Of a stretch of 64,000 bases of DNA, positions 1 to 64,000 are shown in pieces. The translations under genes and the position numbers were made by a program. Source of the DNA: Lineolata rhizophorae (lineage: Eukaryota > Ascomycota > Dothideomycetes > Lineolatales > Lineolataceae); assembly GCA_010093515.1 (NCBI GenBank), contig MU001710.1, forward strand, positions 62,001-126,000, in the 5' to 3' direction. Positions within the stretch are counted from its first letter, which is position 1, and each line of letters begins with the position of its first letter. The notes under the pieces are model-generated. The model did no database searches. It was not told the DNA's origin and saw nothing but the letters and a program-made list of their open reading frames with translations.

Positions 1-3000
1 TCCTTTGCCGCACTCGGCTGAGCATTCTCTGCAGCATACAGTTGCTGTGCCACGTCTAGTTCATGCAATATTCACTGAAACTTGTCCTTTCCAGATTCTC
101 GTCGAAGCATCCTTCGGAATTAGAGCGCGACTTTTCCGTCGCAGTTGTTTCGCACTCCCGATGTTTCACGGCCACTGAGGACCCACGGACAAACCGGTTC
201 TCGCGATTGCCTTTCTAAATTTACTCCTAGCTTACCCCACCACCCACGGCTTCCAAAGCGGAAACAACGTGGCCGTCCAGCGTCTTTCTACATCATGCTT
301 CCTATATATTACACTTGCGTCTAGTCCCGCGTGGTGCGCTCCGATATGGATTTCCCCGCATTGTTTATCTCTACGTCTGGGGCATTCCGCATTTCCAACC
401 ACGTGCCCGAGCACAAGGGGTCCGGCTCCCCTTGGGCCGTAGCGCACGTGCACTCTGGGCTTAAGTATATTGCCTCTATGTACCCCATCGATCCGACAAC
501 GGGGTTCTCAAGTCCCTTTCCCTCCCCCCTGCTCCCGATCCGCAACCTAGCAAACTCCGATCCTATATTCGACGCGCTGCGTGCCTTGCGGCCCAATGCA
601 GGGCAGCTGGGCCGCAGCAGGGTGCGGCGAAGGTAAGTACGCGGGAGTAGTTTGATCTTCTCGTGCGCAACCAGTTGCTCGAATTCTGGTATCTGTGAGA
701 CGGCGAAGCAAGTGCATTGTAGTACGCTTCCATTTTCTGCGCCCTGCTGCGCACAAGCAAGCGAGCGGCGCGGCCACGCGAGGCCACCGCCGCTCGTGTC
801 TGTGCCGCCTCTTCTGTGGGCTCAAAGCAACGGCAGTGGTTGTGGCGTGTGCATGTTTCGAGCCGAAAGACCCAGGCCTCCCGGACTCGTTCCGGCACAT
901 CGGGCTGTGGAGGGGCGAAAACGGTGCCCATTGGAATATATATCTAGTCTCAGACGGCAAGGGAGGCCACGCACGGTGCCTCATTCGCTTCCTACTGCCT
1001 CGTGGTAGGAGTTTCCCCTCGGGGATCGGGAAACGTCTCTAGTGCCTGGATCGTTTCTTTGATCGTGGCCTGGGCCCGTGCTCTACTTTATCCAGCCGAA
1101 GACCTGTGCGACTTCAGACGTCACTCGAGACTTTCTGTGGTCGTGGTGACGAGGCGGGTGCTGGCGTCGGTGTCCAGGACGCATTTTTCGTGATGGCTTG
1201 GATGCTTTGTCCTATCGATAAGGTCGTCGCTCAAAGGCACCCGTACAGAACTACGTACATTAGTATCACAGACATGGAACGTGGGCAGCTTCTCGTATTC
1301 GAAAATGGGTAGCAGCAGCAGCGCCACAAGTCTACAAGAATGGAACGTAAGGCTTGGGAGTGAAGTCATCGCTTTATTTTTAGTCGACATGTAACTACAT
1401 GGCATTCAGCATTCAATTTCAACTGGGTATAATTTTCTGTCCGTACCGTACGAGATATTTGGCCACAAAATCGAAATTTCAACGGCTACGGTGCATCAGT
1501 TAGTATTTGCAGAAGCCCAGACAGACCGCTAGTTGAAATCGTATATCTAGCGCCCACCACGTACATACTAGCATGCCCGACTAAGACTGGCATAGGTTGC
1601 CAAGATTAAGTTTGTCTACGAACGATTACTCGCGATATTGCATCTTATGCGACTGGAAGTGCGACAGAGAGTCCCGGAAGAGTCATGGCAAGGGGACACC
1701 CCTTTGGGGAACCGAATCACGAGCAGAGTACACGGCACTACCCCGCGTTAGCATCACGTACACGAGTCAGAACAGCGAGTCAAGTGGCTCGTTAAGGACT
1801 GCAAAAGAAGGATATTTATCGACTCCCTGATAAGACGCCCATCGAAAAGGTAAAATTATTCCCATTCAGGTCAGCGAGCATGCATCATGACTTCTATGCG
1901 ATGCCCAAGATTGCCAGAAACAGCATCTCCCCAGGCAGACGCTAAGGCCCCAGCTTCACAGCGGCGAGTACGTAGCAGGCAATCGCGACATGCTACAGAT
2001 CTTATCACATCCGACTCGATCGCAGCTTCTCCGACTCCGTTCACTTCCCACCGAGAGCGCGTCGGTGGCGTTTCTCAGCTTTAAAGAAGGAAAAGGCGAG
2101 CGTAGTGAGTACCACGGTACGGAGTAAACAGGAAAGACTCGTGATCATCCGCACATATACCTACTGTTCACAGTTGCAGGTTGAAGCCTGCCTGAAAAGC
2201 CAATAGCGGACCGGGTTGGTGTACTATAAGTTACTATTTCAGCCGTCTGCAATCCGAACGTCCTATAAGTGGCGCCCCGTAAGGCATCGATGACCGCGGT
2301 TCCAGCCGAAATAACGCCCCCGACCAGCAGACACCCTGACTCTTTCCACTCCGCATCTACAGGACCGCGACGCGACTAACGACGCGTCGTCGCCAGAACG
2401 ACGGCAGGCGTGAAAGCAAGACATCGCGGCCGTCCTGCTACCCGTTCGGGAAAGTACACACACGCATACCCCGTAGAGGCGACGATTCTAGGAGACCAGC
2501 GCAGCGCAACCACACCATCGCTCCGAAGCATGCGCCTACCTATTAGGGTAATGCAAGCCGCCGCTAACTGAGCGACAGTAACGGCCGGTGATGAACCCCT
2601 TGGAGACCTGCTGGCCGAGTGGTTTTTCTTCGTTGTGTGCGGCATGCGCCCGCGCGACGCGCACGATCGGCGCGCTGCATGCCATGTGGCTCGGGCGCCG
2701 AATAAGGGGGGGGGGGGGGGGACACGGGAGATGGGCGAGCGCGACGAGGATACTTCCGGTGACCCCACAAGGAAGTTTGGAGTCGTATCTTCTTTCTGCG
2801 AATGTCTCTTGTCCAACAGGTGTTACTCGAATATACCAGAGCCTTTGAATCGATCCCGATGTCGCAAGAACTGACTAGCACGCGACCGGCATGCAATTCG
2901 AAAAGAAAAAGCTCCACAACTCCACTTCGTACCGTCCAACCCTGCGTCGTGCATGCAGCTTTTCCGCTCCACATACAGAGTACTACGTAAGTATTTTGCA

Positions 3001-5326
3001 GTGAGTGGGGAGTGGGCAGCGGGAACAGACCGCGGCTTTTTTTACGTGTGTAGTATGCATGTACCCCCCAAACCGTCCATCCCGCCAGCCCGGCTAACGT
3101 GTGCGGTTGAGAGAGATCATCCCTCGGTCGCAATCTTGAACCGGCCTTTCACTCGGCCGGCGCCGACGCGGGTATATACATAGGCGGGTCCGTCAGTCCG
3201 TCAATCAACGACAGAACGATGTCGATCAGCGGCCGGAGTCGTGGACAAGTGGGCCTGTTCCATTTCCCGCCCGTCCCGCGCGTCTATGTATGGCTGCTAG
3301 TGGGCGCGTCAAAAGGCCCACGGGCGGGCCCACGTCGTTAAATTTCCCGTGCCCGTGGGACGTTGGCTGGTCTGGCTATGCACCCGCATGCTGTACTTCG
3401 TGTGTAGTAGCGCAAGAACAACAGCAGTTGTGGTAAAATGAGCGCCCGAGGGCGGAGCAAAAGGCGTACATGCGTGGATTTGGTACGGGAGTTGTTCCCG
3501 TCTGCTGGGAGTTCCTCGCAGGCCTGGTCTCGGGTACCTTGCATTAGGGCGTCTTAGAGCCCCTCAGAAGCCGACCAACCAGCCAACCACCAGGGAGGCT
3601 GAGAGAATAACAAAGTCTTCACCTCCACAACCAGATGGCCATTCCGCCAACTCCCTCCTTCAGCACGATGGGGCGTCTCTTCGGACTTCGTCGTCAAGCA
3701 CCGCGCAACAGTGAAAGCGGGGAGCACACCCAGCAAGTGCCGACCAAACCAGCTACCGCAGGTACATCGACGACGGCATCAACTCCGAGCTCTACTGTAG
3801 GACCCAGTTTGGCCCGCCTTCCCCACTCGCCTCCGCCCCGGTTATGCCATATCCGGCCGGCGTCATTTCGGCGAGTCTTTCCCCGCCGTGGCGGGATTCG
3901 AAAAGGAACCGCCCAGCCAGCCCTGGCCCAGCCTCAGCGTGTAAGGCCGACAACTCTCTCCCGACTTCGCCATCCCGCCGAGTTTGAAACTCGAACTGGC
4001 GCCGAAGTGGCGTGCCGGGAACTCGGGACGCGGTTTTGCGCGCCCGCGGTCTCGGTCGCTGGCGTGCCTGGGTACCGGGTTCGAGATGTTGGTTATGTAC
4101 ATATGTACGTGGGTGGCTCGGGTGGGAGCGATCTTCTGGGCTGGAGCGAAAGGTGCAGCTTCATCGCTGGGTTTGATATGGCTCTGTCGAGACGGGCAGA
4201 GGAACCTCCTGGGCGTCCATGCGAGATAGGACGAGTGCTGGGCGCTGTAGCTGTTGTCCATGTCGGCTTTGGTAGGTTGTAGCCTCTATTTAGACCATTA
4301 GTGCACTTGCGGGAACGGCCCACTGGGTACGGGGAAGAAGAACCTCAGGCTGTGTTGAGGACCACGAGGCTACTCCCGAGCTCGCACCATGGACCTGTGC
4401 GACGCCAACGCCGCGAAATGGCCCTACGTACGGAGTAATACGCGTATGTATGTAGGCCGGTCGACCAACCCACCGGAAAGTGGTGCGACAAAACCTTAAA
4501 GCTAATTTCCCCCGGGCGGTTCTTCCGCCTCAACGACCCCGGTAGGGGTCTAACGGCCAATGGACGAAACGATGGCGCCGCTGGGAAATATTTCGGAGGA
4601 AAAAAGCTCAACAGCCTTCAACCTTAACGCCGTGGAAAATCGCGCACCGCTTCAAAGCCCGCCTTCCGGGAGAACAAGCAATTCCGTCTAGCTATAGGCG
4701 CGAGTAGATCTGCATATGCAAAAGGCGGCGCGTAGAAACTAGTCCCCTTTTCGAATTCCGGTGCCACTGATTTAGGAAGGAAACTTTCATCGTCGATTTG
4801 GTTGCAACATTACTACGGAGTACTTCTTGGTCAAATGCAAGGATTCGGATAATCGAGATCGAAGGGCCAAATCATTATCCCGCGGAATCCGCGTAAACCT
4901 CTTTCGCATACGCAAATGACAATAGATGTTACGCACACGTACATATGATTCCCTAATCCACGCATGCGATCCCATGACCACTGTAATCTTAACCACGTTG
5001 CACCGTTCCTAGGTAAATCTAGCCAATGCCATCTCCATATCTTACAATCCGTAGGGATCTTTCACAGCCCGCCTCTAGGACGAAGTGGATGGCGCAGTCC
5101 GGCCGAGATCGGCGTCCTGCTCAGTAGTTGGTATGCGTTCGTTGGAAGTAGGAGCAAAGGTGCTAGCCTGCGCAAAATTGAGACCAAAAGTTAGCAATCC
5201 ATAAACTAAAATGCATGTCGGGCAAAGGCGAATTGGACGGCGACAACAAAGGGTTTTATGGTGCTTCGCATTTGGGATCTATCAACAGGACTGCCCTAAA
5301 ATATGAAATGGACGAGAAACGGATTT
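1..5326. other. Long stretch with no supportable gene
   Basis: More than 5 kb without a coding region I can defend. Open frames are short, lie on both strands and match no family I know. The longest, on the plus strand at 3635-4282, begins like a low-complexity fungal N-terminus (Pro/Ser/Thr-rich for about 60 residues), but nothing recognisable follows and no clear donor/acceptor pair extends it. The stretch holds a run of 16 G. It may be intergenic sequence, decayed genes beyond recognition, or non-coding transcription units. Confidence 0.5.
2706..2721 (+). repeat. Poly-G run of 16
   Basis: Sixteen uninterrupted G residues inside the gene-poor left end. It is a mononucleotide tract that could fold as a G-quadruplex. 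Tract length is error-prone in sequencing. Confidence 0.9.
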
Positions 5327-7293
5327 TCAGAGCGTCATAACGCCGCCAACACCGTGCATCTCATCCCAAACGGCCGCGTCGCAGCCAAACACTTTGCAGG
5401 TGATGAGTTCCGCCACGGGCGGCGAATGCAAGTGCCTAACCGGCGGCCGCTCAGATAGTTCGGATGATGACGGCGATGTTGACGGCGCCGCGCCCGGATT
5501 GCTGGCGTTGATAGACCCGCCGCGACCGACGTTTTCAAATAGTGGAAGTGAAGGACCAACCTCGGCAGGCGTGCTGGTGCCGCCCGTCTCGACCATCTTG
5601 TCCCCCTCGACGCGCACCTCGCGGTCGCGCAGTCGTCGCATCAGCGCTAGGAAGTTGCTGTCGCGGAACTTCTGCGATGTGTTGTCGGCGACGGAATCGA
5701 GTAACTGGCCGGCCGTGTGGGCGAGCTCGTTGCCGTCGTCTGGTTGTTGTTGTTGCCGTTGCTCTTCTTGTTCTTGGTGCAGTTGCTCTTCTTGTTGTGG
5801 TGGTTCTTGCTGTAGCGCTTCCAGTCGTTCCTGTTGCAGCGGCTCTTCCGTATGGTCCTGCCGCTGGTTCCGTAGATCCGCAGCCTCCATGGCGGTATGT
5901 AACTTGGATTGTTGAGGATAGTGGTCTCCTACATACTCGATAGGACCCAGTTCTCGCATATACTCGACAAATTGCGATGGAACATGCATGTGATTTTGTC
6001 CTGTTGTCATTTGCGCCTGCTCTGGTAGTTCTGGTAGTATCTCGGCGGACTGCAACGTGTCTATAAGCATACTATACTGGTCTGTAATTCGCATTAGGTT
6101 TCGTTTCATTTCCATGCTTCCCAAATGCAACGCCGCCGGCTGCTCAGTCGAAGCGGTGCGCTCCACGGCATCGTTAGCGCGGCTGTCAAGTACATCGCGA
6201 TGCTGCATCTCTTGACGGTCTAAGAGGTGCATGCAAACCCGATGCCAGTATTGCATCTCCTCGTCGCTCCGGTCAATCGCACCGTGGCGTTCCAAACCCC
6301 CTTTTCGTAGTTCATACTTTTCTTGGGCGACATCCAGAGCCTCGCAGTGCAGAGCGAGGACATCATTTTTGTCCATTTTCACCATCAGAGCGTGCCGTTC
6401 CAACCTACGAATCAACGTCGTGTCTCGCGGGCTCTGGGTATTCAGCTTGTCAATTTGTTCCTCCAGTTCAGTCCGTCGCTCCTCAAACTTTTGCAACAAC
6501 GAGTCCAAGGTCACAAAAGATGGCGTCGCCTCGGTGGCCGCATCCACTCGTCGTTCATCTACAACGCCAGCAGCAGCAACAGCATCCATGTCGGCAGCAG
6601 CCGCGTCAAACGCCCGCGCAAACGCCTCCTCGTCGAGCGTCGGCTCCATGTCCGCAGCGCGCTGCTTTCCGAGCGCCGATGCAGAGCTCGGCTCTGCGAA
6701 TGCGTGCCTCGGCGACGCGTTATACATGGCATTGTAGAAGCCGCTGCCCTGGTGCATGTGTGTGGGCGTTGCTCTGCGCTGCTGCTGCTGCGGCAGCTGC
6801 CGGCTTTGCTGCAGGAAGTCCTGATGCCATGGAGATTGTGTCGGCGCGTGGGCCGCAGGTGCAGCGGTTGACGGTGATGAGATGTGCATGCGATGGAAGT
6901 CTGCGGCCCAACCCTCGAGGTGCGGGTGCTGGGGCTGGGGCTGCGCTGGCGGCGCCGTTTGGAAGGGCTGTGGGTGCCAGCTGGCGGTGAGATCGTGCGG
7001 CCAGCCTGGCGGCGCATGCTGGAGCTGTGACCCTACAGGATCATGTGAGGCGCCGGCTTGGAAGGCTTCGAATTCGGGGTCTAGGAGGCCGGCGTTGGGG
7101 CCAGGGCCGGAACGGAAGGACTAGCATGTTGTTAGTAGTTGCGCTTGTCCTCTCGAAGTCTATTGTACTGTACCTGAGAAGGGGCCTGCCTTGAGGATGA
7201 GAAAAGGCGGTCCTGCTGGAGACTGCGGTCGGCCGAGGCATGTTTCTGGAAGTTCTGGAGCGGATTGGAGGGGCCGCAGGCCGCGTCGCCCAT
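5327..7293 (-). CDS. pex20: Peroxisomal PTS2 co-receptor Pex20
   Basis: Two exons, complement(5327..7120, 7174..7293), joined in phase by a 53-base intron (GTACAG...CTAG), give 637 residues. Pex20 is the fungal co-receptor that helps Pex7 carry PTS2 proteins to the peroxisome membrane. The N-terminus MGDAACGPSNPLQNFQKH with a conserved Cys6, followed by a DRSLQQDRL block, is the Pex20/Pex5 signature; this Cys is the known mono-ubiquitination site used for receptor export. WxxxF docking motifs lie at about 111-115 (WAADF) and 138-142 (WHQDF). Charged coiled-coil and Gln-rich stretches follow. A conserved C-terminal block (FLALMRRLRDREVRV, about 528-545) matches the Pex7-binding end. At 637 residues it is longer than the roughly 420 of Yarrowia Pex20; the extra length is mostly Gln-rich linker and an unconserved tail of about 90 residues. 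It is divergently arranged with sec13. The family call rests on motifs and looks secure. Confidence 0.83.
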
Positions 7294-7644
7294 GGCGGCG
7301 GAGGGTCAGGAGTGGACGTAGAATGCGGTTACAGGTCTCAATTAAGAGAAACTGTACAGTAAGGAAATTAAGATTATGTAGACATTAAGAAAATCTCATC
7401 CAGAGTACAGACAGGGCAAGCAAGTGCTGGGTATTGTCTATGAGGAAGTATGAGCGCAGTACCGAGGCATGGTCGTGGGGCAAAAGATCCTCGGATCGAT
7501 GAGGTAGATACGATAAGATTCACCGATATACGGCCGATGTATCGCCGAACCTGCCACGACTGCACCGGGCGTCTTTGCTTGTGAGCGCGCAGAGCCGCAC
7601 CACCAAGCTGCACCCCGTGGCCCCAGAAATTGCGCGCTAGCACC
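7294..7644. promoter_or_regulatory. Shared promoter region of pex20 and sec13
   Basis: A 351-base gap separates the start codons of the divergent pex20 and sec13 genes, so both promoters and 5' UTRs must lie here. I see no clear TATA box or palindrome. Confidence 0.55.
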
Positions 7645-8985
7645 ATGGTGAGCTGCCCCTGCCTTACAATCCCCTCCATTCTGTAGGAAAACTCTAACCC
7701 TTTTTAGGCGCAAACAATCACCAACACTGGTCACGATGACATGATCGTACGCCCTCCTATCTCCATAGGCTTCCCTCTTGCGCACGACAACATGCTCGAG
7801 AGAGACACATACTGCTCCAAGCTTCATACTGATGGCATTGCGAATACCTAGCATGATGCGGTGTTAGATTACTATGGCCGTCGGCTGGCGACCTGCTCGT
7901 CCGACAAAACAATCAACATCTTCGAGGTAGAAGGGGAAACCCAGCGCCTAACGGACACGCTCAAGGGGTACGTGGCACAATTGGAGGCTGTTTTGCGCGT
8001 CATACTACTGTATTGTGAGAGCGCCCGAGGGCAAAAGGTTAACCTTTTTCCTTCTTACAAATAGACATGAGGGCGCGGTATGGTGTGTATCATGGGTATG
8101 TCATCTCCTCCCATAAGCCTAAATACCCTCCCCCTTCTCCCTTATGCTAACATCTCCCTCCCAGGCACACCCCAAGTACGGCACCATTCTCGCCTCCGCC
8201 TCTTACGACGGCAAGGTCTTCATCTGGCGCGAGCAAGCCGGGCGCGGCTGGGAAAAAGTCTACGAGTCAGCGCTGCACTCGGCCTCCGTCAACCTGGTCG
8301 CCTGGGCGCCGCACGAGGCCGGCTGCCTGCTGGCGTGCGCTTCCTCGGACGGCAATGTCTCTGTGCTCGACTTCAAGGACAACGCCTGGAGCCACAACGT
8401 CTTCCCGGCGCACCCCATGGGCGTCAACGCCGTCAGCTGGAGCCCAGCTATCGCGCCGGGCCAGGTCGCGGCCGCGCAGGGCACTCAAGGCGGGCAGTCG
8501 GCACCGACACCCGTCAGGCGGTTCGCTACCGGTGGGTCGGATTGCAAGGTCAAGATTTGGGAGTACAAGTACGTCTTCTGTGATCTTGCCGCACCCCAGC
8601 ACTCCGCCGAAATAACATGTCTATCGCTATCGGGTGCAAAGCTAATGTCCACCCCAGCCCGGACACCAAGACGCACGCGTGCCTGACCGAACTCGCCGCG
8701 CACACCGACTGGGTACGCGACGTGGCCTGGTCGCCCACGCTACTGGCCAAGTCGTACGTGGCGTCGGCGTCGCAGGACAAGACGGTGCGCATCTGGGCGA
8801 GCACGTCGGCCGCCGGCACCGAGTGGACCGTCGCCGCCACGCTCTCCTTCGACGCTGTCGCCTGGCGCGTTAGCTGGTCGCTCGCGGGCAACGTGCTGGC
8901 GGTGAGCACGGGCGATAACCGCGTCAGCTTGTGGAGAGAGCGCTTGAATGGCGAATGGGAGTGCGTGAAAACGATTGAAGAGTAG
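7645..8985 (+). CDS. sec13: Sec13, COPII coat and nuclear pore WD40 protein
   Basis: Six exons: 7645..7647, 7708..7746, 7852..7967, 8065..8095, 8165..8568, 8658..8985. All phases agree and give 306 residues, the usual Sec13 length. Sec13 is a six-bladed beta-propeller that pairs with Sec31 in the COPII outer coat and with Nup84-complex members at the nuclear pore. The Sec13 opening block is plain ([20 protein letters not shown]), followed by [13 protein letters not shown], the [10 protein letters not shown] repeat, [27 protein letters not shown] and [11 protein letters not shown]. The first coding exon is only the ATG, followed directly by a GTGAGC donor. This is the best start because the next exon opens with [11 protein letters not shown], as in other fungal Sec13 proteins. 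Five introns in about 1.3 kb make it intron-dense for this window. Confidence 0.95.
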
Positions 8986-9728
8986 GTGTGTGGTACGTGA
9001 GGCGAGTTGACAGAGAGAGCGTGGACTTATTGGGAAGGCGTAGAGTTGTTTTATTCCCGTGGTTGCTTGCTATTTAGACCGAAAGAGGCGTGAGCACACT
9101 GTACGGGGTATGCAAGTTTCATACGATAACTGTATGCTTGGATGGCAGTCTCGGGGTTTTCATTTTACCGTCCTAGGCTAGCACGCGTGGCGTTGTCACG
9201 AGATACTACAGGCAGAAAAGTTTATTTTCATTTGCTGGGCTACCACTGGTCGATGTATGGATCTTGCTTGCGCTGATTCCGTTGGCAGTTTCATAGTGTA
9301 CAATGGCTCGGCATGAGTCGATTCCAAGGAAATCCATGCTCCGGTAGCTCTCCTGTCTACCCAACAGGAAAATCATGAAACAAAGGAAATCGATACTAAG
9401 AATGGAACTAACATGATTGAAAGGTAAAAGATGATGCTCGGACTCCCAAGGCTGACGTTGATCCCAAGGAGGGCAGCCCGATCATCAGGATAGAAGAAGG
9501 TACTACTTAATACAGAATTAACTGAACAGCTTCAGTTATTGCCTAGTGGAAAGAGGAAACGCGGTATGGGTCGAGGTCCCCATCTTGCCAAAGCACCAAC
9601 TAATCGAAAGAAAAGCTGGAAAGTTTTCTTTCCTATATGACCGGAATAAGAGACCTCAATCTATTCAGTCAATCCACTCTTTCTTCCTTCGTTCTTTGGT
9701 TATTTGCGACTTAGAGGCTTATCCCTCT
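8986..9728. other. 3' flanks between convergent sec13 and F-box genes
   Basis: Roughly 740 bases between two gene ends on opposite strands. It should hold both 3' UTRs and terminators. I see no coding region or repeat in it. Confidence 0.5.
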
Positions 9729-11756
9729 CTAGAAGATGTTGCCGGCGGTCTCTAGCCAGTCTCTCGCACTGATATGCGGGGGGTCTGGGCGTGGTGGGTT
9801 AGATGCGTTGAGCTGGTTGTTCATGAGCTCATAGTGCTGGAACATCTCGTGAAGTGCCTGTATGTTTTGCCTATCCTCTTGAGTGAGGAAAGCCTCACTC
9901 CAATAAATCATTGGCCCAGAGTGGACCTAAAGCGTGAAGCATTAGCTAGGGTCTTCGTTGAGCAGAAGGAGCTGCATCTTACGCGTAGATTTGTCCAAAC
10001 ATCCAGACGCTCTCTCAGGCTAAGAACATCGTCATCGGTCGTAGGCCCGAACCACCGGCCGATTATCATTTCACCTCCCGGAGTAATAACCCCTTCAAAA
10101 ACCCAGTCGGTGTGATCAATGTGATACGTGCCGTAAGCTTGGCCAGGTGAGTTACGCCACGCGTCACTCGCGGAAAAAGACCCCCAAACTATCTTGTGCC
10201 AACCAGGCAAACCGAATTGCGATCCCAAGGGAGTAACGGACCCGACGGACTCCCATCTCACGCTTGACCCGTCCGACCTGACTGAAAATTATCTGGGCCT
10301 CTTAGGGGGCTTTGGTTAGAAGATACTTACCCCCAATGTTCATCCCAGGCAGCAAAGTGATAGGGCTGCCCAATGGGCCCAAAACCAGGCTCGAGGTTAT
10401 TAGGCGGCTCTCGAGGCGCCACGGGATCGAATACGTCTCTCCACTCGGGAGGCCAAAAAACGCGGTTGGGATTTCGAAAAAATTCCAAGATCAGTGTCTA
10501 CCGGAAGTTAGAACGTTCCTGTGTTGAAGCCCTAGAGGTCTATGTGAGACTCACGGTCATGAAATCATACTCGGACGCAATTGTTTTATCCACAATAGAA
10601 CATGGCTCCATGTCTCCCCGACGCAGGGCATCTAGCTCGCTAGAGTCCTCACATATGTAGCCGCAACTGCCCCTCCAGACCCTAGGCAGCTCCAATGGGG
10701 TCTTGTTGATCTTCCCGGACCACATAAATGGCCCCGAGGGTGGATCCTGCCCGGGATGCAAGTTATGTACGGGCAAGTCCAAGTGCTGTGAATAGAAGTT
10801 GACCACCGCAAGAGCGTACGTGGAATTGACCTTGTAGTGATAGGGTCCTAGGAACAAGCTGGCCGTAGCTGGCGGCTGGTAGGCAATCATCTGACTGAGA
10901 GAACCTTGGTGGAAGAACCTTAGCTGGAAGAATCTCCGATCCATAAGCAAAGATGCGAATACAAGACGCGTTGCTTGGAGCCATTGGCTGCGTCGATCCG
11001 GGCTATGCCAATCAAGGTATGCTGGGGCTGTCGGATCAAGAAGCATGGGATGGAGGAATTGAGACCGCAATGCGTATCGTGTGACGAATGTGATGTTCAT
11101 TGACTCGCTTGCGGTATGTGAGCATGAGTCTGTACATAGCAAAAACATTGTTAGTGGTGATTCTTTTGATTGGAGATGGGGCTAATGATGCATGGCGATG
11201 TTCTATCTAAGCGGAATAAGATGTTGGTAAAAGTAGTTAGTAGTATGATGCAATTCAATAGGAGCGATAATGCTCGCTGGTATCATGAAATTGGATAGAG
11301 CATACAATACTTGGCGGTTGGACGTCGCATGATCGTTAGAACAGTGCCGGAAAGACCCCTCGTGACCCATATTCAATCTAGATGTAACTTACCGTTGATG
11401 AGCTGCGTGAGCAGACTTAACGCTGCTACCTCGACGGTAGAGGTGCCCTGCCGCCAGCATACCGCCGGTGGACGCCTCAGCAAAGAGGCGATTGATGCGA
11501 AGCGGGCCCGAATGGCCGTGTTGCTCAAGGCGGCCCACCTCTGGCTCATCCTGGCGTTCGGAGAGATGTTTCGCTCGTGTGGGTATATCGGCAGGTCGTA
11601 AAGCTGCCGATAGCGGAGCCGCCAGTAGGGGCTGGTGCTATGCACTACGTTGCTGGTCCATTTGCAGGTGCGGCCGAAGGCGGCGACGTCCTTGTCGGAC
11701 TCAAGATGTTTGGCGATCTCGACGTTGAGCTCCAGAGGGAGGACGTTGAACGCCAT
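9729..11756 (-). CDS. F-box domain protein
   Basis: Five exons, complement(9729..9926, 9983..10277, 10331..10497, 10555..11129, 11393..11756), fit in phase and give 532 residues. The first about 45 residues form an F-box (LPLELNVEIAKHLESDKDV, then a W..R.RQLYDLP segment), which normally docks Skp1 in SCF ubiquitin ligases. The C-terminal region is a single globular-looking domain rich in Trp, Phe and Tyr, with SGPFMWSGK, GQAYGTYHIDH and GEMIIGRWFG stretches. It has no WD40 or leucine-rich repeats, so the substrate cannot be guessed. Acceptor choice for exon 3 (after TTCCGGTAG) and exon 4 (after TCAGTCAG) was set by reading frame: the nearer AG in each case brings a stop or a wrong phase. Exon 3 and 4 borders are the least certain. 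Confidence 0.8.
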
Positions 11757-13791
11757 TTCTGTTGATCCCTGTTAGCAAGATCCCTCGAAGAGGATGGGGT
11801 GTGCGAAAATACTGGACCGCTCGCCGGTGTGGTGGGTGGCGAAAGGAAAGAAGGAAGGAAGGAAGAAGATAAGAGTGGAGGGTGATTTTGTAGGTAAACA
11901 GAGCGACAGGTGGGGTCTGGCGGTTGGCAGGTGAGCGACGGGCAGGCGCATGCGAAGAGGGCGGAAAGTGAGGGCTGCGTCGCCTTGGGGCCTTGATTTC
12001 GCCAGGCAGCTGCATGCCTACCTATGAGCTAAGACGAAAGTGACATGCGCAGCTCCTACGGACAATATAGCACGGTTGGCGGGGCTCCTATCCAGGCAGG
12101 AGGCACACATAAGAATCGCCTAGGTGTGGCGAGTGATGGCGAGATGCATCTACTTAATCTGACCGCTGAATGATGTGGGACCGCCAAGTCAGCAGGGGGC
12201 ATGATACAGCCTGCATATTTTGAGATCCCAAGGAGTTGAAAGACTTATGGTATGCTCTTAGAGTCAGAGTTTATCACATAGCTCTATCCTATCCTAGTAG
12301 ACTCCAAGAGTAATTCCCACTCCTAATATAAACAGAGAACTTCATTATGCAGTAAGGCATAGACGCCCTCTTTGTTGTTGGAAGCTGGACATATGTCACG
12401 GGACCTCAGTTACCGAGTCTATACTGACTGTAATCTATCTGCATCACTGCTGCTTGGAACTTTCCCGCGAGATGTACTTAAACCCCTTCTCGCCCGCTTT
12501 TCTTCTCTTCTCTTCTCGTTCCTTTTTCCTTCTTCGTGTAAGCTCTTGTCTCATAGCTCGAATTCAAGGTTTTTCTTCGGAAATTTCTGCTTGTCTTCCA
12601 GACCGTGATAACATAGCGTATGAAAGGTGAATAAGAACCTCATGTGTAGATCGAGCAATTAGTAATTGTAAGGGTTGCTGTACTTAACCAGTGGCTTCAC
12701 TTAAACTTGAAAGCCCACCATGGAATAATAGCTGAATCTCTGGACTTTGACGTCGCACCATAAAATGATTTGCACAGATTGTTATAATCGTGCGCAGGCC
12801 AGGCGGTATTAGCTACCTAAGCAGTTATTGCTCATATGTGCGACAGTAGTAAGCGCTGCATACAAAACAGTGTTCTTCAGACTCTAGTTAGACGAGTAGA
12901 TGATAGTCCTATTCAAACTTCTGGAGTTGGCTTAGTGAACAGCGTATAGATAAACTCAGAGCGGCCACTTGTCGTGACTAAAATAGTGCCTCACGTAGTC
13001 AAACTAATATATAACAACCTAGGCACCTAAACAGCCATCCACACAAGAAGCAACTTTTGCACCCACAACCCATTCTGCCATTTCTTTGCCTAACTTAACT
13101 CAATAGTATACTATCGTGCCCTGCTCGCCTACCTGAGGTATCGTCCTCCTCTTCCGTCAATTACACAAGGAAAGCACTATCTTGGTACGTTAAAGTAGAC
13201 GAAAGTAAAGGTGAGTTGTTCATGGCCCTACATCTCCGGAGAGAATAAAAGCGCCCGTAGTATTCACGGCACTACACAGGAAGTTGAAACGCAAAGGGAA
13301 AGCCTATCCACAAGTACAACAACACGCAAGAACACACGCCCAGACTCACAACCTCCCATCGATCGCCGACCACAGTCGTCCACTTGTTCGCCTTTCCACC
13401 GCTTAAGAATTGAGCGCCCACTTTGTAGCTCTTTGGGCCTTGACCCCGTCTTCCGCCGGCGGCTTTAAGCAGAGAATTACATGCACGAGTTTTGAGTCGT
13501 ATAGAGAAAAGAAAACAACCCACGCTCGATAGAGAATCCAGAACAGAACACACACACACAACAGTGTTTTGAGAATAGAAGAGTAAGTTAATGGAAGGAA
13601 AAAGAAGAGAAATGAACTTTCCCGAGTGGTGGCTCTTGGGGTAACAACAGGACGCCACCTCCATTTCCGAGGCTCATTTTGGGGCCGAATCACGCCCCTT
13701 AACCAGCTCCTCCAGCTTCGCGTACAGCTGTTTGGAACAATCGGCATTGTCGGAGTCATCTCGAGTGGTTCCGTCGGACTTGTCAATCGGA
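11757..13791. other. About 2 kb without a supportable gene
   Basis: Contains the upstream region of the F-box gene, including a GAAG microsatellite at 11841-11868, then a polypyrimidine stretch at 12500-12540 (repeated TCTTC) of the kind often seen near fungal transcription starts. A short CA repeat lies at 13550-13562. Open frames here are short and unrecognised. A non-coding transcript starting near 12.5 kb is possible but unsupported. Confidence 0.45.
11841..11868. repeat. GAAG microsatellite
   Basis: Imperfect tandem GGAA/GAAG units about 90 bases upstream of the F-box start codon, in its presumed promoter or 5' UTR. Confidence 0.8.
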
Positions 13792-15881
13792 TCACCGTAT
13801 GCCGATGACGGACTGAATGGAGAACACTACGTCAGGCATATACCGAATCTAACCGGCCAAACAAGAAACTTGCAAGGAGGGAGAACAAGCAACTCACCAT
13901 TTCTAGCGTCCAGACACGGCGGATCCAGCACTTAAGGGTGCCTTCGACACCCTCGACCCCCTCGAGGTCGACACCTTCCCACCAGCAACGGCGCGCCGGC
14001 TTGCGCCAGAAGAGCAGCAGCTTCTGCGCCATGCCGACGGCATTGTTGACCGTCTGCGTGTCCACGTTCTTAACGTCAGTCCGCAGACGTGCCAATGCGA
14101 TGGAGCAGATGACGGCCTTGTTAGGCTCCGTCGTGCGGTGGCCCCAACGGTCATCATGATTGAAGCCACTATTGTACCGAGAGCGTTACGCGGGCCGCAA
14201 GTTAGTAACCATGACCTTATTCGGACACGAAAGCTTGAAATGGACAGATGCAATGGTAATTCATTCACTCACCCAGCCGTCAGCATCTCGATCAGGTGCT
14301 GCTCCGTGGTGCCAGGCTCCTCGCTCTTGCGCAGTCCCGAGAAGATGCCGTCCTGGCGGATGAGCGCGCGACCGGCTGCCTTTTTGATATCCAGCATCTC
14401 GGGCTGCTCGACGTCGCGGCGGGGAGGGATGCAATAGAAATCTAGATCTTCGCGCAGGACGATGATGCCGGCGCGGTCCTGCAACATGTCACGAGCGGAG
14501 CCGTGCATTGGTTCGATCGGAATGGCCTCGCTGCCGTGGCCATGGTGGTTCGCATCGGAGGGGGAAGGCGGAGACGTGCTCGACTCGATGCTTTGCGCGA
14601 CTTGCCGGAAGAAGTCGAGCATATACTGCAACGAGGCTGGATCATACTGCGAGTAGTAACATATGTCAGATAAGTATATTGCTTTGTTGGAGAGATGAGC
14701 CTTGATGCGGGCAGCAAGCTCGCACGGGGGCGCAGAGAAGAGCGGAGGGTTTGCATGCGACATTGGAGACCTTTCGCTTGCAACACTCTTCTCTAAAGGC
14801 GCCGAAACATCAGATCGCGGATCGGGATGACTAACATCAACGGGGTAGACATCTCCATCCTGTTGGAAGGAGTTCATCTGGCCATCAGGGAGGAGGCCGT
14901 TCGGAAAGAGCGAGAGCAGGACGAATTCCGGGAGGGTAAGTAGCTCATCGCGAGAGAGATTAAACCGGGTTCCACTGCATTACAGTTGTTAGTAACCCCT
15001 ACTATGAACCGATACTCCGCATTCTGACGACAACATCCATACCGGAGATCCAAGGTGATGTTCTCGTCCCCATTCCCGGCGAGCGTGTTAATCGGCGGTC
15101 CTCCGCCTTGCGACACCTGGGTTATGATGCTGGCCGGGCCTCCTGCAGTCGCCATGACGTAGGTGAAGCTCTCTAAAGGGCTGCTTCCTTCGCTGTAGGG
15201 CGGCGGCGGTTCACCGTCGTCGATGTTATCCCTGGTGTTGCTGCTGCTCGAAGATGCGGCCTGTGCAGCGGTCCCACCGGAAGACGGCCCGGAAGCGTCC
15301 TTTGTGTCGCGCGGGAGGGCGGCCTTGGTCTCGGCAACGGCAGCGGCGGCTGCGTCGGCGTTGGCCGCTGTTTGGGCGGCGGCCGAGGACTCGGACTCGG
15401 TGAACGGCGGGGCGGGTGGCGGGGCGGTGGAAAAAGCGGGGAGGAGCGCGTCGCGAGTGTGCGAATCGGGCGCGGGGCTGCCCGCGGAGGGAGGAGGCGG
15501 GTCTAGGTGGTCGTGCTCTCCGGCGACGGCCTGGTGACCGCGCGGCGGGAAGTAGAGCGACGAGAAGGGAGGTGGCGGACTGGCCGACTCGGCGCGCGAG
15601 ACGCCTTGGTCGTTGTCGCCGACTACGTCAACGTCGTCGCCGACGGCGTAGTCGTGGCGGCGATGGTGGCTGCGCGGCAGTTGGTTGGGGATCTCGTCGA
15701 TCTTGTCCTCGATAACGGCCGCGAAGGTGGACGACGATGCCGAAGGAAAGTCGGGCGTGCTATTGTTGTTGGCGCTAGCTCGCGTGTGATGACTGGCGTC
15801 GTCGCTGGCGCGGCTGTCGTGGTGGTAGTAAGGAGCGGAGACGGTCGAACCGCGAGAAGGCGAATCGCGTAGGGACGACAA
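13792..15881 (-). CDS. Whi2-like BTB/KCTD-type stress and growth regulator
   Basis: Five exons, complement(13792..13812, 13898..14168, 14273..14646, 14836..14974, 15043..15881), give 547 residues in phase. The first about 260 residues are low-complexity (Ser, Ala, Pro, acidic, with PPPPYSEG). A BTB/POZ-like fold of the Whi2/KCTD kind follows: LDLRGTRFNLSRDELLTLPE, then FVLLSLFPNG, VYPVDYDPASLQYMLDFF, DLDFYCIPP, and the conserved end GVEGTLKCWIRRVWTLEM. Yeast Whi2 partners Psr phosphatases in the general stress response and in TORC1 restraint; that role is family knowledge, not seen here. The last exon is only 21 bases (SVIGIR then stop). A different phase would give a longer acidic tail, but it does not fit the donor. 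The third intron (14647-14835) is 189 bases and open in frame. Confidence 0.75.
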
Positions 15882-17265
15882 GGTGGCGGTTGGGGGAGGA
15901 AGATTGCGAAGTGGGCGGACGGTCGGCAGCCTTTATGGAGGCGGGCGGGCGGCGACCTGCTCGGGCGTCTGAGGCCGCGAGCGAGACGTGGCCGAGAGCG
16001 CGGTGACCTCAATCTCGTCCGGGAAGGCGCGGCGCGACGCAATTGCCAGGCACCACCGGGCTTGTGATAGGTTCCAGCGGCGGACAACGCACGTGCACCG
16101 CGAGGGGAGGAAGGAGCAGCCGCAAAATGGGCAGTCTTCGCGCACCAAGCAGCAATTGGCGGCGCGCACTTGTCGACCGCGCCGTTCTAGGGCATTGGCA
16201 GGTGCGCAAAACCGAGGCGTTGGCGCCGAGGCAGTGCTCCGTTGGTAGAGGCAGGCGAAGGGATGCGCAGGGGCAGTTGAGCGGGTCAGTGTCCCGACGG
16301 GATGCTTCAAGTACTAAGCAGCAATAGCTATCGCGGGCCAGAACCGAGCGGGAGAAGGCAGGAGCGGGAAAGGTGGTGGTGAAGGCGGGCGGTTGCGCGG
16401 ATGACGGGGAGGCTCTTTGGGGTGCAGTCCGGCAGCCACCACCCTGGCCCTGGCTCCACCGCAGCCGCCCGCACGGACCCTGTGACCCATCTCGCCTGCG
16501 CCCACGGACGCTCGGTTCGCTTTCCTTCTCAACCCTGTTTCTCGCCGTCTTCTCTCTTCATCGCCGCGCCGACTAAAGCCACTCGTAAACCGTGGAAGCC
16601 CATTACAATCCAGAGCCATGGCCAAGAGAAATGATATTCAGCGCACTATCCAAACTCTCGGACCCCTAGTACTTTCGGCAAAATCCGAAGACGGGCTCTT
16701 ATACGCTCCTAATTCGGCACGTCCAATTCTCATCACGTGATGCCAAGAACACGGTCTAGCCAAACAGCACTCATTCTATGCTCACTGCTTGAAAACAGCC
16801 TAGATGCCGACGGGTAACCATCTGATCGATAGCAAAGGATCTCCGGACGACAGGCGCATGCAACGTCTGAATTGCCAAAGAAGCGGACGCGAGCCTCAGT
16901 CCATTGACCTCAACGCTAGCATAACAGTGTAGGCTCAAGCTCGATTCCCTTATCTCGAACCGCGCCGGCACAGTCTTCCGTAACCAGCCTGCCAACCTTT
17001 TGTGGGCAATCAAGGGATCGATGGGCAGTTAAAGGCCACGTACTCTGGCTCTTGGTGGGCGTTGGGCCACATGGTAGGTGTGCTATGGTGTCAAGTGGCC
17101 AGCACGGGCGGAACCGGTTAGTTTGTGCAGTCCACGGAAGCGACCAGGACTGTTTAGCGATGTTCGATCACTATCTTATATACAGGTTACTATCCAAGCA
17201 TATTCATTAAACTCATAAATACCCACAGGGCGGGGCTGGAGGATCAGACCGTTCCTAGGTTTCCT
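15882..17265. other. Intergenic, upstream of the Whi2-like gene and downstream of GH31
   Basis: About 1.4 kb. The left half is GC-rich and should hold the promoter of the Whi2-like gene; the right end holds the 3' UTR of the glucosidase. Open frames on both strands are short and compositionally biased. I see no recognisable gene. Confidence 0.45.
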
Positions 17266-20219
17266 CTACTCCCACTTCAGACTGAACCCGCCTGTCAGCA
17301 TCACCCGCGCCGTCACTGTCAACTCGCCTTTCGCGCCGTCGAACTCGTACGCGCACTCCTGCATCGCGTCCTCGGCCTCGCCGCCCATCTCGACCCACAC
17401 CCTGCTTGGCCCAGCCTCGACGCCCAGCACCGTGAACTTTGCGATCTCGGCGCCCTCCGCGGTGTAGTCAAACGACCCGCTCGCCGTCAGGCAGCCGTTC
17501 GCGAAGGCGAACTCAACGTAGCTCGTCGCGTCCTGGACGATGCTGTCGCCGTCATCGAGGTACAGCGAGCCCGTCGCGACGCCGTCGCGGCCTGGCGCGA
17601 CGAGGAGCTCGAAGGGCTTGGTCCGCACCTCTTTGGTCGTCATGCCGGACTCGGTGCGCAGCGGCACGACGCAGCCGCCGCGGACGTGCAGCGGGATGTC
17701 GGTGAAGCCGACGTCGGTCAGGTTTAGCGAGGCGCCGGCGCCCTGGACGACCTCGTGCGTGTAGAAGTCGTAGAAGACGTCGTCGGGGAGGTAGATCTCG
17801 ACCGAGGTGGCGTTCTCCTCGGTGACGGGCGAGACGAGCATGGCGGGGCCGTAGAAGAACTGCAGCGCATTGGCGAAGGTGTTGGCGTCGCCCGGGTACA
17901 GGAAGTACATGGGCAGCAGGGACGGCGAGCCGTCAACGCTCTGGTCGTACATGGCCGTGTAGAAGTAGTCGAGCAGGCGGTAGCGGACATCGATGGCCTT
18001 CTTGGCGGCCTCGGTCACGCTCTCCCAGATGTAGAACTCCTGCGGCAGCGCGTTGTCCTGGTTGTGGTCGCGGTAGAAGGGGTAGAAGGCGCCCAGCATG
18101 GCCCATCGAGCGCATAGCGTCTCGGTCGCGTTGTTGCCGAAGCCGCACACGTCGGACCCGACCATGGGCACCTGATACAGGGCCGAGAAGTCGAGCATGC
18201 CTTGGATCGACTGCCGGTACTTCTCCCACGTCGACAGGTTGTCGCCCAGCCACTTGCCGACCCAGTGCCCGATGCCGGCGAAGGTGCTGCGCGTGATCAC
18301 GAGCGGGCGGACGGCTGGCCGTCGTTCCAGCATGGCGCCTCGGCTCGTCTCAGACATCATAGTTCCGTACAGGTTGTGCGTGTCGAGCTCCGCAAGGCCG
18401 TTGTAGTGGTGGAGATCGGTGCGGATCGTCATGTTGCTGAGGCCGCCATAATCCTGGTACGTGGCCTCGTTGCCGATGCGGTACGGCGGCGCAAGGAGGT
18501 CGCGACCTGGGATGCCAACCGGAGTGTCAAGCGGGGCACTGAGATCGATCTCTAGTTGCCGCCTATGCTTAGCAGGAGGATCATTTCCAGTGGCGCCGGG
18601 AGGGGCGAGCCATGGGTCGTTGTATGGAGTGCTGTCTGGAGGGGCGTCAGATGCCCCTGGCTGGAACTCGGGAGGGAATCCGGGAATCGGGCGAGGTTGA
18701 GACCGGACGAATGGCCTCTCTGGCGGGTTGCCGTTCTCCTCAGCAGTCTCGTTAGGGTTGAGACATGGGAACGGGCAGAAGTTGGCCGCCTCGTTCATGT
18801 CGATCCAGAGCCCGTCAATGTCGATCCCAGTTGCAGGGTCGAAGAAGTTGGCAAACTCCAAGTTCCAGAAGCCCTGGGTATTGGGATGGAACCAGTCGGG
18901 GAATGCACTTGGGCCGGGCCACACTACGCCTTTGTAAATGGTACCGTTGTCGAATTTCATAAAGACGTCCTCGTCCACTCCATGATTGAAGGTATGGTAG
19001 TCTTGGTAGGCCACAGCAGGGTCAACCATGACGATGTAATGCTGGTCGTGTTCATGTAGGTAGTCCACGATATCCCGCATCCGAGGAACTGGGAATCTCT
19101 CCGGGTCGGTTGTGAAGACGTAACGCTCGTACATATCTGCGCAGTGTCAGCATGCCATGTAAGCCGGCGAGTATTGAAAGTCATCTTACAGTCGATGTCA
19201 GTCCACATGGTTTCCAAGGGGATGCCGGCAGCACTGTAATTGTAAATAGCTTCCGCCACAGCATAGAAGTCGCGGTAGCCGTAACGGCAATTGTGGAACC
19301 CGAGCGTCCAATAAGACTGCATGGCCGGGACCCCGGCTACACCGGCGTACTCTCTGCTCACATCTGATGGGGAGTCACCGGCCAAGTAGTAAAGGTCCAG
19401 TACCCCGCCAATGATGTTGTATTCGAGGTACTGGCCTTCCTCCTCAGTACGGTTGATCTTGACGTCCATGCCATTGCTTGCCAGCATGAACACGCCGTGG
19501 GTGCCGTTCTCACCGCGGTGATCAAAGTAGACTGGGTGGTTGCCATAGAGATTGGTGCCTTCGGGAATGCCGTACGAGTCACGGGACCAGAGCGTGCGAG
19601 TGTAGTTGGTAGTGTTGAGTCGGAAGTTGTCCGCATGCTCGCCAAGGCCGTAAAGGTTTGGATCTTCTGGTAGAGCTGTTCGCAGGCGCAGATACTGGTC
19701 TTCAAATACTAGAGGAGCCACCGAGGAGTCGAATAGAACCTCTCCGGAGTGGCGCCTCTTGACGCTAAACGAGAAAGGATCTTCTACCAAGTCGAATTCA
19801 AGGTCAGACTCTTCAGGGCTGCAGTCTTGAGATTCCGGTCGTGGAAACACCGAGGTAGGGACCCGGTATGCTTCTTCAGCAGCGTCCGTGATAAGAACAT
19901 GAAGGCGTTTGTCTTAACCAAGTTAGTATTCAAGACTTTGGTGTGACAGCAGATAGTAGTTGATACCTGTCTCATAAGTGACCGAGAGAGTGAGCTCTTC
20001 AATGTCATCGCCGTACGCATTGCATGCGTCTCCGGCCAAGGTGAGGTCCGCAGAGAACGAGCTCCCCGACTGTACGACATTTGAAGCGGTGTAGCCGGGA
20101 CAACCGTCGACGTCTGCGTCCGTAGGAGGCAATTGGCGCCGGTCAAGGACGTCAATGTTATTCGTAGGAGCTGCACTGGTGGAAGCCAGATACAGAGCGA
20201 TGCCCGCAGGGACAAGCAT
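17266..20219 (-). CDS. Secreted alpha-glucosidase, glycoside hydrolase family 31
   Basis: Three exons, complement(17266..19136, 19190..19912, 19967..20219), give 948 residues. GH31 enzymes remove terminal alpha-linked glucose from maltose, starch fragments or related sugars, with retention of configuration. A signal peptide is visible at the start ([18 protein letters not shown]). The N-terminal domain leads into [11 protein letters not shown] and [18 protein letters not shown]. The catalytic nucleophile is Asp438 in WIDMNE and the acid/base is Asp624 in WLGDN, followed by GSDVCGF. Many NxT/S sites fit secretion. A longer reading from 20312 would bury the signal peptide, and that ATG lies only about 15 bases after a TATA box, so 20219 is preferred. 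A linker near residues 480-520 is Pro-rich with KHRRQ, a possible processing site. Which bond it prefers cannot be told from sequence alone. Confidence 0.95.
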
Positions 20220-20326
20220 ATTGGGATCTAAATCGTCCACGCAGACACCAATTGGATAGTCAAACCTACCCAAAAACAAGGTCTGAGGATCTGGGTAGCA
20301 AGCAGCCGCCATTGTAGACTCTCTGC

Positions 20327-20334
20327 TTTATATA
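20327..20334 (-). promoter_or_regulatory. TATA box of the GH31 gene
   Basis: TATATAAA on the minus strand, 108 bases upstream of the chosen start codon at 20219. It supports that start over the in-frame ATG at 20312. Confidence 0.6.
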
Positions 20335-21956
20335 TTCTTTGGTTCTAACCGTTCGAGGCTCTGTGTCGATCCTGGTCCTGGGTTACCAACAACCCCTCCC
20401 CCAGAAGCTCAGGCCCCGCACCTTTTTGCCGGGGGACACCCAGAGCGGAAGGTGTCGTCTCCTGTTGCCGCCGTAACTCGTTCAAGTAGAGAAAAAAAAT
20501 CGAACAGCGAACAAGCTACTCTCGCTAAGCGACGTTCGGGCTTGGCCGACGCATTGCTTGCACGGGGCGCAGATCGTAGCGCGCCATTTTGTGGGGAAGT
20601 TGCAGCGCGCGAACTCTTAGGAATGCCGCCTTGGGAATAGCCGCATGCCGTTGCCGAGGGGTGAAGGGCGGAGAAGCCGACCTTTGGAGAGTTAGAGGAG
20701 GCTAGAAGGCGTGACGTACTGGCTGGTTCGGCTCTTCGCGGAGGTGCGGGGGAACGGAGGAACAACATCCGCTCGTGTTGCCAGGAACAGCTTCGAGAAA
20801 AGTTGGAAATCGGGCTTGCCGTGGGTTACATGGGGCGGTCGCTAGGGCGGAGATTTGGACCTGAGAACACCCGGTGCTCGGGTCTCCCAAATGCCTCGAC
20901 GCCAAGTGTTCTGCGCGAACTCGCAGCACACTGAACACCGGGTGTCATCTGTTCAGAACGCAGGCCACCCTTGCAATGATCCAAAATTTCTCATCTGCGC
21001 ATGCAAGGCAAGCATTAGCGAAGGTGTTGAGGGCTTCTTGAATGCCCAACAACGCTAATTGGGACTCCAAGATCGCCGACCCCAGTTCCACGGGTACGAG
21101 GAATAACCACATGGCTGGGGATCGCCAGGACCGCGCATCACCGCAGAGAGGGGCTGAATGCTCGGAATAGTTTCCGTGGCTCTTGCCTTGAGCGTCCTAG
21201 TGGACGATTCTCGGACCGTCGTCAACAGGCTCCGACGGGGCGCTAGGGTAGACGATGACTCGGACCGAGATGTTTCCTGGGCAGAAGCACATGACGATGC
21301 TGCTAACTGCCGTGCAATGGCATTATTCCTCGACTTGGCTAGGAGCAGTCGAAGAAAGCACAGAATAGAGGCACCTCTACCGAATCTAGATAGACATTAC
21401 GCTAGATCGAACAAAAACAACTTCTTGCCGGAAAACACAGAATAGAAACGGGCACATTACCCACTTCCAAGGAGCTCGGGGAAGGCGTTGCCATGAACGC
21501 ATCTCGCCTGCATTTGATCGTCGTTCTTCCCGAGCTAGATTCTTATTCGCGTAAAGTTGGGTGGATGAAAGCCCTCCGAAGCCGCCTGAAGAAGACTGGT
21601 AGTCTCGAAATATGTCCATCTTGGAGTTAGGTGAATCCCTCCAAACAAAAAAAGGCACCGCACGCGAGCCATGTGGTCCGTGCACCGCAACTGAGCTTGC
21701 CGCCTGAGCAAACCTTGCCGTAGTTGCCTACCACCATGATGACTCTGAGCTATGGTGAGTCCCTTTCGCGCCCGAATTTCGCAGTTCAGGAAATCTCCCG
21801 GTCGGTCGTTCCAGCGACATAACTGACGCCGAATTGTGCCTGCAGGCTTCTAAGCTCCAGACTTCAATGCTGAATAATTTCTGACTGCCGATATCCGTCA
21901 CGGCGCCCCTCCGATTTCGCGCCCCACTCCTCCAACTATCCCGCCACAAATCCACG
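20335..21956. other. Intergenic between GH31 and tRNA ligase
   Basis: About 1.6 kb between two divergent genes, expected to hold both promoters. Short open frames on both strands match nothing I know. No repeat or RNA gene recognised. Confidence 0.45.
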
Positions 21957-24443
21957 ATGGCTCAAGTGGGCGGCCTCGCCGGCGGCAAAGCTCCATTCAA
22001 GCCGCAGCATCCCCAGGAGGTCCGCGAGCTCGTCCAGCTCCTGAACGCGCACACCAAGAGAGGCAAGGGCGGTGGCAAGGGCGGCTTCTCCGTCAAAAAA
22101 GCGACCTTCACGCTCCCGACTGGGCGGACCGTCGACTCTTGGCGGTTGCAGGACTGGGATTACAAGAAGCCCTATCTGCCGACGTATGCGCGTGGGCTGT
22201 TTACCTGCCAGAACAAGGACGGCAACCAGGAGATCGTGGTGCGCGGATACGACAAGTTCTTCAACCATGGCGAGGTTAGGAATACGGAGTGGCGTAACGT
22301 CGAGAATAACACTAGAGGCCCTTACGAGCTGAGCGTCAAGGAGAATGGATGCATTATATTCCTAGCCGGTATGGATGACGGTAGCTTGCTGGTTTGCAGC
22401 AAGCATTCGACTGGGGCTCGTACGGACATATCTGTTAGCCATGCTGTCGTCGGCGAGCAATGGGCGGAGCGCCAGCTCGGTGCCTTAGGAAAGACCAAGG
22501 AGGACCTTGCTAGGAAGCTCCGCGAAATGAATGCTACTGCCGTGGCAGAGCTATGCGATGACAGGTTTGAGGAACACGTCCTAGCATATCCTCCTGAAAC
22601 ATCTGGCCTCTACCTGCACGGAATCAATCTCAACTTGCCCGAGTTTGCGACTTACCCCGGGTATGAAGTGGGAAAGTTCGCCGAACAATGGGGATTCAAG
22701 AAGACCATGTACGTTATGGAAAACGACATCGTGCAGGTGAAAAAGTTCCTCGACAACGTCGCGGAGACTGGTGTGTACGCAAACCGAGAGACCGAAGGCT
22801 TTGTCATTCGTTGCCAGGCGCATGAGAATCCTGCTGCCCCGTGGCATGACTGGTTTTTCAAGTACAAGTTCGAGGAGCCGTATCTCATGTATCGCCAGTG
22901 GCGGGAGTGCACCAAGGCCATGATTGCCGGCAAAGCCCCGAAGTACAAGAAACATCAGAAGATCACCGAAAAATATCTGACATTTGCGCGCCGGCGGTTC
23001 CAGGAACAGCCCGGACTGACAAAGCAATATCAAAACAACCACGGCATCATCTCGCTCCGCAATCAATTCCTAGCATCGGAAGGCGTGACTGGAGCCGACG
23101 TCATCCAGGCGGAGATTGCGGGAGGCGAGTATAAGCCCGCTAGAGATGTCACGATGAATGTCGTTCTCATACCTATTGCAACAATTGGGTGTGGGAAAAC
23201 CACCGTGGCATTGGCCCTTAAAAACCTTTTCAACTGGGGCCACGTTCAAAATGACAACATCGAAGGACAAAAGAACCGCCCTCGTAGATTCGCACAGGCA
23301 CTGGCCAATGGGCTCATCCAATACCCCGTAATGATTGCGGACAGAAACAACCATCAAAAGCGAGAGCGGAGACAGCTTATGCAAGATGTCTCGAGCATGC
23401 TACCGGAGGTGAAGTTTGTTGCACTGCACTATGTCCACGACCGAGGAAACTACGATGAGATTCGGAAAGCCATGCGGGAGCGCGTGTTCTCACGCGGAGA
23501 TAACCACCAGACTATTCACGCTTCGACGGATGCTGGCAAGGTTGAAGGCATCATGGACGGATTTTTGCAGCGTTTCGAGCCTTGCGACCCCGATTCGGAA
23601 CCGGATAATGGCTTCGACCTGGTCATCGATCTCGACGTGACCGCGAATTCGCGCGACAATTTGGAAACGGTAATCTCGCAATTGAACGCAGAGTTCCCGA
23701 AGCTCTTTGATGACATGCCTTCTTCGAACGACCTCGACTCGGCCACCAGCGACGCTCTGAACGTCAAGCCGGGGCTCAAGCACACCCTCAACTTCGGCTC
23801 CGACAAGAAACGAGATCGTGGAGGTGCCCCCGCAGAGCAGCAGAAAGAGAGGCAGCGGCAGAAGCAACCCAAACCGCGCAAAATGGAATACTTCTGTGCC
23901 AAGCTACACGAAGGCCGAGTTCTACGCATCTTGGAGGCCGTCTTCCGTGATCTTGATTCCGAGACAGCACGCTTTTACTGCCAGCTGAAGCAGATGCGGC
24001 GGATCCAGCCCGAGTTTCACGTTACCATCATTCACCGGACCGCACAGACGGCACATCCCGAGAAGTGGGACCATCTTTGTGACCTACATGCGGCAGCATA
24101 TGAAGAAGCGGCTGCAAAGAATGGGCCCGGTGAAATCGATGGCTCCTCGCTCAACTTGGGGATGGTCCAAGTGCAGCTCGAACGCGTCGTCTGGAACAAT
24201 CGCGTTATGTGCATTGTGGCGCGGATGTTGAATGCATCTGAAAACGGGTTTGACAGTGTGAACCCCATCGCGCACGTTACGGTTGGCACGGCGGACCAGA
24301 GCATCAAACCTAAAGAGAGCAATGATTTGCTGCAGAAGTGGATGGAGGAGGGCACAGGTGGGCCGACGGGGATTAGAGACGTGGTTGTAAAGGGAAGTGT
24401 GGTTTTGGATGGAAGTGTGCGGGGAGTTTTGCAGCGACTGTGA
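21957..24443 (+). CDS. trl1: Fungal tRNA ligase (Trl1/Rlg1), tripartite
   Basis: One uninterrupted exon of 828 residues, the normal length for fungal tRNA ligase. The enzyme seals tRNA exons after intron removal and, in fungi, joins the HAC1-type mRNA halves in the unfolded protein response. Three modules are visible in order. The ATP-dependent ligase domain has its nucleotidyl lysine in SVKENG (about Lys127). The polynucleotide kinase domain has the P-loop GCGKTT at about 411-417 after ATI. The cyclic phosphodiesterase domain carries two HxT motifs, HVTI at about 688 and HVTV at about 772. The Lys-rich stretch near 620-640 is the usual linker. All three active sites look intact. The enzyme is essential in yeast. 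Confidence 0.95.
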   Translation: MAQVGGLAGGKAPFKPQHPQEVRELVQLLNAHTKRGKGGGKGGFSVKKATFTLPTGRTVDSWRLQDWDYKKPYLPTYARGLFTCQNKDGNQEIVVRGYDKFFNHGEVRNTEWRNVENNTRGPYELSVKENGCIIFLAGMDDGSLLVCSKHSTGARTDISVSHAVVGEQWAERQLGALGKTKEDLARKLREMNATAVAELCDDRFEEHVLAYPPETSGLYLHGINLNLPEFATYPGYEVGKFAEQWGFKKTMYVMENDIVQVKKFLDNVAETGVYANRETEGFVIRCQAHENPAAPWHDWFFKYKFEEPYLMYRQWRECTKAMIAGKAPKYKKHQKITEKYLTFARRRFQEQPGLTKQYQNNHGIISLRNQFLASEGVTGADVIQAEIAGGEYKPARDVTMNVVLIPIATIGCGKTTVALALKNLFNWGHVQNDNIEGQKNRPRRFAQALANGLIQYPVMIADRNNHQKRERRQLMQDVSSMLPEVKFVALHYVHDRGNYDEIRKAMRERVFSRGDNHQTIHASTDAGKVEGIMDGFLQRFEPCDPDSEPDNGFDLVIDLDVTANSRDNLETVISQLNAEFPKLFDDMPSSNDLDSATSDALNVKPGLKHTLNFGSDKKRDRGGAPAEQQKERQRQKQPKPRKMEYFCAKLHEGRVLRILEAVFRDLDSETARFYCQLKQMRRIQPEFHVTIIHRTAQTAHPEKWDHLCDLHAAAYEEAAAKNGPGEIDGSSLNLGMVQVQLERVVWNNRVMCIVARMLNASENGFDSVNPIAHVTVGTADQSIKPKESNDLLQKWMEEGTGGPTGIRDVVVKGSVVLDGSVRGVLQRL

Positions 24444-25018
24444 AGGAAATTTGGGGCAAGCAGACAGCAGACCTACCATGCGTTAGGGAATTAAGTCAAT
24501 ATCAGCGGAATGGCTAGGGGATTGTATGCACTGTACCACTACGGACACGAAAGCATGGTTTCCAGTCCCTTGCTAGGTAGTTTGCGGGTGTTGGGCCCTC
24601 CTCTAGAAATGTAGAACTAATGCACAGCTCTCATCATAATGCAGCTCCTGGTCTTAGGCACTTTCAAGCAGTGAACTTTAGGACCATTTTCCACGTGGAC
24701 CCTGAGACCTGGCGGCATGGCTTCGTCACTAGGCGGGGGGCACTTCCCGGCCGACCAGGCGACACTAAACGCTCTTTCCCACACGCATCTCTTTTCACGT
24801 CCCTTGTACCTGGAGCCCCTTCCCTCTGCGCCCAGAATCCTATTTTCTGCGCCACGTGCAAGAGCTTTCGACCCGTCTTGTGGACCACCGAGAGACGAGA
24901 AGTCGCCCATCATGGATTACCGCAAGTAACCCCAGTGCTGCGTTTTTGTTTCTGTAGCAAAGCGAAGAGGCCTATGCTCTTACTTCTCACAGCATTTGAT
25001 GCCGAGTTTTACTACTCG
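24444..25018. other. Upstream region of the THO-complex gene
   Basis: About 575 bases between the tRNA ligase stop and the chosen start of the WD40 gene. The reading frame of that gene stays open back to 24620, with other in-frame ATGs at 24620 and 24974, but this part has no domain and reads like promoter or 5' UTR. Confidence 0.5.
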
Positions 25019-26818
25019 ATGGATCCGTTCGGCGACGACAACGCCGGCGCCGTGGGTGGCGAGCAGGGCAAGCTACCGCATCCGGCTAGCCACGCGGCCG
25101 CCACCAGTGGTAGCGGGGAGTCCCAGGACGTCGGCCAGGGCCAGCTCTCGCCTAGGTCAACCGGGAGCGACGAGGGCCCGGCCAATTCGCCGCAGGTGCG
25201 ACGCCTCCCGCCGACGGAGCTTCTAGAACCCCAGCCCAACAAGGTCGTCTGCTCTGCGCCCGCCGTTGCCGCGACCGACCCCAACGCGCCCGAAAATCAC
25301 GCCTCGCCCGTCTTCCCGCCCCTGGAAAACTTGGAGCCTCCTACGGCGGCCGCGCAATCGACCCCCGAACCGAGCAAGAAGGCCAAGGCGAAGAAAAAGA
25401 AGAATAAGAGCAAGGGTAAAGGCAGGAGCAAGGGCAAGAGTGACAAGGATCCCGAATCGACCACCTCGAGCAAGGACGGAGAAGAACACGAACAAGGACA
25501 GGACAAACAGCAGAAGCAGGTCAGCTTCCGCGTGCGTTCTCCGCTCGAGGAGGCCGAGGCGCAGTTTCGCGGCCTGCTTAGCTTCGCGCTTCCCTCGCCT
25601 CTGCTCACCCCGGAGACGCCGCAATCGCCAGCCGGCGCTGAGGCGCTCCGCGAGAACAACGAGCCTGAGCGGAAGCAGAGAGAGGACGATCCTCATTGCG
25701 CCGAGCTACCGTCGCTGGACGCGATGGCGCCGCGCGGCCGCTCGCTGCCCAAGGCGGCCTTCGCGCCCGTCTTCGCCAAGCAGAAGACGACGACGTACAG
25801 CGACCTGCCGCCGCAGCGCGTGACGTCGGCGCACGCCCTGCGCAGCGTGGCGTGGAACCCGCTGGGCACGCTGATCGCGACGGGCGCCGGCGACCGCACG
25901 CTGCGTATCTGGAACCCGGAGAAGAGCCAGGTCAAGAACAGCACGGAGCTGCGCGGCCATTCGAGCGCCGTCGAGCGCGTCGCCTGGAACCCCGAGAAGG
26001 AGGCCGAGCTTGCGAGTTGCGGGAGCGATGGCGTCGTGAGGCTCTGGGACGTGAGGAGCAAGGGCAGCGTGGGCGAGGTCAAGGTTGCGGGCGAGGGGTT
26101 TACGTTGGCGTGGCGGCCGGACGGCAGCGAGTTGTTGGTTGGAACCAAGGTAAGCTTTGAGTCCTGCGGATCCAGGTTCCTAAGGGATGATGCTAAACTA
26201 TTTCCAATCACCTAGGATGACACGCTGATCCCGATTTCGCGCTCGACGCTCACGCCGCTGGCTTCACACCGCCAGCCTGTACAAACCAACCAGACCATGT
26301 TTTCCCACAGCGGTAACGAGCTCTTCCTTACTACCGGAGAGGGTCACGTCAAAATCCTCGACTACCCTTCTATGGTAAGTTTCCATCTACCACCGTCCGC
26401 CTTCTTCTGATAGCAATCTCGTCCCTCTGTCTAGGAGGTCCTCCACACGCTTAATGCGCATACCTCATCCTGCCTCTCCCTGGATTTCTCCCCCACAGCC
26501 GCCTACCTTGCCATCGGCGGCTCTGACGCCCTCATCACCCTCTGGGACTCGTACGACTGGGTGTGCGGCCGCTCGCTCGGCGGAATGCTGGGCAGCGTGC
26601 GCTCCGTCAGCTTCAGCTTCGACGGCAGTTACATTGTGGGGGGTTCGGACGAGGGCGCGAGTCTCGAGATCGCCCACGTGGAAACGGCCGAGTACGTCCA
26701 TCACGTCGAGACTGATGCGGCAGCGCCATGCGTCGCGTGGCATCCCTCCAAGTACGTGCTCGCCTACTCGGGCGATGTTCAGGGACTGAAGATCATTGGG
26801 TCCATTGGAGGCAATTGA
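25019..26818 (+). CDS. THO complex WD40 subunit (Tex1/THOC3-like), frame broken
   Basis: Exons 25019..26149, 26216..26376 and 26435..26818 follow clear splice sites. THO couples transcription to mRNA packaging and export in the nucleus. The first about 270 residues are low-complexity with a Lys-rich basic patch (KKAKAKKKKNKSKGKGRSK). WD40 repeats follow: HALRSVAWNPLGTLIATG, GDRTLRIWNPEKSQ, RGHSSAVERVAWNP, then FSHSGNELFLTTGEG, VKILDYPSMEVLHTLNAHTS, YLAIGGSDALITLWD and a final VAWHPSKYVLAYSGD, all as in Tex1/THOC3. Anomaly: both flanking introns are in phase 0, yet exon 2 is 161 bases, not a multiple of three. Near 26336-26345 the sequence reads GGAGAGAGGGT where the family needs GGAGAGGGT, so one GA unit looks extra and the frame would end soon after. 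The cause may be sequence error or a true mutation. The start is chosen at MDPFGDDN because upstream in-frame sequence has no domain. Confidence 0.82.
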
Positions 26819-27126
26819 TGCTCTGGTCGGCGGGGAATAATTACCCCTGGATAGGTGAGATACCCTGGCGTTAACGGTATTGGAGGCGAAAAGTTTTGCG
26901 TAGATGCGCATGGACCTACCACAATGGATGGGATTGCATAGAGTATGACTGGCAAGCGAATGAGGAAACATGCTATTCCAAACATTGCGAAAGCAAGCAC
27001 TGGGCCCGGAAAAGGAGAACTCTCAGGCTCAATACACCGAGCAATTATTTTCATCCTACTAAAATTGATACAATCTATGCCTTGCACACTGCGACCTTGT
27101 GATCTTGCGAATCCCCTGCGACCCTC
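26819..27126. other. 3' flanks between convergent THO and aldo/keto reductase genes
   Basis: Just over 300 bases between two gene ends on opposite strands. It should hold both 3' UTRs. Nothing else seen. Confidence 0.5.
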
Positions 27127-28261
27127 TTAGCCGTTCATCAACGCCGCCCCCGGACCGCCATAGCGCCCACCGACAACTTCGATGTTCTTCACGAACTGGT
27201 CGAGATCGGCAATCTCCTGCTCGGTCAGGTCGACGTGTGCCATGTTCTCCTCGAGACGCGGGATGCTGAGGGTGCCCGGGATGGGGATGATGGTCGGGTT
27301 GCCGTTGCGGCCGCTCTGGGCGCGGACCCAGGCCAGCGCCACCTGGCTCGGCTTGCAGCCCTTGGCGGCGGCAATCTTCTCGATGCCGGCGACGAGCTTG
27401 AGGTTCTCGTAGAAGGCGTCGCCCTGGAAGCGCGGCATGTGGTGGCGGACGTCGCCCTCGGGGATGTCCTCGGGCCGCCTCACCTCGCCCGTTAGGAAGC
27501 CGCGGCACATGGGCGAGTAGGCGAAGATGGGGATGCCGAGCTCGGCGCACGCGGCCGCGACGCCGTTCTGGAAGATGTCGGGCGAGAAGAGCGAGACCTC
27601 GACCTCGACGGCAGCGATGGGGTGCACGGCGGCGGCGCGCCGGATCGTGGCCGCGCTCACCTCGGACAGGCTGATGCCGCCGACCTTGCCGGCGCGCACG
27701 TGCTCGGCGATGGCAGCGATGGTCGTCTCGATGGGCGTGCCCGGGTCGACGCGTGCGCACTCGAACAGGTCGAGCTTCTTGGCCCCGCCGAGCAGGCGCA
27801 CGCACTCGTTGATGGACCGGGCCACGTTCTCAGGCGACCCGTCGGGCGCCATCTGGCCGGGCTTTGTCGCGCCCTTGATGCAGAGCACGACCTTGTCCGC
27901 GTCCTCAGGGTAGCGCGCGAAGTAGTCGCGCAACAGGTGCAGCGAGTTCTTCTCGGGCGTGCCGTAGATCTCGCCCCCGTTCCAGGCGTTGGCGCCCAGC
28001 TCGACCGCGCGCCGCATCGTCGCGATGGACTTTTCGAAAGGTTGCGGGTTCGCGCGCCACGTCATGCCTGTTTCTCCATGGTTAGTTTTTCTTTTTCCTT
28101 TTTTTTCTTTTTTCTTTTTTTTGGTCCCTTTCTCCATTGCGGCTCATTTGGGAAAAGAAGAAAATTGCTTTCTGGCCGGGGAGGTTTCGTCATTGGAGGG
28201 CGAGCTTACCCATAAGGCCGAACCCAGTGGGGCCAACTTCCTTGCCGAGAACCTGCGGCAT
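27127..28261 (-). CDS. Aldo/keto reductase, pyridoxal reductase (Plr1/AKR8) type
   Basis: Two exons, complement(27127..28067, 28210..28261), give 330 residues. The first exon (MPQVLGKEVGPTGFGLMG) supplies the missing first strand of the TIM barrel. Motifs match the AKR8 pyridoxal reductases, known from fission yeast Plr1, which reduce pyridoxal to pyridoxine with NADPH: NAWNGGEIYGTPEKNS around the catalytic Tyr, LCIKGA with the Lys, LFECARVDPGTPIE, then GGISLSEVS, FAYSPMCRGFLTG and the cofactor-binding PIPGTLSIPRLEEN. The 142-base intron has an A-rich rather than pyrimidine-rich tract before its acceptor. Reading through it from an ATG at 28137 would give a Lys-rich alternative N-terminus that I consider wrong. 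It neighbours, on the same strand, a gene for a PLP enzyme. Substrate is inferred from family only. Confidence 0.87.
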
Positions 28262-30378
28262 TGTTGCTTGGTGATATGCAAGGGACGCGGATATGAGTGG
28301 CTGGTGGTGTGGTACGAGGCTCAATACGGGGCCTAAGAACGGTCCGGAAAGCTTGGCTTAAAAGGAGGCTTGGATCAAAGTGACGCCTTTGATCAAATGG
28401 ATTTTAGAACTCTTTGATTGCTTGAGAACAGTGAAGAGATGATGGTTGTTGTGTTGGCGAGGACGTTCTTGATGGCCTTCAGTCCACTCACTTATATACC
28501 CGGCAGACCGCCCAGACGGCCCCAACTTTGAACTCGAGTTGATGGTTTCCCACGCACGTCGAATTATCTCCGTCAACAAGGCGTTGTCGAACTGTACATA
28601 GGAAACTGGCTTGCAGCCGTGGGAACCAGACTAGGCTGGTTGGCTGCAAAGGCCGAACGTATATCCGGAGCCCGCTATCCGGAACGGCCAAAGAGTTTCG
28701 TCGTTAGCTCCGGGGGCCCGCGCCAAGCTTCGGCTGGCACCCGCGGGACCGGATACACATCAAGCTTGAGCCAATGGGGCCGGGAGCAAACGCCTAGTAA
28801 GCATGGTTAGTTAGCACGTAGGCCACGCCCTTCTTGCTGCGAATTCCTTGACTAATCGGCACGCATGGCTGAGTATCTGCGTCGCACGGGTCGCGATGGT
28901 AGGCCAAGCTGTCGATGACGTCTTGCAGGATCTGTAGTGCTGTGGTCTCCGGGCGCACATGCGGGGTTAGCGGCGCGGGGCCTTAGCTCCTTCTCGGGGC
29001 CGCGGGGCCCGGGACGAGGCCACGGCCCGCGGTTGGGATCGGCGAGCCAACCGGCCCGACAACAGGGGTTTGTGTCGATGTGGCAGATACACATGTGCTC
29101 TCCGAGCACGCCTATACCTAAAGTTAAACTTGGCGTCGAAACTTCTCTTGCACGAAGTCGGTACATTTGTTGGCTAAGTACGTACGTAACCGAGGTGTTG
29201 TTTGATCTCTTCGCCAGATTCCCTCCAGCGCCGAATACCAGAATCAGAAGTACACAATCCTTCGCCCTCTTACTCTTCCAGGCAAAAGCGCTGTGACTTG
29301 GATTTCGACCAGAGGGGGCCTCGGTGTCAACAGAGAGAGTTCCACTGTCGATGCGCGGAAACCGGCGCAGGAACTCCGGACAGATGCAACAGTCGAGACG
29401 CACGGCCGCCCCGCTGGAGATGGTCTTAAGGCACCAAAGCCCGCCGGCCCGCATACGTCCCGGGCATTCGGAGTTAGACGAGAGCCCTGCCCAGTGGTCC
29501 AAGTCCAAGAGCGCCCTTCTTCCCGCCTCTGCAGCTCCTGTCCTTCGCTACTGCACCTACAACCAGCAGCTGCCCAGCTTTTCCCCGCCCCTCGCAGGAA
29601 TTTCGCGCGGGGTGCATGCGTCGCGTGGCATGTTCGTCTCTGCTGTGAGCTAGGACGGTGGTCGGCGCTTGCATCAAGCTGCCGCTTGTCGTGGACGCCT
29701 TGTCTCGGCCGCAAGCGGGACGCGACTCGCTCGATTGGACTGAACCACGGTGCGGCGTGCCCTGCTAGCATTCCGAGGACGCGAGCTGGCTTTTCGGGTC
29801 CCAGCGGAAGCATGATGATCTTCCTCGTTCTTCCAAGTACCTTTGCCACTGCCAATGGTTCGTGACCGTTGCCGTACGCCATAGTGCGATTAGTACAATG
29901 TGAGCTCTTATTTCGCGAATCAAACAGTCCATATATTCTTTTTTCTGTCTAACAAGCAAGCCCGTCCCAGAAGCTCAAACGAAATAACCAGTAACGCCAC
30001 ATTCGACACTAATACTAGCGATTTCGAGACCCTAACAGTTTGCTCGTGCGATCAGCGAATACAGCCAATCCCGTGCTTACTAGTCATAGGGCCGAAACTT
30101 TGACTTGAGAAATGAATGCGCTTGGACAAATACCGCCATGCTGGGGAATAGATGGGTAAGGAAAGCCATAAATGCGTCATGACACCGTATCTGAGCATGT
30201 ACTGTACAGCAAAATGTAAGGCATCTGCAGCCGCGGTGCTCCTTGAAAGGCGAGAGTCATGTCCATGCCGTCGTCCCAGCACATCTCTATCTAAGACGTA
30301 AAAGTATTGGTAAACCGGCAGCGTGCCGTTAGTTCGGCGGTCTCAACGCGGCACCCTCCATTTGTGCGGAGATTTTTC
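28262..30378. other. About 2.1 kb without a supportable gene
   Basis: Promoter of the aldo/keto reductase at the left and 3' UTR of the lysine aminomutase at the right. The longest open frame, minus strand 28852-29508, has no family features and I do not accept it. A GC-rich patch at 28.9-29.05 kb and mixed sequence fill the rest. Confidence 0.45.
28492..28498 (-). promoter_or_regulatory. TATA-like box of the aldo/keto reductase gene
   Basis: TATATAA on the minus strand about 230 bases upstream of the start codon at 28261. Distance is long but usual for a fungal 5' UTR. Confidence 0.4.
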
Positions 30379-32045
30379 TTACGCAAGTGGGTCGTAATAT
30401 TTATAAACGTCGGGCTTTTCGCTCTTGTACTTGAGCACTGGCGATATGTACTCGGCGACGCCGTTCTCGTATCGCTCGTACGATTGCGCGAGGCGCTTCC
30501 CGCCGCCCCCGGGCAGGTCGACTACGAAGTGGGGGATGCAGTGGCCCGCGATGGTCCCGCGGAGCTCTTTTTCGAGACGGAGAATCGTCGAGAGCGGAGT
30601 GCGCATGTGCTCTGTGAATTGCACCATGTCGGCCTGGTAAACGTAATACTACGCGATGGGATTCTCGTTAGTCATACGGTGCGTTTCCGCGTCTCCGTTC
30701 GCAATTTGTCGACTCACCGGCTTGAAATTGATGTCGGCAAGGCCGCGAATCAAGGCGCCCATCGTCTCGACGTTGTCGTTGATGCCTCGGCCCAGGACAG
30801 TCTGGTTGCGGACGATAACGCCTTCCTTGAACAGGAGTCTAGCGGCTTCCTCCGTGACCCACGAAATCTCGTGCGGATGGTTGAACTGCGTGTGCACGGC
30901 CACTTCCTTGCCCAGCTCGCGGCCCTTGCGGGTGATGTCGATGACGGCGCGCGCCCAGCCGTCCTGCGGATCCAGGATGCGCATGGGCATGAAAGAGAGG
31001 CCCCGAGTCGCGAACCGGAAGCGGTTGATGTGCGGGATGGCGAAGAGCGACTCGGCGATCTCGCGCAGGTGCTCCGGCTGGAGCTCGTACGTGTCGCCGC
31101 CAGATACCACGACGTCGGCAATCTCGGGGTGCTCGTGGATGTAGTCGAAGGCGCGCTGCCACGCTCGGCGGCCCTGTCTTGGCCGCGACTTGTTCACCAG
31201 GTCGGTGTGAGGGCCTACGGCGTAGGACCGTGTGCAGCCGACGCAATAACTAGGGCAGGTCGTGGCTGCGAGAAAGAGGATCTTGTGCGGGTACCGATGG
31301 ACCAAGCCTTCGAATGGGGAGTCCGCCTTTTCGGAGAGCGAATCCAGCATGGACATAGGGTGGTCCGGGAGCTGGAGAGACTTTTGCGGCAGGCACTGGC
31401 GAAGCACTGGATCGCCAAGCGGGTTGGTCCAGTCGATGATTGACAGAAAGTACGGCGTGAGTCCAATGTTCATTCCGGCTTTGGGCATGCCTTGGATGAT
31501 GTCGTCTATAAAGTCGCCCTTTGTCCGAATATGCCGTTGCTTGGGGTCCTTGGAAGGCGGGAGCACTTCCGGAACCGCCTCGTTAATGAAAGCCTCGAGC
31601 TTCGCCTGCGTGTTCACCTTGAACTGCCTCTGCTCGTTGTTTAGCGTGTGTGTGACTCGGTCCGAACTCAGAGTGGGAAACGCACCTGCCACCGCGTGCT
31701 AAGAAACTCCGTCGCATTGACGTTGCGAAACGGACGCACTTTGCGCCAGAACATATCGGGATCGTATCTCGACCGATTCTGGCTAGCTGTCGGCTTGGAC
31801 AGAATACTAGGCGGCGGAATGTCCGCATCGTAGCCCGGAGCCCCATAGCTCGAAGAGGCTTGGCTCACGGTTGCATTTTGCGCAACTTGGATGACCACAT
31901 ATGAGGGCGGCTTGGCGCGATGGAGGCATCTTGAAGATGCTCGGGCGGCGACATGGCTACGCATGGTGAAGTGCTCGACTAGACGTCGACACGACGCGAC
32001 TCCGACCAATCGCGTCGGCAGCTTCAGATTAGGCGGAATGCACAC
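30379..32045 (-). CDS. Lysine 2,3-aminomutase (radical SAM, PLP), probably mitochondrial
   Basis: Three exons, complement(30379..30648, 30718..31623, 31686..32045), give 511 residues. The family converts L-lysine to L-beta-lysine by a radical mechanism using a [4Fe-4S] cluster, S-adenosylmethionine and PLP. The cluster motif is Cys243-x3-Cys247-x2-Cys250 in CPSYCVGCTRSYAVG. The PLP lysine is Lys473 in VVDLPGGGGK. Both Asp residues that hold the lysine side chain in the clostridial enzyme have counterparts: Asp466 in the same motif, and the Asp of GIND. KPYYVYQAD across the second intron is also conserved. These argue for a true lysine mutase over EpmB-type relatives. The first about 45 residues are rich in Arg with almost no acids, like a mitochondrial presequence. 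The Val-Gly between the second and third Cys differs from the more usual Arg/His-Phe/His. A TATA box precedes the gene. Fungal function of this family is not established as far as I know. Confidence 0.88.
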
Positions 32046-32138
32046 ATGACCCGAAAGAGAAGCCAGTATTTGAAGAGCCCAGTCGGTGGGCGGACAAATG
32101 GGTAGGACTGTAGTGGATGGAGCCAGGGGTGGCGATAC

Positions 32139-32146
32139 CTATATAG
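32139..32146 (-). promoter_or_regulatory. TATA-like box of the lysine aminomutase gene
   Basis: CTATATAG, about 95-100 bases upstream of the start codon at 32045 on the minus strand. Confidence 0.5.
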
Positions 32147-35100
32147 GGTTCGCCCAAGACGGGCTGGACCAGCACGCCAGAGACGGACATTCTCACCCAG
32201 AACGATGGACCCTGGAGCGCGGACGTGGTTCCGATTTGCGCACTGGGCCCGAACTACAAGTTCATACGCCTCATAGGTGGCTTTCATGCAGTGCGATCCT
32301 GCCTTTCAGCCCGCTCCAGGCTGGCTCTCCTTGCGAATGATCTTCTGTGGTCAGACCCCTCCCGAAAAAGGAACTTGACCACAGCATCTAACCCCCACGA
32401 CGGGGGCCCCATTCTTCGACCACGCCTCGAGGCTATTCCTTGCGGGATTAGAATGGTATTCCGCCGCCGTCGGTTTCCCCCCTGGAAGGAGCCTCGATAA
32501 CAATTGCGACGCAGTCGCCTCGTGCGACGCGGGTACCTGAGGCGCCTGGGTACGCGGCGCTACCTACTTATCGGCTTGGTCAGCCGCCCATTGGAGCGCG
32601 CTCTCCAGCGCCGAAGGTGAGCACAGCCAACGCGCTTCTCCAACTAATACGGAAGGTAGGTGGGCAGCCAATAACAGGCCGCATCTTGGCCTCGAGTTGT
32701 CTTACTCCTCGGCGGCCGTCCCACGACAAGTTCGATCGCAACGACATCTCGCGGATGGGCTGCGCCGTTCTACTTTCGGTCAGCTTTAGATTGCATGCTT
32801 CACGTTTGCGCTCTTGTTCCCCAATACGGATCCGGTACGAGGCGAGAGGCCGCTGCCCTCGATCCTTCGCCACCCATGGTGTTGCCTCGGACAGGCCAGA
32901 GGCCTCGAGTCGACCGGCGCATGCCTCGGTCAGTTTGTTTGTGGTATGAGTCAAATTTCTGCCGCCGAACTGCATGGGCGGCGGCATCATGCAAGACGCA
33001 CGTTACAATTAGCACGTGCAGCCATCTAGGAGGCTTGCAGAGGACCGTTGGGCGACGAGTTCAGGAGACATTATTTTATCGTCGGCATAAGTGCCTCGCC
33101 GACTCCACACGTGGGAGAGACATGTCAACAAAAAGCAAAGCCGGCGGCGTTCGCAAGGGTTCGCCGGGAATGGGATGCCATTTGCAGGGACCGCGCCCCG
33201 TCGACGTGGGCGCGCTGCGCCTCGAATTCGCTCGCTCGGCAATCTGCCTGCAGCTCGTCACACCCAAACTCCACATCCCCTCAGATTTGTGAAACAATCA
33301 GAAAGCTGATAAGATAGGGACCCTACGGGCGCTCCACCTTGGCGCAGCGCTGCTGGCCGGCCCCTGTCTCCCGCCGCTTTGGACGTGCATCACCTCACCG
33401 CGATCGAGCAGAGATCGTAGTAGCCGTCTCAACGTTTCCAGCTCGTCCATTAGTCGCGTCGTTTCTACGGTACATATTACGTATCGCCATCGAGGTCAAC
33501 ATGCAGGGGCTGGCTGATCCTAGACTCCGATGCGCTTGGCATCAACTCCACGGACAAGGATCCCGAAATGTGGCTTGCCGGGTTGGCCGGGTTGGTTGGG
33601 CTTCGAGAAAACACGACGCGACACCGCAAGCTCGGTGGCCGACCAGGGCTCAGTTCCTCGATCACGATCGGGCAGGTACTTGTCGCTAGACCTTCCTAAG
33701 ATTGGCATGCTGCGTACTGTTTCGACGTCCCGGATACGCGATTCTAGTCCGGCAAAAGGAGTGAATGGATTCGACTTCCACCATACAGCGGGATCGTTTC
33801 ACGCTCTGAGTGCAACAATCCGTGATACCTGGAATATGTTCTCGAGACGTGCGAGAGGCAAGAGTGGGTTGATCTGGCGGTCAAAAATACTCTCCGCACG
33901 GCATGTTCCTAGCGGCTCCGACGAGGGATATCCCGCATATCAGATCCAGCGAGGGAAGTGACGGTGAGCAAGCTAAGAAAGCCATGCCACGCCATCGGTG
34001 TGCCTCAAGGCTCCCTTTGTCATTGTCGAGGACGTTTCTTTTTCTGAGTTGAGGCTTTTCACTGGGTGATAGCTCGAGTCCATACAGATCGCCGCCTTGC
34101 ACATGCGACCATCCACGCGACATGGGCTCGCAATTGGCAAATCACAAGCCAGATATGTCGGCCGCCCTGCTGACCGCCGTCTCGAACCCATAACTCGCCA
34201 TATTTATGATGTGCAGTCGCGCGGGTCCCCTGTCGAGAGAATCCGGGGTCACTGCGCTGCAGGCTTCCCGGTTTCGGGGCGTCGGTGCGGGCCACTCGGG
34301 CCCGGAACACACGGCCAAGAGTTGGCCGACCCACCAATGATCTCGTCCATCAATTCTATTACTCTCTGCTTTTTGTGCGCCTTCGTGGACTCTCAGCTCG
34401 CATCTCCGCAACCTCTCCCTTTGGCTACTGACTCGGCGGCCAACGAGGCTTCTCTACTCCCGACTCGTGGCGTCCGTCGAATTCTCGGCGGGCGTTTGAG
34501 AGAGGCGACCGGTGGCCTTTCTCCTCAACAAATTCTCCTGTGGTACCACCTCACTACCGCGAAACTTCCCCGTCGTATCTTCCCGACGGCGAGATACACA
34601 CTGTTACTGCAGCCATGGCTGCTGCGTCGGCACGCCGCTAATGCTGTCTGGAGCACACCTTGTGTTCGTAGCCAGACGCTAAGTTCCCCCCGGTGTCCAT
34701 ACTGCGTCTCTAGCGGAGTACTTAGCGGAGAGCTCTCCGGACTCTGAGAGGATGGAAAGCGAACCCGATCGAAACTAGGATTGCCGATGTCATCGGGCCG
34801 AGCTACCGAACCGAAAAATTATCTGTATTTGGTAAGTATTAACAGTCGTTGATCTGACCAGTCCGAGGATACGAGACCTGGGGACTCAACGCCTTGTGAT
34901 GGCTACCTAGTATTTGGAATTGACCTTTGCAGGTGACCAGCTTGAATCAGAAGCACAAACTTAGCTTATTCCTAGTTCAGGAGTTGTGTAAATGCTAGTT
35001 GGCTCTAGACTATGGGTATGCCTATCGACCTAAATCTCGATCGACTTGCCTCCTGTCTTCAAGTGCGGCTACTACCGAATTCCAACCAGAGATTAGACCC

Positions 35101-37021
35101 TAAAACACTAGAACACGATTAACGAAAGTCTCTTTCCTATGCCGTTCAAGTCTGCTAACCAGCTTTTTGCTACTCCTTCGCAGATAAACGTCAGAACCAA
35201 CGGAATATGCTAGGCTATCAATAAATGAAATTGACTTTCTTCTGCGAACCCTTAAGAGGATCAAGCTTTCCTCTTCTTCTCAGAATGCAGTAGCGAAATC
35301 TTTTTAGCACCCATCTGGTTGTCTTTGGCAGTTTACAGTTTATTGTACTGATCACCCAGACGATCTGTTGTTATGCTCCGATGCATAGTCTCTTGGGAAC
35401 TCTTTTCTTTGTATGCCTCACCACCTTATCATTATCTCAGCAGTCCAATTCTCGAAAGTTAAAATGCGTGCTATGTGGAAACTTCCGGCATTATCCTTTA
35501 GTGGATATTTTTACAGCATGCCGCTTCTTACTCACACTAGCCAACGGGCCCTCGAGACGTTCACTAAGTCGAACATTTGTCTGAACACCTACGACTATTA
35601 CTTTTGAGTTAACACCTGGAGTTCATCCAACTAACTGTTTGTATGCATCTACCCACGCTGTTCGAGATTCTTCATCAGCCCTCCGAGCTCGGAGCGACAT
35701 TGTTTCTAGAACAGGCGCCCCGTGCAACGTGAGGCGAGTGCGTCGATTGCACAGGCCCAAGATGCCCTGTACAACTCGCCTTGCAGCTTTTCATCTGCAG
35801 CTCCCCGCGATACCCACCTATTCGGTCCGAGCTGGTACTCACCTTCAATGGCATCCATTCGACAAATCGCTTCTGGCCAACCAGAACGGCATAAGAATCG
35901 TTAGAAGCCTGCTGATCGAAAAAGATAAGGAACTCGCGGCCTCCTTCGGCCGTACATGCACGACATACCCCGCCGAGCCAGAGCCCTACGTACCCTACAT
36001 ACGCAAAGTCGAACCAGCTGCATGTCTGCCCGTCTCTCCTGATAAATTTCGTCTGTTCGCCGCCATACGACCACAAATGTTGCAGCTGCCCGGAGAGACG
36101 CGCCGCGCGAGTGGCGGCCGGAACGTTCCGTCCTCGCTTGGGGCGCCAAAACCTTATCCCGCATGCGCAGCGAGAGCAAGAGGCGCTATGCGTGATGCGC
36201 TGCGCTGGCGGCGAGTCACAGGCGCGTTCGCCTGACCGTGCCCGGCGGCCGTCCGAACGTCCCGAGCCGCCAATCCTGAGTTCGCTTCGGGACTCTGGGC
36301 CGCGCGGTTGACATATAGGGCGGAGCGGCTCTAAGTTGTGGCGCGAGCGGGCTTCGGGTCCGCAGCGCTGTAACTGGGCGTTCTGGACGTCTCGGAGGAG
36401 GGATTGAACGGTTTTGGCTCGGTTGAGCGACTTGTCGATCGAGTCGACTGAGTTGCGAAGGAATGAGCACGAGGTCTGCGGAGGGAAGACCACTCCGAAA
36501 ACAATCTAGGGCAACGGAAATGGGTTGGATCTTCACTTAGGTAGGTTGGTGGCTAGCAGACAGATGTTCACCCCATAACCATTCGACTAGTAGTGCCGAT
36601 CATTCTACTGGCATTGAGCTTGCTAGGTCATTAATCCTGGCTCGGTTCATATCCTCTCGTTCTTGTTCTTAGTCCTGGCTCCAAATTCCCCTTGGGCTCA
36701 ATATGCTTTTGGATATTTGACATGAGCTTTTTTGGTTTGCAAAGATTGGTTAATTCAGGCTCAATTCAGTAGGGGTCCTTGCCTCGTAATCTCTCTAGAA
36801 GCATCGTTGATTAATGGTATACATGAGCAAGAAGTACCATCGATAAACGTTGCCATGCCCCTTATCCAAACCAGAAATTCTGGATGCACTCGCCAGATCT
36901 AGCTTAAAAATATATAGCCCAAAAGCTATATGCATATAATGAAATCACTAAACATCAGTAGGTGATGCAGGCAATCATTTATAACCCACAAAGCGCCGTT
37001 TTATGCAATGCATTCCAGCCT
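32147..37021. other. About 5 kb without a supportable gene
   Basis: Second gene-poor stretch. From 32.1 to 34.7 kb it is GC-rich with many short open frames on both strands; from 34.75 to 35.65 kb and 36.5 to 37.0 kb it is visibly AT-richer. The longest open frame, minus strand 35675-36493 (272 codons), contains a helical-looking segment near its start but no domain I know, and overlaps an equally long frame on the other strand, so I do not call it. A possible short secreted protein at 34337 is listed separately. I see no terminal repeats or transposon proteins. Confidence 0.45.
34337..34747 (+). CDS. Doubtful small secreted protein
   Basis: A 136-codon frame starting at an internal ATG. The first about 22 residues (MISSINSITLCFLCAFVDSQLA) have a hydrophobic core and a plausible cleavage site, followed by Pro-rich sequence. 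No family, no cysteine pattern, no introns, and it is embedded in a longer frame that is probably chance. Listed only because signal-peptide-like starts are uncommon among chance frames. Confidence 0.12.
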   Translation: MISSINSITLCFLCAFVDSQLASPQPLPLATDSAANEASLLPTRGVRRILGGRLREATGGLSPQQILLWYHLTTAKLPRRIFPTARYTLLLQPWLLRRHAANAVWSTPCVRSQTLSSPRCPYCVSSGVLSGELSGL

Positions 37022-38909
37022 TTAGGCCTCTTCTTCATCGCCAATTCCATCGAACTCCCTCGCGAGCCCATAATACACCCTCATGCCTTCTATGTGCGCC
37101 CTCATCTCTATCCTCTCATCCACAGTATGCACGCCTATGCGGGAGCCTTCCCGAGCAGGCGAGAAGCGATAAATGTTGCGTGACACATTCCAGTAGTGCA
37201 GCGTGTCCGTGTTACCCGTCATGATACCGCCAGCCGGCACGACGGTACGACCCTTCATCTCGGGAGCGCGGCTGTCCTCGAAGATTGCGCGCAGCACGCC
37301 GGCAAAACGGCTCCAGGTGGGCGAATCGGCGCCGGTGGATGATACCGGTGACGGGGAAAGGTCGTCTTTGGACGTCAGGTACAACGTGCCTTGCTTAGCC
37401 GGATGCTTGGGCAAGCGACGTTTCGCATGTGGCCCATCCTCTTGCACGCCGTTGTCTCCGCCCTCGTCTTCCAAGCCCCGAACTTCAAGCCCGTACTCTT
37501 CAGCCACAGGTTCCAGGACGCGTCGGATATGCGCCTTGACATCGCGGAGCGTCTGGTGCGGCGCAACGCGGTAATTGACCCAAAACTCGACCGTCTCGGG
37601 CAACTGGTTGGTCTTGGAGCCGCCGCGGATGACGTCGACGGCCTGGCTCGTCTGCACCAGCCAGCGCGTCTCGGGCATGTTCTCGGCGACGCGCAGGCCC
37701 AGCACGTCCGGGTCGGCGTCGGCGCTTGTCAGGTCGCGTCGCAGCCACTTCTCGACGGCCTCCGGGTCGTGCGCGACCTCGCACTCGAGCACGTTGCGTA
37801 GCGGGTGGTCGGGGCCGAGGCGGGGCTTGAAGGGCTTGGCCTCGAGGGCGGCGACGAGGGCGGCGGCGGCCCCGATGCCTGTGTGCGGCGGCGGCCGCGA
37901 CGAGTGCCCGCCGGGTACCACCACCGTCGCGTTCACGTCCAGGTAGCCCTTCTCCGCGATGGCGGGCACGGCGTAGGCGAGGCCGGCTGCGGCGCCGCGG
38001 CGCGTCTGCACCTCCATGCCGCCCTCGTCGAGCACGAGCCGGACGCCGTGCCGGCCGTGGCGCCGCTCCACCTCGGCCGCCAGGTGCGCGGCGCCGCGGG
38101 CGCCGCCAATCTCCTCGTCGAAACCCGACGCGAGGAGCAGGGTGCGGCGAGGCCGGAAGCGTTGCGCCAGCAGCGCCTCGAAGACGGAGAGCAGCCCGAT
38201 GAGGTTGTTTTTGCAGTCGGAGGCGCCGCGGCCCCAGAGGTGTGTGCCGTCGAAGTGGGCATCGTAGGGTGGATACGTCCATTTAGAGGCGGGGCCGGCG
38301 GGCACGACGTCTTGGTGGGCCATGAAGAGAAGGGGCTTGAGCGAGGGGTCGCTGCCTTCGAAGGTGTACAGGAGGCCGTAGGTATTGGGCTTATCGACTT
38401 TCAGATGTTCATGTCTAGCTTAGAGAGTCGGTCGTTAGCTTGTCGAGCTCAATTGGGAGTGGTGTTCGTCACATTGATGCGGAGCACCTCAAGCTTTCAT
38501 CCACTTACACCAGGGGGAACTGCTCCTTCAGCACCCGATGTAGCTCCGCGAAGACATCCCATCTCGAATCCTCCCCCACAAGTCCACTGTCATCATATGA
38601 TTCCGTCGGAACCTTCACGGCCGCCGCCAGTCGCTCGACCTGTTGTAACAGCGCTTCCTCCGTCTCAAATAGCTCTGCCCCCGACGCAAGCCCATCGTTG
38701 TATTCGGCTTCGTCCGGCAGCTGCACGAGCGGGCACCACTGAGGCTCCGGCCGGCCAGTGCCTAGCAGCCCCGACGAGGATCCCGTGGATTTCGGGCCTG
38801 ATGTTAATGACTTGTGAGCGGCGAAGAATATGTAGGCAAGGAAGACGATGACTATGACGGCGGGCCAATACGCGAGGCGGCGTGGGGCAGGGCGCTTACG
38901 CGCATCCAT
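37022..38909 (-). CDS. M20 metallo-carboxypeptidase, carboxypeptidase S type, membrane-anchored
   Basis: Two exons, complement(37022..38414, 38509..38909), give 597 residues. Carboxypeptidase S enzymes reach the vacuole as type II membrane proteins and release C-terminal residues from peptides using two zinc ions. A short basic head (MDARKRPAPRR) precedes one transmembrane segment at about 13-32. Zinc and catalytic residues are in place: His167 and Asp169 in MAHQDVVP, Asp200 in GRGASDCKN, Glu234-Glu235 in GFDEEIGG, an LDEGG block, and the lid-domain GGHSSRPP; the last ligand sits in GGIMTGNTDTLHYWNV. The frame upstream of the chosen start opens only with a GTG, so the ATG at 38909 is the start. 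The C-terminal half of the lid domain has an acidic, Lys-rich insertion. Soluble relatives such as aminoacylase are less likely because of the anchor. Confidence 0.92.
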
Positions 38910-41900
38910 CACGGAAGCTGATTATGATTTGAGCAAAGAAGGCAATATCTCTAGGAGATAAGGGACGAGAAAAGAGAGGTAGGAGATTATAGACAAGGTT
39001 AAAAATTGAAGTCAGTATGCATAGGCATCGTCGGATCGATTGCGGGGCGCGGAGTTTTCATGCAGATGATCTCAAAGTTCTTCTTCCCCGCTACACGTGA
39101 GAGAGGATAGCGCCATATTGGACGGCGAGCTCCGAACCGTTGAGCCGGCCCTTCTTGATTCATAAACCTGCTGCCCTTACCCATCACCCCCGCCTCAACG
39201 TCTCTTCTTCATCCGCCCAAGTCCACGACGACTAGTCCAAATTCCGCCCTGCCAGTATATCTAGCAACATAGAGAAGACAGAAATGCGCAGTATAGTCGA
39301 AGACTAGGACCAACCGTCGCCTATCCGGGGGTCCCAGTCAAGCGAAGAGTTGAACAAATTGTCGTTCAGGCCTGCCATTTTCTGCCAGTCGTGTTGCGTG
39401 CTGATGTGTTTTTGGATTTTGCTCGAGGGGACGCTATGCGGGTGTTATCCGGATCAAAGTCGTCTTGTCATCCAGCAGCGCTAGAGATGAGTTGGGAGTT
39501 GCTTTAGATGCCACTGGATTTCTAAAGACCCGTGTCCGGCAACTGCATTTTGTCCGGACCTTCAGTGGTCATTGTGACTTGCTGGCCCGATACGACGGAC
39601 GCCGCCGAGAAGTAGTCGTTATAGCGACTACTCATCCGGGTGGTCCACACCGTTTCTTCCTAGTCCCCGCCGAAGTGTAAACCAGTAGAGCTCTAAAATA
39701 AGCTCCCTCCCGTCCGCTGTTCTCTAGACGGGGCGTAAACCGAAAGCGGCCACCGAAAAGTACCTTTGCACTGTAGAGTGAAGGTAACCATGTTGCTTAC
39801 TGTTTCACTCCCGACCACAGATTTCCCCCTAAAAACAGCCCTCCGCCATTTGTCGATGGTCTCTTGTGGCCAGAATAGGGATAGAACGGCCCAAAAGTTC
39901 GCCATTCGGTCGGTATCACCGCATTTAGGCCTAACCAGGGGAGAATATAGTAAGCGTCTACAGCTTTCTAGTTTGAAAGGACGCGGAAGTGCCCGTCCCT
40001 CTTTTCGGAGCCTTCGGCGATCCCTCTACTCCTATTTACAGTATAAACACCGTTGGCGCACTCGCCGTTTCTATAGGAGTTCCCCGAGCCCAGATAGTGG
40101 CGTGGGGGGGAGGCTCCGCGGCCCGGGCCTTTGCTGCCACAGCCCTAACGCGTCGATTATTCTTCTTCCCGAACCCGAATCGCGTAATCCAAGCCCATTC
40201 TGCGGAAGAGGTCGTAGTTGCTCATTCGAACATTCCCGTAACATAGCCTAGATAACTGCGGAGCAAGGGTTGCGTTCCAGCTTTTCGTGGGTTTCTACAA
40301 TGGGAGCCTTTCACTCTTCATATTACAACGGCGACTCTACCGCTATGCATGGCTCCTAGGATGCCATGACTAGCTGCAATTCAACTATGGTCTGATGCCC
40401 TAGGGCGAGCGGGGTGCCGGGCACGGGAGAATGAAGCAGAGAATAGCACGCGACGTCCTTTTCTTCTTTGTCGAAACTGACGGGCCGGTGCTCGTATGCA
40501 ACGTCAGGCTTCTCGGCGGACCATAGATTTCAACCATGTTAGCGAGGCACGGCGGTCGATGATGCTGCGTAACCCGTCGCGCCGTCCAGGTAGCTAGGTT
40601 CCTCGTCCACCAGCTGGGCCGCTGTCGCGACGTGGGTGCTTCGGCATGCGGCGAGAAAGCGGGACGATGCAGTGTCAGGAGCTGCTGGAAATTAGTTAGA
40701 CTGACCGCAGCGGGATGCGGTGTCGGGAGCTGTTGGACACGGCTGACAAACTGGAGACGCTCTCGAAGGCTGAATCAAGGATTTGTTGGGGACGGGGAGG
40801 GCCACGGCGTCCGACGCAGGTACGTGAGACAACGCGCTTAAACGTCAAGGCGCGCAACTGAACCGCGGCGGCCGCTGCCGCCGACGCGTCTAGCAGCGAC
40901 GTGCTTTGACGCGTGCGTGCGTGCTGCTTCTGCTGCTCATACGAAAATAGACAAATAAATAATAAAAAATCGTCTAGCGCACGGCGTGAGTGTCAACATA
41001 GCCTATCCCTTTATCTATCGACCTTACTTAGGCACGTATCTAATAACGTTAGTCCTAACCACCTAGGAGCTAGGTTCCTTTGCCTCCGCTACACTGGATA
41101 CCTTAGGTGTACTATCTTTCCACGAAGCTATATCGAAAACTCCGGATAGTTAAGTCGTGATCGGATTGACCGAGACGAGTCGTGTTCAGTCAGTGTGGAT
41201 TCCTGCAGTTCGTCCTACAGAATCATTCACGCAACGGAGTAACGTAGTAGTAGTAGCATAACGGTGTAGAGAGCGAGTAAAACACAGCTATCTAGGCGCT
41301 ATTGCTATGGGCTATGTAGTTCAAGCCTCTTATCAAGATCTGACTAATTTCAGAAAACCACCAAGTACTGCGCATCTGCCAAGTAGACTGGCATTCAAAG
41401 GCCCACATCAGCGATTTTCCAAATTAAATAGGCGGTATCAGGCTCCGCCGCCCACCCGCGTGTGTCGTAGTCTGGAGAACATATGCTTCAGTCTGCACCA
41501 CTGCGAACATACAGACAAACCCCTAAACCCTATACGCGCCATGTACGTACCTACAGGCCAGATGATCTGGAACACCCCTGTTTAGCTCCTGGCAAGTACA
41601 TATGTACCACACCCCGACGCCGGTGGCCGGCGACATTTGGATGGCGGGCTACGGCCGACGGGAAAGCTTCGGGCCTCGGGCGGTCCGCTCTGCTGCCAAG
41701 GCCACCCCTCTATGTAGCACGTCCACCGCTACCCCACTTTGGCTCCGCCCCGACTGTTGTTTGGTGCAATTCCTGCTCCCCTTTAGCACCTACGGAGATC
41801 GTGGAGACGGCGCCAGATTTCGCGCTGAAGATCCGGGCCGTCCGAGCGCACCATGGACCTTTCCATTACGCTATCACGGGGTGCTTCCGCCCTTATTCCC

Positions 41901-42114
41901 GGCGCGCACTACTGCAGTTCCCTCACGTTAGGTGCCGGTTGCCGAAGTCGTTATGGACTTCCCACTTAGCAATTTTGGCCCTTGGAAATGTCTAAATACT
42001 CACAAGTGGCCTGGACCGCCGCGTTTACAATGACTCGTGATAGCGGGCCTTTACACCTAAAATCATTCGATGTGACGGCAGCTACGCGGTCGCATCTCGC
42101 GCAAGGTTCAGAAT
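38910..42114. other. 3.2 kb interval with one gene relic
   Basis: Begins with the promoter of the carboxypeptidase and ends with that of the MFS transporter. A decayed HNH-nuclease-like gene lies at 39.4-40.0 kb. The part from 40.3 to 41.3 kb is a mosaic of GC-rich and AT-rich stretches, including AATAAATAATAAAAAAT near 40960, with no coding sequence I recognise. A short GTA triplet repeat lies at 41248-41260. Confidence 0.45.
39430..39960 (-). pseudogene. Relic of a fungal HNH-endonuclease-like gene
   Basis: On the minus strand the segment 39905-39693 reads FWAVLSLFWPQETIDKWRRA, then VFRGKSVVGSETVSNMVTFT and a following RWPLSVYAP. This resembles the core of a fungal protein family with an HNH-type domain, in which FW..L..FW..., G.ETV.N and a W....FAL segment occur in this order. 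Downstream, pieces such as ELYWF and SGQQVTMTTEGPDKMQLPDTG resemble the conserved tail of the same family, but they fall in different frames and are cut by several stop codons. No intact N-terminal half is seen. The fragment is therefore a dead copy. The family assignment is from memory of its motif order and is moderate. Confidence 0.5.
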
Positions 42115-43681
42115 ATGGCCACCTATGCGCCGGAACTGCCTCAACAGGAGTCCGGCCCTTCCATTGACGACTTTGAGGAGAAGAGCAATGACAAAGATGA
42201 AGAGGAAGGCCAGTACAATGCTGAACCTGACGAACAGGCCCCGGCGGAGCGCCCACGAGCGGACACTCCCCCGAATGGCGGTTATGGTTGGGTCTGTGTA
42301 GCCTGCGTGTTCATTGTCAACGGGCACACCTGGGGCTTGAACAGCGTACGTAATTGTTTCAATTCTCACTAACTCACTTAGTATCAAGATCCAGTGGAAG
42401 AATCAACTGGGCTGACCAACAGAACCGTACCTACAGTCTTACGGCGTCTTTCTTGCCCACTACCTAAGTACCAACACATTCCCAAACGCCTCGCCGCTAG
42501 ACTTCGCTTTTATCGGTGGCCTCAGCATTAGCATGGCACTGTTGATCTCACCACTTGGAACCATAATAACGCGGCTTTATGGCACTCGCGCGACGCTATC
42601 CCTGGGAATCGTCTTCCAAACCGCCTCTCTGCTAGGCGCATCGTTTGCGTCGCGCATCTGGCACCTCTACCTCTCGCAGGGCTTGTGCTTCGGCTGGGGC
42701 ATGGGCTTCCTCTTCGTCGCCACCGTCGGCGTCGTACCGCAATGGTTCACGACCCGGCGCTCGCTCGCCAACGGCATCGCGACGGCGGGCTCCGGGCTCG
42801 GCGGCCTCGTCTACAGCCTGGCGGCGAACCGGCTCATTGCGACGGCATCGCTCGGCTGGGCCTTCCGGGTGCTCTGCTTCGCGCAGCTGGGGGCCAACGC
42901 GGCGGCGACGGCGCTGCTGCGCGACCGCAACGCCGCCATCGGCTCGGCCCTGCTCCCCTTCGACGCGCGCCTCTTCCGGCAGCCGCCGTACGCGCTGCTG
43001 CTCTGCTGGGCCAGCCTCTGCATGCTCGGCTACGTCGTGCTGCTCTTCAGCCTGCCCAACTACGCCGAGGCGCGGCTGGGCCTGTCGCCCGCGCAAGGCA
43101 GCGTGCTCGGCGCGCTGCTGAACCTCGGCCAGGCCGTCGGCCGCCCGCCCATCGGCTACTTCTCCGACGCCGTCGGCAGGCTCAACATGGCCACCGTCAT
43201 GACGGCGCTCGCCGGGGCCCTCTGCCTGCTCGTATGGGTCTTCGCGCGCAGCTTCGGCGTCATGGTCGTCTTCTCGCTCGTCGGCGGCATGGTGGCGGGG
43301 ACCATGTGGGCGACGGCCGCGCCCGTGGCCACCGAGGTGGTCGGCCTGCGAGAGCTCCCCGCGGCGCTGAGCATCCTGTGGGTCGTGCTGGCGGTGCCGT
43401 CGACGTTCTCGGAGGCCATCGCCCTCGAGATGGTGGAGAGAGCCGGCGGCGAATACTTGGGCGCGCAGCTGTTTACGGGTTTCATGTATGTGAGCGGGGC
43501 GGGCTGCTTGTGGCTGCTGAGGGCGTGGAAGTTGGGAGAGGTGGATGCGGGGATGGACTTGATTGAAGGAGAGAGGAGCGGAGGTGCTGACGGGCGAGGT
43601 GAGAAGCGGACTGTACGGGATAGAAAGGAATTTGTGAGGATGTGGAAGTTCAAAAATCTTTGGGCATGGAGGAAGGTCTAA
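42115..43681 (+). CDS. MFS transporter, monocarboxylate (MCT/Mch) type
   Basis: Two exons, 42115..42345 and 42437..43681, give 491 residues. The family moves monocarboxylates or related small molecules across membranes. A soluble acidic N-terminus of about 55 residues precedes PPNGGYGWVCVACVFIVNGH, the hallmark first helix of fungal MCT proteins, followed by SYGVFLAHYL. About 11-12 hydrophobic helices follow, with LGGLVYSLAANRLI and VGRPPIGYFSDAVGRLN, the latter matching the MFS signature loop between helices 8 and 9 in orientation and spacing. The last about 50 residues are charged and cytosolic. The second exon is strongly GC-rich at third positions. Substrate cannot be told; no pathway gene lies next to it. 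Confidence 0.9.
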
Positions 43682-44476
43682 TAGCGTGCATTGAGAAGCA
43701 AGAGGCTGGCCTGTTCTGGTCTCCTTTGGTCTCCTCTAGTCTGCTTTGGTTCGGTCATGATTTGGTGGTGGCATTGCAGGTTTAGTCGATCTAAACCTGC
43801 GGACTAGAAGAACCTCCCAGACGAGTGCAGCTCCATAACGTCAGGGAGCTGAGCTATGTAAAGCAGGTGGGTTTGAAATCGGAAAGAATATCGAGACGTG
43901 AGAAAGAGGGAGCAAAAGATAGATAGAGCATGACTGAAACACGTTACCTGGTGAGCTTCATCTGCTGTTTGGTACTACGCAAGTCGAGGGCTAACGCATC
44001 ATGCATCATGCATGTCCCACTCGTTCGCAAGAGCAAAGGGACCGCAGCCACTCCGCCTGCAACACGTCCGGCGTCGTTCGCAGGAGCGGTCCAGCAGGGC
44101 ACCGCGGCACGTTGCCAGAGAGCCATTTCAATCGCCGCATCGAGCGGTCCAATTGCGACGAGACACGCGCATTGGCGTTTGAGGCGGACGAGGCGTGCGA
44201 CATGGGGGGTGGTGGGCAGCCAGCTCCAAGCGGACCCCTGCCCTGCAGCTCGGCGGTTGCCCGTCGCGACGCCAACCGAGCGTTGTGCGGCCAAACACCA
44301 ACGCCAAAGTTTCTAGCCCCGGCCAACAAATGCGCCCAGCTCCTAAGTTTCTTCCTCCGCGTCCTGTCACTACGTTCTCACTTTTCCATTCAACGCTCCC
44401 TACCACGCGCAAGCCAGTCTTTTGGAAGCTTATTAGCATTCCATCGCGTTCGTTGAGGAGAGTCTAAGCCGCCACG
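43682..44476. other. Intergenic, MFS 3' flank and LIM gene promoter
   Basis: About 800 bases. An early part repeats TGGTCTCCT/CTGCTTTGGT-like units at 43715-43755. The rest should be promoter and 5' UTR of the LIM gene. No coding region accepted. Confidence 0.45.
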
Positions 44477-47400
44477 ATGTTGCACCGCGGCCGTAGCAAG
44501 GACCGCAACTCGTTGCCGAGTCCGACTTTCATGTCGGACGATCAAGTTGGTAAGTACCGAGTGCTGTTTGGTTGAACGGAATCGTCTCCAAATCATCTGA
44601 GAGACTTCTTCAAAGCTCAAAATATTGAATAAATCACTTACAACCGGCTCACTCACAGCTGACTATTTAACTGATCTGCGCACGAACCGCATCCCGCGTC
44701 CGACTTTCCACGGTGCCCGTCCACCGCCTCCCAAGCAAGCACTCCCGATCCGAAGCTCCACTCCGACCGCATTCCAAGCCCTCAGCAGTCCCACCAGCAA
44801 CGCCCGACCGCTTGACAATAGGAACTATGACTCCGGCACATCGCCTCTGCGCAGCTCGTCCGCCCAGGGACACCATCGGCGCAATAGCTCCATGGTCTCT
44901 AGCATTATTTCCCCACCACAGCCACGTTCAAACTCACGCGCCGGCCGTCCCCTCGTACAAGAACCACCGTATCCAGGCACTGTCGCGCGTGACTTCTCCT
45001 CGCCTGCCCCCCCGTCTTCACCTTACACACCAATGACGGCAACCAACGGCCTACCCTCCCCTTCCATAGACGCTGTGCTCGAGCGTGCCGAAGCGCCTGC
45101 GGCCGACGACTCCGGGCCTCGCCCGAGTGCGGTGCCCCAACGGCGCTCGTTCTCGCCGAGCCTCAAGTACCGCGAGAGCGGGCAGCGCTGGATGGAGCGC
45201 CAGGAGGCGCGCTCTCTGCGCCTCGCGCTCGAGGACATGGACCTACAAGACTCTACGCGGACCGAGGGTGCAACCGAGGCTGGAGAGGAGACGGCGGTCG
45301 AGGCCGAGATAGAAAGACGCGTCTACGATGCGGCGCGCGATGAAGCCGCCGAGCTCGTCTGGAGGCACCAGAACCCCGATGCTCCCAATGTATATCGCAA
45401 CCCGGATCTAGGCGAGGAGACTGCGTGTCCTGCTGCGATGGCCAGCAGCCCGAGCCGCTCTACGAGCCCGAGTGTCCAGCTCGAGGGGTCTTGCGAGCCG
45501 GGCCGCTTCGACTACCGGGCGCACCTGCGCAAGGGCTCGCACGCGCGGAGCCAGAGCCTCGGGCCCGACCCGGCGGGCACGGGCGCCATCCCGGAGACCA
45601 GCGTCGAGATGCCCGGCTCGGCGTCGCGCCGGGTCAGCCTGATCGGATCGCTTAAGTCGCGGCGGTCGGCAAGTCTGGCGAGCTCGAAGCGGTCGGTGAG
45701 CAGCGGTAGCAGCGACAGCGGCCATGGTGGGTCGCGCTGCGCGTCCGCGTGCAGCACCCGGGTCCCGAGCGACGGGAACGCTCGCATGAAGATGCCCGGG
45801 TCTGTGCCGGAGGGCGGTGAAGGGTGGGCGAAGGAAGACGGCGACGAAGGGCGGCACGCGGACGAAGGAAGAGATGGGAGAGGACGAGGCCGACAGAGCG
45901 GCGCACGCTCGGCCAGCAGCAGCAGCAGCAACAACAGCCGGCCAACGTCGCCGGCGGCCGCGCTCGTGGACCAGATCATGCACAACGCGCGGCAGCGGCG
46001 CCGTAGCTCGGGTGGGTCCGCTCGGTCCGTGAGCAACAAGCGAAAGGCCAGCGGAGCCAGCTTGTTCCGCAACCCGGACGATCAGATCTACGAGGAGCCC
46101 GAGCCAGACTCTCCTGCTCCCAAGAAGAAGGCGCAGGCTACGGGCACAGAGCCGAAGGCTGCTGCTGCCGCTAGCAACGACATGGCTGCTCCGGCGTCCA
46201 CCACTGCGGCGTCGAGCCCTAGCACCGGCACCGCGGCTTCGGGATCTGCTACTAGGGCCGAAGGTCACGATGCGAGCCCCGGTTCTCCCCCGGCCCCTGT
46301 TCCTGGTCCGCCGCAGCGGGTCGCCCCGACGCCGTCCATGGCTCCCAACGCGCCGCTCCAGGTCCGCCGCAACCCTTTCGCACGCGTCCAATTAGCCCGC
46401 GAGTCACGTGCAAGACAGCAGAAAGAAGCCACTACTGCTCAGCCCGTCGCTACACCCAATGGTTCTGCGAACCCGAATCCCGGTGCCGAGCCGCGTAAGG
46501 ATGGGACCGCCGAGGTGAAGGAAACGACCGTACTCCCGGCAGACCCAGCCCCCCCTGCAACCAATAAAGATGAGGTCAAGGACATCAGCAACGCTGGTGC
46601 TTCCAAGCCCAGCGGTACCGCCGCCGCCGTCAAACAAACAGCTAGTCCCGTTGCTTCTCCCATAGCGCGAACCAGCCCCTTCGCCCGCTTCCACCGCACC
46701 GAGATCCACCGTAACCCGCCCTCCCAATCTCGCAATCCCGCCTACACGTCCAACACGCCTCCGCCATCGTCGGGCTCCGCTGGATCCACCCAGTCTGCCG
46801 GGCCAGAAAAGGTAGAGGGCAAGTTTGAAAGCGACCAGGCCGAGGACGGGACACCGAAGATGAAAAACGGTGTTGAGCTTCGCAGTGACGACATCCGCGC
46901 CGCAACGAGCATGCGTCGTCGGGACCGCAGCCCCAATCTGCCTCAGCCGACCATGGTTTCGGACAGCCCGGGCCGGCCCATCGTGAGCTTCCAGAAGGAT
47001 TGGAAGCCCAAGGAGGTTGAGCTCAGTATGGCCGGTGAAAGCGCAAGCGACGGTTCAGCTGGCGGGAAGGGTACCTCGCCGAGGCAGAATCCCGAGATAA
47101 CCGCAGCTAAAAGGGCAGATTTCGGCGCCGCAAATGCCAATGGCAAGCCTGGAAGTCGCCCTGGAAGCTCTGGAAGCGCTGGCAGCCTCCGCGGACGACC
47201 CCGTGGCCCCGCCCAGCCCGTGCCCGAGATCAACGCTTCCACATCATCGACTCCGGCTCCGCCCAAGCCGTCCATCAGCGTCGACTCGGCTCCCTCGGTC
47301 CCATCCATCAACGTGTCGTCGGCGCCGCCCAAGCCCAAGGCTCCCGGTCCGCCTACCATCAACGTCACGCCCTCGCCTCCTCCCCCGGTGCCGATCATAT

Positions 47401-48463
47401 CGGTCAATTCGGCCCCTTCAATCCCCACCATCAACGCCCCCGATGACGCTAAACCTAAAGCCACCCCTCCCATCCCCTCCATAGCCGTCTCGGACGACAC
47501 CTCTAACGCCTCCAAACCGACGCGACCCCTGCCAAACCCCAAATCCGCTTCCTCGCCCAACGTGCGCTCCTCCCGCCCGGGGCCATGGCGTCCCGCTGGC
47601 GCAGGCGCAGCGGCCGCCCCCGCGCGCAGCAACACCGCAGCCTCCGCTTCGACGACGTCGTCGATGCGCGGCGGCTCGACGGCGCTGTGCGCGGCCTGCG
47701 CGCAGCCCATCGCCGGCCGCATCCTCGCCGCCGCCGGGGCCCGCTTCCACCCGGAGTGCTTCCGGTGCCACCACTGCAGCGAGGCGCTCGAGTGCGTCGC
47801 CTTCTACCCGGAGCCCGAGGGCGCGCGGGCGGCGCGGGCGGCGCGCATCCGGGCGCGGGCCCGCGGCGAGGACGTCCCCGCGGACGCGCCCGGCGAGGCC
47901 GAGGACGGCGCCGACGAGACCGAAGTCAGGTTCTTTTGCCACTTGGACTTCCATGAGTTGTTTAGCCCGCGGTGCAAGAGCTGTAAGACGCCGATTGAGG
48001 GCGAGGTCGTGGTGGCGTGTGGGGCGGAGTGGCACGTGGGTCACTTTTTTTGCGCGCAGTGCGGTGATGTGCGTTTGCCCCCCACGAGAGATGTGGCTGG
48101 TGCCGGTATGCTGACTTTTGCTTTAGCCGTTTGATGCGCGCACGCCGTTTGTGGAGAAGGAAGGTTTCGCCTGGTGCGTGGGCTGCCATACGAACCGCTA
48201 CTCGGCCAAGTGCAAGAAGTGCCGTAAGCCGGTCACGGATACGGTCATCAAGGCCCTCGGGTCCGAGTGGCACGCCCAATGTTTCTGCTGCGTGGTACGT
48301 AATTTGAATTCCGACCCCGGAGATTCAAAATGAAGCGAATGCTGACTTCTCTTCCTCCACTCAGACATGCGGCGGTCAGTTTGAAGATGGCCGCTACTTC
48401 CTTCGCGCGGAAACAATGGATCCTGTTTGTGTCCGCTGCGAAGAGGAGCGGTTGAAGGCTTAA
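44477..48463 (+). CDS. Paxillin-like LIM protein with three C-terminal LIM domains
   Basis: Four exons, 44477..44549, 44659..48068, 48127..48294, 48365..48463, give 1249 residues. Fungal paxillin-like proteins (Pxl1 type) act at the cell cortex and septum with Rho GTPases and actin; that role is by analogy. The first about 1030 residues are disordered: Ser/Pro/Ala-rich, with many RRNPFARV and TSPFARFHRTEIHRNP-like repeats and a Pro-rich PSINV/PTINV repeat series at about 860-960. LIM1 starts at Cys1035 (CAACAQPIAG, then HPECFRCHHC) and its second zinc finger carries about 33 extra residues, Ala/Arg- then acid-rich, before CHLD. LIM2 begins CKSCKTPIEGEVVVACGAEW; its second half lies across the intron (CGDPFDARTPF...CVGC). 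LIM3 is CKKCRKPVTDTV to CVRCEEERL. Zinc ligands of all three look complete. The first exon (MLHRGRSKDRNSLPSPTFMS) is set by phase and a good donor. Confidence 0.9.
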
Positions 48464-49932
48464 GATCTGAGTGCGCGGAGGGGCTCGGCCTCGATGAAGT
48501 GCGCTGTAACCGGGAGGCAGAATGATGACCGGCTTATTGTCGAAGGTGATGCTAGCAAAACAGATCGCATGTGGCGAGTTGCGTAATTCTGGGAGCTAAT
48601 CACGCTAGCATCCTTAATGAGGGGTTTTGGCACTGGATTTTTTTCGGCTTAGTCTGTATCTCTCTTGCCTGGAGTTAGTGCTTGTATCCTAGAACAGCGG
48701 AAAGTAATATTCGCATTGTTATCGGTGAAACTGGATGCTTTGCCACAAACCCAGACCTGGCGCGTACCGACACTGTTAAGTTTGCATATGCAATTCCCAA
48801 AGTTCGCAGAGCTAGGGTACGTAATGCTGAAAGGACAAAGGCACCGCCGCATCCAGTCCTGTATGTTCCGGAGTAGTATGTGGCCTCCACATGCCCATCA
48901 CTGTAGACGGTCTGACCGGCCGTTGACAGGCTTTTATCAGAAGTACTATAGACATCAGGGGTATGTTCGATGGGGGCTATTTCAAGAAACACTCGACCAT
49001 TGCGATGTCTAGCGCATTCTACAACCGCTAAAATAGTTCTATCCTCCTCTCTCTTTGTGGGTAACGTGATGACTACACCCACATTCGTTAATGAAAAGGG
49101 AAACGGGATATGAGAGTCTAAAAGATGCATCTCGATAATGTTACCGCACGTCTTGAAGGCCAAAGGTGACCTCGCAATCATTTGGTTCGTAAAAATTCTT
49201 TCGTCCCAGGCAAAGATGGAGTGGTTGTGATGTTGGCTGATAATCTCCGTTTGAACAATAGCGTATGGTGGGATATCTCTGTCGAAAAACCGTGGAAGTC
49301 CAAAGTTGCTTTGTGAAAGAGCTTCATGATGGCTATGCAGATGGGCTTGCGAATGCTTGTCGGACGTGGTCAGTCATTTTAGCATTGCTTTAAGAGGCAG
49401 CGATGAAATAAATGACGAGTTTTCGGGGTCGAATGGCAAGACTCAAGCTACGAAAGATGTTGATGGGATCATGAAACGGCTAGACTACCTATTTCAGCAA
49501 GGTGAAAGTCTTGCTGCGGGGTCGAGGTGGGCTCGATAGGGGAAAGCTATTAGCTCACAATTATGGCGTCTTTGGTCCGTCTTATCTGGCCTCTCTCTTT
49601 TCTTCACACCCGCATTAGAGTCCCAGGAAAAACATGTCACCTAAGGCCAGATTCCTAATTCATCAGAACCGACTATTCTTAGGAGTTCATGTTTTTCGCA
49701 CGAACGTTCAAGTTATCTTTGTCTACAGTCGGCAAGCATAAGGTCTTGTAGGAACTGACCAATTTGAAGCCTAGCTTCAGCCCTTGCTGCCACATAGCGT
49801 AACAAAACACCATCCAACTTGCGTTTTGCAGATGCATTTTCGATGTCTATAATTCAACCGCAAGCAAACAGCGAAACGGTATCAGAGCGGGAAAGAAGCC
49901 TTTTTAGGTCACACTTTTACGCTCATCCACCT
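48464..49932. other. Interval holding a HET-domain relic
   Basis: About 1.5 kb between the LIM gene end and the end of the membrane-protein gene. The only coding-like sequence is the HET relic on the minus strand; the rest is AT-richer and unrecognised. Confidence 0.5.
48880..49370 (-). pseudogene. Relic of a HET-domain (vegetative incompatibility) gene
   Basis: The minus strand encodes QTEIISQHHNHSIFAWD, then LAFKTCGNI and FSLTNVGVVITLP followed by ILAVVECARHRNG. This matches the region just after the HET domain in fungal incompatibility proteins (RLQEEI...DQSIFAW..., F..CG.I, TN.GL...LPL, LL.C). HET proteins govern non-self recognition and can trigger cell death when two different strains fuse. 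The N-terminal HET core is not present, so this is a fragment; it looks old and is surrounded by unrelated sequence. Confidence 0.6.
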
Positions 49933-51249
49933 CTAGAGCTTCGGCATCATCTCTTCGCTCTTCCTTTTGTTTCTTTCGTCGCTCGTGCATGGCATCTCGT
50001 TTATCTGTTGTGCATATGCCTGTTAGCACTCACTTCGCGCAAACCTAGGCCTTTCATTACGAGACACTTGCCAGCATAAGCTTCCAGAAAACTGAGTGCG
50101 GGTAGGATCAATAGCACTAGCGGAACAAGCTGTCCGAAGGAAGCCACAGTCGTCTCATCGTCATCGTCTTCGCCAAACCACCCCGAGACACTCATCCACG
50201 TCTGTAGGTTCGAAAAGTTGCCAATCGACATGATCGACACTACCGTGGCGGCCATTGCCACAGCAACGCGGAGCCAGAAGAGAGCAAAGCGTAGTTGGAA
50301 CATGCGACGTTGAAACTTGTCCCTGCCGAGTATGGCCTGTGCCATAGACAGCACCGTTGCTGCAGCGAAAAAAACCACGAGCACAATATATGACTGCAGG
50401 CCCTTCCGGATACCCTTTGCACCTCCCTTGACGGCACTGACAGTGTCATCGTAGAGCGCGGTCAGGTTCTCCGCCATGAAGCAGACCGCCGGGCGAACGA
50501 GCAAAGTATCGTTCTTGTCTTCGATGACAGGCGGACTCAAGGGGAACTCGGGCGTGTTCCGCTGGACGAAGACGAGACCGACGAAGACAAAGCTGAGAAG
50601 GATGAGCGCGAGGCGCAGCGCGCCGAGCCACCAGTTCTGTAAGTATTGCTCGACCGCTGTGATAGAGCAGAGATGTACGACAATCGAAACGAGGACAAGG
50701 TCGCAGACGAGGTTGTAGTGGTAGGCCGAAATGCTGCAGGAGGCCCAGTAGTACGTCACGTACAGCAGGGCTTGGCCGGTAACAATGGACTGATCGCTGA
50801 AGCTGATGAGGAGGCTCTCAAGTACGTTGCGCCATGTGCCCGGATGTTTCGTGTCGCTAGAGACGACGGTGAGCTTGCATACGACACAACTGCGATAGAG
50901 TTCCAGACGACATACTGTTCCTCATTCTTATACCTTATTTGTGCTTCTCTTACACCTCCCTTGTGGTATTGGGCGCCTTCGAGAAATAGGAGCACCATCG
51001 CGGTGGCTATCGTTATGGCGGCATAGACAACGAAGGTATACTAAACCTATTCCAAAAAGAAATTTGCATTATGTTCAATCATTTCCAGGCGTAACTCGAG
51101 GGGGAAAACTAGGATAGGCTCACCCCCGGACCAGCAATGTCCCCATTAGAAGTGAAAGTGCCGAAGGCGGGACCTTCACAATCAACAGTCCCATAGCCCC
51201 GCGCCTCGCATTGAGCCGGCGATGTAGGAACGCTCGAATTGGTGCCCAT
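49933..51249 (-). CDS. Fungal multipass membrane protein of unknown function
   Basis: Four exons, complement(49933..50004, 50034..50856, 50934..51040, 51124..51249), give 375 residues in phase. The lumenal-looking N-terminus (about 42 residues, ending NGDIAGPG) precedes a first helix, YTFVVYAAITIATAMVLLF. A conserved-type block follows: RNVLESLLISFSDQSIVTGQ and CSISAYHYNLVCDLV with SIVVHLCSI. In total I see about six or seven hydrophobic helices and a charged, Lys-rich tail. The DIAGPG...SDQ..VTG...YH pattern is common to a large family of filamentous-fungal proteins with no assigned role, to my knowledge. The donor of exon 2 (AAG|GTATAAG) was chosen by phase; an alternative GTGTAAG 20 bases upstream does not fit. 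It is divergent from the CPR gene, with about 800 bases between. Confidence 0.72.
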
Positions 51250-52051
51250 AATAATTACATCAAATAATAAATAGGGAACGTGGTGGACTTAGGGAGTTGA
51301 CCGAAGGGCTATTTGGAACAGAAAAGATCGCCAACATCAGCATTCATGGACGCCGAGATGGGTAAGTTGCCTTCGTAGCATTTTCAGCATTCTTGGATTC
51401 GCGGAAGGCGCAGTCGCGGTAGATCACCGTTGTCCATTGACAACTACAACACGTTGGCCAGGAAGGCTTGGAGGCGATTGCAGGTCTTTTTGGTAAGTGC
51501 ATTTTGCAGAATTGGAAAGCTGAGGCTGCCCACCCAATCAGTGGGCTGCTTGCACAGCTCCAGTGCTATTCCTGGTATCTTTGCGTATTTCCATCCTTAT
51601 CGCATGTTCGCTTATTGCGCCTACTTCCAGAGTCCAGACTGCTGGAGACCGAGCCACGTAACGGATAGATCTCGCGATACGAGAGACTTGAGCAGAGCAC
51701 TGGTGCTGTTCGGGAAGTTTTGAGGCGTAGAGAAGACTTCGTCTTTCGGTTGCTAGGATTCTCCGTCTTTTGCTGAGGGAGACGAATGGGGAAATTTTCG
51801 GCGAGCCACCCCACGACAACGCCCCGATCTTCGCAACGCTGCGGGAAGGAAGTTTCGAGATCTTAGTGGCAAAGGTAGCCGCGTCGCATGCAGGGTCCCT
51901 AGAGCCTAGCCCCCGTGGCACATCCACATCACGACCGGAAGTTTGAACGTTTGGCAAGAAGCGAAATGCTATATCTACTCGCTCAGCGGGCCAACATGCT
52001 CAACTGTCTGAAGCCGTGTTCGTGCCTATCGTCTTGAAAATCTGGAACAGA
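51250..52051. promoter_or_regulatory. Intergenic between membrane-protein gene and CPR gene
   Basis: About 800 bases between two divergent start codons. It must hold both promoters. A short frame starting MDAEM at 51346 meets a GTAAGT donor, but no exon follows convincingly. No TATA box or clear palindrome found. Confidence 0.4.
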
Positions 52052-54260
52052 ATGTCATCTTCGAGCTTCCCTAGCAATATGGTCGAGATGCATCTTACGC
52101 ACATTGGCGTTCCGTTGTTCGACCGCATAGCTCCCTCCTCGTACGCAGACGCGGTTGCCATCGGAGCTGCAGTGCTTGCCTCTGCCGCGTACCTGTTACG
52201 GGAATATACCTGGAATAAGCCCGATCCATTCTATCACCTTTGGTTTGAGAGACCACAAGAAAATTCCTCTGCCGCCAATGCGCGAAGGAATGAGACCAGG
52301 AACATTGCACAAAGATTGGATGAGCTGGTATGATCGCGCGAAAGCCTTGTCCATTTAATTCACTTACTTATTCATTGTCTAGGGCAAGGATGTGGTCATT
52401 TTTTGGGGATCCCAGTCTGGCACCGCTGAGGGCTTCGCGTATCGCCTTGCTCGCGAGCTGCACCAACGCTTTCATCTAGAAGCCATGGCCGCAGATCTCT
52501 CAGACTTCGACCCGGAAACGATCGCCTTGATCCCGGATGCGAAAATTGCTATCTTCATTCTCTCAACCTACGGGGAAGGGGATCCGAGCGACAATGCAAC
52601 CGGATTCTGGGAGTGGCTGACAAAATTGCATGACCGCTCGCTGGATTCCCTCCGCTATGCGGCGTTTGGCCTGGGAAACAGTGAATACAGACACTACAAC
52701 CGGGTAGTGGATGTGGTGGACGAGGCCCTAGAATTATGTGGCGCGAAACGCCTAAAACCTCCCGGGAAAGCCAACGACGCCAAAGGGTCTACCCAGGAGG
52801 ATTTTCTGTCATGGAAGGATGAACTCTTTGCCTTCTTCCGCAGTGATCTTGGCTTCCAGGAACACGAGGTCAAATACGAACCGACCCTTTCTGTTGTTGA
52901 AGACGACAGTTTACAGCCAGCTGATCTGCACATCGGCGAGCCCGTCCATTCAGCAGACAAGTCAGCTAAAGCTACGCCTACTTCCTCGATCGGAGCTTTG
53001 AAGATTAAAAATTCTCGCGAATTGTTCACTGCTTCCAGTCGGAACTGCGTCCACCTGGAGTTGGATCTGGCAGGGCACCCTCAGATAACCTATAAAACAG
53101 GCGACCATCTTGCCATCTGGCCAATGAATCCTGACGACGACGTGGAGCGCCTCATCCGCACTTTAGGGCTTGACCGCCATCGTGGTGTTCCCATTTGTAT
53201 CAAAGGCCTTGATCAAGGGACCAAAGTTAGGGTTCCCACTCCGACAACTGTCGAGGTGCTTTTCCGCTATTATGTGGAAATTTGTGGACCTGTTTCCCGA
53301 GATACTGTTCGCGGACTGGTCCAATTCGCGCCAACCCCTTCAGCCAGGACATTCCTTTTGGATTTGAGTCGGGACAAAAACACCTTCACAGAATTTCTCA
53401 GACGGACACATGTCAACCTCGGACGACTGCTCGAATTGGCAACTGGTGCGGATGTAAACACTGTTTGGTCGATTCCCTTATCCTACATCATCGAGACACT
53501 TCCACACACACAGCCGCGCTACTATTCCATCTCATCCTCTAGTATCCTTTCTCCCCGCGCTCCCACCATCACAGCTCTTGTTTCCAACACCGCTTTACCC
53601 GACGAATCAACCGCCTCAATCCCAGGCCTCACCACGAATTATCTCCTTGCTCTCTCGCACTCACTGGCCGACTCTGATTCACCGGCGCATCCCCAAGGGC
53701 TTTCCTACAACCTTCCAGGTCCGTCGGACGCCTTGGCCGGCGGTAAAGTATTCGCGCACATCCGCCGCTCCAAATTCAAACTGCCGATGCAGTCCTCCTG
53801 TCCCATAATTATGGTCGCCGCGGGCACGGGTCTTGCGCCCTTCAGAGCGTTCATCGAGGAGCGGGTGCGGCTGCAGTCCATCGGGAGGCCCCTGGGCGAA
53901 ATGATCCTGTTCTTCGGCTGTCGCCGCCCGGACGAGGACTACATCTACCGGGAGGAGCTGGAACAGATGGAAAAGGGACTGCAGGGTAAGCTGCGCATTG
54001 TGACAGCATTCTCGCGGGTGCATGGCGAGAACAAGGTTTATGTACAGGATAGAGTTTTCGAGCACGGGCGGGATATATGCCGAATGGTTGGCGAGGGAGC
54101 GAATTTGTACATTTGTGGGAGAGCGAGCATGGCGAGAGAGGTCAGAAAGAGGGTTGAAGAGGTGATGGGTACGGATAATGGCTGGGATGAGGAAGAGGTG
54201 AAGGAGTGGACGGAAAGTATGAAGCGGAAGAACAAGTGGCAGGAGGACGTGTGGGGCTGA
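52052..54260 (+). CDS. NADPH-cytochrome P450 reductase (CPR)
   Basis: Two exons, 52052..52327 and 52383..54260, give 717 residues. CPR passes electrons from NADPH through FAD and FMN to microsomal P450s. A membrane anchor lies at about 31-48 (ADAVAIGAAVLASAAYLL). The FMN domain shows SQSGTAEGFA, STYGEGDPSDN and GLGNSEYRHYN. The FAD domain has RYYSISSS. The NADPH part has GTGLAPFRAFIEER, FFGCRRPDEDYIY and the C-terminal EDVWG with the aromatic residue that stacks on FAD. All cofactor motifs look whole, so the enzyme should be active. The ATG at 52052 is the first in frame. Filamentous fungi often hold more than one CPR; lying 3 kb from a P450 suggests that this copy is dedicated. Its 3' end is only 59 bases from the end of the convergent regulator gene. 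Confidence 0.95.
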
Positions 54261-54319
54261 TACCCTGCTAATTTTCACTATTGAGTTCTGTTTGAACACC
54301 AATTGCAGCGCTTCAGCCA

Positions 54320-56788
54320 TCAGACCCAGCCCCAGGCCTCTTTCAGGTGCTGTTGGCTGCAATGCCCTTAGTAACTTCCTCAAGATTGAAATTTGACAAA
54401 ATGACTGGTTTGGCACTTACGCTAGCGATGTACACCATGCATATTCTTTTTCAGTTCTCACCAAAATATTGTAAAGTGCGTCTTGCTCCTTCCGGCTAGT
54501 AAAGCGGTCTCCAGCCAACCCAATCGCCATGCATGCAGTCCTGAAAATCAAAATCAGTGACGAATCTCTCATGCGATAATTTAACTCAAGGGGCCTCCGA
54601 AACGTACGCATAGGCTGGGTTGATGCGGTTGATTGACTTCGCAATTCCGCAAAGAACGCGGACGTCGCTTTTGATTTCATCCTAAGCATTTTCAGCATTA
54701 GACATAAACAGACTGGATGACGATACTGACATCCATCAACCGTATTGCAGTCCTTTGAGCCGGACCCAATCGCGGGATCTTGGGATTGTGGGCGATCAGT
54801 AGGATTCGGGCAAGATGGTAATATTGAAGTCCAACAACAATAGAGTCGCTGAGAAGCAGAACTTCAGGGAACATGTTTTCCCCTTCAGGCTGTTCGACAA
54901 ATATTGGAATAAATGAAGGAGGCTTGGAAGCCATCCATGCCGCCGAGTATTCGACGAGCTGCTTGTACGTGGCGATATTGCCATCGTCTCCAAAGCAGTA
55001 CTGAATGACGTTCGCCAAATGCAATACCATCCTGTTTGCCCAGACATGGTCGGCTGCTGGGCTGAACGATCGATCGAACGTTAACCTGTCTAGGTTTAAG
55101 CCGATGGGTCTTTGATGAATTACAGCCATATAGACCTCTTGTCGTAAGCCGACCCAAAAAGCCGCCTGGTGGAATTCGTTCGGGGACATAGACGGAAGCT
55201 GTGCCTCGATAAGGGCACGGATTCCAAGCAAGTGGTCTTGCCTATCTGGCTCAAAAATAGGAACTAAGCAGCAAAGGAACATTAGCGAAATCAAGAACGA
55301 AGGTCGTTCCGAATGAGCAAAACCCTTTGTTAGTTACCGAGGGCGGGTCAAAAATTTGCCAGGAATTCCGAACCGGCTGAAAGGAGGCCTTACCTTCCAC
55401 TTCTTCAAAAAAGCGGAGGATTATAATGGCAGCCAGAAGATTTTCATCCATTACAGCGATATCATTACTCAATCTTGGCGCAATACATTTCAAACATTCT
55501 TGGTGATGTGCAACTGCCACGAGTGAGTCGTAATTTTTAACACGACTCAAATGCTTCGCCGATGCTGCAAACACAGCATTGAGCAGTGCAGGGCATATTG
55601 CAGCTCTTTCTGGAACAACCGATGCGAAATGCTTGTCCGGGTCGCAAATATCGAACAGCGGTGCAAGATGATTCACAAAATAAATGACCAGTTCCGCTTC
55701 CCGGTGGTCTCGGAGCGGTAAACTGCGAAGCTCAACATAATGCGGGGTTTGAACCACCGGAAAGGGGGAGAGTCCGGAGACACTCCCGCTAGTAGCTGAC
55801 CCAAAGTGTTCCAAGGAATGTGTTCCGGCGCTATCCGGAATACTAGGCCTTGAACGTGACTGATTTGGAGAAGAGAACGATGACGCTGACAAGACATGGT
55901 GGGCCTCTGGAGACCCGTACAGCGGCGCTTGAGCGTGTTCTGGAGGAGACACTTGTAAAGTTTCTGTGATGTCAAAACTGGAGCTGGACTGATTTTGTCC
56001 AGTGGTTTCAAGGCTCTGGTAATTTTCGACGGCTTGGTTTGAATCCTCCTCTGTATGCCGGTCACCGTTCGGTCGGGATTCTGTTGTCGCACCCGACTCC
56101 GCCGGCGAGCGACCCACAGCTGTTGGACCACGTTGTACTTCCACTTCTTCTTCCGACTCAGAACTCCTATCGTATACGATTGCAGTTTCCCGAGTCTCAT
56201 CGACGAAACTAATTCTTTTCCGGGCAGTTTTGCACCAAGGCTGGTCCTTTGCAAACTCGTACTCTGATTTGCTTCCCCTGTAAAAAGTCAGCATCACAAA
56301 CGGCACATCAATATGTGAGCATCCTGGTAGCCGAAGACGCCCTTCAACACGCATACGGCCATGGAAAATGAAAGTCACTTAACGGCCCCAAGGCTCTGGA
56401 TAGCCTTTCCAAGGGCTGGTCAAGATGGGTCTGGAAATTTGGAAAATGCATACCTTGTACTAGACGTGTAACGAAACCGAAGGTTGTAACCACGAATGCA
56501 TTCTATGCCCTTCTTGGCACATTGTGAACAAGAAGGCTGCTTATCATCACCTGTGCAGATACTGTTGATGAGACTAGCCCCGGATATTATTACCTGTCTT
56601 GGCACTTACACTTGAGGTGCCTAGAAAATTGTGGATCCGTCAGTAAAGACCACGTGCCTTTCTCTGGAGAGCGTTGTCCGCGGAAGATTTACCTCATACG
56701 ACAGCCCTTCGAAACGCCATGCCATCAGTGCCCTGTGCATATGCTGTGGAAGAGTAAATTTGCATACCTGGCAGCCCGGTCTCCTCAT
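54320..56788 (-). CDS. Zinc-cluster-type fungal transcription factor (regulator 1), odd DNA-binding domain
   Basis: Eight exons, complement(54320..54356, 54421..54540, 54608..54681, 54731..55263, 55394..56277, 56454..56550, 56610..56620, 56700..56788), give 614 residues. One exon is 11 bases. The C-terminal part is a Fungal_trans_2-type domain: ELVIYFVNHLAPLFDICDPD, HFASVVPERAAICPALLNAV, DENLLAAIIILRFFEEVEVP, QAAFWVGLRQEVYMAV, TACMAIGLAGDRFTSRKEQ and EYAWCTSLAQQHLKEAW. In the Zn2Cys6 cluster, the second half is normal (HLKCDDKQPSCSQCAKKGIEC), but after MRRPGCQVCK the best splice leaves about 24 residues, not 6, before the next Cys. Either the first exon is mis-modelled or the cluster is abnormal. 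All joins from exon 3 on are firm. It lies between CPR and P450, transcribed away from the P450. Confidence 0.83.
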
Positions 56789-57172
56789 CTTCGCTGCTAT
56801 GAACGCATCTAGGGAAAATCCTGTGGGTAGTAGGGATAGAGGGAAATCTCCTAACAGCTGTCGCAGGGCACTGCGGCTCGCTGATTTATACCTTGTTGAT
56901 CTCTGTGGGAAAGTGCGCTAACGGATGCGGGGATGCGGGGTTGCGGATCCACGCGCAGGCGATTCGAGCTGCTGCCGCTAACCGATCCGTATCGGCTTCC
57001 TGACTTGATAGTAGCCTTTCATTCTAGACACTTCCTCACTAGGTTGCCATGATGTCCGGACTGATATTTAGCCCTCCTGTCATTTTCGAAAACGACTTTT
57101 CTGTAGAACACGAGTTTCTGCTCCATCAAGTCTTCCTCTCTACTTCATTTTCTACTCGGTATTACTACAATT
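56789..57172. promoter_or_regulatory. Shared promoter region of regulator 1 and the P450
   Basis: 384 bases between divergent start codons. It contains a perfect inverted repeat, CCGAT-N4-ATCGG, at 56982-56995, of the CGG-triplet kind bound by dimeric zinc-cluster regulators, plus GC-rich repeats of GGATGCGG just upstream (56931-56946). Confidence 0.5.
56982..56995. promoter_or_regulatory. Inverted repeat CCGATCCGTATCGG, possible regulator site
   Basis: Perfect 5-base arms around a 4-base spacer, 178 bases upstream of the P450 start codon. Zn2Cys6 dimers commonly bind inverted CGG or CCG triplets; here the triplets face outward. No binding data. Confidence 0.35.
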
Positions 57173-58817
57173 ATGTTTGACAAGATGACTCTCTTCACTT
57201 CTGCGCCCTACTTTGCGGCCCTTACGATAGTTATTGTTTTCTATTTCGTGGTGTATCCCGTCATTGTCTACTTTAGAGATGCGAAAGGTGATTGCTTTGA
57301 AGCATACTCTGACGTTCGAAAGTTAATCATGCACTCCAGGTCTACGGAAATTTCCAAACATGAGCCCATTCTCCGGCATGTCGAACCTACCATTTATGAT
57401 ACTAGCCCATGGCGGGGCCAGATCATCATATCTTGTGAAACTCCACAAGGAGCATCCCATTCTTCGGACCGGGCCGAACACCCTCTCCTTTGGGGACGTT
57501 CGCGCGATAAAAGAAATCTACGGCCACGGGACTCCTTGTCTAAAGGATGAAGCATACTCACTGCCCGCTGCTTCGCACTACCACCTTGCTGATGTCGTCG
57601 ACAAACCTGACCACGCGAGAAAACGGAAGATCCTGTCCTCAGCCTACGCGTTGAAAAACCTCGAAGGATGGGAGCACAAAGTGGCAGATAAAGTCGAGAG
57701 GCTAATCACCCAATTCGATGCACGGTGCACTGCTCCTCTGCCCAAAGGGAAATTGTACCCCGACAAGGACGAACTCACTGTCGATTACCGCGCATGGACC
57801 AATTTCTTCACGCTCGACGCCATCGCCGATATCGGCCTTTCAGAACGCCTCGGCCTTCTCGACAAAGGCCATGATCGTGTCATCGGCCAATGGATGGATG
57901 GCTCGACGTCAGAGCTGAATCTGCGGGAGTGCCTCTACCCCACGGCTCGGAAACAGTCACTCATTCTCTGGAGCTACGACTACTTCAAGTTCCTGAACAA
58001 GGCGGTCAATTTGATCCCGTTCTACCGCCGCATGTCTGAGTCGAGCCAAGGCTGGGACGCCATCGTCCTCCGCCGCTCGGCCGAGCGCTTGCGGCGTTAC
58101 CAGTCCGGCGAGAAGCTTGACGACTTCTTCCAAGCCCTTATGGAGGACAAGAACGGCGCGCCGAATAACCTGGAATGGGGCGAAATCGTCGCCGAAATCA
58201 ACATCATGATGAACGCGGGCAGTGCCACCACGGCCATAGCCGTCACGAATGTTCTTTATCAGTTGCTCAAGAACCCGAGAACCTTGCACCGGCTTCGCGA
58301 GGAGATCGATGCTGTTCTTGACTCTGATGAGGTAATCGCACCTTACGACAAGGTGAAGCACTTGCCTTATCTTCGTGCTTGCCTTGACGAATCGCTGCGC
58401 CTGTTCCCACCGACGCCTCATGGTCTGCCTCGCAAGACTCCGGCTGAAGGACTTTGGATCGCGGACCAATACATTCCCGGCGATACGACAGTCAGTATGT
58501 CTGCGCTTGTCGCACACCGCGACGAATCTGTATTTCCCGAAGCAGACAAGTTCATTCCCGAGCGGTGGCTCGGCGAGAAAGGCAAGACGCTACAGTCTGC
58601 GTTTATTGCCTTCTCCGCTGGTGCGAGAGGTTGTATCGGCCGCAACATTTCATACCTGGAGCAGACAGTGCTTCTGTCCTCTGTGCTGCACAGGTATGAG
58701 TTTGCGCTGCCGCAAGGGTTTGAATTGAAGAGATTGGAGACGATGAATTGGATTTTGGGAGAAATGCCGGTCAAGCTGTGGAGGCGACAATTAGAAACTG
58801 AGACAGAAGGTACCTAA
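57173..58817 (+). CDS. Cytochrome P450, benzoate 4-monooxygenase-like
   Basis: Two exons, 57173..57287 and 57340..58817, give 530 residues. Microsomal P450: membrane anchor at about 8-30, then the Pro-rich hinge KGLRKFPNMSPF created exactly by the splice. Other motifs: RTGPNTLSFGDVRAIKEIYGHG, DHARKRKILSSAYALKNLEGW, ExxR in DESLRLFPP, PERW, and the heme loop FSAGARGCIGRN with Cys470. The I-helix reads NAGSATT at about 330-336, where most P450s have Asp or Glu before the Thr pair; here it is Ala. The sequence resembles fungal proteins annotated as benzoate 4-monooxygenase (CYP53-like), but exact CYP family and substrate cannot be fixed by eye. It stands between two regulator genes and near a CPR gene, which suggests a role in aromatic breakdown or a small biosynthetic pathway. 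Confidence 0.95.
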
Positions 58818-59330
58818 TTGTTTTGTTGATTTTTTTTTTCATTTTCCAGCGTTTCTGTCCAATAGCATGATATAATAAATTGGAAATTACACAAAATTGC
58901 TTCAAAATGTTTGGCGTTTCGAACGGGCTGCAAGTTGGATCGAGACTAGTGAATTGTGGGGATGGCTGTGGGGTATGTACTAGCGTGCAGAGATCTTTTC
59001 CCCTTCTGTATTTTCGGGCAATTTTCTCCGCCGTGACTAGGATCACCACCTTCATGTGCACGACGACACTCCTTAGATCCTTCGCTTTTAGAGACGCCAT
59101 TTTGTACGATTTTGATTGAGTTACCCGCTCGATTGGCGGTAGATTACATAGACAATCACTAATAGCTCCACGTGCCGCTTCTGGAGCCAAAACTACGTAG
59201 CTCGCCAACAAGCTCCTACGGATTATCCAGCTTTCCCTATCTCCTAGCGCTATGCAGCGGATGTGAGCTCATATCGTATATTTATCAATTTACTACGTGA
59301 ACTCTAAGATTTTGCAGCTCTTTTCTAGAA
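58818..59330. promoter_or_regulatory. P450 3' flank and promoter of regulator 2
   Basis: About 510 bases. The left part has an AT-rich P450 3' UTR. CCGC-N7-GCGG at 59126-59140 is a weak inverted repeat. No coding sequence accepted. Confidence 0.4.
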
Positions 59331-60972
59331 ATGGCGGAGCAAGACCCAGCAGAGAGAGTCTGGCCCGTCGCCCCGCCATCCCCGTACTCTCTCGCTCCTG
59401 TATCTACGAATTCTTCTACTAGAACAGATGATGAAGGACACGAGTAAGCCGAGAAATGAATCTCGATCATAGGTGCCAGCTAAGACCATCTTAGAAACTC
59501 GACTAAGTCTGTTCGGGACATTTCATTGGCCCTTCCTTCGTCATTGGATCAGCAAGGAGTAGGATGGCCGCTCGGAAATCGCAAAGAAGCTAGATGCTTC
59601 ATGCACTTCATCGATTATCTTGCCCAATGGGTATGTGCCTATCATTTTTCTTTGACCGGCCGAATCTAGAGTAACAACTAATCTAGGTCGACGTCTGCGA
59701 CCCACGCCGCCATTTCGGTACCGAGGTGCCGCGGCGAGCCTGCGAGCATCCCCTTCTAACCTACGCCTTACTTGCCTTTTCTTCGCACCACCTTAGCATC
59801 TTATCGGGTTACGAAGATGACAGCCCGGCTCGATACTATAGCAGTGCCTTGCAGATCTTAATCCCCATTCTCGATGGTCCTATCAATGCTCTGAACGAGG
59901 ACATCCTAGCGGCTATTGTGCTATTGCGTCTCTACGAGGAAATGTTACCTGGTATGCCGGCAAGAAGAAACCATTTTTGAATTTGTTTGGTTGACGCGTC
60001 TTTAGATGTCGACACCGGCACCCATTTGTTTGGGAGCTCGCGAATACTAAACTCCATGTCTAGTTTTGCGGCCAAGGGTGGTCTCGGGGAAGCCGCGAGC
60101 TGGATCGTTCTCCGACAGGACATCTATTTCTCTCTTACAAAATCGCAGCCTCTATACATACAGCTGGAAAGCTACAAGATGTCAAGCTCTTTCACGGATA
60201 ACAGTGCCGAGTCGCTTGCAAATAGGGCCGTTTTCCTATGTGCACAACTATTGGCTTACGCTTTCCATTGCGGAGCGGACCTAGACGTACAGCTATGGAA
60301 CGAATTGAATGAGGAGGTGGAAAAGTGGTATGAAACCAAACCCTGGCAGTGCACTCCACTGTGGGTGGGTCCCCAAGGGAGCAGTGGGTCTGCGTTTCCT
60401 TCCATTTGGATGATACGGCCTGCTCATAGTAAGTGTGCTTAAAGCTCAACGAGAAAGTAAAAGGGCCACTGACTCAAACACCCTAGTTGTTGGCTACCAA
60501 CATAATTGCCTTGCTAGGGTGTTACTCGCCATTTTTAACCCGCATTTATGCAAGCCAGGTTTTGAAACATTTAGCAGGAGAAGAGAAGCAGACGTAGGCA
60601 TTCACTGAGTCTAACCATTCTATGCTTAGGCTAATTAGATATTAGGATGCTGCCCTCGGAAACCTTCGCATGCTGATTGGCCTCGCCATTAGCAATCCTT
60701 CTGTTGTAAATGCGACCCTTTTGGCCTCTCACGCTCTTCAAGCTTGTGAGTATTTCCTGAGCGTGACTCTCTCAAACCTGTCATCTCTGACGCTGAACAC
60801 TTTAGGCGGCTCCTATTTGAAAGATCCCGAGGAACGTAAAGAAGCGATAGAGTTTCTGGAGGATGTGAGAAAGCGAACTGGTTGGCACACAAGTCGGATT
60901 GTCAACAATTTAACAGCGCAGTGGTCACAAAGTACCAATGCAAATGCTTTCGGGCATATCCTCATGCAATGA
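59331..60972 (+). CDS. Fungal_trans_2-type regulator lacking a zinc cluster (regulator 2)
   Basis: Seven exons, 59331..59443, 59495..59630, 59687..59951, 60006..60428, 60487..60593, 60646..60745, 60806..60972, join in phase to 436 residues. The regulator domain is whole: EARCFMHFIDYLAQWVDVCD, PRRHFGTEVPRRACEHPLLT, ALNEDILAAIVLLRLYEEM, THLFGSSRILN, GLGEAASWIVLRQDIYFSL, HNCLARVLLAIFNP, ATLLASHALQACGSYLKDPE and a C-terminal RKRTGWHTSRIVNNLTAQW. It starts with about 40 Pro/Ser-rich residues (MAEQDPAERVWPVAPPSPYS) and has no cysteine cluster; I see none upstream either. So it may act through a partner rather than by binding DNA itself. It shares its architecture with regulator 1 and may be an old duplicate. 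Transcribed in the same direction as the P450. Confidence 0.85.
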
Positions 60973-61646
60973 CTCTTTCTGAGCTCCCAGTTTCATTCTC
61001 TGCCTATCTCTAAAAGTTATGGTGCGGGCTATGCGACTGATTTGAATGTATTGGTAGAATCGGGACGGCATTGCCGAGAAATAATGGTCCAAAACAACAG
61101 AGGAACTGGCCAATCTTCGCGTAGTCGCGTACAGTTTTGGTCCGATAGCAAATTCTGGTCTAGCTTCGATAGTGTTGATAGTTAAGCGGGGAGGATTGCC
61201 CCAATGTGCTCTCCTAAGAAGGAAAGTTTCGGCGAATCGCTTAGGTCGCTTTTTTTTCCGAGAGCAATATTCGCCGATCGATGGCCACTACCACCGCGGT
61301 ACTATTCCCCCGCCCGGCGAAACTGGATATTCGGATTGCTTCAGCTGTTCCATAGCTCGATTCTAGGCACTTAAGCCTCCGATGGTCGGGCTCTTTGCAT
61401 ATGCAAAAGCGCAATGGCAGCCTTCCAACCGCTCTTGGTTCCCACTACAAGTGGGGGTTCTTGGGGATTCGAGAGGTGTTTAAAGCCACCTTCCTTCCCC
61501 TTTGATTGCTGCTTGCGTCCCAAAATCGTTCCTCTGATCACTAGTATTGGTGAATTGGCACACATTGTCGACCAGCAGCTCTTGAGAATCATACTTTGAC
61601 ACCTGCCATTCCGCACTTTCGAGCGAACCTCCAATTGCAAGCCAAA
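60973..61646. promoter_or_regulatory. Promoter region of the Gfo/Idh/MocA oxidoreductase
   Basis: About 670 bases. Contains the inverted pair TCGGCGAAT (61229-61237) and ATTCGCCGA (61269-61277), and a third ATATTCGG at 61327-61334. These may be regulator sites. No coding region accepted. Confidence 0.4.
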
Positions 61647-62985
61647 ATGGGAGTCCAGAAGTTGAAGATCGCAGCTGCAGGTCTGGGGCGAATGGGCAAA
61701 CGTCATGCCATCAACTTCCTCCACAGAACACCACGTGCCGAACTCGTTGCCGCTTTTACTCCGGACGAAGCAGAGACTCAATGGGCCAAGACGAACCTAG
61801 AACCTTATGGCGTTCGGCTGTACGATGACTACGATGCGATGATCTCCCAAGAGGGTCTCCAGGCGGTGGTGATTGCAACGGTGACCAAAGTGCACGCAGA
61901 AGAGGCACTTAAAGCAATGGAAAAGGGACTGCACGTGCTTTGCGAGAAGCCAATATCAACGGATGTCAGCATCGTAAGTGGAGTCAATCTCTCGATCTAC
62001 CAATTTAACTCCAGATCGCAGTCTAATCAAGTACGTAGTGCCGCAAGGTTGTGGACGCCGCAAAGGCGAAGCCCCACCTTAAGGTGATGTGCGGCTTCTC
62101 CCGGAGGTTCGACTCTTCGTACAGGGACGCGTATGAGAAGATGGACGCGGGCGTCATCGGCACGCCGACAATATTCCGCTCGCAGACTTGCGACAAGCAC
62201 GATCCGAGCCCATTTTTCCTGGAATATTCTGCCCAGAATGGCGGCTGCTTTGTCGACATGACTGGTAAGTCCCGAAATATGCTTCTGAGTCGAAGCAATT
62301 GTGTCTTTAGTGGTTTTCGCTGGCATTGAACCGAGTTTTTCACGCTCGTATGTTTTGAATGTTATCGCTGACCCTGTTTCGCAGTTCACGACATCGACCT
62401 TGCGTTGTGGTTTTTCGGTGACAACTTAATTGTCAAATCTGTCGCTGCGGCGGGAGTGGCAGCCGTCCAGACCGGGCTCCGCGACCTCGGTGACTGCGAC
62501 AATGCTGTTGGGATCGTGGAGTTTTGGGGTGGCAAGATCGCCTACTTCTACAATTCCCGCATGATGGCGCACGGACAGGAAGACACGACCGAAATCATCG
62601 GGACTGGAGGCAAATTGGTCGTCAACGGGAACCCTCAGGCTAACCTTGTCAACACCTATACGTCAGCGGGTATCATCCGCGAGACGCCGCCGCACTATTA
62701 TGGGCGGTTCGAGTATGCTTTTGTTACGGTGAGCACTTCTAACATTCTACCATCAAGACCTAGACGGAAATTTTTTGGAGCCAAGTGGACGCTAATGATT
62801 GTGACGCTCTATAGGAATCTAATGAGTTCACTGCCGCGGTGCTAGATAATACCAAGGTGCCGCTCAAGCTGAGCAATGCAATTAGAGTCGTTGAGATCGG
62901 CTCATACTTGCAAGAAGCTTTGTCCACTGGCAAGAAGTTGTACTTTAACGAAGCTGGTCAGCGAGTCGAGCAGCCTCGTCTTTGA
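61647..62985 (+). CDS. Gfo/Idh/MocA-family NAD(P)-dependent oxidoreductase
   Basis: Four exons, 61647..61973, 62039..62264, 62385..62728, 62815..62985, give 355 residues, the usual size. Members oxidise or reduce sugars, inositols and some amino-acid derivatives with NAD(P). The N-terminal Rossmann fold shows KIAAAGLGRMGKRHAINFL (GxGxxG) and VLCEKPIS, the EKP motif whose Lys is catalytic. The C-terminal domain has VMCGFSRRFDSSYRDAYEKM and a DIDLALWFFG segment with the Asp and His-type residues of the active site just after VDMTVHD. It is nearest to fungal proteins labelled inositol 2-dehydrogenase-like, but substrate cannot be told. Exon 2 acceptor (GTACGTAG) is chosen because it restores RKVVDAAKAKP. 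It ends the P450 neighbourhood; membership in that cluster is inference. Confidence 0.92.
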
Positions 62986-64000
62986 AGCACCTGCATGTTG
63001 CGTCGTCGAGGGGCTCGGACTTGCTTCTCTGGTGTGGTGTGTTAAGGATCCGAAGGAGATCGAATCCTATGGCTCAATCTGAACTAGATCATACAGCCTG
63101 GCTAAGGTCTATGGAACCTGCGACTAGTCTTTCATTTTTTTTTTAGCATGGCATGGAGACAAATGAACGGACGTTGCTTAATCAAAAAGAAAGAATGAGT
63201 TTTAGAAGGGCACAAGTTCGTTCCCACAATAATTTGCAGTTAGAAATGCATCTCTTTAAGTAGTCTGTTTTGCTTCTAAGAAAGACTTGCAAAGACGATT
63301 TGAACTATTAAATAATGGTTTCTAGAGCCAAGGAGAAAAGTGATGCCATGATCTATAAAAAGAAATTCTCGAACGCCCTATTCTAAAATGGGAATGGAAA
63401 TAGGTAACTTAGCGAAGTATAAGCACTGTATTAAGGCCACAAAGTCTCGGGCTTATCCGGCACACCTGATCTTATTGGCCTACGCATTGTAGGTGGTTGT
63501 GACGTTCCGGCACTTTGCACCAACCGCACCTCTAAACCATGGCTGCTTTCAGTACAGTAGCACAGCAAGAAGCCACGGCTGAGAGAAGCTAGCTACAGGA
63601 CACTCCGAGACAACTGTCCGAGAGGCATAGTACGACACTCCCGCCGCCACAGAACACAAGTGCTATGACAGGCACCAAGCGACTATGTGTGTAGAACAAG
63701 CGCTATAACTTGGGTTCTTCGGACAAGCCCGGGGAGCCGGCGCTTGCGAGCACTAAGACCAGCCTGCGGCGTCCGCTCAATGGACGGGGCAAGAAGTCGA
63801 GCGTTTGTCCGACCATCCTATCGGTGCAAATGGACCTTCCGTCGCTTCTGTCGCACGGGACAGAATTGGCGACGTGCTGTTAAGGAGGGCTGGCTATATC
63901 GAGCGGTGGGACCCTTACGGAATCCTGGGTGTTAACTGGAACATCTTTGCTTGAACGAAATGATATTACGACATTGGGCACCCAGGTAGAATGCACGGGG
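62986..64000. other. Right end, no supportable gene
   Basis: First about 130 bases are the 3' flank of the oxidoreductase gene. The rest is AT-rich to 63.4 kb, then mixed. Short frames at 63538 and 63687 on the plus strand match nothing known and may be the edge of a gene outside the window. Confidence 0.4.

Follow-up and report, generated by a model that had tools for sequence, protein, structure and literature searches.

Does the NADPH-cytochrome P450 reductase (CPR) gene that lies close to a cytochrome P450 gene in Lineolata rhizophorae belong to a dedicated metabolic cluster, and if so, what chemistry would that cluster carry out? The initial annotation described five genes in about 11 kb of the window (the whole stretch of 64,000 nucleotides analysed here). 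Gene models on the window together with Pfam matches recover all five in the order CPR, REG1, P450, REG2 and GFO, and both ends of the block (52052-62985) are exact, with the CPR ATG at 52052 and the GFO stop at 62985. CPR and P450 are co-oriented and 2.9 kb apart on one contig with a single gene, REG1, between them, which is convergent with CPR and divergent from P450; that the reductase and the P450 are not immediate neighbours counts against the reading preferred below. Chance estimates, which are a rough guide only as the families were picked after being seen, give P = 0.03 or 0.06 for any one CPR having a P450 within 9 kb (for 55 P450 genes, a rough guess, or 105, a count of exon-level matches with 92/98 candidates scored), P = 0.001 for one of the two close GFO copies lying nearby and P = 3e-6 for two of five REG-family loci. 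By this rough estimate the grouping is more than chance.

The CPR gene (52052..54260, plus strand; exons 52052-52327 and 52383-54260) encodes a CPR2-like reductase of 717 aa with Flavodoxin_1, FAD_binding_1 and NAD_binding_1 domains in Pfam and a hydrophobic stretch near the N-terminus which may be read as a membrane anchor. The genome contains two CPRs, that of the window and CPR1 on C7, which are 41% identical. C7 CPR1 scores 680 bits against PDB 6t1t, compared with 451 bits for the window CPR, and 558-564 versus 411-414 bits against 2bpo/2bf4, the PDB entries being Candida and yeast CPRs. The window CPR, which the initial annotation had allowed might turn out to be the only housekeeping CPR, is therefore neither the sole CPR nor the housekeeping one; C7 CPR1 is the housekeeping enzyme and the window CPR a diverged second copy. 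Flavodoxin_1 matches occur at five loci of the genome, comprising the two CPRs, a sulphite-reductase-type ORF, a wyosine-type ORF and a diflavin ORF on C14. As further CPRs we rejected C7:257 kb (wyosine and radical-SAM domains), C7:694 kb (sulphite-reductase domains), C33 (FAD, NAD and POR domains) and C8 (cytochrome b5, FAD and NAD domains), the last two in frames with no Flavodoxin_1 match. The C14 ORF, in which FAD and NAD domains accompany flavodoxin pieces and which the window CPR matched in short pieces only, was likewise set aside and may be Tah18-like, while C25 gives a further weak match to the window CPR. The window CPR has the loops SQSGT and GDPSDNA and a lysine in loop 4, with the pattern TxGxGDxSDNA as in GsCPR2. 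In by-eye counts against this one reference, it agrees with GsCPR2 at 5/5, 8/11 and 5/9 positions of loops 1, 2 and 3 respectively, versus 4/5, 6/11 and 4/9 for C7 CPR1, and the loop 4 lysine is present with a shift of one. Loop spacing is 52/36/35 in the window CPR, 52/38/35 in GsCPR2 and 52/46/35 in C7 CPR1. Judged by eye on GsCPR2 as the single reference, the FMN-domain loops thus appear to lean towards CPR2.

Both regulators contain PF11951. REG1 (54320..56788, minus strand; 596 aa, nine exons) additionally carries a Zn2Cys6 domain (34.4 bits against a cut-off of 21), for which REG2 (59331..60972, plus strand; 436 aa, seven exons) gave no Pfam match. A 14-nt micro-exon (56693-56706) is needed to keep the CX2CX6C motif of REG1 and was the sole solution when one- and two-intron models were enumerated over 700 upstream bases. 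REG1 and REG2 share 29% identity over 363 aa (E 9e-51), so the relatedness that had been proposed for them holds, but they are not of the same type because REG2 has no zinc cluster. In its two main pieces REG1 matches a regulator on C4 at 33-40%, whereas its match to REG2 is 31%; REG1 is identical to the C4 regulator at 46.6% of 339 joined residues, a figure biased upwards by picking the joined pieces by similarity, and to REG2 at 28.3% of 364. As REG1 matches the C4 regulator better than it matches REG2, a local tandem duplication of REG1 and REG2 is not favoured. REG1 and P450 have a divergent promoter of 384 bp in common (56789..57172, no strand), in which an 8-bp unit forms a threefold near-repeat with four CGG triplets (56922-56946). 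No promoter word was shared above shuffles among the four window promoter regions, an observation also counted against the preferred reading, and the addition of five roughly bounded C4 regions gave one 10-mer whose count was equalled in 10/100 shuffles; co-regulation by a common promoter word is unsupported in these four window and five C4 regions.

GFO (61647..62985, plus strand; 355 aa, four exons) has GFO_IDH_MocA and C-terminal domains in Pfam and the motifs EKPI, GFSRRFD and HDID, the first and last of which we take to be catalytic in inositol dehydrogenases of the IolG type. It resembles bacterial IolG inositol 2-dehydrogenase (TIGR04380; PDB 4n54) over nearly its full length and in the presence of EKPI and HDID, but it is eukaryotic, its substrate is putative only, and its score of 256.7 bits is below the 355-bit cut-off of TIGR04380, the best of nine NCBIfam models listed for GFO, none of which was matched above its own cut-off. 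A GFO paralogue, 62-64% identical in two pieces, is found in a C4 cluster in which the one MIOX match in the genome lies alongside zinc-ADH, SDR and AKR. Within this genome, GFO and REG1 both have their best relatives in that cluster, which surrounds the single myo-inositol oxygenase gene; this link is a new observation. Among the subset of nearby ORFs scanned, no Sugar_tr match indicating an inositol transporter was found beside the window cluster, which again weighs against the preferred reading; the nearest MFS ORF (MFS_1, 42416-43678) lies beyond the LIM gene.

The composition of the block is of little help in tracing its origin. GC3 is 0.49-0.65 in the five cluster genes and 0.81 in the main CPR1 exon, while 11 other P450 loci range from 0.60 to 0.86, two REG paralogues from 0.49 to 0.51, and other low-GC stretches occur on the same contig. 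Because the other P450s, the REG paralogues and these stretches overlap with the cluster genes, low GC3 proves nothing on transfer or RIP and makes no case for horizontal transfer; dinucleotide indices, set against the usual thresholds, gave no indication of RIP.

The P450 gene (57173..58817, plus strand; exons 57173-57287 and 57340-58817) encodes a protein of 530 aa which scores 216.2 bits in Pfam and presents the motifs NAGSATT, ESLR, PERW and FSAGARGCIG. Other P450 matches in the genome are 25-41% identical to it over the matched stretches (20 matches listed besides its own two). It is probably a CYP630, an assignment made from its neighbourhood and from its length, which is compatible with the 61 kDa GsCYP630B18; the published cut-off for CYP630 is E 1e-50. 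Residues D137, R256, D462 and R465 of GsCYP630B18 are absent at the same numbers, a comparison of unaligned numbering that says little.

Published accounts describe the same combination of genes in other fungi. CYP630 and CPR2 are neighbours in about 30% of 204 Pezizomycotina genomes, and CPR2 is present, within a CYP630-CPR2 cluster, in most of 19 aspergilli. GsCYP630B18 is an oleic acid omega-hydroxylase active with either CPR. The published kcat is 989 s-1 for CPR2 versus 37 s-1 for CPR1. In O. piceae, cluster 8 (OPP_02424-02428) comprises an inositol transporter, an ARCA-like protein, a P450 homologous to CYP630B18, a CPR and an NAD-binding Rossmann protein, with 5/5 genes up in sawdust (log2 3.81-7.42); the transcription factor OPP_02429 is up on triglyceride and oleic acid (PMC3680317). 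The window resembles the Grosmannia clavigera CYP630B18/CPR2 system (PMC4368105) in its diverged second CPR near a P450 and a regulator, in having CPR1 and CPR2 in one genome and, as judged by eye, in similar FMN-domain loops. It differs in that REG1 lies between co-oriented CPR2 and P450, in the extra regulator without zinc cluster, in that no adjoining transporter was found, and in that CYP630 identity comes here from neighbourhood and size, not sequence. With O. piceae cluster 8 it shares the association of a Rossmann oxidoreductase, CPR, P450 and ARCA-like regulator, and a further transcription factor (OPP_02429) at the next locus number, whereas the myo-inositol transporter and the locus-number order of that cluster are different (PMC3680317). 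Since a CPR-P450-regulator-oxidoreductase cluster is published as conserved and co-induced, the synteny and co-expression that the initial annotation proposed as checks are on record in other fungi, although not yet in this one.

Because the same parts are already published, in O. piceae and in the CYP630-CPR2 pairs, the block is most likely a member of a known cluster, and as a whole it is best explained, with good probability, as the L. rhizophorae version of the CYP630-CPR2 cluster that is conserved in Pezizomycotina. This explanation joins the gene models, domains, second CPR elsewhere, CPR2-like loops and gene order seen here to the pairing, induction and oleate activity reported in papers on relatives; from these we infer the CYP630 identity of the P450, its substrate and regulation and the role of GFO. 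CPR2, anchored in the ER, would pass electrons from NADPH through FAD to FMN and would be the preferred donor of the neighbouring P450, which most likely hydroxylates the end of a long-chain fatty acid, the activity that the one characterised CYP630 has on oleic acid. REG1 would probably activate the genes across the common promoter when an inducer is present, while REG2, with no DNA-binding domain, would work via a partner. GFO would act as an NAD(P)-dependent polyol/inositol dehydrogenase and oxidise a co-product that is either sugar-like or a cyclitol. Omega-oxidation does not account for the inositol to which both GFO and the regulators point, and this counts against the reading.

An unlikely alternative is that P450-CPR2 acts oxidatively on an inositol derivative, for instance by O-demethylation, and that GFO oxidises the inositol so released and thereby supplies the C4 MIOX cluster. 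The close GFO paralogue in that cluster, its regulator, closer to REG1 than is REG2, and its sole MIOX match with zinc-ADH, SDR and AKR all fit, as does the inositol transporter of the O. piceae cluster; the paper on that cluster adds that in A. fumigatus, A. niger and F. graminearum, too, the P450, inositol transporter, ARCA-like and CPR genes sit near one another (PMC3680317). In Table 3 of PMC4368105, CYP630 and CPR2 rise 326x and 418x on triglyceride and 14x and 29x on oleate, a bias counted against the fatty acid reading, while for lipase, FOX2, ACSL and CT oleate is the stronger inducer. A bacterial P450 is reported to demethylate 6-O-methyl-galactose. On the other side, the sole tested CYP630 hydroxylates oleic acid and no cyclitol was seen among its tested substrates, P450s mostly act on hydrophobic compounds, the nearby ORFs scanned yielded no inositol transporter, and GFO could be a passenger; literature searches and passages of PMC3680317, PMC4368105, PMC5307856 and PMC10173653 showed no pinitol-P450 link and no proposal of a cyclitol role for the P450/CPR cluster. 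It is more doubtful still that the conserved CYP630-CPR2 cluster in general would form the first part of a cyclitol pathway in fungi and not be an oleate detoxifier, with the P450 opening or demethylating pinitol or another methyl-inositol, GFO oxidising the freed ring, the product passing to the separate MIOX cluster and related ARCA-like regulators tying the two clusters together.

Detoxification of xenobiotics or plant defence compounds by a broad-range P450 with an inducible reductase is very unlikely. Deletion of CYP630A1 lowers the virulence of Fusarium graminearum (PMC5869400) and monoterpenes induce CYP630/CPR2, but that induction is small (3-4x; PMC4368105) and GsCYP630B18 is narrow, converting oleate alone (1/9 tested fatty acids). 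Aromatic acid catabolism by a hydroxylase of the benzoate type served by a dedicated reductase, the role suggested by the initial annotation, is highly improbable, although the homologue in O. piceae carries the label benzoate 4-monooxygenase (PMC3680317). CYP53 benzoate 4-hydroxylases, likewise fungal P450s, have the heme pattern F-S-x-G-P(98%)-R-A(73%)-C-V(86%)-G and an EXXR of the form E-T/A-L/M-R (Table 4, PMC3990721), which FSAGARGCIG and ESLR miss, while a CYP53-like P450 with FSVGPRACVG and ETLR sits on C5; the role is rejected on these two grounds, and in addition Pfam matches reveal no ring-cleavage enzyme among the five genes and published work on the P450 of this cluster in relatives points to oleic acid. 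That the genes are accidental neighbours, with CPR2 serving many P450s, is barely credible, for although REG1 separates CPR and P450 and the four promoters share no words, the same set of parts is reported to be co-induced in other fungi.

The striking pairing of a P450 with a reductase is thus that of a fungal cluster already described, and an aromatic-acid reading of it is weakened. The comparison also identifies a gap in the published account, in that the dehydrogenase, the regulators and, in relatives, the transporter look inositol-type, and it adds the new point that the published induction table (PMC4368105) fits triglyceride better than oleate. A cluster linked to fatty acid oxidation in other fungi would carry an unexplained link to inositol metabolism, and with its inositol-type parts and triglyceride-biased induction the accepted role of oleic acid detoxifier becomes directly testable against a polyol/cyclitol role.

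The five genes at 52052-62985 form a cluster that is real and well observed, as the initial annotation had it, and are most likely a further member of the CYP630-CPR2 clusters with a gene order of its own, which largely explains the block. They encode a P450 reductase (CPR; 52052-54260, + strand, 717 aa), the regulator REG1 (56788-54320, - strand, 596 aa), a P450 (57173-58817, + strand, 530 aa), the regulator REG2 (59331-60972, + strand, 436 aa) and a Gfo/Idh/MocA enzyme (GFO; 61647-62985, + strand, 355 aa). All five predicted models, whose splice sites were picked by eye and by frame, have an open frame with a single terminal stop. CPR and REG1 lie tail to tail with 59 bp between their ends, while REG1 and the P450 have a 384-bp promoter in common, where 56922-56946 carries an 8-bp unit in threefold near-repeat with four CGG triplets. 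A predicted 14-nt micro-exon (56693-56706, - strand) inside the Zn2Cys6 domain restores the REG1 zinc cluster; when one- and two-intron solutions were enumerated across the 700 bases upstream, no other kept CX2CX6C. Pfam reports a complete CPR, a P450 domain in the P450 product and both the N- and C-terminal domains of GFO; PF11951 is common to REG1 and REG2 (29% identical over 363 aa), with Zn_clus found in REG1 and not in REG2. The block occupies a low-GC stretch at ~48-64 kb (0.49-0.53 versus 0.55-0.67 just outside), bounded by a LIM-domain gene (frame 44601-48131, end read by eye at ~48.46 kb) and, on the right, an ABC-type gene in two frames; further low-GC stretches are present on the same contig. 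For a membrane-protein-like ORF upstream of CPR (50001-50921, - strand), Pfam gives no match, even with the threshold relaxed to E 1.

According to PMC4368105, CYP630 and CPR2 are neighbouring genes in ~30% of 204 Pezizomycotina genomes, adjacent transcription factor and transporter genes are likewise induced, and CYP630B18 of G. clavigera hydroxylates oleic acid and none of eight other fatty acids. PMC3680317 names the O. piceae cluster P450 as the CYP630B18 homologue, places an inositol transporter in that cluster and reports the transcription factor at the next locus number as raised on triglyceride and oleate. It also locates homologues of this P450 in F. graminearum, A. niger, A. fumigatus and other species close to genes for CPR, an ARCA-like regulator and an inositol transporter. 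The window block has the same parts as the O. piceae cluster, less the transporter, which did not turn up among the ORFs scanned around it. Most of 19 aspergilli are reported to have CPR2 as part of the CYP630 cluster (PMC5307856).

From its gene neighbours and size we infer that the window P450 is a CYP630. The 'benzoate-hydroxylase-like' description given to it earlier is explained by the label that the O. piceae homologue bears. The motifs of the window P450 argue against a CYP53 assignment (PMC3990721, Table 4); a Trichoderma survey places CYP630 in a separate clan, not with CYP53 (PMC5985579). The genome (31 Mb, 48 contigs, with the window at C41:62001-126000), judged from its intron-containing genes and Zn2Cys6/PF11951 regulators to be that of a filamentous ascomycete, has a single CYP53 motif match (C5:1377101, none in the reversed control), and the other P450 matches listed reach 25-41% identity against the window P450 over the stretches concerned. 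The I-helix of the window P450 (residues 330-336) reads NAGSATT, with Ala before Thr, where an acidic residue is usual.

The window CPR is not the housekeeping enzyme, consistent with the dedicated pair proposed initially: a second CPR (CPR1, contig C7; 41% identical) scores higher against solved CPRs, namely 6t1t (680 versus 451 bits) and 2bpo/2bf4 (558-564 versus 411-414), which we take to be Candida and yeast enzymes, and 3qe2 (441 versus 323), which we take to be human. RYYSISSS, Cys-Gly and the EDVW end, motifs that we take to be functional, are all retained in the window CPR. Flavodoxin_1 has three further loci in the genome: one ORF of wyosine type, one of sulphite-reductase type, and a diflavin ORF on C14 read as Tah18-like. 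The gene of the latter adjoins a REG1-like regulator gene (C14:433.7-438.2 kb), probably by coincidence; one long frame at C8:460 kb combines cytochrome b5, FAD-binding and NAD-binding domains. The FMN-domain loops given for G. clavigera CPR2 in PMC4368105 are matched modestly more closely by the window CPR than by CPR1. At residues ~668-678 (~54.1 kb), the counterpart of the rat Asp632 loop, which PMC12472590 links to NADPH binding and domain opening, reads CGRAS-MAREV against CGDAANMAREV in CPR1, an Asp to Arg change with one residue fewer.

Among solved structures, GFO comes closest to inositol dehydrogenases (182 bits for 4n54); its score against the iolG model TIGR04380, 256.7 bits, falls short of the 355-bit cut-off. 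The paralogue most similar to GFO matches it in two pieces at 62-64% identity and lies on C4 (221-238 kb) together with a zinc alcohol dehydrogenase, an SDR, an aldo-keto reductase, the genome's one myo-inositol oxygenase match (400 bits) and a REG1-related regulator of the PF11951 type, in what looks like a polyol/inositol catabolic cluster. Two introns of the window GFO are absent from the C4 copy, which argues against recent duplication. The C4 regulator is the best REG1 paralogue among the matches listed (33% and 40% in two main pieces versus 31% for the REG2 piece); with pieces joined, REG1 shares 46.6% of 339 aligned residues with it, 36.7% of 215 with the C14 regulator and 28.3% of 364 with REG2, the C4 and C14 values being biased upward by choosing pieces for REG1 similarity. 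The word inositol is absent from the main text of PMC4368105. Most likely, an inducer would act on REG1 so that P450 and CPR2 are expressed, CPR2 would relay electrons from NADPH to the membrane-bound P450 at the ER, and a C18 fatty acid would be hydroxylated at its terminal end. A cyclitol reading of the whole cluster is a bold alternative of low probability.

In Table 3 of PMC4368105, CYP630 and CPR2 rise 326- and 418-fold on triglyceride versus 14- and 29-fold on oleate; of the ten other genes listed, oleate is the stronger inducer for six (lipase, ACSL, one FATP, CMQ_6959, CT and FOX2) and triglyceride for three (GK and two ACLs), while one FATP responds about equally. The O. piceae P450 also rises more on triglyceride than on oleate (PMC3680317). 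On this re-reading of published data, the natural inducer may be something other than free oleate.
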